Shown here: positions 1 through 64,000 of the stretch, one piece after another | Layout: each line of letters begins with the position of its first letter | Numbering within the stretch: the stretch's first letter is position 1 | Assembly: GCA_913064945.1 (NCBI GenBank) | Contig: CAJYAN010000003.1 | Coordinates: 186,001-250,000 of the forward strand | Source of the DNA: an uncultured Gammaproteobacteria bacterium | Lineage (GTDB): Bacteria; Pseudomonadota; Gammaproteobacteria; UBA6429; Thiohalophilaceae | DNA length: 64,000 bases | Reading direction: 5' to 3' | Notes under the pieces: generated by a model | Databases searched by the model: none | What the model was told of the DNA's origin: nothing | The model's input: only the letters and a program-made list of their open reading frames with translations | Translations under genes and position numbers: made by a program

Positions 1-400
1 GCCGACCAATAGGACTGAAACCCGCCTTTTTGTACAGGGCGATAGCGGCATGGTTGGATGGTCGTACTTCGAGAAACATTTTTTCCACCTGCTGGCGCCT
101 GGCGATTTGAAGTAAATGTAGCAGAAGCATATTGCCAATGCCCTGGCCCTGTCTCTCCGGCTGTACGACGATAGTCAGGATATGCCCCTCCCTCGCGGCG
201 ATCGACATTATCCCATAGGCCAATATCTTACCCGTCTCCTGATAAACCCAACAGCTATACCCCACCTGCATGCAGTCACTAAAGATGCCACCGGTCCAGG
301 GGAAATCATAGACCGCCGTTTCGATAGCCATGACCGCCGCAATGTCTTCTTCGAACATCGGTCGCAGGCCATCTTTTGCCGTATTCAACATGGCACTCAT
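1..400 (-). CDS. rimI: RimI, ribosomal-protein S18-alanine N-acetyltransferase (3' end cut by window edge)
   Basis: GNAT-family enzyme that acetylates the N-terminal alanine of ribosomal protein S18. The reverse strand reads from an ATG at 400: MSAMLNTAKDGLRPM, then an acetyl-CoA binding segment with the R/QxxGxG/A pattern (QPERQGQGIGNMLL), then the typical RimI stretch EVRPSNHAAIALYKKAGF close to the window edge. Roughly 133 codons are present of a protein usually near 150, so only the C-terminus is missing. The start overlaps the stop of the uracil-DNA glycosylase gene as ATGA, so the two are translationally coupled. RimI next to a family 4 glycosylase is a common gammaproteobacterial arrangement. 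Confidence 0.88.
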   Translation of the reverse strand, partial: MSAMLNTAKDGLRPMFEEDIAAVMAIETAVYDFPWTGGIFSDCMQVGYSCWVYQETGKILAYGIMSIAAREGHILTIVVQPERQGQGIGNMLLLHLLQIARRQQVEKMFLEVRPSNHAAIALYKKAGFSPIGR

Positions 401-1122
401 ACGCCAGCCTTTGCCTGCAACATTTTTTTGGCGACGAGTAAATCCAGCCAGACAGCAGCTTTCTCAGCCGGGGACTTCAACAAATAGTCAGGATGATACG
501 TTACCAGCAAGGGAATGCCGCTTTGCGGTTCAGTCAGGCGCTGCCCACGTAACGCGGCCAACGGTGTGTCGATATGCAACACGTGGTGGACGGCATGCTG
601 GCCTAACACCAGAATCAACTTCGGCTGCACTAAAGCAATCTGGCGAGAAAGGTAGCCCTGGCACTGCCTTGCTTCCTCTGCGCTCGGCACGTGCTGTCTG
701 GGCGGTAGGCACTTGAGGCTGTTGGTAATATAGACCTGTCTACGTTGTAGACCTATCGCCTGCAACATGGCATTGAGGAGCTGTCCAGTCAGCCCCACAA
801 ACGGTTCTCCCTGTTGATCATCATCGACACCTGGTGCCTCACCAATAATGAAGAGCTCTGCCTGGCGATCGCCGACACCAAATACTGACTGGGTACGCGT
901 CTGCGCCAGGCCACAGAGTTGACATTGCGCCACGCGTTGTTCGAGTGCCGGCCAATCGAGTAAACCGAAATCGCTATCAGTCATGGCACCGCTGGATAAG
1001 GGGATCGTCTTTTCCAATGGAGTAAATGCTTGTAGTGACACTGACTCAACCTGTCGATCGCGCTGCTGCCAGACGGGAATCCCCATGGCATGCAGATACT
1101 CATATCGTCGATTGTCGATCAC
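397..1122 (-). CDS. Family 4 (iron-sulfur) uracil-DNA glycosylase
   Basis: Removes uracil from DNA as the first step of base excision repair. The 241-residue product has the family 4 hallmarks: GEAPG at about residues 94-98, a YHPDYLL active-site loop near 209-215, and four cysteines fitting the 4Fe-4S cluster (C67-x2-C70 and C138-x15-C154). The first 60 residues are variable, as is usual in proteobacterial members. It lies 37 bp downstream of leuA and overlaps rimI by 4 bp, so it is probably read from the leuA transcript. The family is clear; the substrate range beyond uracil cannot be read from sequence. Confidence 0.9.
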   Translation of the reverse strand: MIDNRRYEYLHAMGIPVWQQRDRQVESVSLQAFTPLEKTIPLSSGAMTDSDFGLLDWPALEQRVAQCQLCGLAQTRTQSVFGVGDRQAELFIIGEAPGVDDDQQGEPFVGLTGQLLNAMLQAIGLQRRQVYITNSLKCLPPRQHVPSAEEARQCQGYLSRQIALVQPKLILVLGQHAVHHVLHIDTPLAALRGQRLTEPQSGIPLLVTYHPDYLLKSPAEKAAVWLDLLVAKKMLQAKAGV

Positions 1123-1159
1123 TCGCCCCTCGCTCCTGGAACCTCGGTCCTGTACCGAT

Positions 1160-2707
1160 TTATACCTGGCTACCCTGTGGATGCGCCCGTTCTACCCGGG
1201 CAAACACCTTGTTCAGGGCGTTAATGTAGGCCTTGGCCGAGGCAATGACGATATCGGTATCGGCACCCTGACCATTGACGACATGCCCCCCCTTCTCCAG
1301 ACGAACGGTGACTTCACCCTGGGCATCCGTACCACTGGTAATATTGTTGACGGAGTATAATTGTAAGGTGCAACCACTTTGCATCATGGATTCAATGGCG
1401 CGAAAGGCGGCATCGACCGGACCGCCACCATCGGCGGTAGCTGACCGTTCTTCACCCTGCACCCGCACGGTGATATCGGCCACCGGGGTTTCACCTGTTT
1501 CGGAACATACTCTCAGGGCGACCAATTGTAGTGATTCATTCTCTGCCTCAAGATTGGTCTCTGTCACCAGGGCCTGCAAATCTTCATCGTAAATTTCGTG
1601 TTTTTTGTCGGCCAGGTCTTTAAAGCGCGAAAAGGCCTCGTTCAATTCAGCCTCGGAGGCAAAGTCCACGCCCAGTTCTTTCAGGTGCGTCTTGAAGGCA
1701 TTGCGTCCCGAGTGTTTGCCCAACACCATGCGATTAGTGGACCAGCCCACATCTTCGGCACGCATGATTTCGTAAGTCTCACGACTCTTTAATACCCCAT
1801 CCTGATGAATGCCCGACTCGTGGGCAAAGGCATTGGCTCCGACAATGGCCTTGTTTGGCTGTACGGCAAAACCGGTGATCCCCGAGACCAGTTTGGAACA
1901 GGTGACGATCTGCGTGGTATCCAGATGATCAACATTACAGGGAAAAATGTCACGCCGTGTTTTTACCGCCATGACCACTTCTTCCAAGGCCGCATTCCCG
2001 GCACGTTCACCCAGACCATTGATAGTACATTCTACCTGGCGGGCACCGTTCATCACCGCGGCTAAAGAGTTCGCCACGGCCAGTCCCAGATCGTTATGGC
2101 AGTGTACGGAAAAAACCGCTTTATCTGAATTTGGCACACGCTGAATTAAATCGAGAATCAGGCCTCCGAACTGTTGCGGGACGTTATAGCCGACGGTATC
2201 CGGGATATTCACTGTGCGGGCGCCGGCATCAATTACGGCCTCCAGGACACGACACAAAAAATCCGGTTCGGAACGACCCGCATCTTCAGGAGAAAACTCT
2301 ACATCATCGGTAAACTGCCGTGCCAGTTTCACTGCCCTAACGGCCTGCTCGACGACCTGGTCCGGTTCCATACGTAACTTCATTTTCATATGGATTGGTG
2401 AGGTCGCAATAAAGGTATGGATGCGCCCGGCATTGGCACCTTTCAGTGCTTCGCCGGCACGTTCGATATCCTTATCCAGCGCTCGCGCCAGGCCACAGAC
2501 ACGGCTCTCGGTAATGCTCTCGGCCACCGCCTTGACGGCTTCAAAGTCACCCTGGCTGGCAATCGGGAAACCGGCCTCAATGACATCGACGTGCATGCGT
2601 TCCAGCCCCCTGGCGATACGGACTTTCTCTTCCCGGGTCATGGAGGCACCAGGGCTTTGCTCACCGTCACGCAAGGTTGTGTCAAAAATAATTAACTTGT
2701 CAGTCAT
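1160..2707 (-). CDS. leuA: 2-isopropylmalate synthase
   Basis: Condenses acetyl-CoA with 2-oxoisovalerate, the committed step of leucine synthesis. The 515-residue product has the normal length. The catalytic TIM barrel starts with [12 protein letters not shown] (residues 9-20), followed by the HCHNDLGLA metal-binding segment and [10 protein letters not shown]. The C-terminal LeuA dimer domain, which carries leucine feedback control, occupies the last 120 residues. A GGAG ribosome site lies about 7 bases before the ATG. It follows pssA on the same strand after 258 bp that show no clear hairpin with a T-run, so it may have its own promoter. Its substrate comes from the ilv genes upstream. Confidence 0.97.
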
Positions 2708-2965
2708 GTGTCTACTCCAAATTCATGCAGTCATTATCGCATGGAGCGGGCTCAAAACGAAAAATTCCCCGTAGATTTCAGGCCAGGAATGCTAATTTGG
2801 TGGTCGCGCGTCGATTGTAGCGTCGTCAGGCTGCAGGTTTCATGCAGCGCCAACTCATATACAAGCTTGCAATGGTAATTCAGCCCGTGCGGCCTTGTGG
2901 GGAATTTTGCGGTCGTTGTCAGTGTGAGGTGGTCTAGGCGAGATGATGTATCGATTTAGCCATGG

Positions 2966-3739
2966 CTAGGACTGATCCGTTGGCGGCCCGGCCTCGCTTC
3001 GCTGCTGACGACGTTCAGTTCGATGTTGCTTCAAATGCCACAAGGTCAATACCGGCCCGGACAGGGCATAAATCAGGAAACCCCCAAACAGGAGGATCGG
3101 CGGTTCGTAGGAGATCAGCACCAGCACGGCGACGACCAGCAAAATAGTCACAAAGGGAACCTTGCCACGCAGGTCAATGCCCTTGAAGCTGTGATAACGG
3201 ATATTACTCACCATCAGCACGCCCGCCAGCAGGGTCAGCACCAGGGCCACGACATTAATGATGTTATCACTGGGCAGATAGACATCCCCGACCCAGACCA
3301 TACCGGCTACAATCGCCGCCGCCGAGGGGCTCGCCAGTCCCTGAAAGTACTGCTTATCGGATGTGCCAATCTGGGTATTAAACCGCGCCAGACGTAACGC
3401 GGCGGCGGCGGTGTAGGTAAAGGCGGCCAGCCACCCCAGCTTGCCCATGCCGGATAAGGCCCATTCATACATGACCAGGGCCGGGGCCAGGCCAAAGGAC
3501 ACCATGTCAGAGAGGCTGTCATATTCGGCACCAAAGTCACTCTGCGTATTAGTCATACGCGCGACACGGCCATCGATGCCATCAAGGAGCATGGCGACAA
3601 AGATAGCGATTGCCGCCGCTTCAAAGCGACCATTAATGGCCGCTACAATGGCGTAAAAACCGGCAAACAGGGCCGCCGTGGTGAACAGATTGGGTAACAG
3701 GTAAATGCCGCGACGGCGCTTGCCTTCGTCTTTTATCAT
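2966..3739 (-). CDS. pssA: CDP-diacylglycerol-serine O-phosphatidyltransferase
   Basis: Inner-membrane enzyme making phosphatidylserine, the precursor of phosphatidylethanolamine, from CDP-diacylglycerol and serine. The 257-residue multi-spanning protein carries the CDP-alcohol phosphatidyltransferase signature D-G-x2-A-R-x8-G-x3-D-x3-D (from DGIDGRVAR to YDSLSD, about residues 53-76). This is the membrane-embedded type, unlike the soluble phospholipase-D-like enzyme of E. coli. The C-terminal tail is charged and cytoplasmic. It sits between ilvC and leuA, an order shared by several sulfur- and methane-oxidising gammaproteobacteria. A terminator after ilvC separates it from the ilv operon. 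Confidence 0.93.
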   Translation of the reverse strand: MIKDEGKRRRGIYLLPNLFTTAALFAGFYAIVAAINGRFEAAAIAIFVAMLLDGIDGRVARMTNTQSDFGAEYDSLSDMVSFGLAPALVMYEWALSGMGKLGWLAAFTYTAAAALRLARFNTQIGTSDKQYFQGLASPSAAAIVAGMVWVGDVYLPSDNIINVVALVLTLLAGVLMVSNIRYHSFKGIDLRGKVPFVTILLVVAVLVLISYEPPILLFGGFLIYALSGPVLTLWHLKQHRTERRQQRSEAGPPTDQS

Positions 3740-3867
3740 GGAATTATGGCTTCACAATCATTCATTAACGAAAGACAAGCATGCGGTTACTACCGGGGCA
3801 AGTCAAGCGCACGAGGACTTCGCCGTTGTTCAAATGCTGGCCCGGTCCTGACGGGGTAATGCCTGCG

Positions 3868-3900
3868 TAAAAAAACAGGCCGGAAAATTCCGGCCTGTTT
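3868..3900 (-). terminator. Rho-independent terminator after ilvC
   Basis: The arms 3873-3885 and 3888-3900 form a perfect GC-centred stem (AACAGGCCGG paired with CCGGCCTGTT). On the minus strand the stem is followed by seven T residues. It lies 17 bp past the ilvC stop, so it should end the ilvIHC transcript before pssA. Confidence 0.85.
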
Positions 3901-3916
3901 AGTTTAGTGCGATTGC

Positions 3917-5474
<1,558 letters not shown>

Positions 5475-5478
<4 letters not shown>

Positions 5479-7217
5479 GCCAGCTCCCTGTCATCCGGAT
5501 TATCCATCAAACACTCGGGGGCCAGATGCATTTCATTATGTCCCTTACCGGCAACGATCATCGGATAGACGTTCTCGGTTCGGTCGGTAATAAAATCCAT
5601 AAACACTGTACGATCTTTCATGGCAAAGGCCTCACGCAGGGCAGCTTCGACATCAGCCGGTTTTTCGATACGCATTCCGACATGACCATAGCTCTCGGCG
5701 AGTTTGATAAAGTCCGGCAGGGTGTCCATATAGGACTGCGAGTAACGGCTATCGTAAAAGAATTCCTGCCATTGGCGAACCATCCCCATGTAACGGTTGT
5801 TCAGGTTAACCACCTTGACCGGGGTACGATATTGCAAGGCGGTCGACAGCTCCTGGATACACATCTGGATACTGGCCTCGCCGGTGACGCAGGCTACGTC
5901 CGCGCCGGGATGACCCAACTGGACACCAATCGCCGCTGGCAGACCAAACCCCATGGTGCCCAGGCCACCGGAGTTGATCCAGCGATTGGGCTTGTCGAAC
6001 GGATAAAACTGCGCGGCAAACATCTGGTGCTGGCCTACATCCGAGGTCACAAAGGCCTCACCCTTCGTCACTTCATAGAGTTTTTCGATGACATACTGTG
6101 GCTTGATCAGGTCGCTGTTCCGATCATATTTTAGACACTGCTTGCTACGCCAGCGCTCCAGTTGCTTCCACCAGCTGGCCAGGGCCTCGCTATCCGGTTT
6201 TTGCTTCAGTTCCTTGAAGGCCGCCGTAATATCGTTGAGGACATCCTTGATATCCCCGACAATGGGGATATCCACACGGATATTCTTTGAGATCGATGAC
6301 GGGTCGATATCGATGTGAATGATCCTGGCATTGGGACAGAACTTACGCGTGTCGCCGGTAACCCGGTCATCAAAGCGCGCCCCTACCGCGATCAGAACAT
6401 CACACTCGTGCATGCCCATATTGGCTTCATAAGTACCGTGCATACCTAACATACCGAGAAACTTCTGGTCGGTGGACGGATAGGCTCCCAGGCCCATCAG
6501 GGTACTGGTAATGGGATAACCCAGCTGACGGACAAAATCCGTCAGCTCGGCACTGGCGCGACTCAGAACGACACCGCCACCGCTATAGATCATGGGACGC
6601 CTGGCAGAGAGGATCAGCTCGGCGGCCTTTTTGACCTGGCCCGGATGACCCTTGACCGTGGGGTGATAGGAGCGCATGGCAACCGTCTGTGGGTACTCAT
6701 ATTCAATCTTAATGCCGGGGTCAGTGACATCCTTGGGGATGTCCACGACCACGGGGCCAGGGCGGCCCGTGGTCGCTACGTAAAAGGCCTTTTTCAGAGT
6801 CGTCGCCAGGTCCTTGACGTCCTTGACCAGGAAATTGTGTTTGACACAGGGTCGCGTAATGCCAATCGCATCGACCTCCTGGAAGGCATCAGAGCCAATC
6901 AATGGCGTCGACACCTGGCCGGTAATCACCACCATGGGGATAGAGTCAAGGTGTGCCGTGGCAATCCCGGTGACGGCATTGGTAGCCCCGGGACCCGAGG
7001 TCACGAGCACCACGCCCGGCTTGCCGGTAGCACGGGCATAACCATCGGCGGCATGGGTTGCCCCCTGCTCGTGCCGGACCAGGATATGTTTGACGTCCTC
7101 TTGTCGAAACAAGGCATCATAAATGTGTAATACCGCCCCACCGGGATAGCCGAACACAAATTCGACACCCTCGTCTTTGAGGAACTGTATCAGTATTTCG
7201 CCACCACTAAGCTGCAC
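5475..7217 (-). CDS. ilvI: Acetolactate synthase large (catalytic) subunit, type III-like
   Basis: Thiamine-diphosphate enzyme that condenses two pyruvates, or pyruvate with 2-oxobutyrate, in valine/isoleucine synthesis. The 580 residues contain the N-terminal pyrimidine-binding domain with the catalytic Glu in VRHEQGATHAADGYAR, the central FAD/DHAP-like domain, and the C-terminal diphosphate motif starting at TGEASIQM and ending with NLNNRYMGM. The GE at the start of that motif replaces the more usual GD, as in many IlvI proteins. It is first in the ilvIHC operon, preceded by a leader with a terminator-like hairpin and a perfect -10 hexamer. Confidence 0.96.
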
Positions 7218-7239
7218 TGCTGTGTTTCTCCTATAGCGT

Positions 7240-7264
7240 AAAAAAACCGCCCTTAAGTGGGCGG
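7240..7264 (-). terminator. Leader terminator (possible attenuator) ahead of ilvI
   Basis: The minus strand has CCGCCC, a six-base loop, then GGGCGG, followed by seven T residues, ending only 22 bases before the ilvI ATG. Its place between the predicted promoter and the first gene, rather than after a gene, suggests transcription attenuation. No leader peptide rich in Ile/Val/Leu codons is visible in the roughly 45 bases before it, so the trigger is unknown. Confidence 0.6.
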
Positions 7265-7314
7265 ATTCTCACCAGATTTTGGATAAACCCTAAGATTCAA
7301 TATTCTAACCTACT

Positions 7315-7320
7315 ATTATA
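7315..7320 (-). promoter_or_regulatory. ilvI: Probable -10 element of the ilvIHC promoter
   Basis: A perfect TATAAT on the minus strand about 100 bases upstream of ilvI. The best -35 candidate at 17-bp spacing is poor (TGCATT), so an activator may be needed. Initiation near 7308 would give a leader of about 90 bases that contains the terminator-like hairpin. Confidence 0.45.
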
Positions 7321-7481
7321 ATCAGCCTCTAATAGAAAATGCACGATCCATCGCCTGCGAGAGGCACATTCGAGGCAAAAAATGCTATTTCACTTGCGCG
7401 ACTTGTGAACTTGCTTTAATAATCCATATTTTACAGGGATTATGATGACAGCGTGGAAGTCGACAATTTAGGGGTGCTTCA

Positions 7482-7949
7482 ATGAAAAATGTCTACACAT
7501 ACCTTTTCGGACTGTCCTTTGTCTTTTTGCTGACAATGGATGTGCATGCCGCGACCTATAAATACCGGGACGCTGACGGCCGTACTGTCTATGCCCAACA
7601 CCCGCCCGTGAGTGGTCCCTACCAGGTCATCGACACACCAAAGAACAATCAATATGGTAGCGGTAACAGCGCCGCCCCGGTCAGTAATCAGACCGGTAAA
7701 CCCAGCCTGCAGGACCGCAGCAAGCAAATTGACGAGAAAGACAAGCTGGCTAAGGATATTGCCTCGGAGACGGAAAAAAACCAGAAGCTACGTGAGAATA
7801 ACTGCAAAACCGCCCGAAAAAACCTCGAAGTCTATCAGGTCTATCGCCGTTTCAAGGATGACAAGGGCAATGTCGTCCGTATGTCGGATACCGATCGGCA
7901 AAAGAAAATCGACGAGGCCCGTGACGCCATCAAACAGTTTTGTAACTAA
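7482..7949 (+). CDS. DUF4124-domain secreted protein
   Basis: 155-residue exported protein of unknown function. An N-terminal signal peptide (basic start, then GLSFVFLLTMDVHAA) is followed at once by a DUF4124 domain, recognised by TYKYRDADGRTVYAQHPP. The remainder is polar, charged and predicted helical (LAKDIASETEKNQKLRENN), with two cysteines near residues 106 and 154 that could form a disulfide. This family is frequent in gammaproteobacterial periplasms. It is divergent from ilvI and 15 bp ahead of the tautomerase gene. Confidence 0.8.
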   Translation: MKNVYTYLFGLSFVFLLTMDVHAATYKYRDADGRTVYAQHPPVSGPYQVIDTPKNNQYGSGNSAAPVSNQTGKPSLQDRSKQIDEKDKLAKDIASETEKNQKLRENNCKTARKNLEVYQVYRRFKDDKGNVVRMSDTDRQKKIDEARDAIKQFCN

Positions 7950-7964
7950 GCCGTACCTGAGCCT

Positions 7965-8306
7965 GTGCCGTTACTGAAGATACAAACCAACATCCCCCTC
8001 GACAGGGGACAACAGCAGACCTTAATGACAACCGCCTCCCAGCAGGTGGCCGGGGCGTTGGGCAAACCCGAACGTTATGTCATGGTCAGTATCCAGGCGT
8101 CCGTCGCCATGCTCTTTGGCGGGCAAGGCACCCCCCTCGCCTATCTGGAACTAAAGAGTATTGGCCTACAGGAAAGTCAGTCCACGGAGTTGTCGGCCAT
8201 GCTCTGCCAGTTAATGAATGATTACGCCATACCGTCTGATCGTGTCTATATCGAATTCACCGATGCGCCACGCAAGATGTGGGGCTGGAATGGAGGCACA
8301 TTTTAA
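7965..8306 (+). CDS. MIF-family tautomerase (macrophage migration inhibitory factor-like)
   Basis: 113-residue homologue of the MIF / D-dopachrome tautomerase family. The GTG start at 7965 is supported because it puts proline directly after the initiator Met (MPLLKIQTN); removal of Met exposes the catalytic N-terminal Pro. Conserved family segments follow: GKPERYVMVSIQ, MLFGGQGTPLA, and the C-terminal SDRVYIEFTDA and GWNGGTF. The length and both half-repeats match full-size MIF rather than the 60-residue 4-oxalocrotonate tautomerases. The native substrate is unknown; phenylpyruvate keto-enol tautomerisation is the usual assay activity. It lies 15 bp after the DUF4124 gene. Confidence 0.87.
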   Translation: MPLLKIQTNIPLDRGQQQTLMTTASQQVAGALGKPERYVMVSIQASVAMLFGGQGTPLAYLELKSIGLQESQSTELSAMLCQLMNDYAIPSDRVYIEFTDAPRKMWGWNGGTF

Positions 8307-8456
8307 AGCCCAGAAACGAGGGTCGGGTTTCTAGGTCCGAGGATTTTGATTTACCTTTTTCCTCGCAACTCGATACTTGTGCTCGGAACCTGTATTTCAG
8401 TGTCATCTACCGCTAAAATGCGTCACCTTAATTACTAGCACAAAGTCGAATATTCC

Positions 8457-10166
8457 ATGCGCACATCTCAGCTCCTGATTTCCACCCTCAAAGAAACACC
8501 GGCCGATGCCGAAGTCATCAGCCACCAACTAATGTTACGTGCAGGCATGATCCGCAAGCTGGCGTCAGGACTCTACACCTGGCTACCTCTCGGGCTGCGC
8601 GTCTTACGCAAGGTCGAGGCCATTGTGCGAGACGAGATGAATCAAGCCGGTGCCCAGGAGGTGCTGATGCCTGCTGTGCAACCGGCGGAGTTGTGGCAGG
8701 AATCCGGTCGCTGGGAGGATATGGGGGCCGAGATGTTGCGCATGCGTGACCGCCACCAGCGTGACTTTTGTTTCGGCCCCACGCATGAAGAAGTCATCAC
8801 CGACCTGGTTCGCAGTGAGCTCAAGAGCTACAAGCAATTACCAGTCAACTTTTATCAGGTGCAGACCAAGTTCCGCGACGAACGTCGGCCACGTTTTGGT
8901 GTCATGCGGGCACGTGAATTTCTGATGAAAGACGCCTATTCTTTTCATGTTAGTCAGGAATCTTTACAGGCCACCTACGACATCATGCACCAGACATACT
9001 CGCGCATTTTTAGCCGTATTGGACTCGACTTTCGGCCTGTCATGGCCGACACCGGCGCCATCGGCGGCAGCGGCTCGCATGAATTTCATGTCCTGGCCGA
9101 CTCTGGTGAAGATGCGATAGCCTTTAGTTCCGGAAGCGACTATGCAGCCAATGTGGAGCTGGCCACAGCGATCGCACCAAGCCAGCCACGCCCAGCCGCC
9201 ACACAGACAATGCAGGTGATCGATACACCACAGCAACATAGCATTGAGGACTTAAGCGCCTTTCTAAAAGTTAGCCCACAACAATGTCTCAAGACCCTGA
9301 TTGTCCGCGACAGTGAACATCGAATTCTCGCCCTGGTGTTACGCGGTGACCATGAATTAAATATGATCAAGGCCGAAAAGATCACGGGCATCACGCCGCC
9401 ACTGGTATTTGCCAGCGAGGACGATATTAAATCGACGACCGGTGCCAGTGCGGGTTCTGTTGGACCCGTCGGCCTGAAAATACCCGTCTATGTCGACCAT
9501 GCCGCCGCCCATGTCGCCGACTTTATCTGTGGTGCCAATGAAAATGACAAACACCTCATGGGCGTTAACTGGGGACGCGACCTGGATGAAGCCGTGGCAC
9601 TCGACATCCGCAATGTCGTGGAAGGCGACCCCAGTCCCGATGGTAAAGGTAGCTTGTCAATTAAGCGGGGTATTGAAGTCGGACACATTTTTCAACTGGG
9701 TACAAAATACAGTGAAGCCATGAAAGCCACGGTACTCAATGAAGAAGGCAAGGCCACGGTCATGACCATGGGTTGCTACGGTATCGGCGTCTCGCGCGTC
9801 GTTGCCAGTGCTATTGAACAGAATCATGATGACAAAGGGATACTCTGGCCTGTCGCCATTGCACCGTTTACCCTGGTGCTGGTGCCAATGAATATGCATA
9901 AATCGGCACGGGTACAGGCGTTTGTCGAACAACTCTATACTGACTGCAAAACCGCAGGCATCGATGTCTTACTAGATGATCGTAATGAGCGTGCTGGTGT
10001 GATGTTTGCTGACATGGAGCTTATTGGTATTCCTCACCGTCTCGTCATCGGTGAGCGTGGACTTGATAAGGGGGTCGTAGAATACAAGGGGCGCAGCGAT
10101 ACTGAATCCATGGATCTCCCTCTGGCTGAGGTCATCAGCTTTATTCAGGATAAGCTTCAGGCTTAA
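8457..10166 (+). CDS. proS: Prolyl-tRNA synthetase (bacterial type)
   Basis: Charges tRNA-Pro. The 569-residue product has the class II fold: N-terminal motif 1 region, motif 2 ([12 protein letters not shown] near residue 140), motif 3 ([11 protein letters not shown] near 440), and the C-terminal anticodon-binding domain. About 180 residues between motifs 2 and 3 form the INS editing domain that hydrolyses Ala-tRNA-Pro, typical of the bacterial form. The 150-bp upstream gap probably holds its promoter. The lytic transglycosylase gene follows after 17 bp. Confidence 0.97.
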
Positions 10167-10183
10167 TTACTGAAGAGACACAG

Positions 10184-10750
10184 ATGCGAAAATTGCTATG
10201 CACAGGTTTGTTTCTAATGCTTACCTTTCCCGTCTACGCAAACACTGCAGATCCGGTCGATGAGGAACTTCGCGCAGCCTTGATCAAAGCTGTGAATGAA
10301 TCTGACAGCTTTGTGGATCGGTACGATGCCGAAGTCTGGCTGGTAGACATGTCGAATCGCCTGAAAAAAAAAGTCCCCGACCCCCACAAGCGAATTCAAT
10401 TACTAAAACTGGTTCACTACGAAGCCAGCCGCGCTCGACTCATTCCTGAACTCGTTCTGGCGGTTATTGAGGTTGAAAGTAATTTTAATCGTTATGCCAT
10501 TTCGAGGGCGGGTGCCATGGGCCTTATGCAGGTGATGCCATTCTGGTTAAAAGAAATTGGTCGCCCCGGCGATAGCCTGTTCAATCTTCATACCAATCTG
10601 CGTATGGGCTGTACTATTCTGCGATACTATCTCAATAAAGAAAACGGTGACCTGACACAGGCCTTGATGCGCTATAACGGCAGTAGCGGTAGTTTTAAGT
10701 ATACCAACCGCGTCTTTAAAAAATTAGACCATCACTGGCGTCGGCGCTGA
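10184..10750 (+). CDS. Periplasmic lytic transglycosylase (SLT domain)
   Basis: 188-residue exported murein lyase. A signal peptide (MRKLLCTGLFLMLTFPVYA) precedes a short helical linker and an SLT domain of about 110 residues. The catalytic Glu is in VIEVESNFN, followed by the family motifs SRAGAMGLMQVMP and ALMRYNGS. There is no peptidoglycan-binding or lipoprotein motif, so it is a minimal soluble enzyme, similar to those encoded directly after proS in other gammaproteobacteria. It is 17 bp past proS and likely cotranscribed. The role (wall turnover or making room for envelope machines) cannot be fixed from sequence. Confidence 0.88.
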   Translation: MRKLLCTGLFLMLTFPVYANTADPVDEELRAALIKAVNESDSFVDRYDAEVWLVDMSNRLKKKVPDPHKRIQLLKLVHYEASRARLIPELVLAVIEVESNFNRYAISRAGAMGLMQVMPFWLKEIGRPGDSLFNLHTNLRMGCTILRYYLNKENGDLTQALMRYNGSSGSFKYTNRVFKKLDHHWRRR

Positions 10751-10837
10751 GGGGGTAAAATTTGCCATAGTGGTGAAGCACTGTAATCTATACTAGGCTG
10801 TAGATTGATTACGCGTAATTTTCGCCAGGACAGCCGC

Positions 10838-11299
10838 TTGAAAAACAGGCAAATAATACAGGGTTTTACACTGATAGAACTCATGATCGTCGTTGCCATT
10901 ATTGGCATTCTCGCCGCGATCGCCATTCCCGCCTACAATAATTATCTACGTGACACACGGATGCAGAAAGTCTTCAATCATGTTCAACATGCCAGGCGTT
11001 ATATCACCGAAGGGTTTGTCCTGGATCAAACTCGGCGTCAAGCTGGTATTGCCTATAGCGGAACTAATTCGGCAGACTTTCCCCGTGACACCATCGCCCT
11101 TCTGGCACGTTTGAACACGCCCGGTGCCACTTCACCCGAGGGTGGTCAAGCGCCCTTTGCGAGTACAGCAAACGATAAAAACGGTGTGGTTGGTATCAGC
11201 ACAGCAAACAATAATGCCTGGGCCTCGGGTGAGACGGTAATAATTACACAACCCGCTTATCTTGATCTCTTGGCAACTACCATTACGCTTACTTACTAG
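10838..11299 (+). CDS. Type IV major-pilin-like prepilin, orphan
   Basis: Prepilin of about 153 residues with a class III signal: a short basic leader, cleavage G/F, then [20 protein letters not shown] with the essential Glu5. I chose the TTG at 10838 because AGGA stands 7 bases upstream; the longer frame from 10805 lacks such a site and would give an oversized leader. The C-terminal half has no cysteines, so the usual disulfide-bounded D-loop is absent, and it ends in a Thr-rich strand (TTITLTY). No pilus assembly genes lie nearby, so export must use machinery elsewhere. A pseudopilin of a type II secretion system is the alternative. Confidence 0.8.
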
Positions 11300-11483
11300 G
11301 CTGCCTGCTATTCTCTTGTAAATATAAACCGGTTGCTGATTCTCTTATCGGTGTAGACAAGCTGTTCAAACGTGGCATTAGCCGGAGCACACCATAGCCT
11401 GTCACCTGGCCGTTTTAGCGAAAATTGCATCCCGTATATCAGAATCTTTACCCTGCCACTTACAAGTCAGGCTGGATAGACGA

Positions 11484-12251
11484 TTATGGAAAAATAATTG
11501 ACGCTACCTGACCTGCATGCAAGGTTTTGTCCGCCGAGTTAAAAATAACATCCAGGGCATATTGTCCTTTCGCGTTAGGCTCAAGCTGTAACTGTTGTGA
11601 GACCACGGTATATTTATGATCGCCAACCTTAACTGCCCGCGCCTTGAGTCCAGTGTATTTATCAAGGTCACTTAGTGCTATCCAGGCGCGAGCGATCATA
11701 TGACCAGCCTCCGCAATCACCACCAGCGGCTCTGCACGAAGTCTGGAAATGACCGTCTGCCCAACCTGCGCAGGGACCTCCAGGACCAGACCATTATAAG
11801 GTGCCTGTATACGACTACGCTCAAGGGTGATTTCTGTTTCCTTAAGTTTTGCTTGTGCATTGAGATAGGCCGCCTTAGCCTGCGCTTCGCTGTTCTTCAC
11901 CAGCTGCAGGTCATGGTCGGAAAGCATGGTACGTTCATAAAGATCCGTAGACCGCGCTAATTCACGTTTTGCCTCATCATAAGTTACCTTGCTTGCCAAC
12001 TTTTGCGCTACCGCCTGCTCACGCGCGGCCTTGAATTCCCGAGCATCCAGTGTCACTAATGTCGCGCCTTTTTCGACGTGCTGACCCGGCGTAACCATCA
12101 CCTTATCGACCATGCCGCTGACGGTCGTGGAAAGTACCAGGCGTTTTGTCCAATCCAGTTCTGCCGTTAATTCAGCTGCGTTGGCACAAGCCAGGAGCAG
12201 CGGGAATAAAAGGACACTGGCGACAACACGTCCCATGTGAGAATTACTCAT
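11484..12251 (-). CDS. Periplasmic membrane fusion protein (HlyD/RND adaptor type)
   Basis: About 255 residues. A signal peptide (MGRVVASVLLFPLLLACANA) is followed by a biotinyl-lipoyl half (STTVSGMVDKVMVTPGQHV), a helical hairpin (residues about 85-145), the second lipoyl half (RIQAPYNGLVLEVPAQVGQ) and a beta-barrel domain. The start at 12251 has a GGAGA site 6 bases ahead and overlaps the TolC gene by 8 bp; an upstream GTG at 12299 is less likely. The hairpin is short for reaching TolC. It ends the operon with no RND, ABC or MFS pump following, so its partner must lie elsewhere. Confidence 0.85.
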   Translation of the reverse strand: MSNSHMGRVVASVLLFPLLLACANAAELTAELDWTKRLVLSTTVSGMVDKVMVTPGQHVEKGATLVTLDAREFKAAREQAVAQKLASKVTYDEAKRELARSTDLYERTMLSDHDLQLVKNSEAQAKAAYLNAQAKLKETEITLERSRIQAPYNGLVLEVPAQVGQTVISRLRAEPLVVIAEAGHMIARAWIALSDLDKYTGLKARAVKVGDHKYTVVSQQLQLEPNAKGQYALDVIFNSADKTLHAGQVASIIFP

Positions 12252-13590
12252 GCTTATCTCCCGGTGTTGAGATGGTTTGCTTATCCAGATCACTGTCAAG
12301 CTGCCCTGTTAGTAGTTTAAGACGTTCCCAGGCTACTGCCATGGCATAATCCGTTTGCTTTACCTGAAAGGCGGCTTCCGAGACATTGACCATTGCCATG
12401 CCAAGGTCTGATTTAATTTCAAGTTCATAAAGTGACCGGCTCTGATCCAGGGCGGTATCTTCATAATCAGCGCGTGTTTTCATTTCCTGCCGTTGAATAC
12501 GTAATGTGTCAATATTCAACCACGTCTCGAGAACGGCCTGAGAAATATTGTATTCCAGTTCTTTTATCTGTGATTGAAGTTCGTACTCATTAGCCTTGAC
12601 TTCGGCGACCAGCGCGTGGGTGCGATCCCCGGTATACAGTGGCACATCAAGAGTTACCCCGGCTCGCCAGGAATCGCTAGAACCAAGTTTTCGTGTATAG
12701 GCATGGGCTTCGACTGTGCCTGTCAGGGTCGGACCATAAGTACGTTGCGCGACCAGTTCACGCTGTTGAACCGCGGCCAGCTTTTTACGTAAAACACGTA
12801 AACGCAAATTATGCTTTAAAGCCAGTTCTTGTAAGCCCTCGACCTCGGGTAGCTTGGTTTTTAGAATTGGAAGTTCCGGTGGTGCAAGCGTTGATGGCAA
12901 TTGTCCCGGATGGTTAAGTATCGCAGCCAGTTTGGCCCTTGTCTGACGCTGCATGGCTTCCGCATTAAAACGTAGACGTCGAACTTTCTGATATTCTGTT
13001 TCCAACTTTAATACATCGACATCAATTGCCTGTTTTAGGCGGCGGCGTTGCTTCATCCTGTCATACTGGATATAGGCAACAGCCATTTCTTCGTTGTAAC
13101 GATAAAATTTTAAATCTGCCAGGAGTACATCAAAAAAACGACGCATGACCAAAACATGGTGTTCCTGTACTGCCTCCTGATAGCTTAAACGCTGACTCTC
13201 CACGTCATCGCTGGCCGCACTCTGCCGCGAATCCTGGCGACCAAAGTCATAGAGCGTCTTGCTGGCAATCAGGCTAAGACGGTGGTCATCATTGGTCTGG
13301 TCGGGCGATATGTCAGGTGGCCCAACCCAGCGTACCTGGCCTTCGAGCCTGACAGTTAAGTCGTCACCCGCATCGATACTCTGTTCACTCGCCAATGCCC
13401 TTTGAATATTGGCATTGACACGCTGCAAGCTGGGGTGCTGGTCCTGAGCAAGGCTCAGCGCATATTTCAGGGTCAATGGCTCCGGAAGTGGCGTAATTTT
13501 TAGCGTCGCGTTTATCTCCTGTGCATTTGTCACAACCAGGAACAGCAAGCCGGCCACACCCGTTACAAACTGGAATTTTAACGACGACAT
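12244..13590 (-). CDS. TolC-family outer membrane channel protein
   Basis: 448-residue outer membrane efflux protein. A signal peptide (FQFVTGVAGLLFLVVTNAQE) precedes two repeats of the OEP domain, each with long amphipathic helices flanking strands that build the trimeric barrel-tunnel; the starts of the repeats can be seen at LTLKYALSLAQDQHPSLQ and LQELALKHNLRLRVLRKKL. The gene overlaps the upstream thioredoxin gene by one base (TAATG) and the downstream fusion-protein gene by 8 bp, so all four genes here should be translated as a unit. The exported substrate is unknown. Confidence 0.88.
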   Translation of the reverse strand: MSSLKFQFVTGVAGLLFLVVTNAQEINATLKITPLPEPLTLKYALSLAQDQHPSLQRVNANIQRALASEQSIDAGDDLTVRLEGQVRWVGPPDISPDQTNDDHRLSLIASKTLYDFGRQDSRQSAASDDVESQRLSYQEAVQEHHVLVMRRFFDVLLADLKFYRYNEEMAVAYIQYDRMKQRRRLKQAIDVDVLKLETEYQKVRRLRFNAEAMQRQTRAKLAAILNHPGQLPSTLAPPELPILKTKLPEVEGLQELALKHNLRLRVLRKKLAAVQQRELVAQRTYGPTLTGTVEAHAYTRKLGSSDSWRAGVTLDVPLYTGDRTHALVAEVKANEYELQSQIKELEYNISQAVLETWLNIDTLRIQRQEMKTRADYEDTALDQSRSLYELEIKSDLGMAMVNVSEAAFQVKQTDYAMAVAWERLKLLTGQLDSDLDKQTISTPGDKHE

Positions 13591-14117
13591 TATTTTTCTT
13601 CGTTACGTTTTTTCTGTTTAAAACGTAGATACTTCATCTTTTTATAGTAGCCACCGGCAACATATTCGCCAATCCACATGAATTCCTGGACACCCGCCGT
13701 TTTGCCCGTATGGCGGTGTATTGGCTTACCATTTAGATCATAAAAAAGAAATACGGGAGTGGCCCGCACGCGCGTCTGAAATGCGAATTGCTTTTGCGTC
13801 ATTTCCTTACCTTCGGGTGTTGTAATATCCACGTCACCTTCAATGTCGATAGCAAAATTAAGGAAATTATCCCGGTAATATTTCTGTACCTCGGGCTGAT
13901 TGAGGACGTTCATTTTCATGTAATGACAGAAGGGACATTCATCCATTTCAAAAAAGAACAGAATGCCCTTTTTACCTTCCGCCTTTGCCTTGGCAAGCTC
14001 CTCTTTATAATCTCCCCAGGTTTCATTAAAAAAATATTTATAGGGGTCACGAGGGCTTTCAGCTCGAACCACACTGGAGGCGAGTAGCAACATTACAATA
14101 AAAATCCGACGTTTCAT
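13590..14117 (-). CDS. SoxW-like periplasmic thioredoxin
   Basis: 175-residue exported thioredoxin-fold protein. After a signal peptide (IVMLLLASSVVRA) comes the active site ECPFCHYM (C61-x2-C64), and a cis-proline in RATPVFLF. The long segment between them and the motif NQPEVQKYYRDNF match SoxW/DUF255-like thioredoxins that keep periplasmic enzymes reduced. The C-terminus is very basic (KKMKYLRFKQKKRNEEK). It overlaps the TlpA-like gene by 4 bp upstream and the TolC gene by 1 bp downstream. SoxW in sulfur oxidisers reduces the SoxYZ system, but no sox genes are in this window. Confidence 0.82.
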   Translation of the reverse strand: MKRRIFIVMLLLASSVVRAESPRDPYKYFFNETWGDYKEELAKAKAEGKKGILFFFEMDECPFCHYMKMNVLNQPEVQKYYRDNFLNFAIDIEGDVDITTPEGKEMTQKQFAFQTRVRATPVFLFYDLNGKPIHRHTGKTAGVQEFMWIGEYVAGGYYKKMKYLRFKQKKRNEEK

Positions 14118-14629
14118 TTTTTGGATTCCTGTTTGAATTTCTTGATTGCCTGTTCCAGCTCAATCCGGCTGACTTCGCCTGTGCGTTTTAAAACCGGAAC
14201 TCCTTTGGGGGAGACCAGAACCGTTGTCGGTAATCCCCGGAGACTACCAAACGGCAACGTCGTCCTGGGCAGTACCCGCAGTACCGGGTAATTAATAGAA
14301 GACTGCTCTATAAATTCCTTAAGATACGTCACCGTAGTTTGTTCATAATTCAGGCCGAGCACAACAGCATCTTTATTATGATGCGCTTTATGAAAGTCGA
14401 TTAATTCTGGAATCTCATCCTGGCAGGGAGGACACCAGGTTGCCCAGAAATTTACTACAACCCATTTGCCTCTGTAGTCACTTAACCTGTGTGACTTACC
14501 ATTGACATCCTGTAAAGTAAAATCAACCGGCTTTTCGAGTGCAGTAGCTTGCCCTGTAACAAAGAGTAGACCAAGGCTGACCGCTACGACTATGTGCTTA
14601 AGCACGCTATTTTGTTTCATCATTTTCAA
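14114..14629 (-). CDS. TlpA/ResA-like periplasmic thiol-disulfide oxidoreductase
   Basis: 171 residues. A signal peptide or anchor (KHIVVAVSLGLLFVTGQATA) is followed by an AhpC/TSA-Redoxin fold with the active site FWATWCPPCQDE (C66, C69) and a cis-Pro in RGLPTTVLVSP. WCPPC is typical of TlpA, ResA and CcmG, which reduce apocytochrome or copper-site thiols. It is the first gene of the four-gene operon with a SoxW-like protein, TolC and a fusion protein. The 335-bp upstream gap probably carries the promoter. The electron donor would be a DsbD/CcdA-type protein, not seen here. Confidence 0.85.
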   Translation of the reverse strand: MKMMKQNSVLKHIVVAVSLGLLFVTGQATALEKPVDFTLQDVNGKSHRLSDYRGKWVVVNFWATWCPPCQDEIPELIDFHKAHHNKDAVVLGLNYEQTTVTYLKEFIEQSSINYPVLRVLPRTTLPFGSLRGLPTTVLVSPKGVPVLKRTGEVSRIELEQAIKKFKQESKK

Positions 14630-14964
14630 TTTCCTGGTTATTTCAGGTTTGGATTGTTTCTGAGGGTAAACATTCCCTTAAGATCACCGCAAATCACACT
14701 ATTTATTTTACAAAATCAGCTGGTATGCGTACCAGCACTCGACAGAGTCAATTTCCAGCGACCTTTCACAGAAACCGAGCAGGCGCCAATTACACCTGAC
14801 TTGTCAGCTTTCTAGAGGAGGCCACGGCTATCATTTCCGGCAGATTGTCAGTTCAGTTTCCTATACTCCAGCTAAAATCATCCCGGTATCGATGCTGGTT
14901 ATAGTTCAAAAAAAAAGGGCCCTTTACGGGCCCCTTTTTTAAGCTTTAACTTTTGGGTCTGAGA
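14630..14964 (-). other. Intergenic region between two minus-strand operons
   Basis: About 335 bases without a convincing gene. It should hold the promoter of the thioredoxin-TolC operon. A perfect 7-bp inverted repeat (GCTGGTA/TACCAGC, 14719-14736, four-base loop) is a possible operator. The terminator of the LysM lipoprotein gene lies at its far end. Confidence 0.6.
14908..14940 (-). terminator. Rho-independent terminator after the LysM lipoprotein gene
   Basis: GGGCCC, five-base loop, GGGCCC (14917-14922 and 14928-14933). On the minus strand it is followed by nine T residues. It stands 25-50 bases after the stop at 14965. Six T residues on the plus side make it potentially bidirectional. 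Confidence 0.88.
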
Positions 14965-15603
14965 TTACATACCCAGATAGGCTTTATCAGAAGCCTCGAC
15001 TTTACCCAGTGACCAACTACCACGAGTCTTGGCGTGGTGAACCGCGGCATCAATATCCGCCGCTGAGGCACTGTGATCGATGTTTAACACCTGGCCTGGA
15101 TAAATCAGATCTGCATCCTTAATTTTGTCCTGGTTCTTTTTATAGATTAGCGGCCACTGATAAGGATTGCCGTAAACACTGGAGTTACCCGAGATGTTCC
15201 ACAGATTGTCGCCCTTATTGACCTGATACTGACCAGCGCTACCGCTCATTGCCGTGGGAGTGCTGTCACCAATAATGCCGGCTTTCTTGAGGCGCTCCAG
15301 CTCTTCATATTTCTGCTTGACGGCATTCTCAGCCTGAAGTTTGGCCTGATTTGCCAGCTTGATCGCCTTGGCATTATCACCCGCTTTCATGGCCTTTTCA
15401 GCCTTCTTGATCAGCTTGCCAGTATCGCGCCACTCATAATTTTCTGCTTTGGCCTTGGCATTAGCTGCCTTTGCCGCAGAAATGGCATCAGCTGCGGATG
15501 GACCGGCCATGGTTGCCTGTTCCGTGGTGCCGGCACAACCGGCTATAATCCCCGCCAATACCATTACCAAACCGATAGTACGCAACTTATTAATAATTAT
15601 CAT
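14965..15603 (-). CDS. DUF4398-like lipoprotein with C-terminal LysM domain
   Basis: 212 residues. The lipobox LAGIIAGC predicts diacylation at Cys23. Residues about 35-105 are an Ala/Lys-rich helical region like DUF4398 (AGDNAKAIKLANQAKLQAEN). Residues about 123-180 are a LysM domain (YQVNKGDNLWNISGN, ending LIYPGQVLNI), which binds peptidoglycan. The Ser/Ala residues after the lipid Cys suggest outer-membrane sorting. It probably tethers the outer membrane to murein. The neighbour upstream encodes a second, smaller DUF4398 lipoprotein; the pair is common in gammaproteobacteria. Function is inferred from domains only. Confidence 0.85.
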   Translation of the reverse strand: MIIINKLRTIGLVMVLAGIIAGCAGTTEQATMAGPSAADAISAAKAANAKAKAENYEWRDTGKLIKKAEKAMKAGDNAKAIKLANQAKLQAENAVKQKYEELERLKKAGIIGDSTPTAMSGSAGQYQVNKGDNLWNISGNSSVYGNPYQWPLIYKKNQDKIKDADLIYPGQVLNIDHSASAADIDAAVHHAKTRGSWSLGKVEASDKAYLGM

Positions 15604-15724
15604 TTATTTGCTCCAAGCTTTGCTATTTAGTGCGAATTATTTTAGCTCAACACCGAGAATTTACTCGATATCAAACTAGCACTCGACTCTAACAAGTGTC
15701 AAGCCATCAGGACCGAAAATGTGG

Positions 15725-16039
15725 TCAATTTTTCTTTTTCAATTGCTGCTGACTAATTGCCGCCATCCTGGCCTGGATCGCCATCTGCTTGGCGGATAAA
15801 GCATACTGCCTGGCCAAAACATAATCACCTTCGTCCAGTTTAGTAGTCGCCAGGTCCAGCAGCCGACTGGCCTCCCGAAATTGTGCCCTGGCATGGACCT
15901 GTGCATTAACGGCTTTCGCCGCCTGCAGTGTCTGCCGGGCATTACTCATTTCCTGCACGGGATAGCTGGTTGCACAAGCGGAGAGAAATACCAGTAGAAT
16001 AGGCCAGAGGTATTGCAGTGAACGGATCGATATCAGCAT
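15725..16039 (-). CDS. Small DUF4398 lipoprotein
   Basis: 104 residues with the lipobox VFLSAC at about residues 17-22, then an amphipathic Ala/Arg-rich helical hairpin (NARQTLQAAKAVNAQ and ARQYALSAKQMAIQARM), which is the DUF4398 domain. There is no LysM. It lies 121 bp upstream of the LysM-bearing paralogue on the same strand; an AT-rich gap with no clear terminator divides them. It is divergent from the arsC-like gene. Envelope role likely; exact function unknown. Confidence 0.75.
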   Translation of the reverse strand: MLISIRSLQYLWPILLVFLSACATSYPVQEMSNARQTLQAAKAVNAQVHARAQFREASRLLDLATTKLDEGDYVLARQYALSAKQMAIQARMAAISQQQLKKKN

Positions 16040-16152
16040 GTTTGATCTATCTGAGGGCAGTAATATATGAAGACGCTAACACCGGCCCTATAGGCTGTCA
16101 AGCTGGAAGCCGGTAGAATATCGACATCAAAATAATGAGTGGAAATACCGTC

Positions 16153-17464
<1,312 letters not shown>

Positions 17465-17479
<15 letters not shown>

Positions 17480-18133
17480 CTGGCGCACAAATGGAATCGT
17501 GATTTTACGCTGCGCCACGAGTGAACCTTCATCCAGACGTTCTATTAACTCAAACAGGCTTACCATGTCACGCGGATAGCGCTTTAACAGATATTCCGCA
17601 ACCTCTGTCGGCAGATCCATACCGCGGCGGCGCGTACGCTCCTGCATGGCCAGCACCTTATCGGTATCGCTGAGTTCCGTCAGCTGATAACTACTCCCCC
17701 AGCTAAGGCGCGATTTCAGATCGGCCAACTGCAACGGTAACGCGACAGGTGACATGCTGGCAGCAACGATCAATTGATGCCCCCGATCGCGCAGACGATT
17801 ATAGAGATGAAACAATGCCGTCTCCCAGGCAACATCACCACCAATGGTCTCCACATTATCCAGACAGAGCAAACTGAGTTGCTCCATGCCCTCCAGCATT
17901 TCCGGAATAATGCCTTCCTCGCCTAAAGGCAGATAGGCACTGCCACTCCCCACCGCGTGACAGGCCGCCTGCAGCAGGTGTGTCTTGCCAGTACCCGGGA
18001 CACCCCACAGGTAGGTAAACGGGTGCACCCTGGTAATCAGGTCATGGAGGGCATTTTCATTGCCCATGGCAAAAAAATTATCGAAGGTGGCGCTGTCATT
18101 GAGACGCACCGCAAGCGGAAGTTGTTGAATCAT
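17465..18133 (-). CDS. hda: Hda, DnaA regulatory inactivator
   Basis: 222-residue DnaA-like AAA+ protein that, with the DNA clamp, stimulates ATP hydrolysis by DnaA and so prevents re-initiation. Walker A is GVPGTGKTH (residues about 44-52), Walker B LLCLDNVE. It lacks the DnaA domain IV that binds DNA. It is last of a four-gene minus-strand operon (DUF2066, phosphatidyltransferase, permease, hda), overlapping the permease by 4 bp, and converges on the DUF2069 gene with a 15-bp overlap of coding ends. No clamp-binding QL(S/D)LxF motif at the very N-terminus is perfect, but MIQQLPLAVRL (Q-L-P-L) resembles it. Confidence 0.93.
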
Positions 18134-19209
18134 TTGTTATCTGCAGGTGGTGCTGATGAGGCACTGTAAGCAGGATGCGTTGTATACCACTCATGCACAT
18201 GACGGAGTATCACGGCAATCACAGCGGCAACTGGTAGTGCCAGCAACACCCCCAGGAAACCAAATAACTGACCACCTGCCAGCACCGCAAACATCACGGC
18301 CACCGGGTGCAGACCGATGCGATCACCGACCAGTAACGGTGTCAGGACCATGCCTTCCAGCATCTGGCCAATACCAAACACCAGCGCCACATATAACAAG
18401 GGCATTAGTTCGTGAAACTGCATCAGTGCGGCAAGACTGGCGACAACGATACCAACAATAAAACCCAGATACGGGACAAAGCTAACCAGCCCTGCCAGCA
18501 GGCCAATGAGAAACGCCAGATCCAGCCCAACCAGTTTCAAGCCAAGACTGTAGATAATGGCCAACGCCAGCATAACGAGCATCTGGCCCCGCAAAAAGGC
18601 GCCGAGTACCTGATCAGACTCTTTGGCCACGAGGACGATTTTTTTCTCCAGCCGTCGCGGTAATAAGACATGCACTCTTGCTACCAGCACATCCCAGTCC
18701 CGCAATAAATAGAATGCCACCACCGGGATCAATACCAGATTGGCGAGCGTGGCAAAAAGTGTCACGCTGGATTGGGTTACCGAACCCAGCAGTTGTGTCG
18801 CCAGCCCACCGGCCGATTGCCAATGCTGCTGCAAGGCCTGTTTAATTTGCACCATGTCCACAACCGGTGTCTCTACACCGAGAAACGAACTTATGGCGGG
18901 GAGGCCTTTATGCGTCAACCAGTCAATATAACCCGGTAGCTTTGTCACCATGACATGGATCTGTCGTTCCAGCATTGGAATCAGGATCAGCATTAAGGTA
19001 ATACCAAGACTCGTGAGGACCACAAATACCAGTACAACACCCAGAGTGCGCGGCAGACGCCAGGCCTCCAGTCGATCCACCAGGGGGTCTCCCATATAGG
19101 CCAGGGCCGCCGCCGCCATGAAGGGAGTTAACACCGGTGCCAGCCAGTATAATAAGGCCAGACCCAGCACTAACCAGGCAAGTCCCCAACTACGCCAGAC
19201 TTCCATCAT
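18130..19209 (-). CDS. AI-2E/PerM-family permease
   Basis: 359-residue membrane protein with about eight transmembrane segments and the family's soluble insertion near residues 85-135. The conserved C-terminal half includes VSFVPYLGFIVGIVVASLAA and a block around GDRIGLHPVAVMFAVLAGG, the signature of the AI-2E transporter family. Members export autoinducer-2 or act as Na+(Li+)/H+ antiporters; the substrate here cannot be told. It overlaps both neighbours by 4 bp in the DUF2066-pgsA-like-perM-hda operon. Confidence 0.88.
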   Translation of the reverse strand: MMEVWRSWGLAWLVLGLALLYWLAPVLTPFMAAAALAYMGDPLVDRLEAWRLPRTLGVVLVFVVLTSLGITLMLILIPMLERQIHVMVTKLPGYIDWLTHKGLPAISSFLGVETPVVDMVQIKQALQQHWQSAGGLATQLLGSVTQSSVTLFATLANLVLIPVVAFYLLRDWDVLVARVHVLLPRRLEKKIVLVAKESDQVLGAFLRGQMLVMLALAIIYSLGLKLVGLDLAFLIGLLAGLVSFVPYLGFIVGIVVASLAALMQFHELMPLLYVALVFGIGQMLEGMVLTPLLVGDRIGLHPVAVMFAVLAGGQLFGFLGVLLALPVAAVIAVILRHVHEWYTTHPAYSASSAPPADNK

Positions 19210-19775
19210 GTTGATCCTCTCTTGTTCACCATGCTTTGAGCACGCCGCCCCCAGCTGACAACATAGGCAAGCCCACTCGCCAGGGTTGTGAGTAACACTG
19301 CATAAATGAGAATTTGACTAACCACGGCGGGTAAGGCAGGGCCAATGAGCGCGAGATGATACAACACTACCAACACCAGTAAAATTTGTAATGCCGTATT
19401 GAGTTTGCTGATTCGAAGTGGCTCCATATCGACCTGTGCGATCAGGGTGTGATACGAGACCGCACCGGTAATAATAATAACATCACGCAAAATCACCAGT
19501 GACACCAGCCACCAGGGTAGATCACCCTTCGCCCCCAGTAGCAGAAAGACCGCGACCATGAGTAACTTATCACCGACGGGGTCCAGGATAGCGCCTATGC
19601 GAGAAGTCCAACCGAAACGACGGGCCAGAAAGCCATCCAGGCCATCGGAGACTCCCGCTACCAGAAATAGCAACAAGGCCCAGTGATATAAACCTGCCAG
19701 CATGCAAAATATAACCGGCACCACCAACAAAATGCGTAAGATACTGATCAGGTTTGGCAGGCTGCTGGCGTTCAA
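19206..19775 (-). CDS. CDP-alcohol phosphatidyltransferase family membrane enzyme
   Basis: 189-residue multi-spanning enzyme with the full family motif from SDGLDGFLARR to LDPVGDK (about residues 43-70), resembling phosphatidylglycerophosphate synthase (PgsA). The alcohol acceptor is not certain: many gammaproteobacteria have a true pgsA elsewhere (near uvrC) and this second copy in the hda operon. The four-base overlaps on both sides point to obligate cotranscription. Confidence 0.85.
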   Translation of the reverse strand: MNASSLPNLISILRILLVVPVIFCMLAGLYHWALLLFLVAGVSDGLDGFLARRFGWTSRIGAILDPVGDKLLMVAVFLLLGAKGDLPWWLVSLVILRDVIIITGAVSYHTLIAQVDMEPLRISKLNTALQILLVLVVLYHLALIGPALPAVVSQILIYAVLLTTLASGLAYVVSWGRRAQSMVNKRGST

Positions 19776-20908
19776 CGCAAGAGTCGGTAAATCAGGTCAG
19801 GGTTTGCCGCCGCCGGTTCGCCACTGCGGCTGGCAGGCGTCGCCGCAACCTGCACGGGCTCGGCGACCAGCACATGTCCCAGGGATATGGACTGTGCTAC
19901 GCCAAGACGATCACTTTGTGCCTTCAGACGAAACAGTACCTTGTCCGCGGTGACCAGAGAGGGCTCCACGGCGGTTACTGACGAGAGTCTACTCAGATAA
20001 GCATAAATACGATTGTAATCCGCCAGTCCATGCACATCGTTTACCTCAATCCGTACCGCACGGTTATCGCTCCCATTCTGGTTATCGTATTGGGCGTATT
20101 GCTGACCCAGCGTATCGGCGGTAGCATCGATACCGGGGTCTATAACCTCGGCCAGCACCGCCCCCTGTTTGTTCCACTCATAGCGACGACCCTGCAGGTG
20201 AAATGTCCAGCGCGCATGCCAGAAGCCATTAAACCCCTGATAGACCTGACCTACCAGGATGCCATCGGGCTGATAACGTTGCGAGGCCTTGATAATATTC
20301 TCTTCAAAATTACCCCAGACATCGCTAAGTCGCACCATCGATCGGTCCGTTAGGTCCATCAGCGGTAGGCGTAGTGGAATGCCTCGGCGCTCTGCCTTAC
20401 TCATCAAAAGCTGGTGGGCGATATGGGTATCATTATTAGAGACCAGAAAACGCTGTCCACGGTCATCAATGGCCAGCCATACCAGCGTCACCGGACGAGT
20501 CCGTCCCCAGATGGGTAAACCACTACGACGCAGGAGGTCGTCAACTGCGGTTTGATCGAAGGTCGCCAGTAGCACCAGACTCGTCTGAGGCTCGCCGCCC
20601 TCGACATCAGGCGGTAGCGTCTCGCGCTGGTAACGAAACTGTCGGGTATATCGCCCGGGTTTCATCAGGGCGGCCTCGATTTCCGGCAGTGGCAGGCCGG
20701 AGGCAATTTCCTGACGACCGGAGACCCGCACCAGAATTTCGGTTAAGGCCGTCTGCAGGGCTTTTTGTCGCTCGGCCCGTGACTGACTTACCACCGGTAC
20801 ACTGGCCTCGTACAGGTCTTTGACAACGTCCGCCGAGGACAGGCCGGGCCACAGGAAAAGCCAGATAAGAAGCGCGGGGAGATACCCGTTTTGCAGTCTG
20901 CACAGCAT
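19772..20908 (-). CDS. DUF2066 exported protein
   Basis: 378 residues beginning with a signal peptide (YLPALLIWLFLWPGLSSADV). The DUF2066 domain fills most of the chain; recognisable segments are VPVVSQSRAERQKALQTAL, ILVRVSGRQEIASGL and QIDPG-like turns later. No catalytic motif is visible. It heads the four-gene operon with the phosphatidyltransferase, permease and hda, and diverges from purM across 136 bp, an order conserved in many gammaproteobacteria. Function unknown. Confidence 0.85.
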   Translation of the reverse strand: MLCRLQNGYLPALLIWLFLWPGLSSADVVKDLYEASVPVVSQSRAERQKALQTALTEILVRVSGRQEIASGLPLPEIEAALMKPGRYTRQFRYQRETLPPDVEGGEPQTSLVLLATFDQTAVDDLLRRSGLPIWGRTRPVTLVWLAIDDRGQRFLVSNNDTHIAHQLLMSKAERRGIPLRLPLMDLTDRSMVRLSDVWGNFEENIIKASQRYQPDGILVGQVYQGFNGFWHARWTFHLQGRRYEWNKQGAVLAEVIDPGIDATADTLGQQYAQYDNQNGSDNRAVRIEVNDVHGLADYNRIYAYLSRLSSVTAVEPSLVTADKVLFRLKAQSDRLGVAQSISLGHVLVAEPVQVAATPASRSGEPAAANPDLIYRLLR

Positions 20909-21044
20909 ATGGTCAAATATACCTTTCTATCGATTAGTCCGTTTCAAGTCGGGGGTGGCCCTGTTAAACTACGTGCCTATTATGCACTGATTCACGACAT
21001 AAAAAAGTATCGTCATTTCGCACATTCAAACCCAGGAGCTTTTC

Positions 21045-22088
21045 GTGCCACAGAACCCCCCGTCTTCCGGTCTGAGTTATCGTGATGCTGGTGTCGACAT
21101 CGATACCGGCAACGCGCTTATTGAGCGTATCAAGCCCCTGGCCAGGTCAACCAATCGCCCCGGTGTCATGGGAGGGCTGGGTGGCTTTGGAGCACTCTTT
21201 GAATTACCCGCAGGTTATCAGCAACCGGTCCTGGTCTCGGGTACGGATGGTGTCGGCACCAAGCTCAAACTGGCGATTGAAAGCGGTCGCCACGATACTG
21301 TCGGCATCGATCTGGTCGCCATGTGTGTCAACGATTTGATTGTTCAGGGTGCCGAGCCACTGTTCTTCCTCGACTACTACGCCACCGGCAAACTGGAACT
21401 GGACGTCGCCACTAATGTCATTAAGGGCATTGCCGAAGGCTGTCTACAGGCGGGAGCGGCTTTAAGTGGCGGTGAAACCGCCGAGATGCCCGGGATGTAT
21501 GCCAGTGGTGATTATGACCTGGCCGGTTTTTGTGTCGGCGTGGTGGAAAAGGCCAGGATTATTGACGGCAGCAAGGTCAAGGCCGGTGATGCCCTTATCG
21601 GCCTTGCCTCCAGTGGCGCACATTCCAATGGCTACTCACTGATTCGAAAAGTGATCGAGGTCAGTGGTGTCGACCTCAATCAGGCTTTTGACGGTGCCAC
21701 CCTGATTGAACGCCTCATGGCACCTACCCGCATCTACGTCAAGCCGTTGCTGGAGCTGTTCAAAACCGTTGAGGTACATGCCCTGTCACACATCACTGGT
21801 GGCGGCCTGCTGGAAAACCTGCCGCGTGTCATGCCGCAAAACACCCGTGCCGTTATTGATGCCAGCCGCTGGCAGCGTCCCGCCGTATTTGACTGGCTAC
21901 AGCAGCAGGGCAATATCGCGGCGACCGAAATGTATCGTACCTTTAACTGCGGAATCGGTATGGTCGTGGTGGTGAATGAAAAAGCTGCCCGGGCAGCCTG
22001 TGACTTGCTCAATGCCCAGGGTGAAACGGCCAGCATCATTGGTCGCATTGATGCCAGTGAGGGTGAAGCCACTGTCCACATCAACTAG
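21045..22088 (+). CDS. purM: Phosphoribosylformylglycinamidine cyclo-ligase
   Basis: Makes 5-aminoimidazole ribonucleotide in purine synthesis. The 347-residue length is normal. The GTG start at 21045 is preceded by a CAGGAG site 8-9 bases upstream. Family motifs include [12 protein letters not shown], the ATP-binding [21 protein letters not shown] and the [11 protein letters not shown] loop. purN follows after 13 bp. No PurR-type operator palindrome was seen in the upstream gap. Confidence 0.97.
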
Positions 22089-22101
22089 CGAGGCAGGTCG
22101 T

Positions 22102-22743
22102 ATGGCGTCAACCTGTCGCGTGGTGGTGTTGATATCCGGGAATGGCAGCAACTTGCAGGCGATTATCGATGCCAGCCAGCAAAAGGACTATCCTGCCAGA
22201 GTCGTCGCTGTCCTCAGCAACAAGACCGAGGCCTACGGACTGCACCGTGCACAAGCTGCCGGTATCGACACCCAGATAATTGAACACAGCGCCTATAGTG
22301 ATCGAATAACTTATGATCAGGCCCTGATGCAGGCAATTGATCACTATCAACCTGACCTCGTCGTCCTCGCCGGTTTTATGCGGATACTGAGTGATGACTT
22401 TGTACAACACTATGAAAACCGCCTGCTCAATATCCACCCTTCTCTACTCCCTAAATACAAGGGGTTGCATACGCATCGGCGAGTCCTGGAGGCCGGTGAC
22501 AAACAGCACGGTGCCAGCGTACATTTCGTCACACCCAGTCTTGATGATGGCCCGCTGATTCTGCAAACGGCCATTGAGGTGCGACCAGACGATACGGTCG
22601 CCAGCCTGGCCAAACGAGTGCATGCTGTCGAACACCGTATTTATCCACAGGCCATTCGCTGGTTTGCCGAGGGCCGACTCCATCGCAAGGACAATCGCAC
22701 CTATCTCGATAACACTGAATTGAAACCGAACGCGGGAACCTGA
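22102..22743 (+). CDS. purN: Phosphoribosylglycinamide formyltransferase
   Basis: Transfers a formyl group from 10-formyl-tetrahydrofolate to GAR in purine synthesis. 213 residues from the ATG at 22102 (an AGGCAGG site lies 10 bases upstream); an earlier in-frame ATG at 21976 would overlap purM by over 100 bp and is rejected. The N-terminal Rossmann segment VLISGNGSNLQAIIDA, the catalytic NIHPSLLPKYKG with its His, and the Asp in SLDDGPLILQ are all present. Confidence 0.96.
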   Translation: MASTCRVVVLISGNGSNLQAIIDASQQKDYPARVVAVLSNKTEAYGLHRAQAAGIDTQIIEHSAYSDRITYDQALMQAIDHYQPDLVVLAGFMRILSDDFVQHYENRLLNIHPSLLPKYKGLHTHRRVLEAGDKQHGASVHFVTPSLDDGPLILQTAIEVRPDDTVASLAKRVHAVEHRIYPQAIRWFAEGRLHRKDNRTYLDNTELKPNAGT

Positions 22744-22785
22744 GCCGGTAAATCCGGTCTGACATATTATGGGGATTCTAACTTT

Positions 22786-23514
22786 ATGAACTTGCGTCGC
22801 TTCTATAGTGCCCTGTTACTGTTGGTTCCCGTCATAAGTCATGCGGGTCTGCTGGAACAGGGATTTCAGGTCGACTATACACTCAGTAAAAATGATTTTA
22901 CGGTCGGTGTCGCAGAATATCGACTCTATCCCCAACCGGCAGGAGGCCTCATCTACGAGTCGACGGCCAGGACCGAGGGCCTGGCTGCCCTGTTTATCCA
23001 TGATCGTATTGTCGAACGAAGTCACATCCTGCAATCACAAAACGGTCTACGCCCACAAAAGTATGAGTATCAACAAAAAGGCGGCAAGGAAGACTCCGGC
23101 TACCAGCTCAAGTTTGACTGGCAGCATCATAAACTGGTCAACACCCATCTCAAGAAGACCCTGGACCTGCCCACCGATACACAGGATATGCTGAGTTTCC
23201 AGCTGGAATTAATGAAGGCACTACAGGCCGGCAGGAAAAATTTCAGCTTCCATCTGGCCGAGAAAAATGAAATCAACGCCTATGATCTGGCATTCAAAAA
23301 GAAAATGACCTTGAGAACCACGCTGGGGGAAATGGAGGTTGTACTAATGGAACATCAACAACCCAAGGGGCATGACGTGTTTCGCTTCTGGTGTGCGCCC
23401 GGCCTGCAATACCTGCCGGTGCGTATAGAGCATATCGAAGCCGATGGCGACCGCGTCGTGTTTCAGATACGTCATTTCGCCTCGTTACCGCATGCGACCG
23501 TGGCTCAGGACTAG
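22786..23514 (+). CDS. DUF3108 exported protein
   Basis: 242 residues with a signal peptide ([14 protein letters not shown]). The mature part is beta-rich and matches the DUF3108 family ([20 protein letters not shown], then [10 protein letters not shown]). It is regularly found next to purMN in gammaproteobacteria and is thought to sit in the periplasm, but no activity is known. Its stop codon and that of the convergent dcd gene share the same CTAG tetramer. Confidence 0.83.
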
Positions 23515-24077
23515 GCCTTCGGCAAAGTCACCCCGGTCTGGCCCTGATATTTGCCACCGCGATCCCGGTAAGACGTCTCACAGACTTCATCTGATTCGAA
23601 GAACAGCATTTGCGCCACACCTTCGTTGGCATAAATCTTTGCCGGCAGTGTCGTGGTGTTGGAAAACTCCAGGGTCACATGACCTTCCCACTCAGGTTCC
23701 AGTGGTGTGACATTGACGATAATACCGCAACGGGCATAGGTCGACTTGCCAAGACAAATCGTCAGCACACTGCGCGGGATACGGAAGAATTCAACAGTGC
23801 GTGCCAGGGCAAAGGAATTGGGGGGAATAATACAGACATCACCTTTGAAATCGACAAAGCTCTGGTGGTCAAAGTCTTTCGGGTCAACAATCGCGGAATT
23901 AATATTGGTGAAGATCTTAAACTCGTCGGCACAGCGCACATCATAACCATAACTGGAGGTGCCATAAGAGACGATCCTTTGGCCATTGGCCTCACGCACC
24001 TGACCGGCCTCAAAGGGTTCGATCATGCCTTCATTCTTCGCCATACGGCGAATCCACTTGTCCGACTTAATGCTCAA
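23511..24077 (-). CDS. dcd: dCTP deaminase
   Basis: Deaminates dCTP to dUTP for thymidylate synthesis. The 188-residue trimeric enzyme is full length. The dUTPase-fold signatures are present: [40 protein letters not shown] with the catalytic Glu, and the C-terminal [14 protein letters not shown] loop. It faces DUF3108 tail to tail. Upstream lies a 176-bp inverted-repeat element and then mrp on the same strand, as in many relatives. Confidence 0.96.
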
Positions 24078-24092
24078 TGTACCACCTCAATA

Positions 24093-24268
24093 TCAACGCA
24101 AAGACGCTAAGGCGCAAAGGAAAAATAGTAATCGTTTTGATTGGATGGATTTTAACCCCACACCAGACTGAAACCAACTGAAATTTATCTCATCAATAAA
24201 TAAAAAAGCCGCAAAGCGCACAACATAAAAAACTTTGCGTGCTTTGCGGCTTTGCGCCTCTGCGTTGA
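24093..24268. repeat. CGCAAAGACGC-type inverted-repeat element, copy 1
   Basis: Outer ends TCAACGCAAAGACGC (24093 onward) and TCTGCGTTGA (to 24268) are imperfect inverted repeats of about 28 bases, enclosing an inner pair of 13-bp perfect arms (24205-24217, 24241-24253). Related ends recur at 33703, 46373/46576 and 53539/53594 in this window, always between genes. No coding capacity beyond short spurious frames. Confidence 0.75.
24202..24253 (-). terminator. Hairpin terminator of mrp supplied by the repeat element
   Basis: On the minus strand GCTTTGCGGC closes a stem with GCCGCAAAGC and is followed by six T residues, 25-75 bases past the mrp stop. The loop is long (about 23 bases, itself partly self-complementary), so efficiency is uncertain. 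Confidence 0.55.
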
Positions 24269-24277
24269 ATCTTTTCG

Positions 24278-25369
24278 TTAATTATTCTGAATAACGATTT
24301 TGGGAAACGACGCGCTGTAATCCTTAGATTGCAGTGCCAGCTTGGCTGCCATGCGACGGGCGATGTCACGGTAGATCTGGGCGATGCGACCATCCGGCTC
24401 AGCGACCACCGAAGGTTTGCCTTCGTCAGTACCAATACGAATACTCATATCCAACGGCAGTGCACCCAGCATGTCGATATCGTAGTCTTCGGACATTTTC
24501 GCCCCGCCACCCTGGCCAAAGATATGTTCTTCGTGACCACAGTTGGAGCATATGTGAATACTCATATTTTCGATAATCCCCAGTACCGGCACTTCGACCT
24601 TCTGAAACATCTTCAGGCCCTTACGCGCATCCAGTAGCGCAATGTCCTGCGGAGTCGTAACAATGACAGCACCCGTGACCGGGACTTTTTGCGCCAGGGT
24701 CAGCTGAGTGTCTCCGGTACCCGGCGGCAGATCGATAATCAAATAATCGACGTCTTTCCACTGGGTATCGTTGAGTAACTGTTCCAGTGCCTGAGTGACC
24801 ATGGGGCCACGCCAGATCATCGGTGTCTCTTCATCAATCAGATAACCGATGGACATGGACTGGATGTTATAGCTGTTCATCGGTTCCAGTGAACTACCGT
24901 CCTTGGAATCCGGCTGACCACTAACACCCAGCATGCGGGGCTGACTAGGACCATAAATGTCCGCATCCAGAATACCAACGGTGGCGCCTTCGGCCGACAG
25001 GGCCAGAGCCAGATTCACCGATGTGGTGGATTTACCCACACCACCCTTACCGGAAGCCACGGCGATAATATTCTTCACACCTTTAATATGCTCGACACCC
25101 TTTTGAACAGCGTGGGCGTCGATCTTGTGAGAGAGACTAATGGTCGCGGTACTGACACCATCCAGGCTCTCGACCAGCGCCTTGAGTTTTTCAGTCAGCT
25201 CAGCCTTATAGCCATTAGCGGGGAAGCCCAGCACAACGTCGACCGTTACCTTGTCGCCATCGATCTTGATGTTCTTGACCGCCTTGGTCGAGATGAGGTC
25301 TTTTTCCATATAGGGGTCGATATAGGTTTTTACTTTTTCTTCGACCTGTTGTTGTGTTATCTCAGCCAT
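24278..25369 (-). CDS. mrp: Mrp/ApbC iron-sulfur cluster carrier ATPase
   Basis: 363-residue P-loop NTPase that carries and delivers Fe-S clusters. The N-terminal DUF59/MIP18 domain (residues 1-90) is followed by the deviant Walker A ASGKGGVGKSTTSVNLA near residue 107, LIIDLPPGTGD, and the CxxC (ICSNCGHEE) that holds a bridging cluster. Unlike the Nbp35 branch it has no N-terminal ferredoxin motif. It is divergent from metG across about 210 bp, a conserved arrangement. The Rnf and Nth proteins nearby are plausible clients. Confidence 0.95.
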   Translation of the reverse strand: MAEITQQQVEEKVKTYIDPYMEKDLISTKAVKNIKIDGDKVTVDVVLGFPANGYKAELTEKLKALVESLDGVSTATISLSHKIDAHAVQKGVEHIKGVKNIIAVASGKGGVGKSTTSVNLALALSAEGATVGILDADIYGPSQPRMLGVSGQPDSKDGSSLEPMNSYNIQSMSIGYLIDEETPMIWRGPMVTQALEQLLNDTQWKDVDYLIIDLPPGTGDTQLTLAQKVPVTGAVIVTTPQDIALLDARKGLKMFQKVEVPVLGIIENMSIHICSNCGHEEHIFGQGGGAKMSEDYDIDMLGALPLDMSIRIGTDEGKPSVVAEPDGRIAQIYRDIARRMAAKLALQSKDYSASFPKIVIQNN

Positions 25370-25580
25370 GGTTATCTCCTGCGAATTCTAGCGGCTTACA
25401 AAATACCCGAGTAAATGAATCAGGTATGATACTATATTAGGTATTGCTAAACAATCAGCGTAAAAACGTGTATTTTACACGCCTTTAGAAATCTCTGCGT
25501 TACCTTTGTAATTCTGTGGCGACTCCGTGCCGGGTCTGATAGGGTATACGCCTTTAAGAATAAGGACTTAGCAACAAATC

Positions 25581-27620
25581 ATGTCGGTCAAACAGAGACA
25601 TATTCTTGTCACCAGCGCCCTGCCCTACGCCAATGGATCCATCCATCTCGGCCATCTGGTGGAATACATTCAGACCGATATATGGGTGCGCTTCCAGAAA
25701 ATGCAAGGCCAGCGCTGTACGTATGTCTGCGCCGATGATGCCCATGGTACGCCGATTATGCTGCGCGCGCAGAAAGAAGGTATCAGCCCGGAAGCACTGA
25801 TCGCCAGGACCGATAAGGAACACCGTGCCGACTTCGCTGGTTTTTATGTCGATTTTGATAATTTTCACTCCACCCACTCCGATGAAAACCGTGAGTTGGC
25901 CGAGACCATCTATAAAAAACTACGCGCCAATGGTTACATTGAGACGCGCACTATCGAACAGGCCTATGACCCGGAAAAGGAAATGTTCCTGCCCGACCGA
26001 TTCATTAAAGGCACCTGCCCCCGCTGTGGTGCCGAGGATCAATATGGTGACAACTGTGAAGTCTGTGGTGCCACCTATGCACCGACCGAATTAAAGCACC
26101 CGGTCTCGGCCATTTCCGGCGCAACGCCTATCCAGAAAAAATCCGAACACTACTTTTTTAATCTACCGGCACTGGAACCCATGCTGCGTGAATGGACCCG
26201 TGGTAAACACATGCAGCCGGAGATCAGTAATAAACTCAATGAGTGGTTTGAGAGTGGCCTGCAACAGTGGGACATCTCCCGCGATGCGCCTTACTTTGGA
26301 TTTGAGATCCCCGACGCGCCGGGCAAGTATTTTTATGTCTGGCTCGATGCACCGATGGGTTACATGGCCAGTTTCAAAAATCTTTGTGACAAAGACAAGT
26401 CACTCAACTTTGACGATTACTGGAAGGCCGACTCCGACTATGAGGTCTATCACTTCATTGGTAAGGACATCGCCTATTTCCATACCCTGTTCTGGCCAGC
26501 GACCCTGCACGGTGCCGGATATCGCAAACCAAGCGCGGTATTTTGTCATGGCTTCCTTACCGTCAATAATCAGAAAATGTCCAAGTCACGCGGGACGTTT
26601 ATTACCGCTCGTACTTATCTGGACAACCTGAATCCTGAATACCTGCGTTACTACTTCGCCGCCAAACTGGGCAGTGGTATTGATGATATCGATCTCAACC
26701 TGGAAGATTTCACCCTGCGTGTCAACAGCGACCTGGTGGGCAAGGTCGTCAATATCGCCAGCCGTTGTGCCGGTTACATTAACAAGAAATTTGCCGGCAG
26801 ACTGGACCCTGGCTGTGCCGCGCCGGAACTCTACAATGACTTCGTGACCGCAGGCGATAAAATTGCCGCACTCTATGAAAAACGCGAGTTTGGTCATGCC
26901 ATGCGCGAGATCATGGCCCTGGCGGATCGCACCAATGAATACATTGATGAACAGAAACCCTGGAGCCTGAGCAAGGAAGCCGGTAAAGAGTCCGAAGTAC
27001 TGGCGATTTACAGCATGGGCATCAACCTGTTTCGCCTTTTGATGATCTATCTCAAGCCCGTGCTTCCGAAAATGGCCGAAGCTAGTGAGGCTTTTTTGCA
27101 CATCGAACCATTAACCTGGGCTGACAGTGCGACACCATTAACTGATCATACCATTTCAAAATTTAAACCGTTAATGACACGGATTGAACAGGAAAAGATT
27201 GACCGCATGGTTTATGCCTCTCAGGAAAACCTGACGCCGACTCATATTAAAAAAGAAAGAACCGCGACCATGAATATAGAACCCATTGCCGAACAGATTG
27301 AATTTGACGACTTTGCCAAAATTGATCTACGCATCGCGCGCATTGTCAAAGCCGATCACGTCGAGGGTGCCGATAAGCTCTTGCAGTTGACACTGGACAT
27401 CGGCGAAGACAAGACCCGCAATGTCTTTGCCGGTATCAAGTCCGCCTACGCACCGGAAGACCTGGAAGGCAAACTGACGGTGATGGTCGCCAATTTAAAA
27501 CCACGCAAAATGCGTTTCGGTCTTTCCGAAGGCATGGTCATGGCCGCAGGACCAGGCGGTAAGGATCTGTGGATCCTCGAACCCCATGAAGGCGCGCAGC
27601 CAGGAATGCGGGTAAAATAA
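25581..27620 (+). CDS. metG: Methionyl-tRNA synthetase with C-terminal tRNA-binding domain
   Basis: Charges both initiator and elongator tRNA-Met. The 679-residue product has the class I HIGH box as HLGH (residues about 22-25), a zinc knuckle [18 protein letters not shown], the KMSKS loop, an alpha-helical anticodon domain and, from about residue 575, an EMAP-II/Trbp111 domain ([20 protein letters not shown]) that dimerises and binds tRNA. It is upstream of the rsx operon, separated by REP and heptamer repeats. Confidence 0.97.
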
Positions 27621-27641
27621 AACTGATTCAAACGAATGATT

Positions 27642-27710
27642 GTAGGAGCGGCGCCCTCGCCGCGAAACGTCTGGATAGCGTAATTAATCGCGGCGGGGCA
27701 CCGCTCCTAC
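27642..27710. repeat. REP palindrome pair, copy A
   Basis: Inverted ends GTAGGAGCGG (27642-27651) and CCGCTCCTAC (27701-27710) enclose GC-rich inner arms around CTCGCCGCGA/TCGCGGCGGG. This is the common gammaproteobacterial REP type (GTAGGAGCG...). The first 24 bases (27642-27665) are identical to 46423-46446. Confidence 0.85.
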
Positions 27711-27787
27711 CAGGTGCCAGGTGCCAGGTGCCAGGTGCCAGGTGCCAGGCGCCAGGCGCCAGGCGCCAGGCGCCAGGCGCCAGGCGC
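27711..27787. repeat. Heptamer tandem repeat, 11 copies (5 CAGGTGC + 6 CAGGCGC)
   Basis: 77 bases of perfect 7-bp repeats directly abutting the REP pair. The first five units are CAGGTGC and the last six CAGGCGC; no other variation. It is not in a gene: metG ends 90 bp upstream and rsxA starts 127 bp downstream. Such arrays change length by slippage. Confidence 0.95.
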
Positions 27788-27861
27788 AGGATATTGATTT
27801 GACTGATTCCTGCAAGGACTAACGCTTTTGGTTCAATCCATATTATAGAAGGAGACAGTAT

Positions 27862-27918
27862 TTGATTTACGATGGTTTTCTCTTTTCCCTCGTCACTCAG
27901 TACTCGTTACTATCATGA
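27862..27918 (+). CDS. Putative 18-codon leader ORF coupled to rsxA
   Basis: A TTG start preceded at 6 bases by a strong AAGGAGA site (27849-27855) opens an 18-codon frame ([18 protein letters not shown]) whose TGA overlaps the rsxA ATG as ATGA. rsxA itself has no Shine-Dalgarno sequence in the 20 bases before its ATG. Reading of the leader could therefore deliver ribosomes to rsxA. The peptide resembles nothing I know. Confidence 0.4.
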
Positions 27919-28496
27919 AAGAATATGCCCTTATTCTCGTCAGCACCATTCTGGTCAATAACTTTGTCCTGGTAAAATTTCTTGGTCTGTGTCCATTTAT
28001 GGGGGTGTCGCGCAAACTCGAAACGGCCATGGGCATGGGCATGGCAACCACCTTTGTCCTGACGCTGTCATCTATCTGTAGCTACCTCGCCAATGAATAT
28101 CTTCTCGCGCCGCTGGGTCTCGAGTATCTGCGCACCATTACCTTTATCCTGGTCATTGCCGTGGTGGTTCAATTTACGGAAATGGTGGTACGCAAAACCA
28201 GCCCCATGCTCTACCAGGTGCTGGGTATCTTTTTACCACTGATCACGACCAACTGTGCCGTACTGGGTGTCGCACTACTCAATGTACAGACCGGTAACGG
28301 TTTTATCGAATCCGGGCTTTATGGTTTTGGTGCATCGATCGGTTTTTCCCTGGTGCTCATTCTTTTTTCTGCCATACGTGAACGCGTCAACGTCGCCGAT
28401 GTCCCCGAACCCTTTCAAGGCGTCTCCATCGCCCTGGTCACTGCCGGCCTGATGTCCATGGCCTTCATGGGCTTTGCCGGACTGGTAAAGGCCTGA
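27915..28496 (+). CDS. rsxA: Rnf/Rsx complex subunit A
   Basis: 193-residue six-helix membrane subunit of the ion-translocating ferredoxin:NAD+ oxidoreductase; homologous to NqrE and RsxE. The start is fixed by family sequence ([42 protein letters not shown]), including the two membrane Cys that hold the intramembrane 2Fe-2S site with RsxE. First gene of the six-gene operon rsxABCDGE-nth. No ribosome site of its own; a short upstream ORF may couple its translation. Confidence 0.96.
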
Positions 28497-28497
28497 C

Positions 28498-29052
28498 ATG
28501 CTAACGGCCATTTTTGCCCTGCTGGCGCTGGCGGTAGTCTTTGGTTTGATCCTCGGCTTTGCCGCGATCCGTTTTAAGGTCGAGGGCGACCCGGTAGTCG
28601 ACAAGATCGATGCCCTGCTACCACAGACGCAATGTGGTCAGTGTACCTTTCCCGGCTGTCGACCCTATGCCGAGGCCATCGCCAAGGGCGAGGCCGAGAT
28701 CAATCAGTGCCCGCCCGGTGGCGAGACAACGATTCAGGCGCTGGCCGACCTGCTGGGACGCGACCCGCTGCCCCTCAATGAAGAACACGGCGAACACACA
28801 GGCAAAACCGTCGTGCATATTATTGAGGCGCAATGCATCGGCTGCACCTTATGTATCCAGGCCTGTCCCGTGGATGCAATTGTCGGTGCAGCGAAACAGA
28901 TGCATACCGTCATTGACGATGAGTGCACCGGTTGCAACCTATGCATCCCGCCATGTCCCGTCGACTGCATTGTCATTGTGCCGGTGGAGGAAGACCTGCA
29001 AAGCTGGAAGTGGCCATATCCTGCGATGGCCTCGGGAGATAAGCGTCCATGA
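28498..29052 (+). CDS. rsxB: Rnf/Rsx complex subunit B (iron-sulfur)
   Basis: 184 residues: an N-terminal membrane helix, then a 4Fe-4S motif C46-x2-C49-x4-C54-x16-C71, and two ferredoxin-type 4Fe-4S sets ([12 protein letters not shown] and [12 protein letters not shown]). It takes electrons between the soluble ferredoxin side and the flavin subunits. One base separates it from rsxA and it overlaps rsxC by 4 bp. Confidence 0.96.
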
Positions 29053-30680
29053 AACAGCCACTGTCAACATTTTTTGGTGGCCTGCACCTTAAAGGACACA
29101 AAACTGACTCGATGCGGCAATCGCCCAAAGTCCTGCCGCTGGCCAAACAGCTCGTCTTTCCGCTCGATCAACATCTCGGCCAGCCAGCAGAACCGGTGGT
29201 CAAGTTTGGCGACAAGGTCTTAAAAGGGCAATTGATTGCCCGCCGGGGTGGCCCTATTAGCGCCGCCATCCACGCCAGTAGCTCCGGTACCGTGATCGCG
29301 ATTGAAGACCGCCCCATCAATCATCCCTCCGGTATGCAGGCCACCTGTATTGTCATCGAGACCGATGGAGAAGACACTGCCGTCGACAGTAATCACTTTG
29401 CTGATTACTACAACGCTGAACCGGCGGCGCTGCGCGATACCATCCGCGATGCCGGCATTGTCGGTCTCGGTGGCGCCGGCTTTCCTACCTTTATCAAACT
29501 GACGCCGACAACAGGCAAGGCTATCGAGACACTGATCCTAAATGGCGCCGAGTGTGAACCCTATATCACCTGCGATGCCATGTTAATGCAGACCCGCGCC
29601 TTAGACGTCTTGCGTGGCGCTGATATTATTTGCCAGGCAGTGCAAGCAAAACAATGCCTGATTGGCATAGAAGACAACAAAGCCACGGCCATTGCCGCCT
29701 TGCACGAGGTGTTGCAGGCGCAACAATTTCGCCACCCTATCGAGATCGTCACGATACCCACCATCTACCCAACGGGGGGTGAGCGTCAGTTGATCAAAGT
29801 CCTAACCGGCCACGAAATATCTGCCAGGCAACGCCCCATGGATGTTGGCCTGGTCTGTCAGAACGTCGGTACCGCCGTGGCCGTGGCCGATGCCGTGCTT
29901 CAGGGACAACCCCTGATTGAACGTCTGGTAACGGTAACCGGGAACGGCATTAAAACGCCGGGCAACTGGCTGGTACGCCTCGGTACACCGTTGCGTGACT
30001 TACTCGCCCCCCACGACATCGACTGCAGACGCCATGACATTATTATTGGCGGCCCCATGATGGGCTTCACCATTGATGACACCCAGGCACCGGTTGTTAA
30101 AACTACGAACTGCCTGCTGATACAGACACGACAAGTCGCCATGCCGGCGATGCCCTGTATTCGCTGTGCCGAGTGTGCCAATGTCTGCCCGGCACAACTG
30201 CTACCCCAACAACTCTACTGGCACGCCCGTGCCAGAGACTTTGACAAGATACAGGACTATAACCTGTTCGACTGTATCGAGTGTGGCTGCTGTGCCCACG
30301 TATGTCCCAGCCATATTCCACTGGTACAGTATTATCGCTTTGCCAAGACTGAGATCTGGAATCGCGAACTGGAAAAACAAAAAGCCGATCGTGCCCGCGA
30401 ACGGCATGAATTCAATTTGTTACGTCATGAACTAAAGAAACAGGAAGACGAAGAACGACGTCGCAAAAAAAAGGAACTTCTGAATCGCGCCCAGGGCAAG
30501 ACCGAATCCGAGACGGATAGTAAGAAAGCCGCCATCGAAGCAGCACTGGCGAGGGCACGGGCGAAAAAAGAGGCCATGGCTGTCGCACCTAAAAATATTG
30601 ATCAGCTGACAGAAGAACAGCAAAAACAGATTGACGCAGCGAAAGCCCGTCGCCGTCAACACGAACAGGACAAGGTTTAA
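29049..30680 (+). CDS. rsxC: Rnf/Rsx complex subunit C (FMN/NADH, iron-sulfur)
   Basis: 543-residue peripheral subunit binding FMN and NAD(H). It has the NuoF-like segment [12 protein letters not shown] and [11 protein letters not shown], then two 4Fe-4S motifs ([12 protein letters not shown] and [12 protein letters not shown], about residues 375-425). The C-terminus is a lysine/arginine/glutamate-rich coiled coil of about 100 residues, shorter than the Ala-rich repeats of E. coli RsxC. rsxD starts 2 bases after the stop. Confidence 0.95.
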
Positions 30681-30681
30681 C

Positions 30682-31716
30682 ATGCGACTCAGCTCACCTT
30701 TTATTTTTGCCAGCAACAGTGTCACCCGTATCATGATATGGGTTGTCCTGGCCTTGATACCCGGTATTGTGGCGCAGGTCATTTACTTTGGCTGGGGTGT
30801 CATCATTAATGCCGCCATTGCCATTGCCTCCGCACTGCTCTTTGAGACTTTAATACTCTCCTTGCGTAAGCGACCTGTCGCCCCCAGCCTGCTGGATGGC
30901 AGCGCCATCGTGACGGCTTTGTTACTGGCGATCTCGTTACCGCCACTGACACCCTGGTGGATTCCGTTCGTCGGTACCGGCTTTGCCATTGTCATAGCCA
31001 AGCATCTCTACGGTGGTCTCGGTTATAACCCGTTCAACCCGGCCATGATCGGGTATGCCATGCTGTTAATCGCCTTTCCAAAGCAAATGACCGCCTGGCT
31101 ATTACCGGTGATGCTAGCCGATCATCCACTGACATTTTCTCAATTACTGCAATACAGTCTGCATACTCACCTGCCAAACAGCCTCTCGCTGGATGCCGTT
31201 ACCGGTGCCAGCCCGCTCGATTTAGTCAAGACACAGACACGACTGGGCCAAACCATTCCTATGGTGCTGGAACAATCATCAAATCGTTTTGGTTCACTGG
31301 CGGGGATTGGCTGGGAATGGATCAATGTCTGGTTTTTGGTGGGCGGTCTGGTGCTGATGGCGCGGCGTATTATCAGCTGGCATATTCCGCTCGCCATGCT
31401 GACTGCACTTATTGTCATGGCGGGCATTTTTTATCTGATCGACCCTAACCTGTACGCCTCACCACTGTTTCATCTCATGAGTGGTGCGACCATGCTGGGG
31501 GCATTTTTTATTGCCACCGATCCGGTGACTGCCGCCACCACCGTCAAAGGGCGTCTGGTCTACGGTGCCTTGATTGGCGTGTTACTTTATATCATTCGCC
31601 AATGGGGCGGCTACCCTGATGCTATCGCCTTCGCCGTCTTACTGATTAACATGGCCGTGCCGACCATTGATTACTACACCAAGCCGCGGGTATTTGGTGA
31701 AGGCCGGGGGAACTGA
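30682..31716 (+). CDS. rsxD: Rnf/Rsx complex subunit D
   Basis: 344-residue membrane subunit, homologous to NqrB, with about nine transmembrane helices. The start is the ATG at 30682, two bases after rsxC; upstream in-frame codons overlap rsxC and are discarded. The covalent FMN site, usually (S/T)GAT, reads TGAS at residues 174-177, so the flavin acceptor would be Ser177. The family segment GGLGYNPFNPAMIGYA is intact. rsxG follows after one base. Confidence 0.94.
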   Translation: MRLSSPFIFASNSVTRIMIWVVLALIPGIVAQVIYFGWGVIINAAIAIASALLFETLILSLRKRPVAPSLLDGSAIVTALLLAISLPPLTPWWIPFVGTGFAIVIAKHLYGGLGYNPFNPAMIGYAMLLIAFPKQMTAWLLPVMLADHPLTFSQLLQYSLHTHLPNSLSLDAVTGASPLDLVKTQTRLGQTIPMVLEQSSNRFGSLAGIGWEWINVWFLVGGLVLMARRIISWHIPLAMLTALIVMAGIFYLIDPNLYASPLFHLMSGATMLGAFFIATDPVTAATTVKGRLVYGALIGVLLYIIRQWGGYPDAIAFAVLLINMAVPTIDYYTKPRVFGEGRGN

Positions 31717-31717
31717 C

Positions 31718-32362
31718 ATGCAACTCTGGCGGAACATGTCCATTAGTGCGGCAGTACTGAGTATTTTTGCCGTGGCCGGCACCAGCATTGTCGCCTGGAC
31801 CTATTACTCAACGCGTGATCGTATTACCGCAAACGAACGACAGGTGCTGCTCTCACAATTACAGACACTGGTGCCTGCCGATGAATACGATAATCGTCCC
31901 ACCGAAGATGTCCTGTATGTCACCGCCCCCAGGGCACTGGGCAGCAAACACCCAGTCGCCGTATATCGTGTTCGCCAGCACCACAAACCTGTCGCCGCCA
32001 TCATTAACAGCATTGCCCCGGATGGCTATAATGGGAATATCAATTTACTGGTCGCAATTCGCTACAACGGCGTACTCGCCGGTGTGCGGGTGATCAAACA
32101 GAATGAGACCCCCGGCCTTGGCGATGCCATCGAGGCCAGCCACTCCAACTGGGTCAAGGGTTTTGACAATAAATCATTAGGCCAACCGGCCGCCAAAGAC
32201 TGGAAGGTGAAACGCGATGGCGGCGTCTTCGACCAATTTACCGGCGCGACGATTAGTCCACGCGCCGTGGTCAAGGCGGTCTATAATACCTTGCTCTATT
32301 TCAAGGCGCACCGCCACGCACTATTTGAAAAAAATGAGGAACACCATGCTGAAGATCATTAA
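31718..32362 (+). CDS. rsxG: Rnf/Rsx complex subunit G (covalent FMN)
   Basis: 214 residues: one N-terminal membrane anchor ([17 protein letters not shown]) and a periplasmic FMN-binding domain. The flavinylation motif DQFTGATIS places the phosphoester-linked FMN on Thr178, attached by ApbE (not in this window). Start at 31718 just after the rsxD stop. The end overlaps rsxE by 17 bp. Confidence 0.94.
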
Positions 32363-33029
32363 AGACGGTCTCTGGACCAATAACCCGGCGCTGGTGCAAA
32401 TTCTGGGTATGTGCCCACTGCTGGCCGTTTCCAATACGGTGATTAACGGCCTCGGTCTCGGCCTGGCAACGACCCTGACTCTGGTCGCCACCAACTCAGT
32501 TGTCTCGATGATCCGCCACTATGTGCGGCCGGAAGTGCGTATCCCGGTGTTTGTCCTGATTATTGCCTCCGTTGTAACCACCATCGAACTCGCCATGAAT
32601 GCCTGGTTTCATGAGTTGTATAACATCCTCGGAATTTTCATCCCGCTGATCGTCACCAACTGTTCCGTTATTGCCCGCGCCGAATCCTTCGCCTCGAAAA
32701 ATAAAGTCAGTGCCGCCTTCGTCGATGGTCTTTTTATGGGGCTGGGCTTTACCGCCGTACTTCTCGTGCTCGGTGCGCTACGTGAAGGACTTGGCTTTGG
32801 TACTCTATTTGCACACGCGCAGTTGATGTTTGGCGATGTCGCGCGCGACTGGACCATTACCCTGATTGATCATTATCAGGGCTACTTACTGGCGGTACTG
32901 CCACCTGGGGCCTTTATCGGCCTGGGTTTTATAATTGCCGTGAAGAACATCATCGACAAACGCCTGGCCGAACGCAGCCGCCGCGTGCGCGTATCTCTGG
33001 GGACAGTGGCGTCGACCACGACATCGTAA
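32346..33029 (+). CDS. rsxE: Rnf/Rsx complex subunit E
   Basis: 227-residue six-helix membrane subunit, paralogue of RsxA and NqrD. Starts [20 protein letters not shown]; contains [11 protein letters not shown] and [14 protein letters not shown], the two Cys-bearing half-helices facing those of RsxA. The C-terminal tail is basic. It overlaps rsxG by 17 bp and is followed after 15 bp by nth. Confidence 0.95.
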
Positions 33030-33044
33030 TTTATACCAGCGGCC

Positions 33045-33680
33045 ATGAACAAAGAACAGATTGCCGAGATGTTTAAGCGGCTGAAAAAACATAACCCGGA
33101 ACCGACCACCGAATTAAATTACCAAACGCCGTTTGAACTCTTGATTGCGGTGGTCCTGTCTGCCCAGGCGACTGATAAAGGTGTTAACAAGGCGACCACT
33201 GAACTGTATAAGGTCGCCAATACACCGCAAAAGATACTCGACCTGAAACTTGCCGGATTAAAAAAGTACATCAAGACTATTGGCCTGTATAACACCAAGG
33301 CCAAAAATATTATGGCGACATGTAAAATTCTAGTGGAAGAACATAACAGCAAGGTTCCGCAAGAGCGCGAGGCACTGGAAGCCCTGCCCGGGGTCGGGCG
33401 CAAGACCGCCAATGTCGTTTTGAATACTGCCTTCGGCCATCCCACGATTGCCGTCGACACACACATCTTTCGCGTCTCCAACCGCACCGGTCTGGCGCCA
33501 GGCAAAAACGTCCTGGAAGTCGAAAAAAACTTACTCGAAGTCGTCCCCAAACGTTACATGCTCGATGCCCACCACTGGCTCATCCTGCACGGCCGTTATA
33601 CCTGCGTTGCCCGCAAGCCACGTTGTGGTTCGTGTGTGATTGAGGATCTGTGCGAGTTTGAAGAGAAGGTGGTTGAATAG
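33045..33680 (+). CDS. nth: Endonuclease III (DNA glycosylase/AP lyase)
   Basis: 211-residue base-excision repair enzyme for oxidised pyrimidines. The helix-hairpin-helix LEALPGVGRKTANVVLN carries the catalytic Lys, the Asp is in VDTHIFRVSNR, and the C-terminal cluster loop has four cysteines (C-x6-C-x2-C-x5-C, in CVARKPRCGSCVIEDLC). nth after rsxE is one of the most conserved adjacencies in gammaproteobacteria and is probably cotranscribed. Confidence 0.97.
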   Translation: MNKEQIAEMFKRLKKHNPEPTTELNYQTPFELLIAVVLSAQATDKGVNKATTELYKVANTPQKILDLKLAGLKKYIKTIGLYNTKAKNIMATCKILVEEHNSKVPQEREALEALPGVGRKTANVVLNTAFGHPTIAVDTHIFRVSNRTGLAPGKNVLEVEKNLLEVVPKRYMLDAHHWLILHGRYTCVARKPRCGSCVIEDLCEFEEKVVE

Positions 33681-33702
33681 TGGTTTCTCTATAAATATCT
33701 TT

Positions 33703-33719
33703 ACCGCAAAGACGCAAAG
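33703..33719. repeat. Solo end of the CGCAAAGACGC element
   Basis: ACCGCAAAGACGCAAAG, the outer end seen in copies 1 and 3, here 22 bp after nth without a recognisable partner end. It may be a degenerate remnant or half element. Confidence 0.55.
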
Positions 33720-33775
33720 TGCACAAAATATAAATATATTAGTCGCTAGTTCTGGCCCCTCGAACCTGCTGTTTC

Positions 33776-34372
33776 TCAATGTTTTTGAAACAGCACTTCC
33801 TTGGAGTTCTCGTACTCATGCAGACTGATAATGCCATCGTTGGTTAAACGTCTCAGGGTACGCAACTCTCCGGCGAGTTCCTGATCACGCGTCAGGTTAA
33901 ATTCCTGTTGTAGTGCTTTGATCTGCTCCTCCAGTAGACTGACAAAATTTTGAAACTCGTTTTTATTGGGAACGCCAAGATGTAACGTTACCAGCGGTAT
34001 ATTGGAGTGCCGCGTATAAAAAACCTGCTGGCGTGAACCCTTTTTCCAGGCCAGTGCAGCCAGCGACAGACTGGCCAGCAGACCAAAGCCTCCGGCGATC
34101 AGAACAAAAATACCCTGCTGTAATGACGAAAGCCCCCAGGCGAATATCACCGTCAACAAAAAGCTGCCCAGGGAAATCAGCCACCACTTCCAGGCCACAC
34201 CCACAATACGTTCGCTTGGCGCCCGTAGCGCCAGCAAATCAATCCGGTAGACCTGCTTATTTCGCCCGGCATAACGGGCAATCTCCAGCTCACGACCACG
34301 CAAAAGGCTGAAGTGGAGCGGTGCGAATAATCGGGCTTTTTGAAAGAGCTGGCTTGTCTTATCGGTTGTCAT
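33776..34372 (-). CDS. Membrane protein with SHOCT-like C-terminus, unknown function
   Basis: 198 residues. I do not recognise a named family for the body. Residues 1-60 are cytoplasmic and basic; two membrane helices follow (WLISLGSFLLTVIFAWGLSS and GIFVLIAGGFGLLASLSLAAL), then a soluble part. The last 35 residues (LRTLRRLTNDGIISLHEYEN and beyond) fit the SHOCT pattern, an oligomerisation motif at protein ends. It is isolated between nth and the DoxX remnant, facing nth. Confidence 0.6.
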   Translation of the reverse strand: MTTDKTSQLFQKARLFAPLHFSLLRGRELEIARYAGRNKQVYRIDLLALRAPSERIVGVAWKWWLISLGSFLLTVIFAWGLSSLQQGIFVLIAGGFGLLASLSLAALAWKKGSRQQVFYTRHSNIPLVTLHLGVPNKNEFQNFVSLLEEQIKALQQEFNLTRDQELAGELRTLRRLTNDGIISLHEYENSKEVLFQKH

Positions 34373-34513
34373 TCAAACTAACACTTGGTTATAAAAGTGA
34401 AATTCCACATGAACCGCAACTTCCCAGAGGCAATTGCCATCTAAGTCTAGCAGGCCAATTTATCCTGTCTGCCACCCAGTCCACAGTTGGGACACCACGA
34501 CCGAAGTCGGTCA

Positions 34514-34540
34514 GGTGATATTTACTCTTTAAATATCACC
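34514..34540. other. 11-bp perfect inverted repeat, five-base loop
   Basis: GGTGATATTTA (34514-34524) pairs perfectly with TAAATATCACC (34530-34540). No T-run follows on either strand, so a simple terminator is unlikely; an operator or the end of a lost element is possible. Confidence 0.6.
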
Positions 34541-34561
34541 TACTTGCCAATATCTCCTGTG

Positions 34562-34684
34562 CTATCTGCCGGCATAATCGCGATCACGAGCGAGAACGTC
34601 TGTCACCAGCAGGGCACCACCGATCACCGATAATTTACCAATCGCGCTGGTCAAATGGGCCCAGTTTGAGGAAAATAGCGGCAT
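34562..34684 (-). pseudogene. Possible C-terminal remnant of a DoxX-family membrane protein
   Basis: A 40-codon minus-strand frame reads MPLFSSNWAHLTSAIGKLSV and continues IGGALLVTDVLARDRDYAGR before TAG. The pattern (aromatic/His segment, then a GG-containing membrane helix, then a short charged tail) resembles the last helix of DoxX-family proteins, which are normally about 130-150 residues. No upstream part is found; the frame runs into the DUF2892 gene on the other strand. Tentative. Confidence 0.33.
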
Positions 34685-34716
34685 CTGATTTAGATAACCT
34701 GGATAGGGAGCAAGAA

Positions 34717-34923
34717 ATGAGTATTGATAAAATTGTCATGGTATTTGCGGGCTGCGTTGTTCTCCTGAGTGTGGCGCTGGCACATTTCACCCATAACGAA
34801 AACTGGTTGTGGCTGACGGCGTTTGTCGGCGCCAATCTGTTACAGGCGGGTTTTACCAGTTTTTGCCCATTGGCAATCATCCTGAAGAAACTGGGCGCCA
34901 AACCCGGTCAGGCCTTCAGTTAA
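34717..34923 (+). CDS. DUF2892 (YgaP-like) small membrane protein
   Basis: 68 residues with two membrane helices (IVMVFAGCVVLLSVALAHF and LTAFVGANLLQAGFTSFCPL), ending LKKLGAKPG, the DUF2892 pattern seen as the membrane domain of YgaP-type rhodaneses. The ATG at 34717 has a GGGAG site about 8 bases ahead. The Cys in SFCPL is conserved in this family. No rhodanese domain is attached or adjacent, so the partner is unknown; in other bacteria these proteins associate with sulfide or thiosulfate metabolism. Confidence 0.82.
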   Translation: MSIDKIVMVFAGCVVLLSVALAHFTHNENWLWLTAFVGANLLQAGFTSFCPLAIILKKLGAKPGQAFS

Positions 34924-35085
34924 ACAGCGAGTAATATAGACCAGGGATGGTCTGTGTTTTAAGTTATAGACGAGCCACCGGACATAAGTCTCAGCTTTTT
35001 CCTGTTCTCGTCAGTTAACCTCATCCCCCCAATCAACCGTAAGAATAAATCAAACCCACTTAGGCTTTGAACTCAGGAGCAACTT

Positions 35086-36954
35086 GTGCCCTCGCTACGT
35101 GAACAACAACGTATCACTATCCTGGGGGGCCTGGTTCTGACGATACTTACCCTCATTACGGGGGGCGTAGTGTTTGCCATAATGTTGCAGCAAGGTGAGT
35201 CTATTCTCAGTACCAGTCTGCACCTGTCGTTGCAGAATCGTGCCCGACTCTTTCAATCAAACATTGAAAACCGGGCCAATGGCGTTCACACCATCGCCAC
35301 AAGACCCTACCTGATTCAGGAACTCAACAAAATTAATCGTGACCTGAATAACCCGGAAGCCCGTTTTTCCCTGCAGCGTGCCGTGAAGTCTTTTCTGTCC
35401 ACGGGTTTTACGGCCCTGGCGATTTATGACGCCGATGACCGGGAAATTGCACGCGCGGGAGACTTTAATACCACGCCGGAGCTGAATATTCCCGTAAAGC
35501 TATCCGTAGCATCGACTTTACTTTGGAGTGGACAGCTGATTTTTAGCGGTCGTGCCCCTATCCAGCATCAGGGCAAGACCATTGGTTTTGTACGAGCCCA
35601 GGCAATTCTGCCCACACTAAGTAACATGCTTTTCGATGTGGCTACCCTGGGGAAAACTGGCGAGCTGGCCGTCTGCGCCCCGGTTAAACACCATATGCAA
35701 TGTTTCCCATCTAGACTTCACCCAAAACCATTTTTAAGTATCCCAAGGGTGATCAATTCGAAACCCCTGCCTATGGACTATGCCTTGTCTGGAAAATCTG
35801 GTGTACTCACGGCGAATGACTATCGCCATACTGAAGTCGTCGCCGCCTACATGCCGCTCGATAACACAGGTTTGGGTCTGGTCCTTAAAGTGGATGGCAC
35901 AGAGTTATTCCAACCAATACTACACCAGTTGCTCTATGTCTTACCGGCCTTAGGCCTGCTGATCCTTCTCGGTATTCTCGCCCTACGCTGGCTGGTCACC
36001 CCGCTGGTGAAAAAACTGGCCATATCAGAATACAATATGCGTCTTAGTATTACCCAGTTGGCTGATGAAGAGACCCGTATCAGAACGATTTTTGAAAACG
36101 TCGATGATGGTATCGTGGTAATGAATACCGCCGGCGTCATTCAGGCGGCGAATCCCAGCGTCGAGCGTATTTTTGGTTACCAGGCAGGCCAGGTCGTTGG
36201 GGAAAATGTCAGCCTGTTTATGCCAGAATCGGTTCAACAGCAACATGACCACTATGTAGAGCATTACATACAGACAGGTGAATCCAATGTAATTGGCAAT
36301 GCTCGCGAGGTGACTGCCGTGCACAGAGACGGCACTGTGTTCCCGATTGATCTGCGCGTCACTGAAATGAGACTCGGTGACGATCATTTTTTTATTGGAA
36401 CCATGCGGGACATCACGGATCGCAAACAGACGGAACAAAAAATTATTCATCTCGCAACGCATGATTCTCTCACCAATCTGCCGAACCGCCATCTGCTGAC
36501 TGACAGGTTGCAACAGGCCATTACGCACACTCAGCGTCACCAGGGAGTCCGATTGGGTCTGTTATTTATTGATCTGGATGGTTTCAAGAAAATCAATGAT
36601 CTACACGGACACGATATTGGCGATCTATTGCTAGTGGAAGTAGCGAGCCGGATTCGTGGCATCCTGCGTAACGAAGATACCACGGCACGTCAGGGGGGCG
36701 ATGAATTTATTGTCGCCTTGCCGGGCCTTGAACAACCCGATGGGGCAATGGAAGTCGCCGAGAAATTACTCACCGCACTTGCAACTCCCTATTGTATTAA
36801 TGACAAGGTCCTGGAAATTAGCGCCAGTATTGGCATCGCCATTTATCCTGACGACGGCACGACTGTCGAAATGCTGCTAAAGAATAGTGATATCGCCATG
36901 TATTCTGCAAAGGCGGCCGGGCGTGGTATCTGTCGGCGCTACCAACCGGAGTGA
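35086..36954 (+). CDS. Membrane diguanylate cyclase with periplasmic sensor and FixL-like PAS
   Basis: 622 residues. GTG start with AGGAG 6 bases upstream. Order: membrane helix (about 13-34), a periplasmic sensor of about 245 residues (Cache-like), a second helix (about 283-305), a PAS domain (about 335-455) and a GGDEF domain (about 460-622). The cyclase motif GGDEF is intact at 537-541, with an inhibitory RxxD (R528-D531) at the right spacing, so product inhibition is expected. The PAS has the FixL-type His387 followed 20 residues later by Arg407, the positions that bind haem and the gas ligand in FixL. No EAL domain. It converges on a polysaccharide-type glycosyltransferase. Confidence 0.9.
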   Translation: MPSLREQQRITILGGLVLTILTLITGGVVFAIMLQQGESILSTSLHLSLQNRARLFQSNIENRANGVHTIATRPYLIQELNKINRDLNNPEARFSLQRAVKSFLSTGFTALAIYDADDREIARAGDFNTTPELNIPVKLSVASTLLWSGQLIFSGRAPIQHQGKTIGFVRAQAILPTLSNMLFDVATLGKTGELAVCAPVKHHMQCFPSRLHPKPFLSIPRVINSKPLPMDYALSGKSGVLTANDYRHTEVVAAYMPLDNTGLGLVLKVDGTELFQPILHQLLYVLPALGLLILLGILALRWLVTPLVKKLAISEYNMRLSITQLADEETRIRTIFENVDDGIVVMNTAGVIQAANPSVERIFGYQAGQVVGENVSLFMPESVQQQHDHYVEHYIQTGESNVIGNAREVTAVHRDGTVFPIDLRVTEMRLGDDHFFIGTMRDITDRKQTEQKIIHLATHDSLTNLPNRHLLTDRLQQAITHTQRHQGVRLGLLFIDLDGFKKINDLHGHDIGDLLLVEVASRIRGILRNEDTTARQGGDEFIVALPGLEQPDGAMEVAEKLLTALATPYCINDKVLEISASIGIAIYPDDGTTVEMLLKNSDIAMYSAKAAGRGICRRYQPE

Positions 36955-37072
36955 CATTTCAAAGCCGGGGCTGAACCGCAAGGCCACGAGACTAAGCTGT
37001 ACAGTCACCTATTACCATGCCTTGTCCTATGTTCAACAGGCACACCGCGATCCTAACTGGCCGAAATATCTG

Positions 37073-38401
37073 CTAACGCGTCATCCAGGAGCGTGAGCGC
37101 GCAGTCAGCACGGCGTAAGGAAAAATCCAGAATAGACTAAAGAAGGCAAAATAGGCATAGACAATGCCATAGACAAAATCCAGCGAACGTTCACTACGCA
37201 GATAATACAGTGTATACAGCATAGACATGATGCCAATACTCATGGTTACTCGTATAAGAATCTGCGGGTCCTGCACGATTAACACCAGTAGCATCGCCAG
37301 TGTGGCAAAACTAACGGGATAACGCAGGTTGGTAATCGTGCGTTCGACCAGGGTGGTGATAAGCGCGCCCAACGGCCGCTTCCATAGAATACGTGCCAGA
37401 CGCAACTCCTCGCGTACATAACTGCGATCCCAGCGCAGCAACATTTTACTCAACTTCCAGTAGGTCGTCGGTACAATGGTATAGACCACGGCACTACGCT
37501 GGTATACGCTGTCGTAACCGGCCTGCAGAATATAGTTCGTCAAGGCCCGGTCTTCGCCAAAGGTACAGGCGGCACCGAGAAAAGTCTGAGTTTCCCATTG
37601 AGGTAACACTTCGCGCACCACGCTGGTACGGTAGCCCGCCAGCGCCCCCGGGCAACAATAGACCGTTCGATAAGTCGATTCGGCGGCACGCAGGAAATCA
37701 AATGACAAGATGAAGCGCACATGCAGCATGCGCGGGATCAATCCCTCGCGTCGGTTAAACACCGACACCCGCCCGGCCACCGCACCGACCCTGGGATCAC
37801 TGAACGGACCGGTAACTGCCAGCAGGGTGTCCTGCTCAATGACACTATCGGAATCGATGGTTAGCAATACCTCGCCACGGGCACGACGAAAGCCGGTTGC
37901 CAGTGCCGCACGTTTACCGCGATTGTCCGGAAAACGCAGGGTGGTCACCAGGCCGGGATGCCGCTGCGCCGCTCGGGAGATATAGTCCCAGGTATCATCG
38001 CGGCTACCATCATCGACAACGAATATCTCCAGCCGTCCAGCGGGATAATGGGCCGCCGCTACCGAGTCGATGGTCTTTTCAACCATGAGACCCTCGTTAT
38101 AGGCAGGAATAATCACGGTCAGCAAGGGGGCGTTTTCATGCGTCGCGCTGGCAAAGACCTGGTACCTGAACCAGAGCAAGGTCCGGTAGCCCACCAGCAA
38201 CAGTCCCATCACCGCCCACCACAGGCTGGGCAGGAGAATGTTATGCGGCCAGTGACGATTCATCAGTGAATCCCATAACGGCTGGAACACCTCACCGCTC
38301 ACACTCGCGTAGAGAACCCATCCAAGGGCCAGAATAAGGATAACTTGCAGGGACTTTTCCCAGCGCACAGGTTGCTGGGTGACCGCATATTCAAGATTCA
38401 T
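37073..38401 (-). CDS. Processive family 2 glycosyltransferase (hyaluronan/chitin-synthase-like)
   Basis: 442-residue inner-membrane enzyme. Two N-terminal helices, a cytoplasmic GT-A domain and three or four C-terminal helices. Catalytic residues are visible in order: VVDDGSRDDTW, TIDSDSV, GEDRALTNYIL and the acceptor-tunnel motif LLRWDRSYVRE (an R-W form of QxxRW). This layout fits NodC, hyaluronan synthase and related polymer synthases. It has no PilZ domain. It faces the GGDEF protein, so c-di-GMP control of a polysaccharide is a reasonable guess only. The sugar and polymer are unknown. Confidence 0.85.
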   Translation of the reverse strand: MNLEYAVTQQPVRWEKSLQVILILALGWVLYASVSGEVFQPLWDSLMNRHWPHNILLPSLWWAVMGLLLVGYRTLLWFRYQVFASATHENAPLLTVIIPAYNEGLMVEKTIDSVAAAHYPAGRLEIFVVDDGSRDDTWDYISRAAQRHPGLVTTLRFPDNRGKRAALATGFRRARGEVLLTIDSDSVIEQDTLLAVTGPFSDPRVGAVAGRVSVFNRREGLIPRMLHVRFILSFDFLRAAESTYRTVYCCPGALAGYRTSVVREVLPQWETQTFLGAACTFGEDRALTNYILQAGYDSVYQRSAVVYTIVPTTYWKLSKMLLRWDRSYVREELRLARILWKRPLGALITTLVERTITNLRYPVSFATLAMLLVLIVQDPQILIRVTMSIGIMSMLYTLYYLRSERSLDFVYGIVYAYFAFFSLFWIFPYAVLTARSRSWMTR

Positions 38402-38895
38402 AGGTTATGTGTTGTTACCTCTAAGTGCTGCGAGAAAAGGTCGGGGGCATAGCAGGATGCGGCACCCCGAGATCGGCGCGATTCTACAACCAAATTTAGA
38501 ATAAAGTGTAGTTTAGTTCGTGGTTTGTAGAAAAATTTTAGATGAAAAGAAAGGCAAGCATATACGGCGTATCACTGGTCTTAAACCGGATAAATATAGG
38601 TATTGTCGGCCTATAAGCTTTGGCGTTTAGGCTAAACGGTAAACCTGTCATACCTGACCAATTTATTCCCCACAACCACGGCTGGAAGCCTCATTTACGT
38701 TATTGCTATGGGAAGTGCCGTTACCAAATTGACCGGCAACTTACCCATGCATGATGAACTAAATAGTGTTTAAGTTCCATAGATTAGTTACTGGCTTTTG
38801 ATATGTTTTATACGATAGACTATCATTACACTCCGTGTCGTTTTCAAGTCAGGCGTTTATCTTTAATTGCAATCTTTGAACCCTCGGAAACACTA
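38402..38895. other. Long AT-rich intergenic region
   Basis: About 490 bases between the glycosyltransferase and psiE. No RNA gene or strong hairpin was seen. A plus-strand open stretch (about 38632-38773) reads like part of a membrane protein (FPTTTAGSLIYVIAMGSAVT) but has no start and ends after 46 codons; it may be a gene remnant. The composition is visibly more AT-rich than the flanks. Confidence 0.4.
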
Positions 38896-39324
38896 ATGAT
38901 AAGCGATAAAATACGATCCTATTATGATAAAACTGTCGATGTAGTTTTTGGAATTATTCTTGTATTTATAATATTCAGTATCGGAATTGGTACAGCGCAA
39001 CTTTTTGTTACAACATGGAAGTTACTGACTTTTTCTGGGGTTACGGGGCAGTACATAAACATTATTTCCGATGTGCTGACACTTTATGTCCTAATTGAAC
39101 TATCAAGATCTCTTGTTGAGTACTTCAACACTCACAAGCTTCGACTTACATTCATTGTTGATGCAGCGATTGTGTTTGTTTTACGAGAAGTTCTCATCTC
39201 ACTTTTTAAACATGAGTTAAAACCAGAGATGCTTTATGCTTTTTCAACCTTCTTGCTAGTTCTTGGCGCACTCCGTATAGGCTCAGTGCTTGTTTATCAA
39301 CGTGAAAGAAAGATTTTACAATAA
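38896..39324 (+). CDS. PsiE-family membrane protein
   Basis: 142 residues with four membrane helices, matching the phosphate-starvation-inducible E family (VDVVFGIILVFIIFSIGIGT, ISDVLTLYVLIELSRSLVEY, FIVDAAIVFVLREVLI). I chose the ATG at 38896, which has a GGA site 8 bases upstream; an ATG at 38803 would add 31 unlike residues. The gene is clearly AT-richer than its neighbours, suggesting acquisition. Function of the family is unknown, despite the induction that named it. Confidence 0.8.
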   Translation: MISDKIRSYYDKTVDVVFGIILVFIIFSIGIGTAQLFVTTWKLLTFSGVTGQYINIISDVLTLYVLIELSRSLVEYFNTHKLRLTFIVDAAIVFVLREVLISLFKHELKPEMLYAFSTFLLVLGALRIGSVLVYQRERKILQ

Positions 39325-39420
39325 TTTTTTCATACAAGACCATCGCGTTATATACAGTGCGCCATCATCCATCTGAATTACTGACTATTTAGCAATGTTC
39401 ACCAGTTCGGAGCATCTTCA

Positions 39421-39876
39421 TTGAAGAAGTTATTTTATATAGTCAGCGGCAGTAGTGTGATTATTGTTTTATCGTTAATTATCTTTTCCATTGCTTCACA
39501 TAAAGCACCAGAGCTTGGCGTCTTTAATGGTAAGCTATACCCCTGTCCTCCAACGCCCAATTGTGTCAGCAGTGAAATACCGGGTACGCCTGCATATATT
39601 GACCCATTCACTTACACGACCACTTCGAATGAGGCCTGGCGCAAAATCAAGCAGGCGATCACAACAACTGGCGGTGAAGTCATCACCGATCATAAAACGT
39701 ATCTGCACGCCATTTATGTCACGCCACTGATACGCTTTGTCGATGATGTGGAACTGCGACTGGATGACCAGCAACACCTGATCCATATCCGCTCCGCATC
39801 CCGGGTGGGACGCTCGGACCTGGGTGCCAATCGACAGCGGGTAGAGAAAATACGTGCGGTGTGGCAGTCGAAATGA
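39421..39876 (+). CDS. DUF1499 protein, membrane-anchored
   Basis: 151 residues from a TTG start that has GGAG 8 bases upstream. One N-terminal helix (SSVIIVLSLIIFSIASH) is followed by the DUF1499 domain: YPCPPTPNCVSSE, then AWRKIKQAITTTGGEV, and the closing RSASRVGRSDLGANRQRVE. The two cysteines of CPPTPNC are family hallmarks. Function unknown; in plants and bacteria the family is membrane-associated. Confidence 0.82.
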   Translation: MKKLFYIVSGSSVIIVLSLIIFSIASHKAPELGVFNGKLYPCPPTPNCVSSEIPGTPAYIDPFTYTTTSNEAWRKIKQAITTTGGEVITDHKTYLHAIYVTPLIRFVDDVELRLDDQQHLIHIRSASRVGRSDLGANRQRVEKIRAVWQSK

Positions 39877-39949
39877 TTTTTAGTTTAATTAAAAATTGAA
39901 ATAGTTCGGCATCGCAGTACTCGGCCCATGTATGGTCTGGGCTTGATCA

Positions 39950-40153
39950 TCAATAATGCGGTGGTGGCATTTCGTCTGCCTCGGCTTTCACTGCCGAGAC
40001 CCGTATCTCCTGCATTTTTTCCTTCAGCATGATGATTTCCTGTTTCAGGCGCTCGATATCTCTGTCCTGTCTGGCAACGATATCGCTCAGTGCCTGTACC
40101 GTATCATCCTGAAACGACAGTTTAATTTCGAGCTGTTCAATTCGATCTTCCAT
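39950..40153 (-). CDS. slyX: SlyX-family small coiled-coil protein
   Basis: 67 residues, nearly all one heptad coiled coil (EDRIEQLEIKLSFQDDTVQA, then IVARQDRDIERLKQEI), ending in the conserved SlyX tail PPPHY. Function unknown. It stands alone between a DUF1499 gene and an AEC transporter. Confidence 0.9.
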   Translation of the reverse strand: MEDRIEQLEIKLSFQDDTVQALSDIVARQDRDIERLKQEIIMLKEKMQEIRVSAVKAEADEMPPPHY

Positions 40154-40266
40154 ACAACAACCTTTTAAATTTTATGCATTCCCGCGAATGCCATGTCCCG
40201 CAGGGTAGGTGTACTCATAACGAATCCTGAGATGATTCTAATGAGGAGGGAATCACTACACCGCTT

Positions 40267-41190
40267 TTAGCTACCTGCCCAGGTATGCCAAAGCGGTAAG
40301 GTAACTAAACTCAAGGCGGTCGTTACCGTTACGGCAGCAGCATACAGACTGGTATCGAGATTATAGCGATCTGAAATCACAATCCCTAGTACCATGCTCG
40401 GCATCGCCGCCTCCATGACAATGGCCGTACGCACATCACCCCCGACGTGCAGACCATTCAACAGCAATAAGACCAGTGCCGGTATCAACAATAAACGAAA
40501 CACCACCACGGGGATTAAACTGGGCAATAGGCGCCAACGATCACGACTCCACTCCAGACTCAGGCCCAGGGAAAATAACATCAATGGCACCACGCCACGT
40601 TCCAGCAGGCTCAATAAACCTGACAGACTTTCGATCTGCGGTACCTTAAAGACGTTCAACAAAATAGCCACTAACGCCGCCCACAGTGGCGGGATGCGTA
40701 ACAGGCCCTTATAGATATTCGCCCTGGACTCTGTACCGGAGCCAAAGCGCATGGCCAGCAGGATGCCAAGCGTAAACAATAAAGGCGTGCAGGCAAACAG
40801 ATCGTATTGAATAGCAATACTTCTGGCCCAGGGTCCAAAGGTCGCTTCCAGCACCGGCAGGCCCATATACGTGGCATTGGGAAAGGCAATGGCGAGGACG
40901 ATGGCCCCGGTCTCCGCCGCCTTGTTGTGGCACAAACGACAGGAGACAAAACTAAGCAGTACGCCGGTCAGAATACCAAAAGCAGCCGCCGCCGCAATAA
41001 TCACGGAACCGGTTCCCAGGTCGGTCTTCCACAGGACCGAGATAACCAGTGCTGGCAACAATAGATAGTATACCAGCGAGGTCAACACCTTGCGGGTGGC
41101 AACGGGTTCCAGACCGCCCGGCCGGATGATGCGCCAGGCGACACCACAGAGAATTAAACCGGCCATTTGTAACAACACATCAAACATCAT
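40267..41190 (-). CDS. AEC-family (auxin efflux carrier-like) transporter
   Basis: 307 residues with ten predicted helices in two five-helix repeats. Family segments include LAIAFPNATYMGLPVLEATF and the C-terminal EAAMPSMVLGIVISDRYNLD. Bacterial members move malate, malonate or similar anions; nothing here fixes the substrate. The start overlaps the stop of the HIT-protein gene by one base (TAATG). Confidence 0.85.
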   Translation of the reverse strand: MMFDVLLQMAGLILCGVAWRIIRPGGLEPVATRKVLTSLVYYLLLPALVISVLWKTDLGTGSVIIAAAAAFGILTGVLLSFVSCRLCHNKAAETGAIVLAIAFPNATYMGLPVLEATFGPWARSIAIQYDLFACTPLLFTLGILLAMRFGSGTESRANIYKGLLRIPPLWAALVAILLNVFKVPQIESLSGLLSLLERGVVPLMLFSLGLSLEWSRDRWRLLPSLIPVVVFRLLLIPALVLLLLNGLHVGGDVRTAIVMEAAMPSMVLGIVISDRYNLDTSLYAAAVTVTTALSLVTLPLWHTWAGS

Positions 41191-41633
41191 TAGACCTGCC
41201 GGGTAAAATCAGATTGCAGGAGGGGTAACGAAAATAATTTTTCCAGTAAGCTTTCTCGCGCGCTATCCGTATAGGGTCTGGCCGGCAACTTACCCCATAT
41301 CGGCGCTGGCCAGGCCGCATCCGTAGTGTGACGCACAATATGATGCACGTGTAATTGCGGTACCACGTTACCCAGCGCCGCGATATTCATTTTGTCACCA
41401 TCGAAAGCCTGCATCAGCGCCTCGGCCAGTTGTGATGACTCATGCCAAAGCTGTTGTTGATCCTGACTCGACAATTGAAATATCTCACTGATATCGGCGC
41501 GTGCCGGCACCAGGATAAACCACGGGTAGCGCGCGTCGTTCATTAATAATAAATGACACAGGGCAAACCGGCCCAGCAGATGACCGTCTTTTTTGAGTTG
41601 TGCGTGCAGTTTAAACATCAACCTTAGGCTCAT
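41190..41633 (-). CDS. HIT-domain protein
   Basis: 147-residue histidine-triad hydrolase/transferase family member. The His motif is LHVHHIVRHTTDAAWPAPIWG-like, i.e. H-x-H-H followed by the RHTTDAAWP tail seen in a proteobacterial HIT branch with Q/H changes in the third His. Substrates of the fold are nucleotide phosphoramidates or dinucleoside polyphosphates. Translationally coupled to the AEC transporter and divergent from rapA. Confidence 0.85.
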   Translation of the reverse strand: MSLRLMFKLHAQLKKDGHLLGRFALCHLLLMNDARYPWFILVPARADISEIFQLSSQDQQQLWHESSQLAEALMQAFDGDKMNIAALGNVVPQLHVHHIVRHTTDAAWPAPIWGKLPARPYTDSARESLLEKLFSLPLLQSDFTRQV

Positions 41634-41747
41634 TTTGCGGTAGCGATAGTATAGGGCCTATACAGATGTCGCCCAAAAATGTCCACCGCGATTTTTTTTA
41701 TCAGATCCACTACCATAGCGCCCCTCAAGTATAACGCAGGACAAGCC

Positions 41748-44636
41748 GTGCACGATTTTATTCCCGGACAGCGCTGGATCAGCGATGCAGAACTCCCCAT
41801 GGGCCTCGGCACCGTACTATCAGTTGAGGGCCGGACTGTTACCATCGTCTTTCTGGCGACCGGTGAAACGCGAATCTATGCCCGCCAGACGGCTCCTCTG
41901 ACTCGCGTGCAGTTCGCCGTTGGTGACACGATACGAGCCCACGAGGGCTGGAGCCTGGTCGTCGAGCAGGTCGAGGAATCCGCTGGCCTACTGACCTACA
42001 TTGGCAAAAAGGAAGACGATACACCCGCATGCCTGGAAGAAGGCAAACTGGATAATTTCATCCAGCTCAACCGTCCCACCGACCGTCTTTTTACCGGACA
42101 AATCGATGCCGCCAAATGGTTTGAGCTGCGTTACGAGACCCTGCAACATCAGAACCGCCTCAGCCACTCGCCGCTGCGCGGGCTGACCGGCGGGCGCACC
42201 AGCCTCATCCCGCACCAGATGTATATTGCCCACGAAGTGGCAAGCCGTTATGCACCACGCGTCCTGCTGGCCGATGAGGTCGGTCTAGGTAAGACCATCG
42301 AAGCGGGTATGATCCTGCATCAGCAACTCCAGACGGAGCGTGCCCGCCGTATCCTCATTGTCGTACCCGAGTCACTGGTCCATCAGTGGCTGGTGGAGAT
42401 GCTACGCCGCTTTAATCTGTACTTCAGTATTCTCGACGAGCAACGCTGTCTCGGCATTGAAGAGGACACGCCGGGAAATCCCTTTCAAAGCGAACAGCTG
42501 GTGCTGTGTAGCATCGAGTTTATCACCCACCACCCGCAGCGTCTGCAGCAGGCACTGACCGGCGACTGGGACCTGTTGATAGTCGATGAGGCCCATCACC
42601 TGCAATGGTCGGTCGAGGCGGTCAGTCAGGAATACCAGTGTATCGAACAGCTGGCGCAACAGACCAGGGGCGTGTTGTTATTGACCGCAACCCCGGAGCA
42701 GCTCGGTAAGGAAAGCCATTTTGCGCGCCTGCGCCTGCTCGACCCGGATCGCTTTCACGACTTCGACAGTTTTCTTGCCGAGGAAAAAACCTATGAACCG
42801 GTCGCCCAGGCCGTTGAGGGCCTGCTCAGTGAAGCACCGCTAAGCCCGGAGGCCCTGCAAACCCTGCAGGCGACCCTGGTTGAAGGCGATAATCAGCAAT
42901 GGCTGGATGCGCTGCAGGCGGATTCACATCACAGCGAGGCACGCCAAGAATTGCTACGGCACCTGCTGGATCGCCACGGCACCGGGCGCGTGCTGTTCCG
43001 TAACACCCGCGCCACGGTCAAGGGCTTTCCCGGTCGTCAGCTGCATAGCTATGGCCTGCCACTGCCCGAGGCTTATCGCGATTGCCTGCACAATTTTCAA
43101 AATGCCGCGATGGCCGAATCGCAGCTGCTACTCTGCCCCGAACTCCTATACCAGGCCAGCGAACCGGCCCTGTCACCCTGGACGCAGATCGACCCACGCA
43201 TCGACTGGTTGAGTCACAAACTGAAACAACTCAAACCGGAAAAGGTCCTCGTGATCGCGGCCAGTGCCGAGACCGCGCTGGACATTGAACAGGTACTACG
43301 CACCCGCGCCGGGATCCATGCCGCCGTATTTCATGAAGGCCTGAGTATTGTCGAACGCGATAGGGCGGCGGCCTTTTTTGCCGACCAGGAGTTTGGCAGC
43401 CAGGTGCTGGTCTGTTCCGAGATTGGCAGTGAAGGACGCAACTTTCAGTTTGCCCACCACCTGATCCTGTTTGACCTGCCACTCAACCCGGACCTGCTGG
43501 AACAACGCATCGGCCGCCTGGACCGTATCGGCCAGACCGAGACCATTCAGATCCATGTGCCCTATCTGGAAAATTCGGCGCAGGCCATTATGACCCACTG
43601 GTATCACGAAGGCCTAAAGGCCTTTGAACACACCTGCCCGGCCGGACACAATGTCTTTACCCAGGTAGAGAGCAGCCTGCTTGAGGCCCTGCACCAACTC
43701 GATAGCGGCCTGGAAGACCTGACGGCACTGATTAAGACCACCCAGGAACTGCATCAACGCATGACCGAGGCACTGCAGAAGGGGCGTGATATCTTGCTGG
43801 AATATAATTCCTGTCGGCCACAACAGGCACAGCAACTATGCCAACAGGCCGAAGCGGAAGATACAGAAAACAGCCAGACGCTGGCCTATTACCTGGACAA
43901 GGTATTTGACTGCTTTGGTGTCGAGACCGAGATGCACAGCGCCGTCAGTGAAATTATTCGTCCCGGTGATCACATGCAGGAACCCTTCCCGGCCCTGAGT
44001 GAAGACGGTATGACCGTCACCTACCAACGACAGGTCGCTCTGGCCAATGAGGATATGCACTTCATTACCTGGGAACACCCCATGGCCACCGGCGCTATCG
44101 ACCTGGTCCTGAGTCATGAAAAGGGTAATACGGCCCTGGCGGCGATTAAGATCAAGGGCCTCAAGGCCGGCACCCTGCTGGTCGAAGGCCTGTACGTGCT
44201 GGAGACTGCTTCCAGCCAGGACTTACAAACCAGTCGCTATCTGCCCAGCACCACCTTGCGTGTCCTGGTCGATGCGCGTGGAAATAATTTCGCCAGACAG
44301 CTGGCGCATGAGGCCATCAACAAGGCACAGAGCCATGTGAACGCCGAGACGGCCAAAAAGATCATTCGCGCCCATGCCCAGGATATCCGCGACCTGTTAT
44401 CGACCGCTGATGATATTGCCCAGCAACAGGCCCCGGAGATTTTGCAGGCAGCCCATGCCCAGAGCAATGAAACCCTGCAACGGGAAATCAGTCGTCTAGA
44501 GGCCCTGCAACAGGTCAATCCCAATGTGCGCGATGATGAGATTGCCTTTTTTGAGTCCCAGCGACAGGCCTTGTCGAGCATGCTGGATGCCACCAACATC
44601 CGGCTTGATGCCCTGCGACTACTTATTATTACCTGA
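41748..44636 (+). CDS. rapA: RapA (HepA), RNA polymerase-associated ATPase
   Basis: 962-residue SWI2/SNF2 ATPase that recycles stalled RNA polymerase. The GTG start at 41748 has AGGA 7-8 bases upstream and gives HDFIPGQRWISDAEL, the RapA N-terminus; an ATG at 41679 adds 23 unlike residues. N-terminal Tudor-like domains (1-110), then helicase motif I DEVGLGKTIEAGM, DEAH (VDEAHHLQW), and the C-terminal lobe (GSEGRNFQFAHHLILFDLPL, QRIGRLDRIGQ) are intact. Length is close to the 968 of E. coli. Confidence 0.96.
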   Translation: MHDFIPGQRWISDAELPMGLGTVLSVEGRTVTIVFLATGETRIYARQTAPLTRVQFAVGDTIRAHEGWSLVVEQVEESAGLLTYIGKKEDDTPACLEEGKLDNFIQLNRPTDRLFTGQIDAAKWFELRYETLQHQNRLSHSPLRGLTGGRTSLIPHQMYIAHEVASRYAPRVLLADEVGLGKTIEAGMILHQQLQTERARRILIVVPESLVHQWLVEMLRRFNLYFSILDEQRCLGIEEDTPGNPFQSEQLVLCSIEFITHHPQRLQQALTGDWDLLIVDEAHHLQWSVEAVSQEYQCIEQLAQQTRGVLLLTATPEQLGKESHFARLRLLDPDRFHDFDSFLAEEKTYEPVAQAVEGLLSEAPLSPEALQTLQATLVEGDNQQWLDALQADSHHSEARQELLRHLLDRHGTGRVLFRNTRATVKGFPGRQLHSYGLPLPEAYRDCLHNFQNAAMAESQLLLCPELLYQASEPALSPWTQIDPRIDWLSHKLKQLKPEKVLVIAASAETALDIEQVLRTRAGIHAAVFHEGLSIVERDRAAAFFADQEFGSQVLVCSEIGSEGRNFQFAHHLILFDLPLNPDLLEQRIGRLDRIGQTETIQIHVPYLENSAQAIMTHWYHEGLKAFEHTCPAGHNVFTQVESSLLEALHQLDSGLEDLTALIKTTQELHQRMTEALQKGRDILLEYNSCRPQQAQQLCQQAEAEDTENSQTLAYYLDKVFDCFGVETEMHSAVSEIIRPGDHMQEPFPALSEDGMTVTYQRQVALANEDMHFITWEHPMATGAIDLVLSHEKGNTALAAIKIKGLKAGTLLVEGLYVLETASSQDLQTSRYLPSTTLRVLVDARGNNFARQLAHEAINKAQSHVNAETAKKIIRAHAQDIRDLLSTADDIAQQQAPEILQAAHAQSNETLQREISRLEALQQVNPNVRDDEIAFFESQRQALSSMLDATNIRLDALRLLIIT

Positions 44637-44721
44637 CACGACCCAACGCCAACACCGGCGGGTATCCCCCTTCCTTCCCCCCAGGGAGGGAATGAGACTG
44701 TCGGCACGCCTTACAGTTTTA

Positions 44722-44737
44722 TGTGACGCTGGTCACG
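44722..44737. promoter_or_regulatory. CRP-like palindrome upstream of the PEP-CTERM gene
   Basis: TGTGA-N6-TCACG (44722-44737) differs from the CRP consensus half-sites by one base. It lies about 75 bp upstream of the start point predicted from the sigma-54-like promoter. Confidence 0.5.
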
Positions 44738-44777
44738 TCTTTACTAATTATACATTAAATATCAACAACTTATAAAG

Positions 44778-44793
44778 TTGGTATACAAATTGC
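44778..44793 (+). promoter_or_regulatory. Sigma-54-type -24/-12 promoter of the PEP-CTERM gene
   Basis: TTGGTATACAAATTGC has GG (44780-44781) and GC (44792-44793) separated by exactly 10 bases and keeps TTGG and TTGC of the consensus. A 6-bp inverted repeat (CAACTT/AAGTTG, 44766-44780) overlaps its upstream edge. The predicted transcript would start near 44805, 35 bases before the ATG. Confidence 0.5.
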
Positions 44794-44839
44794 CTTGCTC
44801 CGACGACTTATAATTTTGAAGTAGCATTGGAGTTTCAAG

Positions 44840-45709
44840 ATGAAAATCGCATTTTTCCTGGCACTCGCCAGCCTCGGCCTCGCCACCAATCCCGCAATGG
44901 CAACTCCCCTGACAGTCGATGGTGACCTCAGTGACTGGGGCATTACGGTTATCGATGGTGGCAACACAAGTGCTGGCGGGTCAAATTATTCAGGCCTTCG
45001 CACTGACCTCATCGGTTCTATGATTGAAGATAGCAATGATACCGCAGGCGATGGCGGTTACCTTGGGCCTCATTACGGCGGCCAGAACTATGATGCTGAA
45101 TTTATGGGCTGGGCCGTACAGGGCGGGCAATTCCATGTTGCCATTCTTACAGGTCAGCGACCCGATAGTGGAGTCAACCGCTATTCACCGGGTGACTTAC
45201 GCATCGAAACCAGTCTGGGGACGTTTGGTATTGAGGTCGGTGGCGGCGTCGGTGGTGGTGCCGGTACGGCTCTGCATGAAGGTGATGCGGGATCAACCTA
45301 TAACCTTAATAGCAACGGCTACACAAATACCAGCAATCCCCTCCTTGCAACAAATGCGGCACAGGTCGCGGGATCCATCTGGTCAGGGACAGACTGGATT
45401 AATGATGCTGTAACCAATACCGTGCCACTACAAATGAAAATTAACAGCAGTAGTATTAACCATGGCCTGGCGGATTATATCTATACGCGCAATGACCCCA
45501 ATAGCGCACAACACTCCGTGATTGAGATGTCTTTTAACACCAGCATATTTAACGGTGCCACCATTTACGGTATGTACTGGCTACCCTCATGTGGCAATGA
45601 CGAGCTCAAGATCGAGCAACACTATAGCGTACCTGAACCGGCACCTTTGGCGTTGCTTGGCATTGGTTTACTTGGTCTTGGCCTGACGCGTGTACGGCGT
45701 CGCGGATAA
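44840..45709 (+). CDS. PEP-CTERM exosortase-dependent surface protein
   Basis: 289 residues. A signal peptide (FFLALASLGLATNPAMA) precedes LTVDGDLSDWGITV, a start typical of DOMON/CBM9-like secreted proteins, and a Gly/Asn/Ser-rich body. The C-terminus is a textbook PEP-CTERM sorting signal: VPEPAPLALLGIGLLGLGL followed by RVRRRG. Such proteins are cleaved by an exosortase (EpsH/XrtA) in cells that make exopolysaccharide; no exosortase is in the window. A GGAG site stands 8 bases before the ATG, and a sigma-54-like promoter and CRP-like box lie upstream. A terminator follows. Confidence 0.9.
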   Translation: MKIAFFLALASLGLATNPAMATPLTVDGDLSDWGITVIDGGNTSAGGSNYSGLRTDLIGSMIEDSNDTAGDGGYLGPHYGGQNYDAEFMGWAVQGGQFHVAILTGQRPDSGVNRYSPGDLRIETSLGTFGIEVGGGVGGGAGTALHEGDAGSTYNLNSNGYTNTSNPLLATNAAQVAGSIWSGTDWINDAVTNTVPLQMKINSSSINHGLADYIYTRNDPNSAQHSVIEMSFNTSIFNGATIYGMYWLPSCGNDELKIEQHYSVPEPAPLALLGIGLLGLGLTRVRRRG

Positions 45710-45730
45710 GTCGTGTTCGCCTTATCAATA

Positions 45731-45758
45731 AACAAACCCCGCTCCGGCGGGGTTTGTT
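45731..45758 (+). terminator. Hairpin terminator after the PEP-CTERM gene
   Basis: A perfect 12-bp stem (45731-45742 with 45747-45758) and a TCCG tetraloop, 22 bases past the stop. The following T-run is weak (TTCTATTC), so termination may be partial. Confidence 0.75.
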
Positions 45759-45835
45759 CTATTCTACGCAACCACAATTCAGTCTGTGTCAGATGTGCTA
45801 ATATGAATAGCGAAATCACAAAAAAGATATAATGT

Positions 45836-46330
45836 ATGACTTTCGCCAGGACATTACTCACTGCCATTATCTTCAGCACTGCCTGTCTATCGGTCTATCC
45901 TGTGCAAGCGGAGACTGGTTATCGTGTCGGTGATACCGCACCCCGCTTTGAACTGAAAACACTGACAGGGAATAAAGTGTCGCTGGAGACACTGAACAAG
46001 AAAGGCTATGTGCTTTTGCTCTTCTGGGCAACGGAATGTGTCTATTGCTACAGCCACATTAGTGACTTCAATGCCCTGCATGATAAATATCACAACAAGG
46101 GCTTAACCGTGGCCGCGATTAATGTCGCCGGTGAATATGATATTGAAGTATCGGACTATGTGAAGGACAACCAGCTCAAATATCTGGTACTCTCGGATCG
46201 TCTGAATAATATTGATGTCGCCAACGCCTATCATGTTGTCGGCACACCGACCATGGCCCTGATCTCGCCGCAAGGCAAGGTCGTCTACTATGGCTATGAC
46301 ATCCCCGACGTACGCCAGTGGGTCAAATAG
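45836..46330 (+). CDS. TlpA-like periplasmic thioredoxin with CVYC active site
   Basis: 164 residues. A signal peptide (LLTAIIFSTACLSVYPVQA) precedes a redoxin fold with FWATECVYCYSH, i.e. a C-V-Y-C active site instead of CPPC, and a cis-Pro in VVGTPTMALIS. The CxxC pair is intact, so it can act as a disulfide oxidoreductase, but the middle residues should shift its redox potential. It is not linked to a cytochrome or sox cluster here. Confidence 0.82.
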   Translation: MTFARTLLTAIIFSTACLSVYPVQAETGYRVGDTAPRFELKTLTGNKVSLETLNKKGYVLLLFWATECVYCYSHISDFNALHDKYHNKGLTVAAINVAGEYDIEVSDYVKDNQLKYLVLSDRLNNIDVANAYHVVGTPTMALISPQGKVVYYGYDIPDVRQWVK

Positions 46331-46372
46331 AATATCAATAGCGGCGTGGCGTATTTTGATTTTTGAGTATCC

Positions 46373-46576
46373 TTCACCGCAAAGACGCCAGGAGCACATT
46401 GTTTTGCATCTTTAGTATGTGTGTAGGAGCGGCGCCCTCGCCGCGATAAGGCTGGAATATAGTGATGAATCGCGGCGAGGACGCCGCTCCAACAGACCCG
46501 ATGACAGCTATAAATCTATCAGGCATTCAGATTTTTGGGAGCGTTATTTAGATTACTCTTCGCGCCTTTGCGGTGA
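46373..46576. repeat. CGCAAAGACGC-type element, copy 3, with a REP pair inside
   Basis: Left end TTCACCGCAAAGACGCC (46373 onward) and right end GCGCCTTTGCGGTGA (to 46576) are near-perfect inverted repeats 204 bp apart. The interior holds a complete REP pair (46423-46493). The stretch fills the gap between the TlpA-like gene and ychJ. Confidence 0.7.
46423..46493. repeat. REP palindrome pair, copy B
   Basis: Left arm 46423-46446 matches the left arm of copy A base for base (24 bases). The right arm (46470-46493) pairs with it at 22 of 24 positions. Spacer of 23 bases. Confidence 0.85.
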
Positions 46577-46635
46577 CCCAAAAGCAGTATCAGGTTCCTT
46601 ACTACATCTCTATAATCGTGGAACTCTGTATCGCG

Positions 46636-47040
46636 TCACTCAACCCTGCCTATGTAATACCATTTCTCTGACTCTTTTATGAAACGACTGACTTCGTGCA
46701 GCTTGTATGCCTTGCCACTGATTTTATAGCGCGCGATAAATTCAACGATACCTTCGCTATCATTGGCCTGTCCCTGCTGGGTCTGGATTAGCCTCAGGCC
46801 TAACCATTTTGTGGTTGGTTCGTCGTTTAAGTTCAGTGATAGCGGGCGAGTACTGCTATGCCAGCTCGCCAGCAGATAGCGCTCGTCAGCAAGTACGTAG
46901 GCGCTGTAGCGCGAACGCATTAACTGCTCGGCAGTTAATGCTACCTCGTTGTGCTGATGATAACGACCACAACATTCAACATAGGCCTTACCGGAACTAC
47001 AGGGACAGTTATCCTGTTGCGTAGATACGCGCTTAGCCAC
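46636..47040 (-). CDS. YchJ-family protein with N-terminal SEC-C zinc motif
   Basis: 134 residues (UPF0225). The N-terminus has the SEC-C pattern NCPCSSGKAYVECCGRYH, a zinc site shared with SecA, followed by the YchJ core AEQLMRSRYSAYVLADERYL. GTG start inside the end of the upstream methylase-like gene (8-bp overlap) without a good ribosome site, implying coupled translation. Function unknown; binding to SecB or ribosomes is only an analogy. Confidence 0.85.
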   Translation of the reverse strand: MAKRVSTQQDNCPCSSGKAYVECCGRYHQHNEVALTAEQLMRSRYSAYVLADERYLLASWHSSTRPLSLNLNDEPTTKWLGLRLIQTQQGQANDSEGIVEFIARYKISGKAYKLHEVSRFIKESEKWYYIGRVE

Positions 47041-47776
47041 GGATTTTTTGCTGGTGAAAACCCAGCTCTTTAAAACTGTTATATTCTTTCAGGCGACTAA
47101 GGTGCTGCTGAAGTTGATGCCCGTTGACCGGGGTTTTAAAAAAGGCGCCGACGGCATTTTCATAAATGGGCAGGCTCAGCTGAAGACGGCTGGCATATTG
47201 TTTCGCCAGCCGTGGAGTTTTCATAAAAGCGGATTGTCGTAGTTCATAGGGTGACATACTGTTGACCACTACCACACCCTGACGACTGGTGTGCTTATGT
47301 AACGCACTGCACCACTCAGTGTCCAGATCCACCACCCGCTGAGGCTCACCGTCCACTTCGCCAAACAGGTCGTCGATAATCATATCAAAGGCCGGACCGT
47401 TATATTTCTTTAACCACGCTATCGCATCTGCTTCATGGAGTGTCGCCACGTCGGCATTAACACCAAAAAAGCGTTGTGCAATTTTGAGGTGCATCGGATT
47501 TAATTCAATGCCAACGATTTCTTCGGGGCGCACAAAATGCTTAAGCAACCTGATGACGGCACCGCCACCAACACCCAATAGGAGGACACGTTGAATTTTA
47601 CCAACCGGATAATATAGCGCAGGTAGTAGCAGCAGGTCCCAGACACCGTGCGTCAGCGGACGAGTGGGATTGTACTGACTATGAAAGACACCATCGGTGT
47701 AAAGACGTCGGGAGTGACCGGCGGTTCGCACTTCATACTGCGTCCCCTGGACACATTTTTGCCATAAGACCGCCAT
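47033..47776 (-). CDS. Spermidine-synthase-like methyltransferase-fold protein
   Basis: 247 residues. The Rossmann core begins VLLLGVGGGAVIRLLKHF and continues with GIELNPMHLKIAQRFFG, a pattern of the spermidine/spermine synthase superfamily; DMIIDDLFGEVDGEP takes the place of the catalytic Asp region. The N-terminal beta strand domain of true SpeE is short and the polyamine-binding residues are not evident, so a polyamine function is not claimed. It overlaps ychJ by 8 bp and follows the small coiled-coil gene by 8 bp, so the three form an operon. Confidence 0.75.
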   Translation of the reverse strand: MAVLWQKCVQGTQYEVRTAGHSRRLYTDGVFHSQYNPTRPLTHGVWDLLLLPALYYPVGKIQRVLLLGVGGGAVIRLLKHFVRPEEIVGIELNPMHLKIAQRFFGVNADVATLHEADAIAWLKKYNGPAFDMIIDDLFGEVDGEPQRVVDLDTEWCSALHKHTSRQGVVVVNSMSPYELRQSAFMKTPRLAKQYASRLQLSLPIYENAVGAFFKTPVNGHQLQQHLSRLKEYNSFKELGFHQQKIRG

Positions 47777-47784
47777 CGAGATTA

Positions 47785-47997
47785 CTACTTCAATCGAGCA
47801 AGTTGTTCTTCAATGGCTGTCAGTTCCTCAGCAGCCGCTTTAGCAATTCCTGCCTGCACCTCGGCATTTTCCAGTTGCTGTGCACGCTCCTCAGCATCCG
47901 CGTCCAGACCCTGCTTATAGTCATTTTCTATAGCGGTTATGCGGGCACGCAATTCATCACGTTTGGTGAGCAGCGCGGCCTTTTCGTCTTCTGACAT
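47785..47997 (-). CDS. Small coiled-coil protein, unknown
   Basis: 70 residues, very polar, with heptads over nearly the whole length (LLTKRDELRARITAIENDYK, QQLENAEVQAGIAKAAAEEL, TAIEEQLARL). No membrane segment or cysteine. AGG stands about 8 bases before the ATG. It starts the small operon with the SpeE-like and YchJ proteins. It resembles no family I can name. Confidence 0.65.
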   Translation of the reverse strand: MSEDEKAALLTKRDELRARITAIENDYKQGLDADAEERAQQLENAEVQAGIAKAAAEELTAIEEQLARLK

Positions 47998-48042
47998 ATT
48001 GCTACCTTCTACAATAAGAGTATTGGTTTGCGACAGTATACC

Positions 48043-49989
48043 TTATTCCTCAGGTAAATGACGTTTCAGGTCGCGCACCATAAATCTTGCCGGGTGTGTG
48101 GCAAGACGAATGTCTTCAGCGACGGGCAAGGGCTCGCCGTTAATCATCGCCGCGATCACTTCCGCCGCCAACGGACAGGAGGTCAGGCCTCGCGAGCCAT
48201 GTCCCGTATTGATATATAAACCCGGCTCGTATTCTGCTAGAGGGTATTTATAAGCCGGTCGACCATGATACAGGTCTGCGTAGTGTTGTTGATAGAATCC
48301 TGTTCGCGGTACCGGGCCAACCAGTGGCAGGTGATCCTGAGTCGAAGCACGAAAGGCGACCCGCCCACCCGTGATCGGGATGCCACTGAACTCTGGTAAT
48401 ACCTGTTGCAAGGCATACAAATTATCCCGATGATCCTTTTCGCGCAAAGTCGTATCACGACTATGGCGATCATAACTGGCACCAAGACAAATGCGGCCAT
48501 CACCTAGCGGGATAACATAACCGTCATAACACACGGGGCACCTAAGCTCGTCCTCACGACGCTGGCTAAAAGTCAATTGACCACGCACCGCCTGCAGGCC
48601 GGAGGCCATTGTCGGTAACAGGCGTGCGGCTTCACTACCATTGGCAATCACCAGCACAGGTGCGGCGGCAACGATCGCCGATGCATTGCGTACTTGCCAT
48701 TCGCCATTGAGATGGTTCATTCCCTGAATGTCGGTTGACGCTAACAGGTGTATTTGTGGTTGCTGTTGTAACAGAGCCTCACATAATTTTTGCGGTTGCA
48801 ACCAGCCTGCTAACGGATAACTTACCCCACCCTGTCTCATCGCGGTGCCACCGGTCATGGCCATGTCCGCAGCATCCAGAGATTGCAGTATCGATTCAGG
48901 CAGGGCAATATTATTCAAGGCCTGTTGTCTTACGGCATCCAGCAACTGAATAACCCCCTCACCGTGCCAGCCGACATCCCCCCTTTGTGTTTGTAATTGT
49001 TGCAGCCAGCGGGTAGTAAACAGAAAGGCCGTCAAATAATAACGTGCCGCCAGGCTCATATCCGCCGTCAGCCTGGGTAGTATCAGGCCGGCGGGATTTC
49101 CGGAGGCACCATTAGCGATCTCAGCATGTTGTTCGATTAAGGTGATGTGCCAGCCGCGTTGTGCCAGCGCGGAAGCAGTAGTGATTCCCGCGATGCCCGC
49201 GCCAATGACGATGGCCTGCCGGTTTTGACTTGCTGCGAATGGCGATTGATGAAACCAGGGCGCAGAAATTTTCTTTTCCTTTGCAGCGTCAAGTCTGCCG
49301 CTAAGCATTTCACGCTTTTTGCCAAAGCCTGGCCGTTTAGTGATCACAAAGCCGGCCGTCTGCAGACGGCGTCTGACGTCACCGGCGGCGGTAAACGTCG
49401 CAAGACTGCCATGTTTTACCGTGCGTTCGGCGATGAACTGAAATAAATTATCCGACCAGAGCCGCTGATTTTTTTCCGGTGAAAAGCCATCCAGAAACCA
49501 GGCATCCACCGTGGCATTGAGTTCAGGCAATAATTCAAGGGCATCACCGAACAACAGAGTCAGGCTAACTCTACGATTCAACAATTGTCGATAATGAAAG
49601 CCGTGTACCAGTGGTGGATAGACTTCGAGTAACTCGCGAGTAATATGTGCCAGGGATGGCCAGGCGCTCAACGCGATTGACAGGTCGTGTGGCGTAAAGG
49701 GATGTTTCTCAACAGCGATATAGTGTAGACGCGCATCGGTGGCTGCCGTCTGTAACCAGGTCTCGACGGTGGCAATAAAATTCAGGCCGCTTCCAAAACC
49801 TATTTCACCGACAACAAATTGTCGGGCACGTGCAAACCGTGTCGGCAAGTCATTACCTTCAATAAAGACATGGCGTGTTTCATCCAGACCACCCTGACGC
49901 GAAAAATAGATATCATCATACTCACTGCTATAGGGCTCGCCAGCATGCCATTGTAGTCTGGCGGCCTGTAATGATTTGAATGAAGACAG
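48043..49989 (-). CDS. mnmC: MnmC, bifunctional tRNA wobble-uridine modification enzyme; non-standard start
   Basis: About 648 residues. The N-terminal domain methylates nm5s2U34 (GEIGFGSGLNF SAM loop); the C-terminal FAD domain (VIGAGIAGITTASALAQRG) removes carboxymethyl from cmnm5s2U34 in tRNA. The coding pattern clearly extends upstream of the only TTG (49848): EYDDIYFSRQGGLDETRHVF and LQAARLQWHAGEPYSS are MnmC sequence. That stretch has no ATG, GTG or TTG in frame back to a TGA near 50036. The best candidates are CTG at 49989 (GAGA 8 bases upstream) or ATT at 49995. The gene starts about 14 bp after the mscS stop. Confidence 0.9.
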   Translation of the reverse strand: MSSFKSLQAARLQWHAGEPYSSEYDDIYFSRQGGLDETRHVFIEGNDLPTRFARARQFVVGEIGFGSGLNFIATVETWLQTAATDARLHYIAVEKHPFTPHDLSIALSAWPSLAHITRELLEVYPPLVHGFHYRQLLNRRVSLTLLFGDALELLPELNATVDAWFLDGFSPEKNQRLWSDNLFQFIAERTVKHGSLATFTAAGDVRRRLQTAGFVITKRPGFGKKREMLSGRLDAAKEKKISAPWFHQSPFAASQNRQAIVIGAGIAGITTASALAQRGWHITLIEQHAEIANGASGNPAGLILPRLTADMSLAARYYLTAFLFTTRWLQQLQTQRGDVGWHGEGVIQLLDAVRQQALNNIALPESILQSLDAADMAMTGGTAMRQGGVSYPLAGWLQPQKLCEALLQQQPQIHLLASTDIQGMNHLNGEWQVRNASAIVAAAPVLVIANGSEAARLLPTMASGLQAVRGQLTFSQRREDELRCPVCYDGYVIPLGDGRICLGASYDRHSRDTTLREKDHRDNLYALQQVLPEFSGIPITGGRVAFRASTQDHLPLVGPVPRTGFYQQHYADLYHGRPAYKYPLAEYEPGLYINTGHGSRGLTSCPLAAEVIAAMINGEPLPVAEDIRLATHPARFMVRDLKRHLPEE

Positions 49990-50003
49990 CGCAATAGTCT
50001 CGA

Positions 50004-50525
50004 TTACGGGGCCGACACGATATGCACAGTAACCGGGTCAGTAAAGAGTTTGGCATTCGGTATGAAAATTTTATCTCCCTCCGAAGTCAATTGAGTATAG
50101 CGCAGGTCAATGGTGAGCACTCTGCCACTAAACCCCGAGACACTAATATCATCTCCAACCACGAAGGGTTTATGCAATAAAATCATAACACCGGAGAGCA
50201 GATTGGAAATTGTATCCTTGAGGGCAAAACCAACGGCAAAACCGGTCAGGCCCAGCCCCGCCACCAGCGCCGAGACATCGACACCGAGCGTGCCCAGCGC
50301 TGTAATACTCGCCACTACCAGCAGCACGATGCGAACACTACGAATAAACAGGTTGGTTAGATGCTCGTCACGCGCCACATGGCGCATTGCTCTGTCCAGC
50401 AGGTGACAGAGCACTTTACTAAGCACGTAGAAGGCAAGCAGGATCAATAATGCGCCGGTAATACGCGGCAACCAGGCGATAGTCGATTTTGCCAGCACTT
50501 CAAGATCGATCAATGAAACTTCCAT
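50004..50525 (-). CDS. Short MscS-family mechanosensitive channel
   Basis: 173 residues, much shorter than E. coli MscS (286). Helices include AWLPRITGALLILLAFYVLS and the pore helix GFAVGFALKDTISNLLSGVM; the beta domain (KPFVVGDDISVSGFSGRV, IFIPNAKLF) follows, but the C-terminal alpha/beta domain is absent. Such truncated MscS proteins exist widely and may still gate. It is upstream of mnmC on the same strand with almost no gap. Confidence 0.83.
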   Translation of the reverse strand: MEVSLIDLEVLAKSTIAWLPRITGALLILLAFYVLSKVLCHLLDRAMRHVARDEHLTNLFIRSVRIVLLVVASITALGTLGVDVSALVAGLGLTGFAVGFALKDTISNLLSGVMILLHKPFVVGDDISVSGFSGRVLTIDLRYTQLTSEGDKIFIPNAKLFTDPVTVHIVSAP

Positions 50526-50810
50526 GATATTCCTCTTAGCTAAGTATGTTTATTAAAGGAAGGCCTCGCTAGCCGCAGTTTATTAGCCTCGCTTCACAAT
50601 CACAATGGCAGCGCCTGTCATTCGTCAAGGCGGCATCTTAGGCAGTGTCTTAGCCATCATCACCGTAGTGTTCGCATTGATCGATACCGCAAACAACTTG
50701 CCGATATTTTACTCGACTTTCAATTGCCACTGGTATGCTGTACACAACAATCTGAATTGTCGTGGTGGATGGTGCAATCATACCTCCGCTAGAAAAATCG
50801 TGGTGCCGGT

Positions 50811-51992
50811 TCAGACATATTGCCCCGCGCACCAACCTGAGGCCCAGGCCCACTGAAAATTGTAACCACCCAGCCAGCCGGTAACATCGACCACTTCACC
50901 AATAAAATACAGGCCCGCCGTGGCCTTGCATTCCAGGGTTTTCGATGACAGGGCATTGGTATCGATGCCGCCCACGGTAACTTCAGCGGTGCGATATCCC
51001 TCCGTGCCATTGGGCTGGATACACCAGTCGTGTAGTTGTCCCGCCATCCACTGACACTGTTGTGTAGAAAGTGAGCCCATGGTTTGTTCCAACAGACCTG
51101 AATCAAAGATGGCTGTCAGCAGGCGCTTAGGCAAATACTTACCCAGCACGGTCTTGACCTGTTGCCTAACAGCCTGTTGCTGTCGTTGTGCGAATAATCC
51201 CATCAGGCCCACTTCTGGTAGCAGGTTTATATGTAATGTTTCACCCGGTTGCCAGTATGATGAAATCTGTAACATGGCTGGACCGCTCAAACCGCGGTGG
51301 GTAAATAACAGGTTTTCGCGGAAGCTATGCTGCGCGGTACTGACAATACACTCCAGCGCAATCCCGGACAATTCAGCAAAGCGCGCCTTGTCTTTATCGT
51401 GCAAGGTAAAAGCAACCAGGCCCGCCACCGGCGGCCAGACCTTGATGCCAAACTGCTCGGCAACTTTATAGCCAAACGGCGTGGCACCCATTTTGGGGAT
51501 CGATAGACCACCGCTGGCAATAACTAACGAAGTACACGTCACCACGCCATTGCTGGTCTCAAGTGCATACCCCGCAGCGGGCAGTTTGGCGACACTTTGA
51601 ATCTCTGTTTGCAGTTTTATGTCCACGTTTGCCTGTCGACACTCTGCCAGCAGCATGTCGCGGATATCCTTGGCGCTGTCATTACAGAATAACTGACCAT
51701 GTTCACGTTCATGATAGGGAATTTTATGGTCCTCGACCATCGCGATAAAATCCCATTGCGTAAACCGACTTAACGCAGATTTACAGAAATGTGGATTATG
51801 GGAAATATAATTTTCGGCACTCACATCCAGGTTAGTGAAGTTGCAACGACCGCCCCCCGACATGAGGATTTTCTTAGCCACTTTATTGGCATGATCCAGC
51901 ACCAGCACCTGACGTCCCCGTTTGCCTGCCTCAACGGCACACATTAATCCCGAGGCGCTGGCCCCGATAATAAGCACATCATATTCAGTCAT
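50811..51992 (-). CDS. YhiN/HI0933-type flavoprotein (FAD-dependent)
   Basis: 393 residues from the ATG at 51992, which begins MTEYDVLIIGASASGLMCAV with the dinucleotide-binding motif; a GTG at 52061 would overlap rlmK further. KKILMSGGGRCNFTN is the signature of this family, and the C-terminal GGYNFQWAWASG closes the FAD site. It overlaps rlmK by 8 bp. Members include BaiN-like enzymes, but the physiological substrate is unknown. Confidence 0.88.
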   Translation of the reverse strand: MTEYDVLIIGASASGLMCAVEAGKRGRQVLVLDHANKVAKKILMSGGGRCNFTNLDVSAENYISHNPHFCKSALSRFTQWDFIAMVEDHKIPYHEREHGQLFCNDSAKDIRDMLLAECRQANVDIKLQTEIQSVAKLPAAGYALETSNGVVTCTSLVIASGGLSIPKMGATPFGYKVAEQFGIKVWPPVAGLVAFTLHDKDKARFAELSGIALECIVSTAQHSFRENLLFTHRGLSGPAMLQISSYWQPGETLHINLLPEVGLMGLFAQRQQQAVRQQVKTVLGKYLPKRLLTAIFDSGLLEQTMGSLSTQQCQWMAGQLHDWCIQPNGTEGYRTAEVTVGGIDTNALSSKTLECKATAGLYFIGEVVDVTGWLGGYNFQWAWASGWCAGQYV

Positions 51993-52974
51993 GACGGTGA
52001 GTGATATGCCAGCAATTATGTATCTTTGGATTGCGCTCAAAGTCTTTGGGCAATGTATCACGGCTGATATCTTTAATATGCCAGTCTGTCAGGGCATCGT
52101 AATCCATTTTAAAACGGCGCAGATTATTGGAGAAAATGAGTATTCCCTGCGGCGACAATAATGTCATCGTTGCCTGTAACAACACGACATGGTCACGCTG
52201 GACATCAAACGTTGAATCCATACGTTTGGAACTTGAGAAACTCGGTGGGTCGAGGAAAATAAGATCGAATTGACGTTGGCCCGCCATCTGCTGCAGCCAT
52301 TCAATACAATTGGCCTGCACATACTCGTGGCCCGTGTCCACAAAACCATTTAGCTGCATATTACGTTGGGCCCAGTCCAGATAAGTACGCGACATGTCCA
52401 CCGTGGTCGTTGTGCTGGCACCACCGCGCGTTGCGTATACCGTACCGCTACCGGTATAGGCAAACAGGTTAAGAAAGCGACGCCCCATGGCCAGCTGCAT
52501 TAACAGTCCACGGGTAATACGATGGTCCAGGAACAGCCCGGTATCCAGATAATCAGAAAAATTTACCCAGAAATGATTGCCCGCCTCGGTTACTTCATGA
52601 AAGGTCTTCTCCTCAGCCAGTTTTTCATACTGTGCCGTGCCCTTTTGCTGACGTCTCACCTTGAGAAACAGGTCCGAGGCCGGAATCGCCAGTTCTTCCT
52701 GAATCACCTGCACGGCTTCCTGTAAACGCAGCTGCGTTTTTTCCGCAGCGATACTTTTTGGTGCCTCATATTCCTGCACATGCACCCAGCGTTGCCCGGG
52801 CGTCAGGGCGCTTTCATAGACATCTACCGCCAGGGCATATTCCGGCATGTCCGCATCATACAGACGATAGCAATGGATCTGCTCACGCTTACACCATTTT
52901 GCCAGATGTTTCTGGTTCTTGTTTAGGCGATTGGCAAACATCTGCGCGCCCTCGCTACGTATCAACTGATTCAA
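51985..52974 (-). CDS. Stand-alone RlmK-type 23S rRNA methyltransferase
   Basis: 329 residues equal to the C-terminal half of E. coli RlmKL, which methylates G2069 (m7G). Seen: EGAQMFANRLNKNQKHLAKW, a PUA-like stretch, then the SAM fold (RFLNLFAYTGSGTVYATRGG, VDMSRTYLDWAQRNMQLNG) and the catalytic FLDPPSFSSSK. The RlmL half (m2G2445) is missing and no trace lies upstream. A TTG start at 52974 is supported by a strong GGAGGGG 8 bases ahead. It overlaps the flavoprotein gene by 8 bp. Confidence 0.88.
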   Translation of the reverse strand: MNQLIRSEGAQMFANRLNKNQKHLAKWCKREQIHCYRLYDADMPEYALAVDVYESALTPGQRWVHVQEYEAPKSIAAEKTQLRLQEAVQVIQEELAIPASDLFLKVRRQQKGTAQYEKLAEEKTFHEVTEAGNHFWVNFSDYLDTGLFLDHRITRGLLMQLAMGRRFLNLFAYTGSGTVYATRGGASTTTTVDMSRTYLDWAQRNMQLNGFVDTGHEYVQANCIEWLQQMAGQRQFDLIFLDPPSFSSSKRMDSTFDVQRDHVVLLQATMTLLSPQGILIFSNNLRRFKMDYDALTDWHIKDISRDTLPKDFERNPKIHNCWHITHRHD

Positions 52975-52982
52975 AAATTTTA

Positions 52983-52989
52983 CCCCTCC
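52983..52989 (-). promoter_or_regulatory. Strong ribosome-binding site deciding the TTG start of the RlmK-type gene
   Basis: GGAGGGG on the minus strand, 8 bases before TTG at 52974. The next ATG (12th codon) has no comparable site. Confidence 0.75.
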
Positions 52990-53110
52990 ACAGAAACTAT
53001 CTATAATAATCCGTCGACGTTGATTTGCCCAGAAGCCCCTGTCCTTCAGTAGGATCTGTTATGATCTGTTTCTGCTGATATGAAACCCCATCACCTCTCA
53101 GGATATTGAT

Positions 53111-53518
53111 ATGAAATGGTTTATACGCTTATTTTTCAGAACGCTCCGGCGCATCATTGGTCCCCCCATGTTACTGATCGACTGGCTCACCAGCCCCAGG
53201 GGCCTCGAACGGGATCAGGCGGCACAGAAGGAGATAGATGCACAGACCCACAACATGGTGCTGTACCAGTTCAGGACCTGTCCCTTTTGCATTAAAGTAC
53301 GTCGTACCATTAAGCGCCTGTCGCTAAAAATTGAGCAGCGTGATGCACAGCACAACATGGCCTACCGCACAGAACTGCTTGAGGGCGGTGGACAGATCAA
53401 AGTTCCCTGCCTACGTATTGTCGATGCCAAGGGTGAGGTCACCTGGTTATATGAGTCAACACAGATCATACAGTTTCTGGAGACCAGTTTTGGCGGCAGT
53501 GAGGCGGTTACCGCCTAG
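53111..53518 (+). CDS. Membrane-associated glutaredoxin
   Basis: 135 residues. A basic/hydrophobic N-terminus of about 30 residues (WFIRLFFRTLRRIIGPPMLL) may associate with the membrane; the glutaredoxin fold follows with FRTCPFCIKVRR (CxxC near residue 57) and a cis-Pro in IKVPCLRI. The last helix motif ESTQIIQFLETSF is normal. Reduced by glutathione in related proteins. Divergent from the RlmK-type gene. Confidence 0.88.
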   Translation: MKWFIRLFFRTLRRIIGPPMLLIDWLTSPRGLERDQAAQKEIDAQTHNMVLYQFRTCPFCIKVRRTIKRLSLKIEQRDAQHNMAYRTELLEGGGQIKVPCLRIVDAKGEVTWLYESTQIIQFLETSFGGSEAVTA

Positions 53519-53538
53519 CCTTTTATAAAAAATCTATA

Positions 53539-53594
53539 AACGCAAAGACGCTAAGATTGATAAATACGAATCATTTCTTGGCGTCCTTATGTTG
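53539..53594. repeat. CGCAAAGACGC-type element, copy 4 (short)
   Basis: Left end AACGCAAAGACGCTAAG (53539-53555) and a degenerate right end CTTGGCGTCCTTATGTT (53578-53594) pair at 14 of 17 positions around a 22-base centre. It fills the gap between the glutaredoxin gene and the convergent antiporter gene. Confidence 0.6.
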
Positions 53595-53619
53595 AAAATG
53601 TTTAATATCCAATAACAAA

Positions 53620-54795
53620 TTAATCGCGCCGCAGGGCCTCGGATACCGCAATCGGCGTTGGATAACGTAACACAATAAACCATGATGACACCACAAAGGT
53701 AAGCAAGGTACTGACCTGTATCAGATATGAGGCTCTACTACCAATCACACCCGAGTCTAATGCCAGCACGGCGATAAATAGTGAAAACTCACTAATCTGT
53801 CCCAGGCGTACGCCCACTTCGCGGCCACGATGTCTATCTTCACCATAGGCACGCAACAGACGATCAAAGCCAAGCGGCTTTAGCACAAGAAAAATGGCGG
53901 CGATAACAATGCTGGGCCAGAGTACCTCATTGACAATGGAGAGATCAAAACTGGCCCCCAGTGAAAAGAAAAAAATGACCAGAAAAAAATCCCGTAACGG
54001 TTTAAGGTTCTCGGCAATAAACAGGGCAATGGGGTTGGCCGCCAGCATCACTCCCGCAATAAAGGCACCAATCTCGGCCGACAGGCCAATCGCATGCGCC
54101 AGTTGGGCCATGCTAAGACACCAGCCAATCGCCATGAGAAAAATGTATTCATGAATGCGATTAAAGCGTCGTATTAATCTCAGTAAAATATACTGACTAA
54201 AGAACCAGGCAACCAGGATTAATCCAAATAGCGACATGACCAGTTTAGCCAGTTCAAACAATAGGGCGCTGGAGGTCCACTCCGCAGGTAGTAGCATTAA
54301 AATTACGATCGCAATCAGGTCCTGCATCAGCAAAATACTAATGATAATCTCACCAGTGTGCTTATGATGAAGGACCGTGGTCGGCAATAATTTAAGTCCG
54401 ATTATGGTACTGGAAAACATCATGGCTGCACCGATCACGACTGACTCTTTCGTCGAAAAACCAAACAACCAGGCACAGCTGGTACCAACAAGAATAAACA
54501 GCAGGCAGCTTACCGTCGTAATGACAGTCGACTGTTTCAGATAGTGAAACATTTTTTGTGGCTGGAGATTAATGCCGAGCAAAAACAGCAAAAAGACAAT
54601 ACCGATATGCGAGACCTGTCGCATGACCTCTGGTTCGGCTACCACATCGAGAACGGAAGGACCGAGAAGAATCCCGACGATTATATAGATCACTAACAGC
54701 GATAGCCGGGCATACAGGGCAAAGGTCGCCATCAATGCCGCACCGGCAAAGATTAGGAATATGGTAAAGACGACTGGATCGTTTTCCACTACCAC
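53620..54795 (-). CDS. CPA2-family cation:proton antiporter (KefB-like, no RCK domain)
   Basis: 391 residues with about 12-13 helices of the Na+/H+ exchanger domain. Conserved segments: ILLGPSVLDVV, HIGIVFLLFLLGINL, and the ISILLMQDLIAIVIL helix with the transport Asp. The Q-D pair and later GLSAEIGAFIAGVMLA fit CPA2. It stops after the membrane domain, lacking the TrkA-N/RCK part that gates Kef channels by glutathione. Spaced 13 bp from the YeeE gene upstream, probably one transcript. Confidence 0.85.
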   Translation of the reverse strand: MVVENDPVVFTIFLIFAGAALMATFALYARLSLLVIYIIVGILLGPSVLDVVAEPEVMRQVSHIGIVFLLFLLGINLQPQKMFHYLKQSTVITTVSCLLFILVGTSCAWLFGFSTKESVVIGAAMMFSSTIIGLKLLPTTVLHHKHTGEIIISILLMQDLIAIVILMLLPAEWTSSALLFELAKLVMSLFGLILVAWFFSQYILLRLIRRFNRIHEYIFLMAIGWCLSMAQLAHAIGLSAEIGAFIAGVMLAANPIALFIAENLKPLRDFFLVIFFFSLGASFDLSIVNEVLWPSIVIAAIFLVLKPLGFDRLLRAYGEDRHRGREVGVRLGQISEFSLFIAVLALDSGVIGSRASYLIQVSTLLTFVVSSWFIVLRYPTPIAVSEALRRD

Positions 54796-54808
54796 GCTTC
54801 GCTATTTG

Positions 54809-55840
54809 TCAGGTGTTCGTACGCCGATCCCACCACTTCACGGTTATCGCTGCACCAGTAAACATGCTGATAGTGGCCAATAATGATTCCAGTGACAGGG
54901 TCGACGTACCACTCAGACCCTGCCCTACATTACAGCCATAGCCAACGATGCCACCGATCCCCATTAAAGCCCCACCAAGTACCGCATAGCGGGCCATGCC
55001 TTTTGGTACGGGGGTGAGTTTGAATTCACGTGTTGCCAGCGCACTCATAAAAGCGGCCACTGCCATACCAAGCACAAACGCAATCTGGAACGACATTTCA
55101 GGAATAGTTTGATACAGAATAATTGATCCAAATCTTGCCATCGGACCGGAAACAGTGATGGCCGAAGGTTTGCGCGGATCAAAAACATCCTGCGCCAGGT
55201 CACCTGTGATAATCCAGCTAAAGATCACCAATCCACCAATAACAGCGCCCGCCACAATCCACGACCAGTGGATAGTTTGTGTACGAATGGCATAAACCAG
55301 AAAGGCCAACAGACCAAGCACCATAATGACGGCCACGAGGGTTGGTGAAACATGCAGGATACTGGCAATGCCTGCATCGGTACTTAGATTAATCGAAGTC
55401 GCTGCCGTCATTTTTAAACGTGCCGGTTCCAGCCAGCCATACTGAGTAATTGCGGCGGCGACCATAAAACTGAAAACAGCAATTAGTGACTGCATATTGC
55501 CTTCGGCGAATTTCACCACAGTACGGGTCGCGCAACCACCCGCCAGGGTACCGCCAATACCAAATAGCAGGCCACCGAAAATAACGCCCCACCAGTCCAG
55601 TACCGAATTACGATAACCCGTCTGCGAGATATCCACCCAGTGAGAGATTTCAAGATATTGCGTGCCAGCGATTGCCACGGTTAACGCCGCGACAAAGGCA
55701 GCCACCTGCCGCAGGTCTTTAATTAATACCCAATTCGCCGTTGCTGCCACCATACAAAAACGAAAGCGTTGCATCAGGACTCCAAAGACAAGACCGGTCA
55801 TAACACCACCGCCAACCAACCAGAGATTGATACCACTCAT
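54809..55840 (-). CDS. YeeE/YedE-family sulfur-compound transporter
   Basis: 343 residues with about nine or ten helices in two repeats. Conserved Cys-containing loops GGCATRTVVKFAEGN and GYGCNVGQGLSG match the thiosulfate uptake protein TsuA/YeeE, where cysteines relay the anion. An N-terminal cysteine pair region (QRFRFCMVAA) is also typical. No tusA or sulfurtransferase is directly adjacent, but a tusE/DsrC-type gene lies 1.7 kb upstream. Thiosulfate is the likeliest substrate. Confidence 0.85.
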   Translation of the reverse strand: MSGINLWLVGGGVMTGLVFGVLMQRFRFCMVAATANWVLIKDLRQVAAFVAALTVAIAGTQYLEISHWVDISQTGYRNSVLDWWGVIFGGLLFGIGGTLAGGCATRTVVKFAEGNMQSLIAVFSFMVAAAITQYGWLEPARLKMTAATSINLSTDAGIASILHVSPTLVAVIMVLGLLAFLVYAIRTQTIHWSWIVAGAVIGGLVIFSWIITGDLAQDVFDPRKPSAITVSGPMARFGSIILYQTIPEMSFQIAFVLGMAVAAFMSALATREFKLTPVPKGMARYAVLGGALMGIGGIVGYGCNVGQGLSGTSTLSLESLLATISMFTGAAITVKWWDRRTNT

Positions 55841-55893
55841 ACCCTGCTCCTTATCCTCTAAATTATTATTCGAGATTAATAATGCCGTGAATA

Positions 55894-56205
55894 TTATTTA
55901 AAATGACAAACATAATCGAGCATTTCCACAACCTCAATATCAAAACTACTATCGCCAGGTACACTGAAGGAATCGCCGGCGATGTAAGTCTGCCAGTCAG
56001 TTTCGCCCTGAAGACGTACACGGCATTTACCGGCATTGACCTCCATTATCTCTGGGGCCGACGTATTAAATGTCAGTCTTGCAGGGAAAATGATACCAAG
56101 TGTTTTGCGAATTCCATCAGGGAAAAGCACAGTATGCGATACGCATTTCCCGTCAAAATAGACATTGGCTTGCTTGATGACACTGACCTGGTCGAACTGA
56201 CTCAT
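55894..56205 (-). CDS. ppnP: Pyrimidine/purine nucleoside phosphorylase
   Basis: 103-residue cupin-like enzyme that phosphorolyses several nucleosides to base and ribose-1-phosphate. The family pattern is complete: [33 protein letters not shown], and [14 protein letters not shown] with the closing DYVCHF. It precedes a YeeE-type gene by about 50 bp and follows an unknown protein by 25 bp; a macro-domain gene is a little further upstream. Confidence 0.9.
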
Positions 56206-56230
56206 TATTTACTCCGTTTTGAAAATTTAA

Positions 56231-56608
56231 TTAGTGCAATGGGCTGAATTGCACTACCGTCTGACCGTGATATTGCTCATCAAAGTCCATTTCAATATTG
56301 ATGCCTTCACCCTGATTATTGATCTTGACCTGCTTTAATTCAGGCTCACGTACGGCCAGATAGGTACACATGGCGGCGGCCATGGTTTCATTATCAGTAA
56401 GGATGGCATGCGCCAGATTGCTGGCAACAAATTGCAGGCGTTGACTCTTATCAGGGTTTGTCACCAGGCTGTCATCGATCATAATGCCTTCATCCATTTT
56501 TGTATCCATCTTGTCCAGATACAGTTCCTGATGATCCGGCAATATTTTCCCGCGATCATATTCCAGCTGTGCGATACCGTTGAGGAGGATGGCCAGCATA
56601 TTACTCAT
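56231..56608 (-). CDS. Conserved-looking protein of unknown function
   Basis: 125 residues, soluble and acidic, no cysteine motif besides one Cys in AAAMCTYLAVREPELKQ. The N-terminal half has a repetitive tyrosine/aspartate pattern (LEYDRGKILPDHQELYLDKM), then a helix (LQFVASNLAHAILTDNETMA) and a strand-rich end (VKINNQGEGINIEMDFDEQY). I do not recognise the family. Good coding statistics and a ribosome site argue it is real. It lies between the macro-domain gene and ppnP on the same strand. Confidence 0.65.
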   Translation of the reverse strand: MSNMLAILLNGIAQLEYDRGKILPDHQELYLDKMDTKMDEGIMIDDSLVTNPDKSQRLQFVASNLAHAILTDNETMAAAMCTYLAVREPELKQVKINNQGEGINIEMDFDEQYHGQTVVQFSPLH

Positions 56609-56694
56609 AAGTTAGATTCTCCGACATGCGTCATTTGCTTACTGGTAAGTATACGGGAGCCCTGCAACGAATACGACACTGTGAATACCCCGCT

Positions 56695-57375
56695 CTATTT
56701 AAACCAGTCATCAATATCCGCATTGTCACGATTAACTTCTGTCTCATCAAGTTCGATAATGCCGATGGAATTTTCATCCGGGCTATCTGTTTGTGTGGAA
56801 CTTACTGGCGTCGTCGACTGATTCGTCTCTTCTCGAAAGGCGGCAAAAAATGCCTGGAAATGTCGCTCGGTGAGGCAAATGATAATTTTACCCACCGCGC
56901 ACTCCTGACGGGCATCCCAGAAGTGGGTAATGGCACGGTAAAAGGCCTGAGCACAAATTTCGATGGGAACGCGAAAAATTCCGGCGCTAATCGCAGGGAA
57001 GGCGATACTCTGCCAGTCATTGGTTTCACATAGCAATAAACTGCGCAGAATGGCCTGCTCCAGTTTATGTTGTTCATTGCCCTCGCCCATCATCGGGCCC
57101 ACTGCATGAATAATAGCCTGATAGGGCAACTGCCCGGCGTCAGTATAGACGGCCATGCCGCTCTCTAGCACCCCGTATTCGCGCACCAGCCTGTCACTAT
57201 CCAGTTGCAGCTGTTTGCCTGCGGCCTGCAGGATAATCCCTGCCAGCCCGCCTGCATGATACAGTCCGCCATTGGCGGGATTGACAATGACCGCTACGGG
57301 GGCCTGCAACAGGTCGGCAACTTCGACACGCAACTCACGATCCCCATAGCGGAATTGCATGGACTGCTGCGACAT
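56695..57375 (-). CDS. Macro-domain protein (ADP-ribose-binding/deacylase-like)
   Basis: About 226 residues from the ATG at 57375, with AGGG 10 bases ahead; an ATG at 57441 would add 22 polar residues and cannot be excluded. The macro fold is clear: VNPANGGLYHAGGLAGIIL (ADP-ribose distal site), YQAIIHAVGP, and FPAISAGIFRVP around the phosphates. The last 45 residues are acidic and unstructured, ending DWFK. Members hydrolyse O-acetyl-ADP-ribose or ADP-ribosyl-protein bonds. It is not fused to a PARP or ADP-ribosyltransferase. Confidence 0.85.
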   Translation of the reverse strand: MSQQSMQFRYGDRELRVEVADLLQAPVAVIVNPANGGLYHAGGLAGIILQAAGKQLQLDSDRLVREYGVLESGMAVYTDAGQLPYQAIIHAVGPMMGEGNEQHKLEQAILRSLLLCETNDWQSIAFPAISAGIFRVPIEICAQAFYRAITHFWDARQECAVGKIIICLTERHFQAFFAAFREETNQSTTPVSSTQTDSPDENSIGIIELDETEVNRDNADIDDWFK

Positions 57376-57496
57376 AGACGAGACCCTGTTATTGTCCGAA
57401 TCGCCCCCTGGTGCAGAAGTATGACTCGGGAATTTAATCATTCTCAGTTGTCGGCAGTATAGGCGATCTGGTCTCAGCCTGCTTTTCTGCAGACCA

Positions 57497-57523
57497 TAAA
57501 AAAGGCTGCTCAGGGGCAGCCTT
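57497..57523 (-). terminator. Rho-independent terminator after the tusE gene
   Basis: AAGGCTGC (57502-57509) pairs with GCAGCCTT (57516-57523). On the minus strand six T residues follow. It is 27-50 bases past the tusE stop. Confidence 0.85.
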
Positions 57524-57549
57524 TTCGATGCGTCACCGCCGCCGGACTG

Positions 57550-57843
57550 CTATACGCAACCTGTTGGTTTGGGTAGACCACCATATTTGGTAATGGGCTT
57601 CATGGGCCCGGTCATCCACATCTTAAACATTTCTTTTTGATCGGCCTTGAGGTATTTGGCGAATTTTCGAATCGGTGGCACCACGCTATATTCATCGTAA
57701 AACTCACGTGCCTTCAGGATCTGTTCCCATTTGTCATCGTCCAGCTCAATGCCGTCGGCCTCCGCCATGGCCCGACCCAGCTCCGGGCTCCACTGACTCA
57801 TATCGACAAGATAACCATCACCATCACGTTCCGGTAATTCCAT
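57550..57843 (-). CDS. tusE: TusE/DsrC-family sulfur carrier
   Basis: 97 residues, slightly short for the family. The core DGYLVDMSQWSPELGRAMAE and the C-terminal arm GGLPKPTGCV with the penultimate persulfide Cys are intact. The second Cys of DsrC (about ten residues upstream of the first) is absent: the segment reads PITKYGGLPKP. This favours a TusE-like relay (tRNA 2-thiouridine) or a DsrC-like carrier rather than true dissimilatory DsrC. mnmC, acting on the same thiolated wobble base, is elsewhere in the window. Confidence 0.87.
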   Translation of the reverse strand: MELPERDGDGYLVDMSQWSPELGRAMAEADGIELDDDKWEQILKAREFYDEYSVVPPIRKFAKYLKADQKEMFKMWMTGPMKPITKYGGLPKPTGCV

Positions 57844-58049
57844 AACTTATTGCCCTCACAAACTATATTATCACTAGAAGATATATCGGGACCCGATATA
57901 CCAAAGTATTCTAGTAAGTTATTTAGTGGCCTGTCTACGCTTTATCAAGGTCTGATCGCCGGTATTTTATCAGCGCTGACAAAAAGCCGCTGCAATTTCA
58001 ATTATCTGACATATCGCGTATTGTATCGCTGATAAACGGTAAGGCCCCT

Positions 58050-58802
58050 ATGACCATTTTGACCTTTTCCCCGCTGGATTTGACCCTGGTTGCCCTCATT
58101 TTTGTCTGGACCGGCTTTGTCCGCAGCGGCCTGGGCTTCGGCGGCGCGGCCCTGGGATTACCGCTACTGTTCCTGATCGAGCCACGCGCCCTCTATTGGT
58201 TACCCATAATTGGCAGCCACCTGCTGTTTTTTTCGGCGCTGACCCTGCGCACCCGTATCCATAACGTCGACTGGGCCTATTTGCGTCAGGTCAGTGTTTA
58301 CGTGATTCCGGCAGCCCTCATCGGTATTTTTGGACTAATCAGCCTGCCCAATCACTGGCTGGTCCTGTTTATTTACAGTATTACCCTTTTTTATGCCGGT
58401 CTCTGGCTGTTAAATCTGAATATTCATAGCAATCACCGTTGGCTCGACCGAATACTGCTCATCATTGGTGGCTATGTAGCAGGCACCTCGCTGTCCGGCG
58501 CACCCATTATGGTGGCGGTCTTTATGCGTCATATTGCCCGACATCAGTTGCGTAACACCATGTTTGTACTGTGGTTTCTTCTCGTAACGATTAAGATGCT
58601 GACCTTTGTTTCCTTTAAGGTGCCGCTCCATCTGCTATCGGCCCTGCTACTGCTGCCGGTGGCGACCATCGGCCATGTGGCGGGGCTGAGGCTACATGAT
58701 CGAATTCTGCAACATGACCAGCAATTTAAACGTCTGATTGGCGGCGTATTGGCACTGATCAGCCTGATTGGCCTATGGCACTGGTACCGGTCAGGATTTT
58801 GA
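58050..58802 (+). CDS. TauE/SafE (TSUP) family anion exporter
   Basis: 250 residues with eight helices in two similar halves, each beginning with a Gly-rich loop: FVRSGLGFGGAALGLPLLFL and GGYVAGTSLSGAPIMVAVFM. The family exports sulfite, sulfoacetate or other organosulfonates and their coupling anions. It diverges from tusE across about 206 bp, so a common sulfur link is plausible but not proven. Confidence 0.85.
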   Translation: MTILTFSPLDLTLVALIFVWTGFVRSGLGFGGAALGLPLLFLIEPRALYWLPIIGSHLLFFSALTLRTRIHNVDWAYLRQVSVYVIPAALIGIFGLISLPNHWLVLFIYSITLFYAGLWLLNLNIHSNHRWLDRILLIIGGYVAGTSLSGAPIMVAVFMRHIARHQLRNTMFVLWFLLVTIKMLTFVSFKVPLHLLSALLLLPVATIGHVAGLRLHDRILQHDQQFKRLIGGVLALISLIGLWHWYRSGF

Positions 58803-58838
58803 AGGTATCTCAGAACCCCCCGCGTCACCCCGCCACAA

Positions 58839-58852
58839 TGATGTCGACATCA
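58839..58852. other. 14-bp perfect palindrome between convergent genes
   Basis: TGATGTCGACATCA, flanked by loosely complementary CCCCG and CGGGG. It stands between the ends of the TauE-like and YbiT-like genes. No T-run, so a plain terminator is doubtful. Confidence 0.45.
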
Positions 58853-58913
58853 CGCCGGGGCACGCTCCTCGCCTCTCTTCATCGCAGGCGGCGGCGACCC
58901 GGAGCCTAAGGGC

Positions 58914-60506
58914 TTAGTTAATGGCCTGACTACGCAGGTAGTCTTCGTAGGTGCCATTAAAATTGACCATACCCTGCGGCGTCATCTCGATAATGCGGGT
59001 CGCCAGCGAGGAGACAAATTCGCGGTCGTGACTAACAAAGATCAGGGTGCCGGGATAGTTTTCCAGCGCCAGGTTGAGTGCCTCGATGGATTCCATGTCC
59101 AGGTGGTTGGTGGGTTCATCCATCACCAGGATATTGGGCCGAGCCAGCATCAGCTTGCCGAACAATAACCTGCCCTGTTCGCCCCCGGAGACGACCTTGA
59201 CTGATTTATTGATTTCATCCTGCGAAAACAACATACGGCCCAGTGTGCCACGCACCACCTGATCATCGTCACCGGTCTGACGCCACTGTGTCATCCAGTC
59301 GAACAGGCTCATATCCTTTTTGAAGTCCTCGGCATGGTCCTGGGCAAAGTAGCCGACCGTTGAATTTTCTGACCATTTCACCGTGCCGCTGTCCGGGCTG
59401 ATGTCACCAACCAGACTACGCAGCAGAGTGGTCTTACCGATACCATTGGGGCCGATAATGGCGATGCGTTCACCGACCTCGACCAGCATGTTCAGGCCGC
59501 TAAAAAGTGGTGTCTCAGCATAACGCTTGGCCAGGCCTTCCACTTCCAGCGCCAGCCGATAGAGCTTTTTGTCCTGCTCAAAGCGGATAAAAGGGCTCTG
59601 CCGACTCGACGGCTTGATCTCATCGAGCTGGATTTTTTCAATCTGCTTGGCGCGCGAGGTCGCCTGCTTGGCCTTGGAGGCATTGGCCGAGAAGCGGCTG
59701 ACAAAGGTCTGTAGCTCACTGATCTGGGCCTTTTTCTTGGCATTGTCCGCGAGTAGGCGCTCACGTACCTGAGTCGAGGCCGTCATATAGTCATCGTAAT
59801 TGCCCGGGTAGAGACGAATTTCGCCATAGTCCAGGTCGGCCATATGGGTACAGACACTATTTAAAAAGTGACGGTCATGGGAGATGATAATCATGGTGCT
59901 ATTGCGCTGATTGAGCACACCCTCGAGCCAGCGAATGGTATTGATATCCAGGTTATTGGTCGGTTCGTCGAGCAGCATAATATCCGGCTCGGCGAACAGG
60001 GCCTGCGCCAGCAATACGCGCAGCTTCCAGCCGGGGGCGACGGCACTCATGGGACCATTGTGCTGTTCCAGCGGAATCTCCAGACCCAGCAGTAATTCAC
60101 CGGCACGGGACTCGGCAGTATAGCCATCCAGTTCAGCAAACTCGACTTCAAGCTCGGCGACCTGCATGCCGTCCTCTTCCGTCATTTCCGCCAGGGAGTA
60201 GATCCGGTCGCGCTCAGCCTTAACCTCCCAGAGGCGTTGGTGGCCCATAATAACCGTATCGATCACGGTGAATTCTTCAAAAGCGAATTGATCCTGACGC
60301 AGCTTGCCGATGCGCTCATTGGGGTCGGTCATGACATTGCCGGAGGTCGGCTCCAGGTCGCCACCGAGAATTTTCATAAAGGTCGACTTGCCGCAACCAT
60401 TGGCGCCGATCAGACCATAGCGATTACCCTCGCCAAATTTGACCGAGACATTTTCGAACAGGGGTTTGGCCCCAAACTGGATAGTGAGATTGGCTGTAGA
60501 GATCAA
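58914..60506 (-). CDS. ybiT: ABC-F family ATPase, YbiT type
   Basis: 530 residues, the exact length of E. coli YbiT. Two ATP-binding cassettes with Walker [10 protein letters not shown] and GPNGIGKTT, Walker [11 protein letters not shown] and [10 protein letters not shown], and a linker (about 240-320) typical of ribosome-binding ABC-F proteins. No membrane segment. The YbiT branch binds the ribosomal E site; its exact stress role is unknown. It converges on the TauE-like gene. Confidence 0.92.
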
Positions 60507-60638
60507 GGCAGGCTTCCGAATAAAACTGTGAAAAGATAGCGCCGTAGCGAAAGCCGCGCATTATGCCACAAATAACGAGGCCTGTTGGTAGTTTCCGTGC
60601 CCTCGCCTGCTGGCAATGGTCATCAGGAAGGGACTGTT

Positions 60639-61079
60639 TTAGTAGGACTCCTCCCAGCTGATATAGTGCTCCAGCTGCGCGATTCTATCCTGTTGTTCCT
60701 TGATAATATCTTTTACTACATCTCCCATGGAAATCATACCAATCACACGTTCCTCCTGCATCACTGGCAGGTGACGAAGATGATGCTCTGTCATCACGAC
60801 CAGACACTCCTCGGTGTTTTGTCCCGGGTAGGTATAATACACCTGTCGCGTCATGATCTCTTTTACCTGAGTTTCACGGGAGGAGCGCCCCATGAGGACA
60901 ACTTTGCGTGCATAATCTCTCTCCGACAAAATACCGTTTAAGACCCCGTCATGCATAACCAGTAAGGCCCCGATACCCTTGGCGTCCATCAGCTGAATGG
61001 CACTGTAGACCGTCTCAGTCGGGGATATCGACCAAAGGTGGTGAGGCTTTCCCTGTAGTAATGAAGCAACATCCGTCAT
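60639..61079 (-). CDS. Two-CBS-domain protein
   Basis: 146 residues made of a tandem CBS pair (first domain around TVYSAIQLMDAKGIGALLVM, second around NTEECLVVMTEHHLRHLPVM), ending in a short coiled coil (EQQDRIAQLEHYISW). CBS pairs bind AMP, ATP or SAM and sense energy state. No catalytic partner is fused. It diverges from the histidine kinase gene. Confidence 0.88.
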   Translation of the reverse strand: MTDVASLLQGKPHHLWSISPTETVYSAIQLMDAKGIGALLVMHDGVLNGILSERDYARKVVLMGRSSRETQVKEIMTRQVYYTYPGQNTEECLVVMTEHHLRHLPVMQEERVIGMISMGDVVKDIIKEQQDRIAQLEHYISWEESY

Positions 61080-61272
61080 AATTTTTCCCCGAAAGTTATC
61101 CTCTCGTACGACTTAATTAAAGACCAGAATGAATTACCTGTCATCCTCGCTATTATGTCGTTAACGGTATCCCTTCGGTTTTACAATGTTTTACAAATAC
61201 ACACAGACCTCGTGACATCTCGACACTATACTTTTGTATTGACTTACGCTATGTGGATTAAACAGACCGCCA

Positions 61273-63582
61273 ATGCAGACTAGCAAGCTTCACAAGACGT
61301 CCCTGACCGTCATTAGCACCGTGCTGCTATCCGTACTGGCAATTTATGGCAACTATCTGCACCTGAGTCTCTTTTTTGGCGTCGATTTTATCTTTGGCAG
61401 TATTGCGGCCCTGATAGCACTGCGCCTGTCGGGCTTAAAAGTCGGTGTCGCAGTAGCACTGATTGCCGGAGCCTATACCTATCATCGCTGGGGGCATCCC
61501 TATGCAATGATTACCTTTGGCCTGGAGGCCTTCATCGTTGGAATACTACTAAAACGTCGAATAAGCAGTCTTGTCCTGGCCGATATTCTCTACTGGATCA
61601 TTCTGGGTATGCCCCTGGTATGGTTTTTTTATCACCATGTTCTCGGCATGAACGATAGTCAAGCAACACTCATTCTCCTCAAGCAACCTATCAACGGCAT
61701 TGCCAATGCCATCATAGCCACCTATATCCTGTTCCTGATCCCGAAGCACTTTTACCAGGCAAAACAGTCAAACGTACAAAGCCACATCTACCTTAAAGAG
61801 CTTCTGTTCACGACATTATTGGCTGTTTCATTGTTAATTACCCTCCTACTCATCACTTACCAAAGTCATACCGCAAAACCCCAGTATGAGAGCAATCTCA
61901 ATAATGAGATGAAACTCTATCTTGATTTTATCGAATATCGCGTCATTGACAATTCTGGCAGCATTAATTACCAGGTCATCACGGGTGACCATCACCTCTA
62001 CACCCACCACCGAAATATTATTTTGTTGTCCAATGACACACGCAAGATACTCGCCACTAGCCTGCCGAAAAATATTTCCGAGGCGTTCATCAACAGCGGT
62101 ACAACACAAAACCTGCAAAACGGTTTAAAGTTATGGATGCCCGAACGCGGCGAGCTACCACTCATGCTATGGTGGAAAAAGACCTACTATTTTATTGAAC
62201 AACCACTTGACTCGTTACCTGGTGCAAATCTTATCGTATTACAGAATAGTCAGCCCATAATCGAAAAACTGCAAAAAAATGTCGTTCAGGAATTTATGCT
62301 GTTATTTGGTATGATGCTGGCCAGCGGTCTGATTGCCTACTACATCAGTACCCTACTCACCAACCCGATTATCAAGTTAACCGAGTCGACTAAGAATGTT
62401 CCTGACAAACTAAAAACCGGGATGCATATCGAATGGCCCCGTAGTGCCATTAGTGAACTGAATCAACTTTCCAGCCAGGCACAACTCATGTCTGAAAGCA
62501 TTCGCGAGACGTTTAATGATGCCAACCTGCGTTCCAGCGCCATCATTGAGGCCTCAGTCGACGCCATTATTACCATCAATGACAAAGACATTGTCGAGAG
62601 TTTTAATACTGCTGCAGAGCGAATGTTTGGCTACCCCAGAGGCGAAATCATTGGAACCAATATCAAGCGCCTGATGCCCGAACCCTATCAGGCACACCAC
62701 GATGGTTATATTAAAAACTTTGCTGCAGATAATTCCCGCCGGCCTTTTGCCGGTAACCGACGTGAACTGCAGGCCTTGCGTAAAAATGGCTCAACCTTTC
62801 CGATCGAACTGTCTCTTACCACGGTGTATTTACAGAACCAGATTTTATATACCGGCATTCTTACCGACATCACCGAGCGTAAGGCCAACGAAAGACTAAA
62901 ACACGAATTCATTTCCACCGTCAGCCATGAATTACGCACCCCACTCACCTCCATACAGGGTGCCTTAAAACTCATCCAGGCACGTCAGGCTACGGCTTCT
63001 GCTGAGGAGTCTCAAACCATGATGGCGCTGGCAGAACGTAATGCCCATCGACTGGCGGAGCTGATAAATGATTTACTTGATTTTGAGAAACTTGACTCTG
63101 ATGGCATCCGTTATAACTACCAGAACATTGACCTGAATGAGCTACTCGGCACACTAATAGAAAATAATAGTCCAATGGCGACGCAGGCCGGTGTTCACCT
63201 GCTGCAGGCAGACAGTTGCCGTGGTCGAATCAAGGCAGACCCGGCACGACTGATTCAGGTTTTATCCAACTTAATTTCGAACGCCATTAAATTTTCTCGA
63301 CCTGACTCGAGTATTAATCTCGGCTGCATTGTAGAGCCTGAGCAAATTAAAATCTATGTACAGGATCATGGCGAAGGCATTGCCGATGAATTCAAACAGC
63401 GTATTTTTCAACGATTCAGCCAGGCCGACGGCTCAGATACCAAACGCATACAACGTGGCACGGGGCTCGGCCTGGCGATTTCAAGACGCATGACCGAGGA
63501 CATGGGGGGATGCATAACGTTTGAAAGTCAGCTTGGTGTCGGCAGCACATTTTATGTGATATTTCCCCCTGAACGTGACTAA
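61273..63582 (+). CDS. Membrane sensor histidine kinase with FixL-like PAS domain
   Basis: 769 residues. N-terminal membrane block of about six or seven helices (10-170), one further helix, a periplasmic part of about 140 residues, another helix (about 340-360), a linker, a PAS domain (about 425-545), HisKA and HATPase. The phospho-acceptor is His552 in STVSHELRTP; N box NLISN (666-670), DHGEG (698-702) and GTGLG (729-733) are intact. The PAS has His476 and Arg496 twenty residues apart, as in haem-binding FixL. There is no receiver domain and no response regulator nearby, so it is an orphan kinase. Confidence 0.9.
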   Translation: MQTSKLHKTSLTVISTVLLSVLAIYGNYLHLSLFFGVDFIFGSIAALIALRLSGLKVGVAVALIAGAYTYHRWGHPYAMITFGLEAFIVGILLKRRISSLVLADILYWIILGMPLVWFFYHHVLGMNDSQATLILLKQPINGIANAIIATYILFLIPKHFYQAKQSNVQSHIYLKELLFTTLLAVSLLITLLLITYQSHTAKPQYESNLNNEMKLYLDFIEYRVIDNSGSINYQVITGDHHLYTHHRNIILLSNDTRKILATSLPKNISEAFINSGTTQNLQNGLKLWMPERGELPLMLWWKKTYYFIEQPLDSLPGANLIVLQNSQPIIEKLQKNVVQEFMLLFGMMLASGLIAYYISTLLTNPIIKLTESTKNVPDKLKTGMHIEWPRSAISELNQLSSQAQLMSESIRETFNDANLRSSAIIEASVDAIITINDKDIVESFNTAAERMFGYPRGEIIGTNIKRLMPEPYQAHHDGYIKNFAADNSRRPFAGNRRELQALRKNGSTFPIELSLTTVYLQNQILYTGILTDITERKANERLKHEFISTVSHELRTPLTSIQGALKLIQARQATASAEESQTMMALAERNAHRLAELINDLLDFEKLDSDGIRYNYQNIDLNELLGTLIENNSPMATQAGVHLLQADSCRGRIKADPARLIQVLSNLISNAIKFSRPDSSINLGCIVEPEQIKIYVQDHGEGIADEFKQRIFQRFSQADGSDTKRIQRGTGLGLAISRRMTEDMGGCITFESQLGVGSTFYVIFPPERD

Positions 63583-63718
63583 GTCTAACCGCCACCCCAG
63601 TTCCTTAGCTGCCTCAATCCTTCACGCCATACATCCGCCCCTGGTGATTCTCTATCACTGACGATTCAATTATAAAGATTTGATCACATCCTGCCGATAC
63701 AGGAGAAAGATTGAAACC

Positions 63719-64000
63719 ATGGAATTTACCATAATGCGGATCAAAATCAGCGTGTTACTAGTTGTGGGTCTCATTTCTCTCGCCAACACGGCGATGGCCA
63801 CGCAGAAAGGTCTAAAATTTGGCTCTGTCGCCATGGACGTACCGGCAGATATGCACCGCCGGCTCACCCCTTTAACCCAGTACCTGAGTCACATAATAGG
63901 CCGACCCGTCACGCTCAAGCTATCAAAGAATATGCCCGCAGCCATCCATGCCATTAGCCATCAGAGCGTCGACCTTGCCTATTTGACGCCCGTGGCCTAC
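63719..64000 (+). CDS. PhnD-like periplasmic binding protein, 3' end beyond window
   Basis: 94 codons in view. Signal peptide (RIKISVLLVVGLISLANTAMA), then KFGSVAMDVPADMHRRLTP, a helix and the PhnD signature QSVDLAYLTPVAY. Fold of phosphate/phosphonate/sulfur-oxyanion binding proteins; the same module forms the sensor part of TtrS-type kinases. Because the gene is cut, a fused kinase or GGDEF domain cannot be ruled out. ATG at 63719 or, 5 codons on, 63734. It is 136 bp after the histidine kinase and could supply its periplasmic ligand signal. Confidence 0.75.
   Translation, partial: MEFTIMRIKISVLLVVGLISLANTAMATQKGLKFGSVAMDVPADMHRRLTPLTQYLSHIIGRPVTLKLSKNMPAAIHAISHQSVDLAYLTPVAY

Follow-up and report, generated by a model that had tools for sequence, protein, structure and literature searches.

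The window, the whole 64,000-nucleotide stretch of DNA analysed here, carries on its minus strand an mnmC frame encoding a bifunctional MnmC2-MnmC1 tRNA-modifying enzyme, directly downstream of mscS, a gene for a short MscS-type channel (Table 1). The mnmC frame is 664 codons long from stop to stop, preceded by a TGA at 50040-50038 and closed by its own stop at 48045-48043. Its earliest ATG, GTG or TTG is the TTG at 49848, codon 64 of the frame, and conserved MnmC sequence starts about 47 codons ahead of that point. Upstream of this TTG the frame holds the near-cognate codons GTA (50007), ATC (50004), ATT (49995) and CTG (49989). The mscS and mnmC frames overlap at 50037-50004, and the ATC uses the last A of the mscS stop TAA at 50006-50004 (TAATC, a 1-nt overlap).

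The initial annotation had claimed that mnmC has no ATG, GTG or TTG for the full-length protein, which reading of the frame and the starts of relatives confirmed. The four near-cognate codons that it listed are all present in frame, with the CTG 14 nt past the mscS stop as it had said, and its estimate that a start at TTG 49848 would cost about 47 conserved residues was upheld by invariant residues and by modelled strands and a helix. The TGA that it placed near 50036 exists, at 50040-50038. The absence of a canonical start is a real feature of the sequence, and mnmC has the makings of a non-canonical-start gene, namely a full conserved protein in a frame lacking ATG, GTG and TTG ahead of it.

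Table 1. Features at the mscS-mnmC junction, with positions in the window.
Feature	Coordinates	Strand	Basis
mscS, short MscS-type channel gene, 173 aa, directly upstream of mnmC	50004..50525	-	Pfam MS_channel domains
mnmC frame, bifunctional MnmC2-MnmC1	48043..50037	-	NF002480, 691 bits against a cut-off of 540; E. coli MnmC 3awi
Candidate start ATC	50002..50004	-	sequence; AUC-class mnmC N-terminus in genus g253
Weak SD-like GAG	49999..50001	-	predicted anti-SD pairing of -3.0 kcal/mol
Candidate start ATT, 8 nt past mscS stop	49993..49995	-	sequence
Candidate start CTG, 14 nt past mscS stop	49987..49989	-	sequence; GAG 9 nt upstream
Conserved N-terminal MnmC2 segment, lost with a TTG 49848 start	49849..49986	-	alignment and structure model
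First canonical start TTG	49846..49848	-	GAAGG 7 nt upstream; duplex energy -3.9 kcal/mol

Identity and integrity of MnmC

The mnmC product scores 691.2 bits against NF002480, the equivalog for bifunctional MnmC (cut-off 540), 238.7 bits against NF033855 (cut-off 136) and 387.8 bits against TIGR03197 (cut-off 174.2). Both the MnmC2 and the MnmC1 domain thus exceed their curated cut-offs, as expected of a bifunctional MnmC, and the E. coli MnmC structure 3awi matches the full frame (E 2.2e-114). No other lesion was found across the 664 codons and, its start aside, the gene reads as intact. Because mnmE and mnmG were found in the same genome, the pathway exists there. Elsewhere in the family of the window genome, locus L008 (G012:C89) encodes MnmC2 alone, a protein of about 240 aa with no MnmC1 oxidase.

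Residues of the MnmC2 segment are numbered here from CTG 49989. Across 44 aligned MnmC2 domains P19, D26 and Y28 are invariant and G34, E37, V41, F42 and N46 near-invariant, and all eight precede residue 48, where a protein initiated at TTG 49848 would begin. The modelled MnmC2 methyltransferase domain (mean pLDDT 93.5; ten-residue means 94-98 over residues 11-50) matches E. coli YfcK/MnmC structures with a query TM of 0.87-0.89. In the model the segment that precedes the TTG contains two strands (12-15 and 18-21) and a helix (34-46). Additionally, a codon-usage score gives 17 nats of coding signal over the 58 codons ahead of TTG 49848.

Start codons of mnmC in relatives

In a first, alignment-based set of 88 loci, 87 had a canonical start and the window alone had none; the 87 relatives start with ATG (62), GTG (13) or TTG (12), upstream of the conserved motif and near it. 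A second count of 65 loci found no canonical start in three (L001, L196 and L231). The largest set began with 281 loci, of which 277 gave an N-terminal match and 265 had distinct N-termini. A start was counted as canonical when ATG, GTG or TTG occurred within the 45 codons preceding the conserved D-x-Y motif, a lenient rule in that internal GTG or TTG codons score as starts. Six of the 265 had none, and two of these were set aside, L231 as degenerate and L250 as cut by a contig end. A canonical start is therefore present in 259 of the 263 countable distinct N-termini, and the four exceptions are the window, L196, L233 and L234. The mnmC-like sequence at L231 (G371:C144) has a degenerate, poorly conserved N-terminal region, with a stop 11 codons before the motif position.

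A second lineage without a canonical start

The three other exceptions belong to one genus, g253 of family f135, with loci L196 (the same place as L232), L233 and L234 and genomes G347, G410 and G409, in assemblies that are 60-90% complete. All three readable g253 N-termini lack ATG, GTG and TTG ahead of the conserved block and have an ATC at the N-terminus; the sole qualification concerns G347, where a TTG lies six codons before the motif, within the conserved block. A fourth genome, G408, is cut such that the mnmC N-terminus is missing. The frame opens TAA-TCC-ATC-GAA in G410 and TAA-CTC-ATC-GAG in G409, with one codon between the in-frame TAA and the ATC, while G347 reads ATC-ATC-GAA, its first ATC 7 nt past the TGA of the upstream ORF. 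A G-rich, SD-like sequence lies 8-9 nt upstream of the ATC in two of the genomes. SD energies at the ATC are -8.0 (G410), -5.5 (G409) and -3.2 kcal/mol (G347), and those at subsequent ATT codons range from -2.4 to +0.1 kcal/mol. Since the automatic alignment sets the next ATT of G410 opposite the ATC of the other genomes, "AUC-class" is a safer label than "AUC".

The MnmC proteins of G409 and G410 are 77% identical to each other and 53-54% identical to that of G347. For full-length mnmC of the closest pair, G409 and G410, dN is 0.14 and dS 0.93, a pattern of purifying selection that argues against both sequencing error and pseudogene status in g253. From these sequences AUC-class initiation of mnmC in g253 looks real, and by analogy it is plausible in the window. 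A quick tree built from 132 proteins separates the window and g253 into different subgroups, with support of 91 for the former's and of 86 and 95 for the latter's, a placement suggestive of two origins of start-less mnmC. The second lineage therefore serves as an analogy and not as demonstrated common ancestry.

Candidate starts and probable coupling to mscS

The initial annotation proposed non-canonical initiation at CTG or ATT. Non-canonical initiation is the best reading, reinforced by g253, but CTG and ATT are not clearly to be preferred, as ATC 50004 is, by analogy and position, at least as good a candidate. Predicted anti-SD pairing is -1.7 kcal/mol for ATC and -3.0 kcal/mol for both ATT and CTG, compared with a median of -2.2 kcal/mol at random internal sites. 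Only CTG could make use of the GAG, which is 9 nt away from it but 3 nt from ATT. A weak SD is usual for mnmC: in 68 of 87 relatives the pairing is no stronger than -3.0 kcal/mol, with a median of -0.9. A scan for promoters and terminators gave hits at chance level only.

Relative to the mscS stop the candidates stand at -1 (ATC), +8 (ATT) and +14 (CTG), all within the approximately 20 nt that characterizes coupled pairs. Coupling is described as nearly vanishing by about 20 nt, with -1 nt overlaps among the commonest arrangements, and re-initiation as requiring very short distances (PMC10666635). With no SD, re-initiation at the mscS stop would be the natural route, and the steep decay with distance, together with how common -1 nt overlaps are, favours ATC over ATT and CTG. 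The mscS-mnmC junction shares the one-base overlap of such coupled pairs and differs in having TAATC instead of TAATG. We therefore regard ATC 50004 as the leading candidate, plausible by analogy and position, with CTG 49989 next; given a non-canonical start, our judgement divides as ATC about 45%, CTG 30%, ATT 20% and any other codon 5%.

We put at roughly 60% the probability that mnmC is functional, with translation of the full-length protein initiated at a non-canonical codon, weakly, by ribosomes finishing mscS. Ribosomes that end translation of mscS would re-initiate at ATC 50004, or alternatively at CTG 49989 or ATT 49995. Initiation would be weak and probably coupled to mscS; we infer the codon used, the coupling and the low output. 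With output from a CUG start reported at 0.86% of that from AUG (PMC11497404) as a yardstick, low mnmC output is expected.

The upstream partner belongs to a conserved group. The window gene and loci L113-L123 encode a short MscS-like protein of about 170-190 aa that is widespread in the family; its chain stops after the beta domain, and the usual C-terminal domain is missing. These short orthologs stop at about the same place as the window mscS, and ending at about the same residue they rule out a truncated mscS or a deletion fusing mscS and mnmC.

Alternative explanations

It is rather unlikely that mnmC is a nascent pseudogene, one that lost its start codon to a recent substitution and whose frame is still to decay. 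Every candidate start has a weak SD, the start region at L231 is degenerate, and loss of the gene seems tolerated, since a match (E <= 1e-30) was found in five of the 40 genomes of family f1 searched, some of them incomplete, and was absent from 35. The evidence also comes from a single genome, and the 40 included no second genome of the window's genus. Against decay stand 664 codons without a further lesion, an equivalog-level score, and the retention in g253 of an mnmC that also lacks a canonical start and has low full-length dN relative to dS.

It is distinctly unlikely that sequencing or assembly introduced an error into the start codon, even with ATC 50004 one base away from an ordinary stop-start overlap. 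The assembly is in 22 contigs, no 16S rRNA was found in it, and a search of viral contigs for an independent copy gave 0 matches. Sequencing errors are rare per codon, and the frame is otherwise without defect. The same phenomenon occurs in three g253 genomes from distinct assemblies, and its recurrence in an unrelated genus makes a mere sequencing slip unlikely. Start loss and sequence error both retain some weight because the window's genus is represented by one genome.

Initiation at TTG 49848, giving an N-truncated MnmC, is very improbable. It would use one of the usual start codons, with GAAGG 7 nt upstream giving the pairing listed in Table 1, but that GAAGG also codes for a conserved Glu-Gly. 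The resulting protein would lose invariant P19, D26 and Y28, two strands and helix 34-46, and the 17 nats of coding signal would be left upstream. Least credible of all is a -1 slip at the end of mscS (CCG TAA re-read as CCC GTA) yielding a single MscS-MnmC protein, for although the last mscS codon could re-pair on CCC one base back and the two frames overlap, there is no recognised slippery heptamer, the close short-MscS orthologs each have a stop at a similar position, and among 111 loci searched just one other than the window gave any MscS-like match (L084, 28% identity). A frame-restoring TTG at 49994 in the mscS frame was likewise rejected, as using it would require ribosomes to slip by -1 in the space of a few codons, where no slippery site was seen.

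Comparison with infC

The candidate ATC and ATT starts of mnmC are of the same AUH class as that of infC, whose AUU or AUC start belongs to the autocontrol of IF3; an ATC start has been reported for infC of Streptomyces (PMC5472188). In the genome studied here infC itself (L143, G000:C2:186837-187343, start at about 1492) has an apparent ATC start with a GGAGG (-9.3 kcal/mol) located eight bases before it, and its first ATG, eight codons downstream, lacks an SD (-0.9 kcal/mol). AUC starts thus seem to be used in this genome, though in combination with a strong SD, which is missing from mnmC. The combination of strong SD and near-cognate codon typical of IF3-repressed genes was not found at mnmC, where pairing energies run from -1.7 to -3.0 kcal/mol and that of infC is -9.3, and no feedback logic is known for mnmC. 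This counts partly against a simple throttle like that of infC, to which the initial annotation had likened the start, and the ordinariness of weak SDs in mnmC weakens that reading further.

An excess of IF3 is reported to inhibit both non-canonical starts and re-initiation without an SD (PMC2268962). Because IF3 disfavours both, mnmC would be expected to be sensitive to IF3, and throttling by it may follow. On a wider and more speculative view, about which we are doubtful, an AUC-class mnmC start arose at least twice in Gammaproteobacteria and was kept by selection, placing the final steps of wobble-uridine modification under the control of initiation fidelity, through IF3, and of upstream translation. 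If so, the modification state of tRNA would serve as a readout of how the initiation machinery stands.

Relation to known non-canonical starts

To our knowledge, very few bacterial genes with non-canonical starts have been characterised. An ancestral AUG is reported to have switched rarely to CUG or AUU, at 2 and 1 of 61,358 (PMC5622118). Like the putative mnmC start, the GTC start of Streptomyces sigR is non-canonical, and it is described as conserved throughout the genus and output-limiting; the codon differs, sigR has an extensive RBS AGGAGGTG, and its repression by IF3 was demonstrated by experiment (PMC5472188). In Borrelia burgdorferi pncA/BBE22, which has an AUU start, canonical annotation cuts off a structurally required N-terminus, as it would in mnmC, although that start is experimentally confirmed and belongs to another enzyme in another phylum (PMC13398362). 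A further paper on non-canonical re-initiation (PMC4648390) concerns eukaryotic translation and was dropped as a precedent. A literature search pairing mnmC with start-codon terms returned no paper containing mnmC among the matches listed and, on this limited evidence, a non-canonical mnmC start appears to be previously undescribed.

A conserved mnmC case would add an ordinary enzyme to the short list of non-canonical-start genes and would point to a connection, open to testing, between the fidelity of initiation and decoding. Genes with non-canonical starts are truncated or missed by gene callers, and the present case is a concrete annotation warning for mnmC in the lineages of the window and g253.

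Survey of the genome for similar genes

We surveyed 464 kb (the window plus 400 kb) of the 3.2 Mb genome, comprising 404 gene-like ORFs. Ranked by how much coding signal precedes the first canonical start, mnmC was second of the 404 and the strongest among the scanned top ORFs with any family match. Of the eleven top-ranked ORFs, the Pfam scan covered ranks 1, 3-8 and 11; seven of these eight other ORFs had no match, and the eighth was KARI with 5.5 nats upstream. The rank-1 ORF was rejected as a start-less gene, having no family match and an antisense-like position beside a secretion-transporter gene, and it looks like a spurious shadow ORF. At L151 a long plus-strand ORF (1778-2665) with coding-like composition and no family match adjoins a transporter-type gene on the minus strand (3274-5016), and is probably a shadow ORF.
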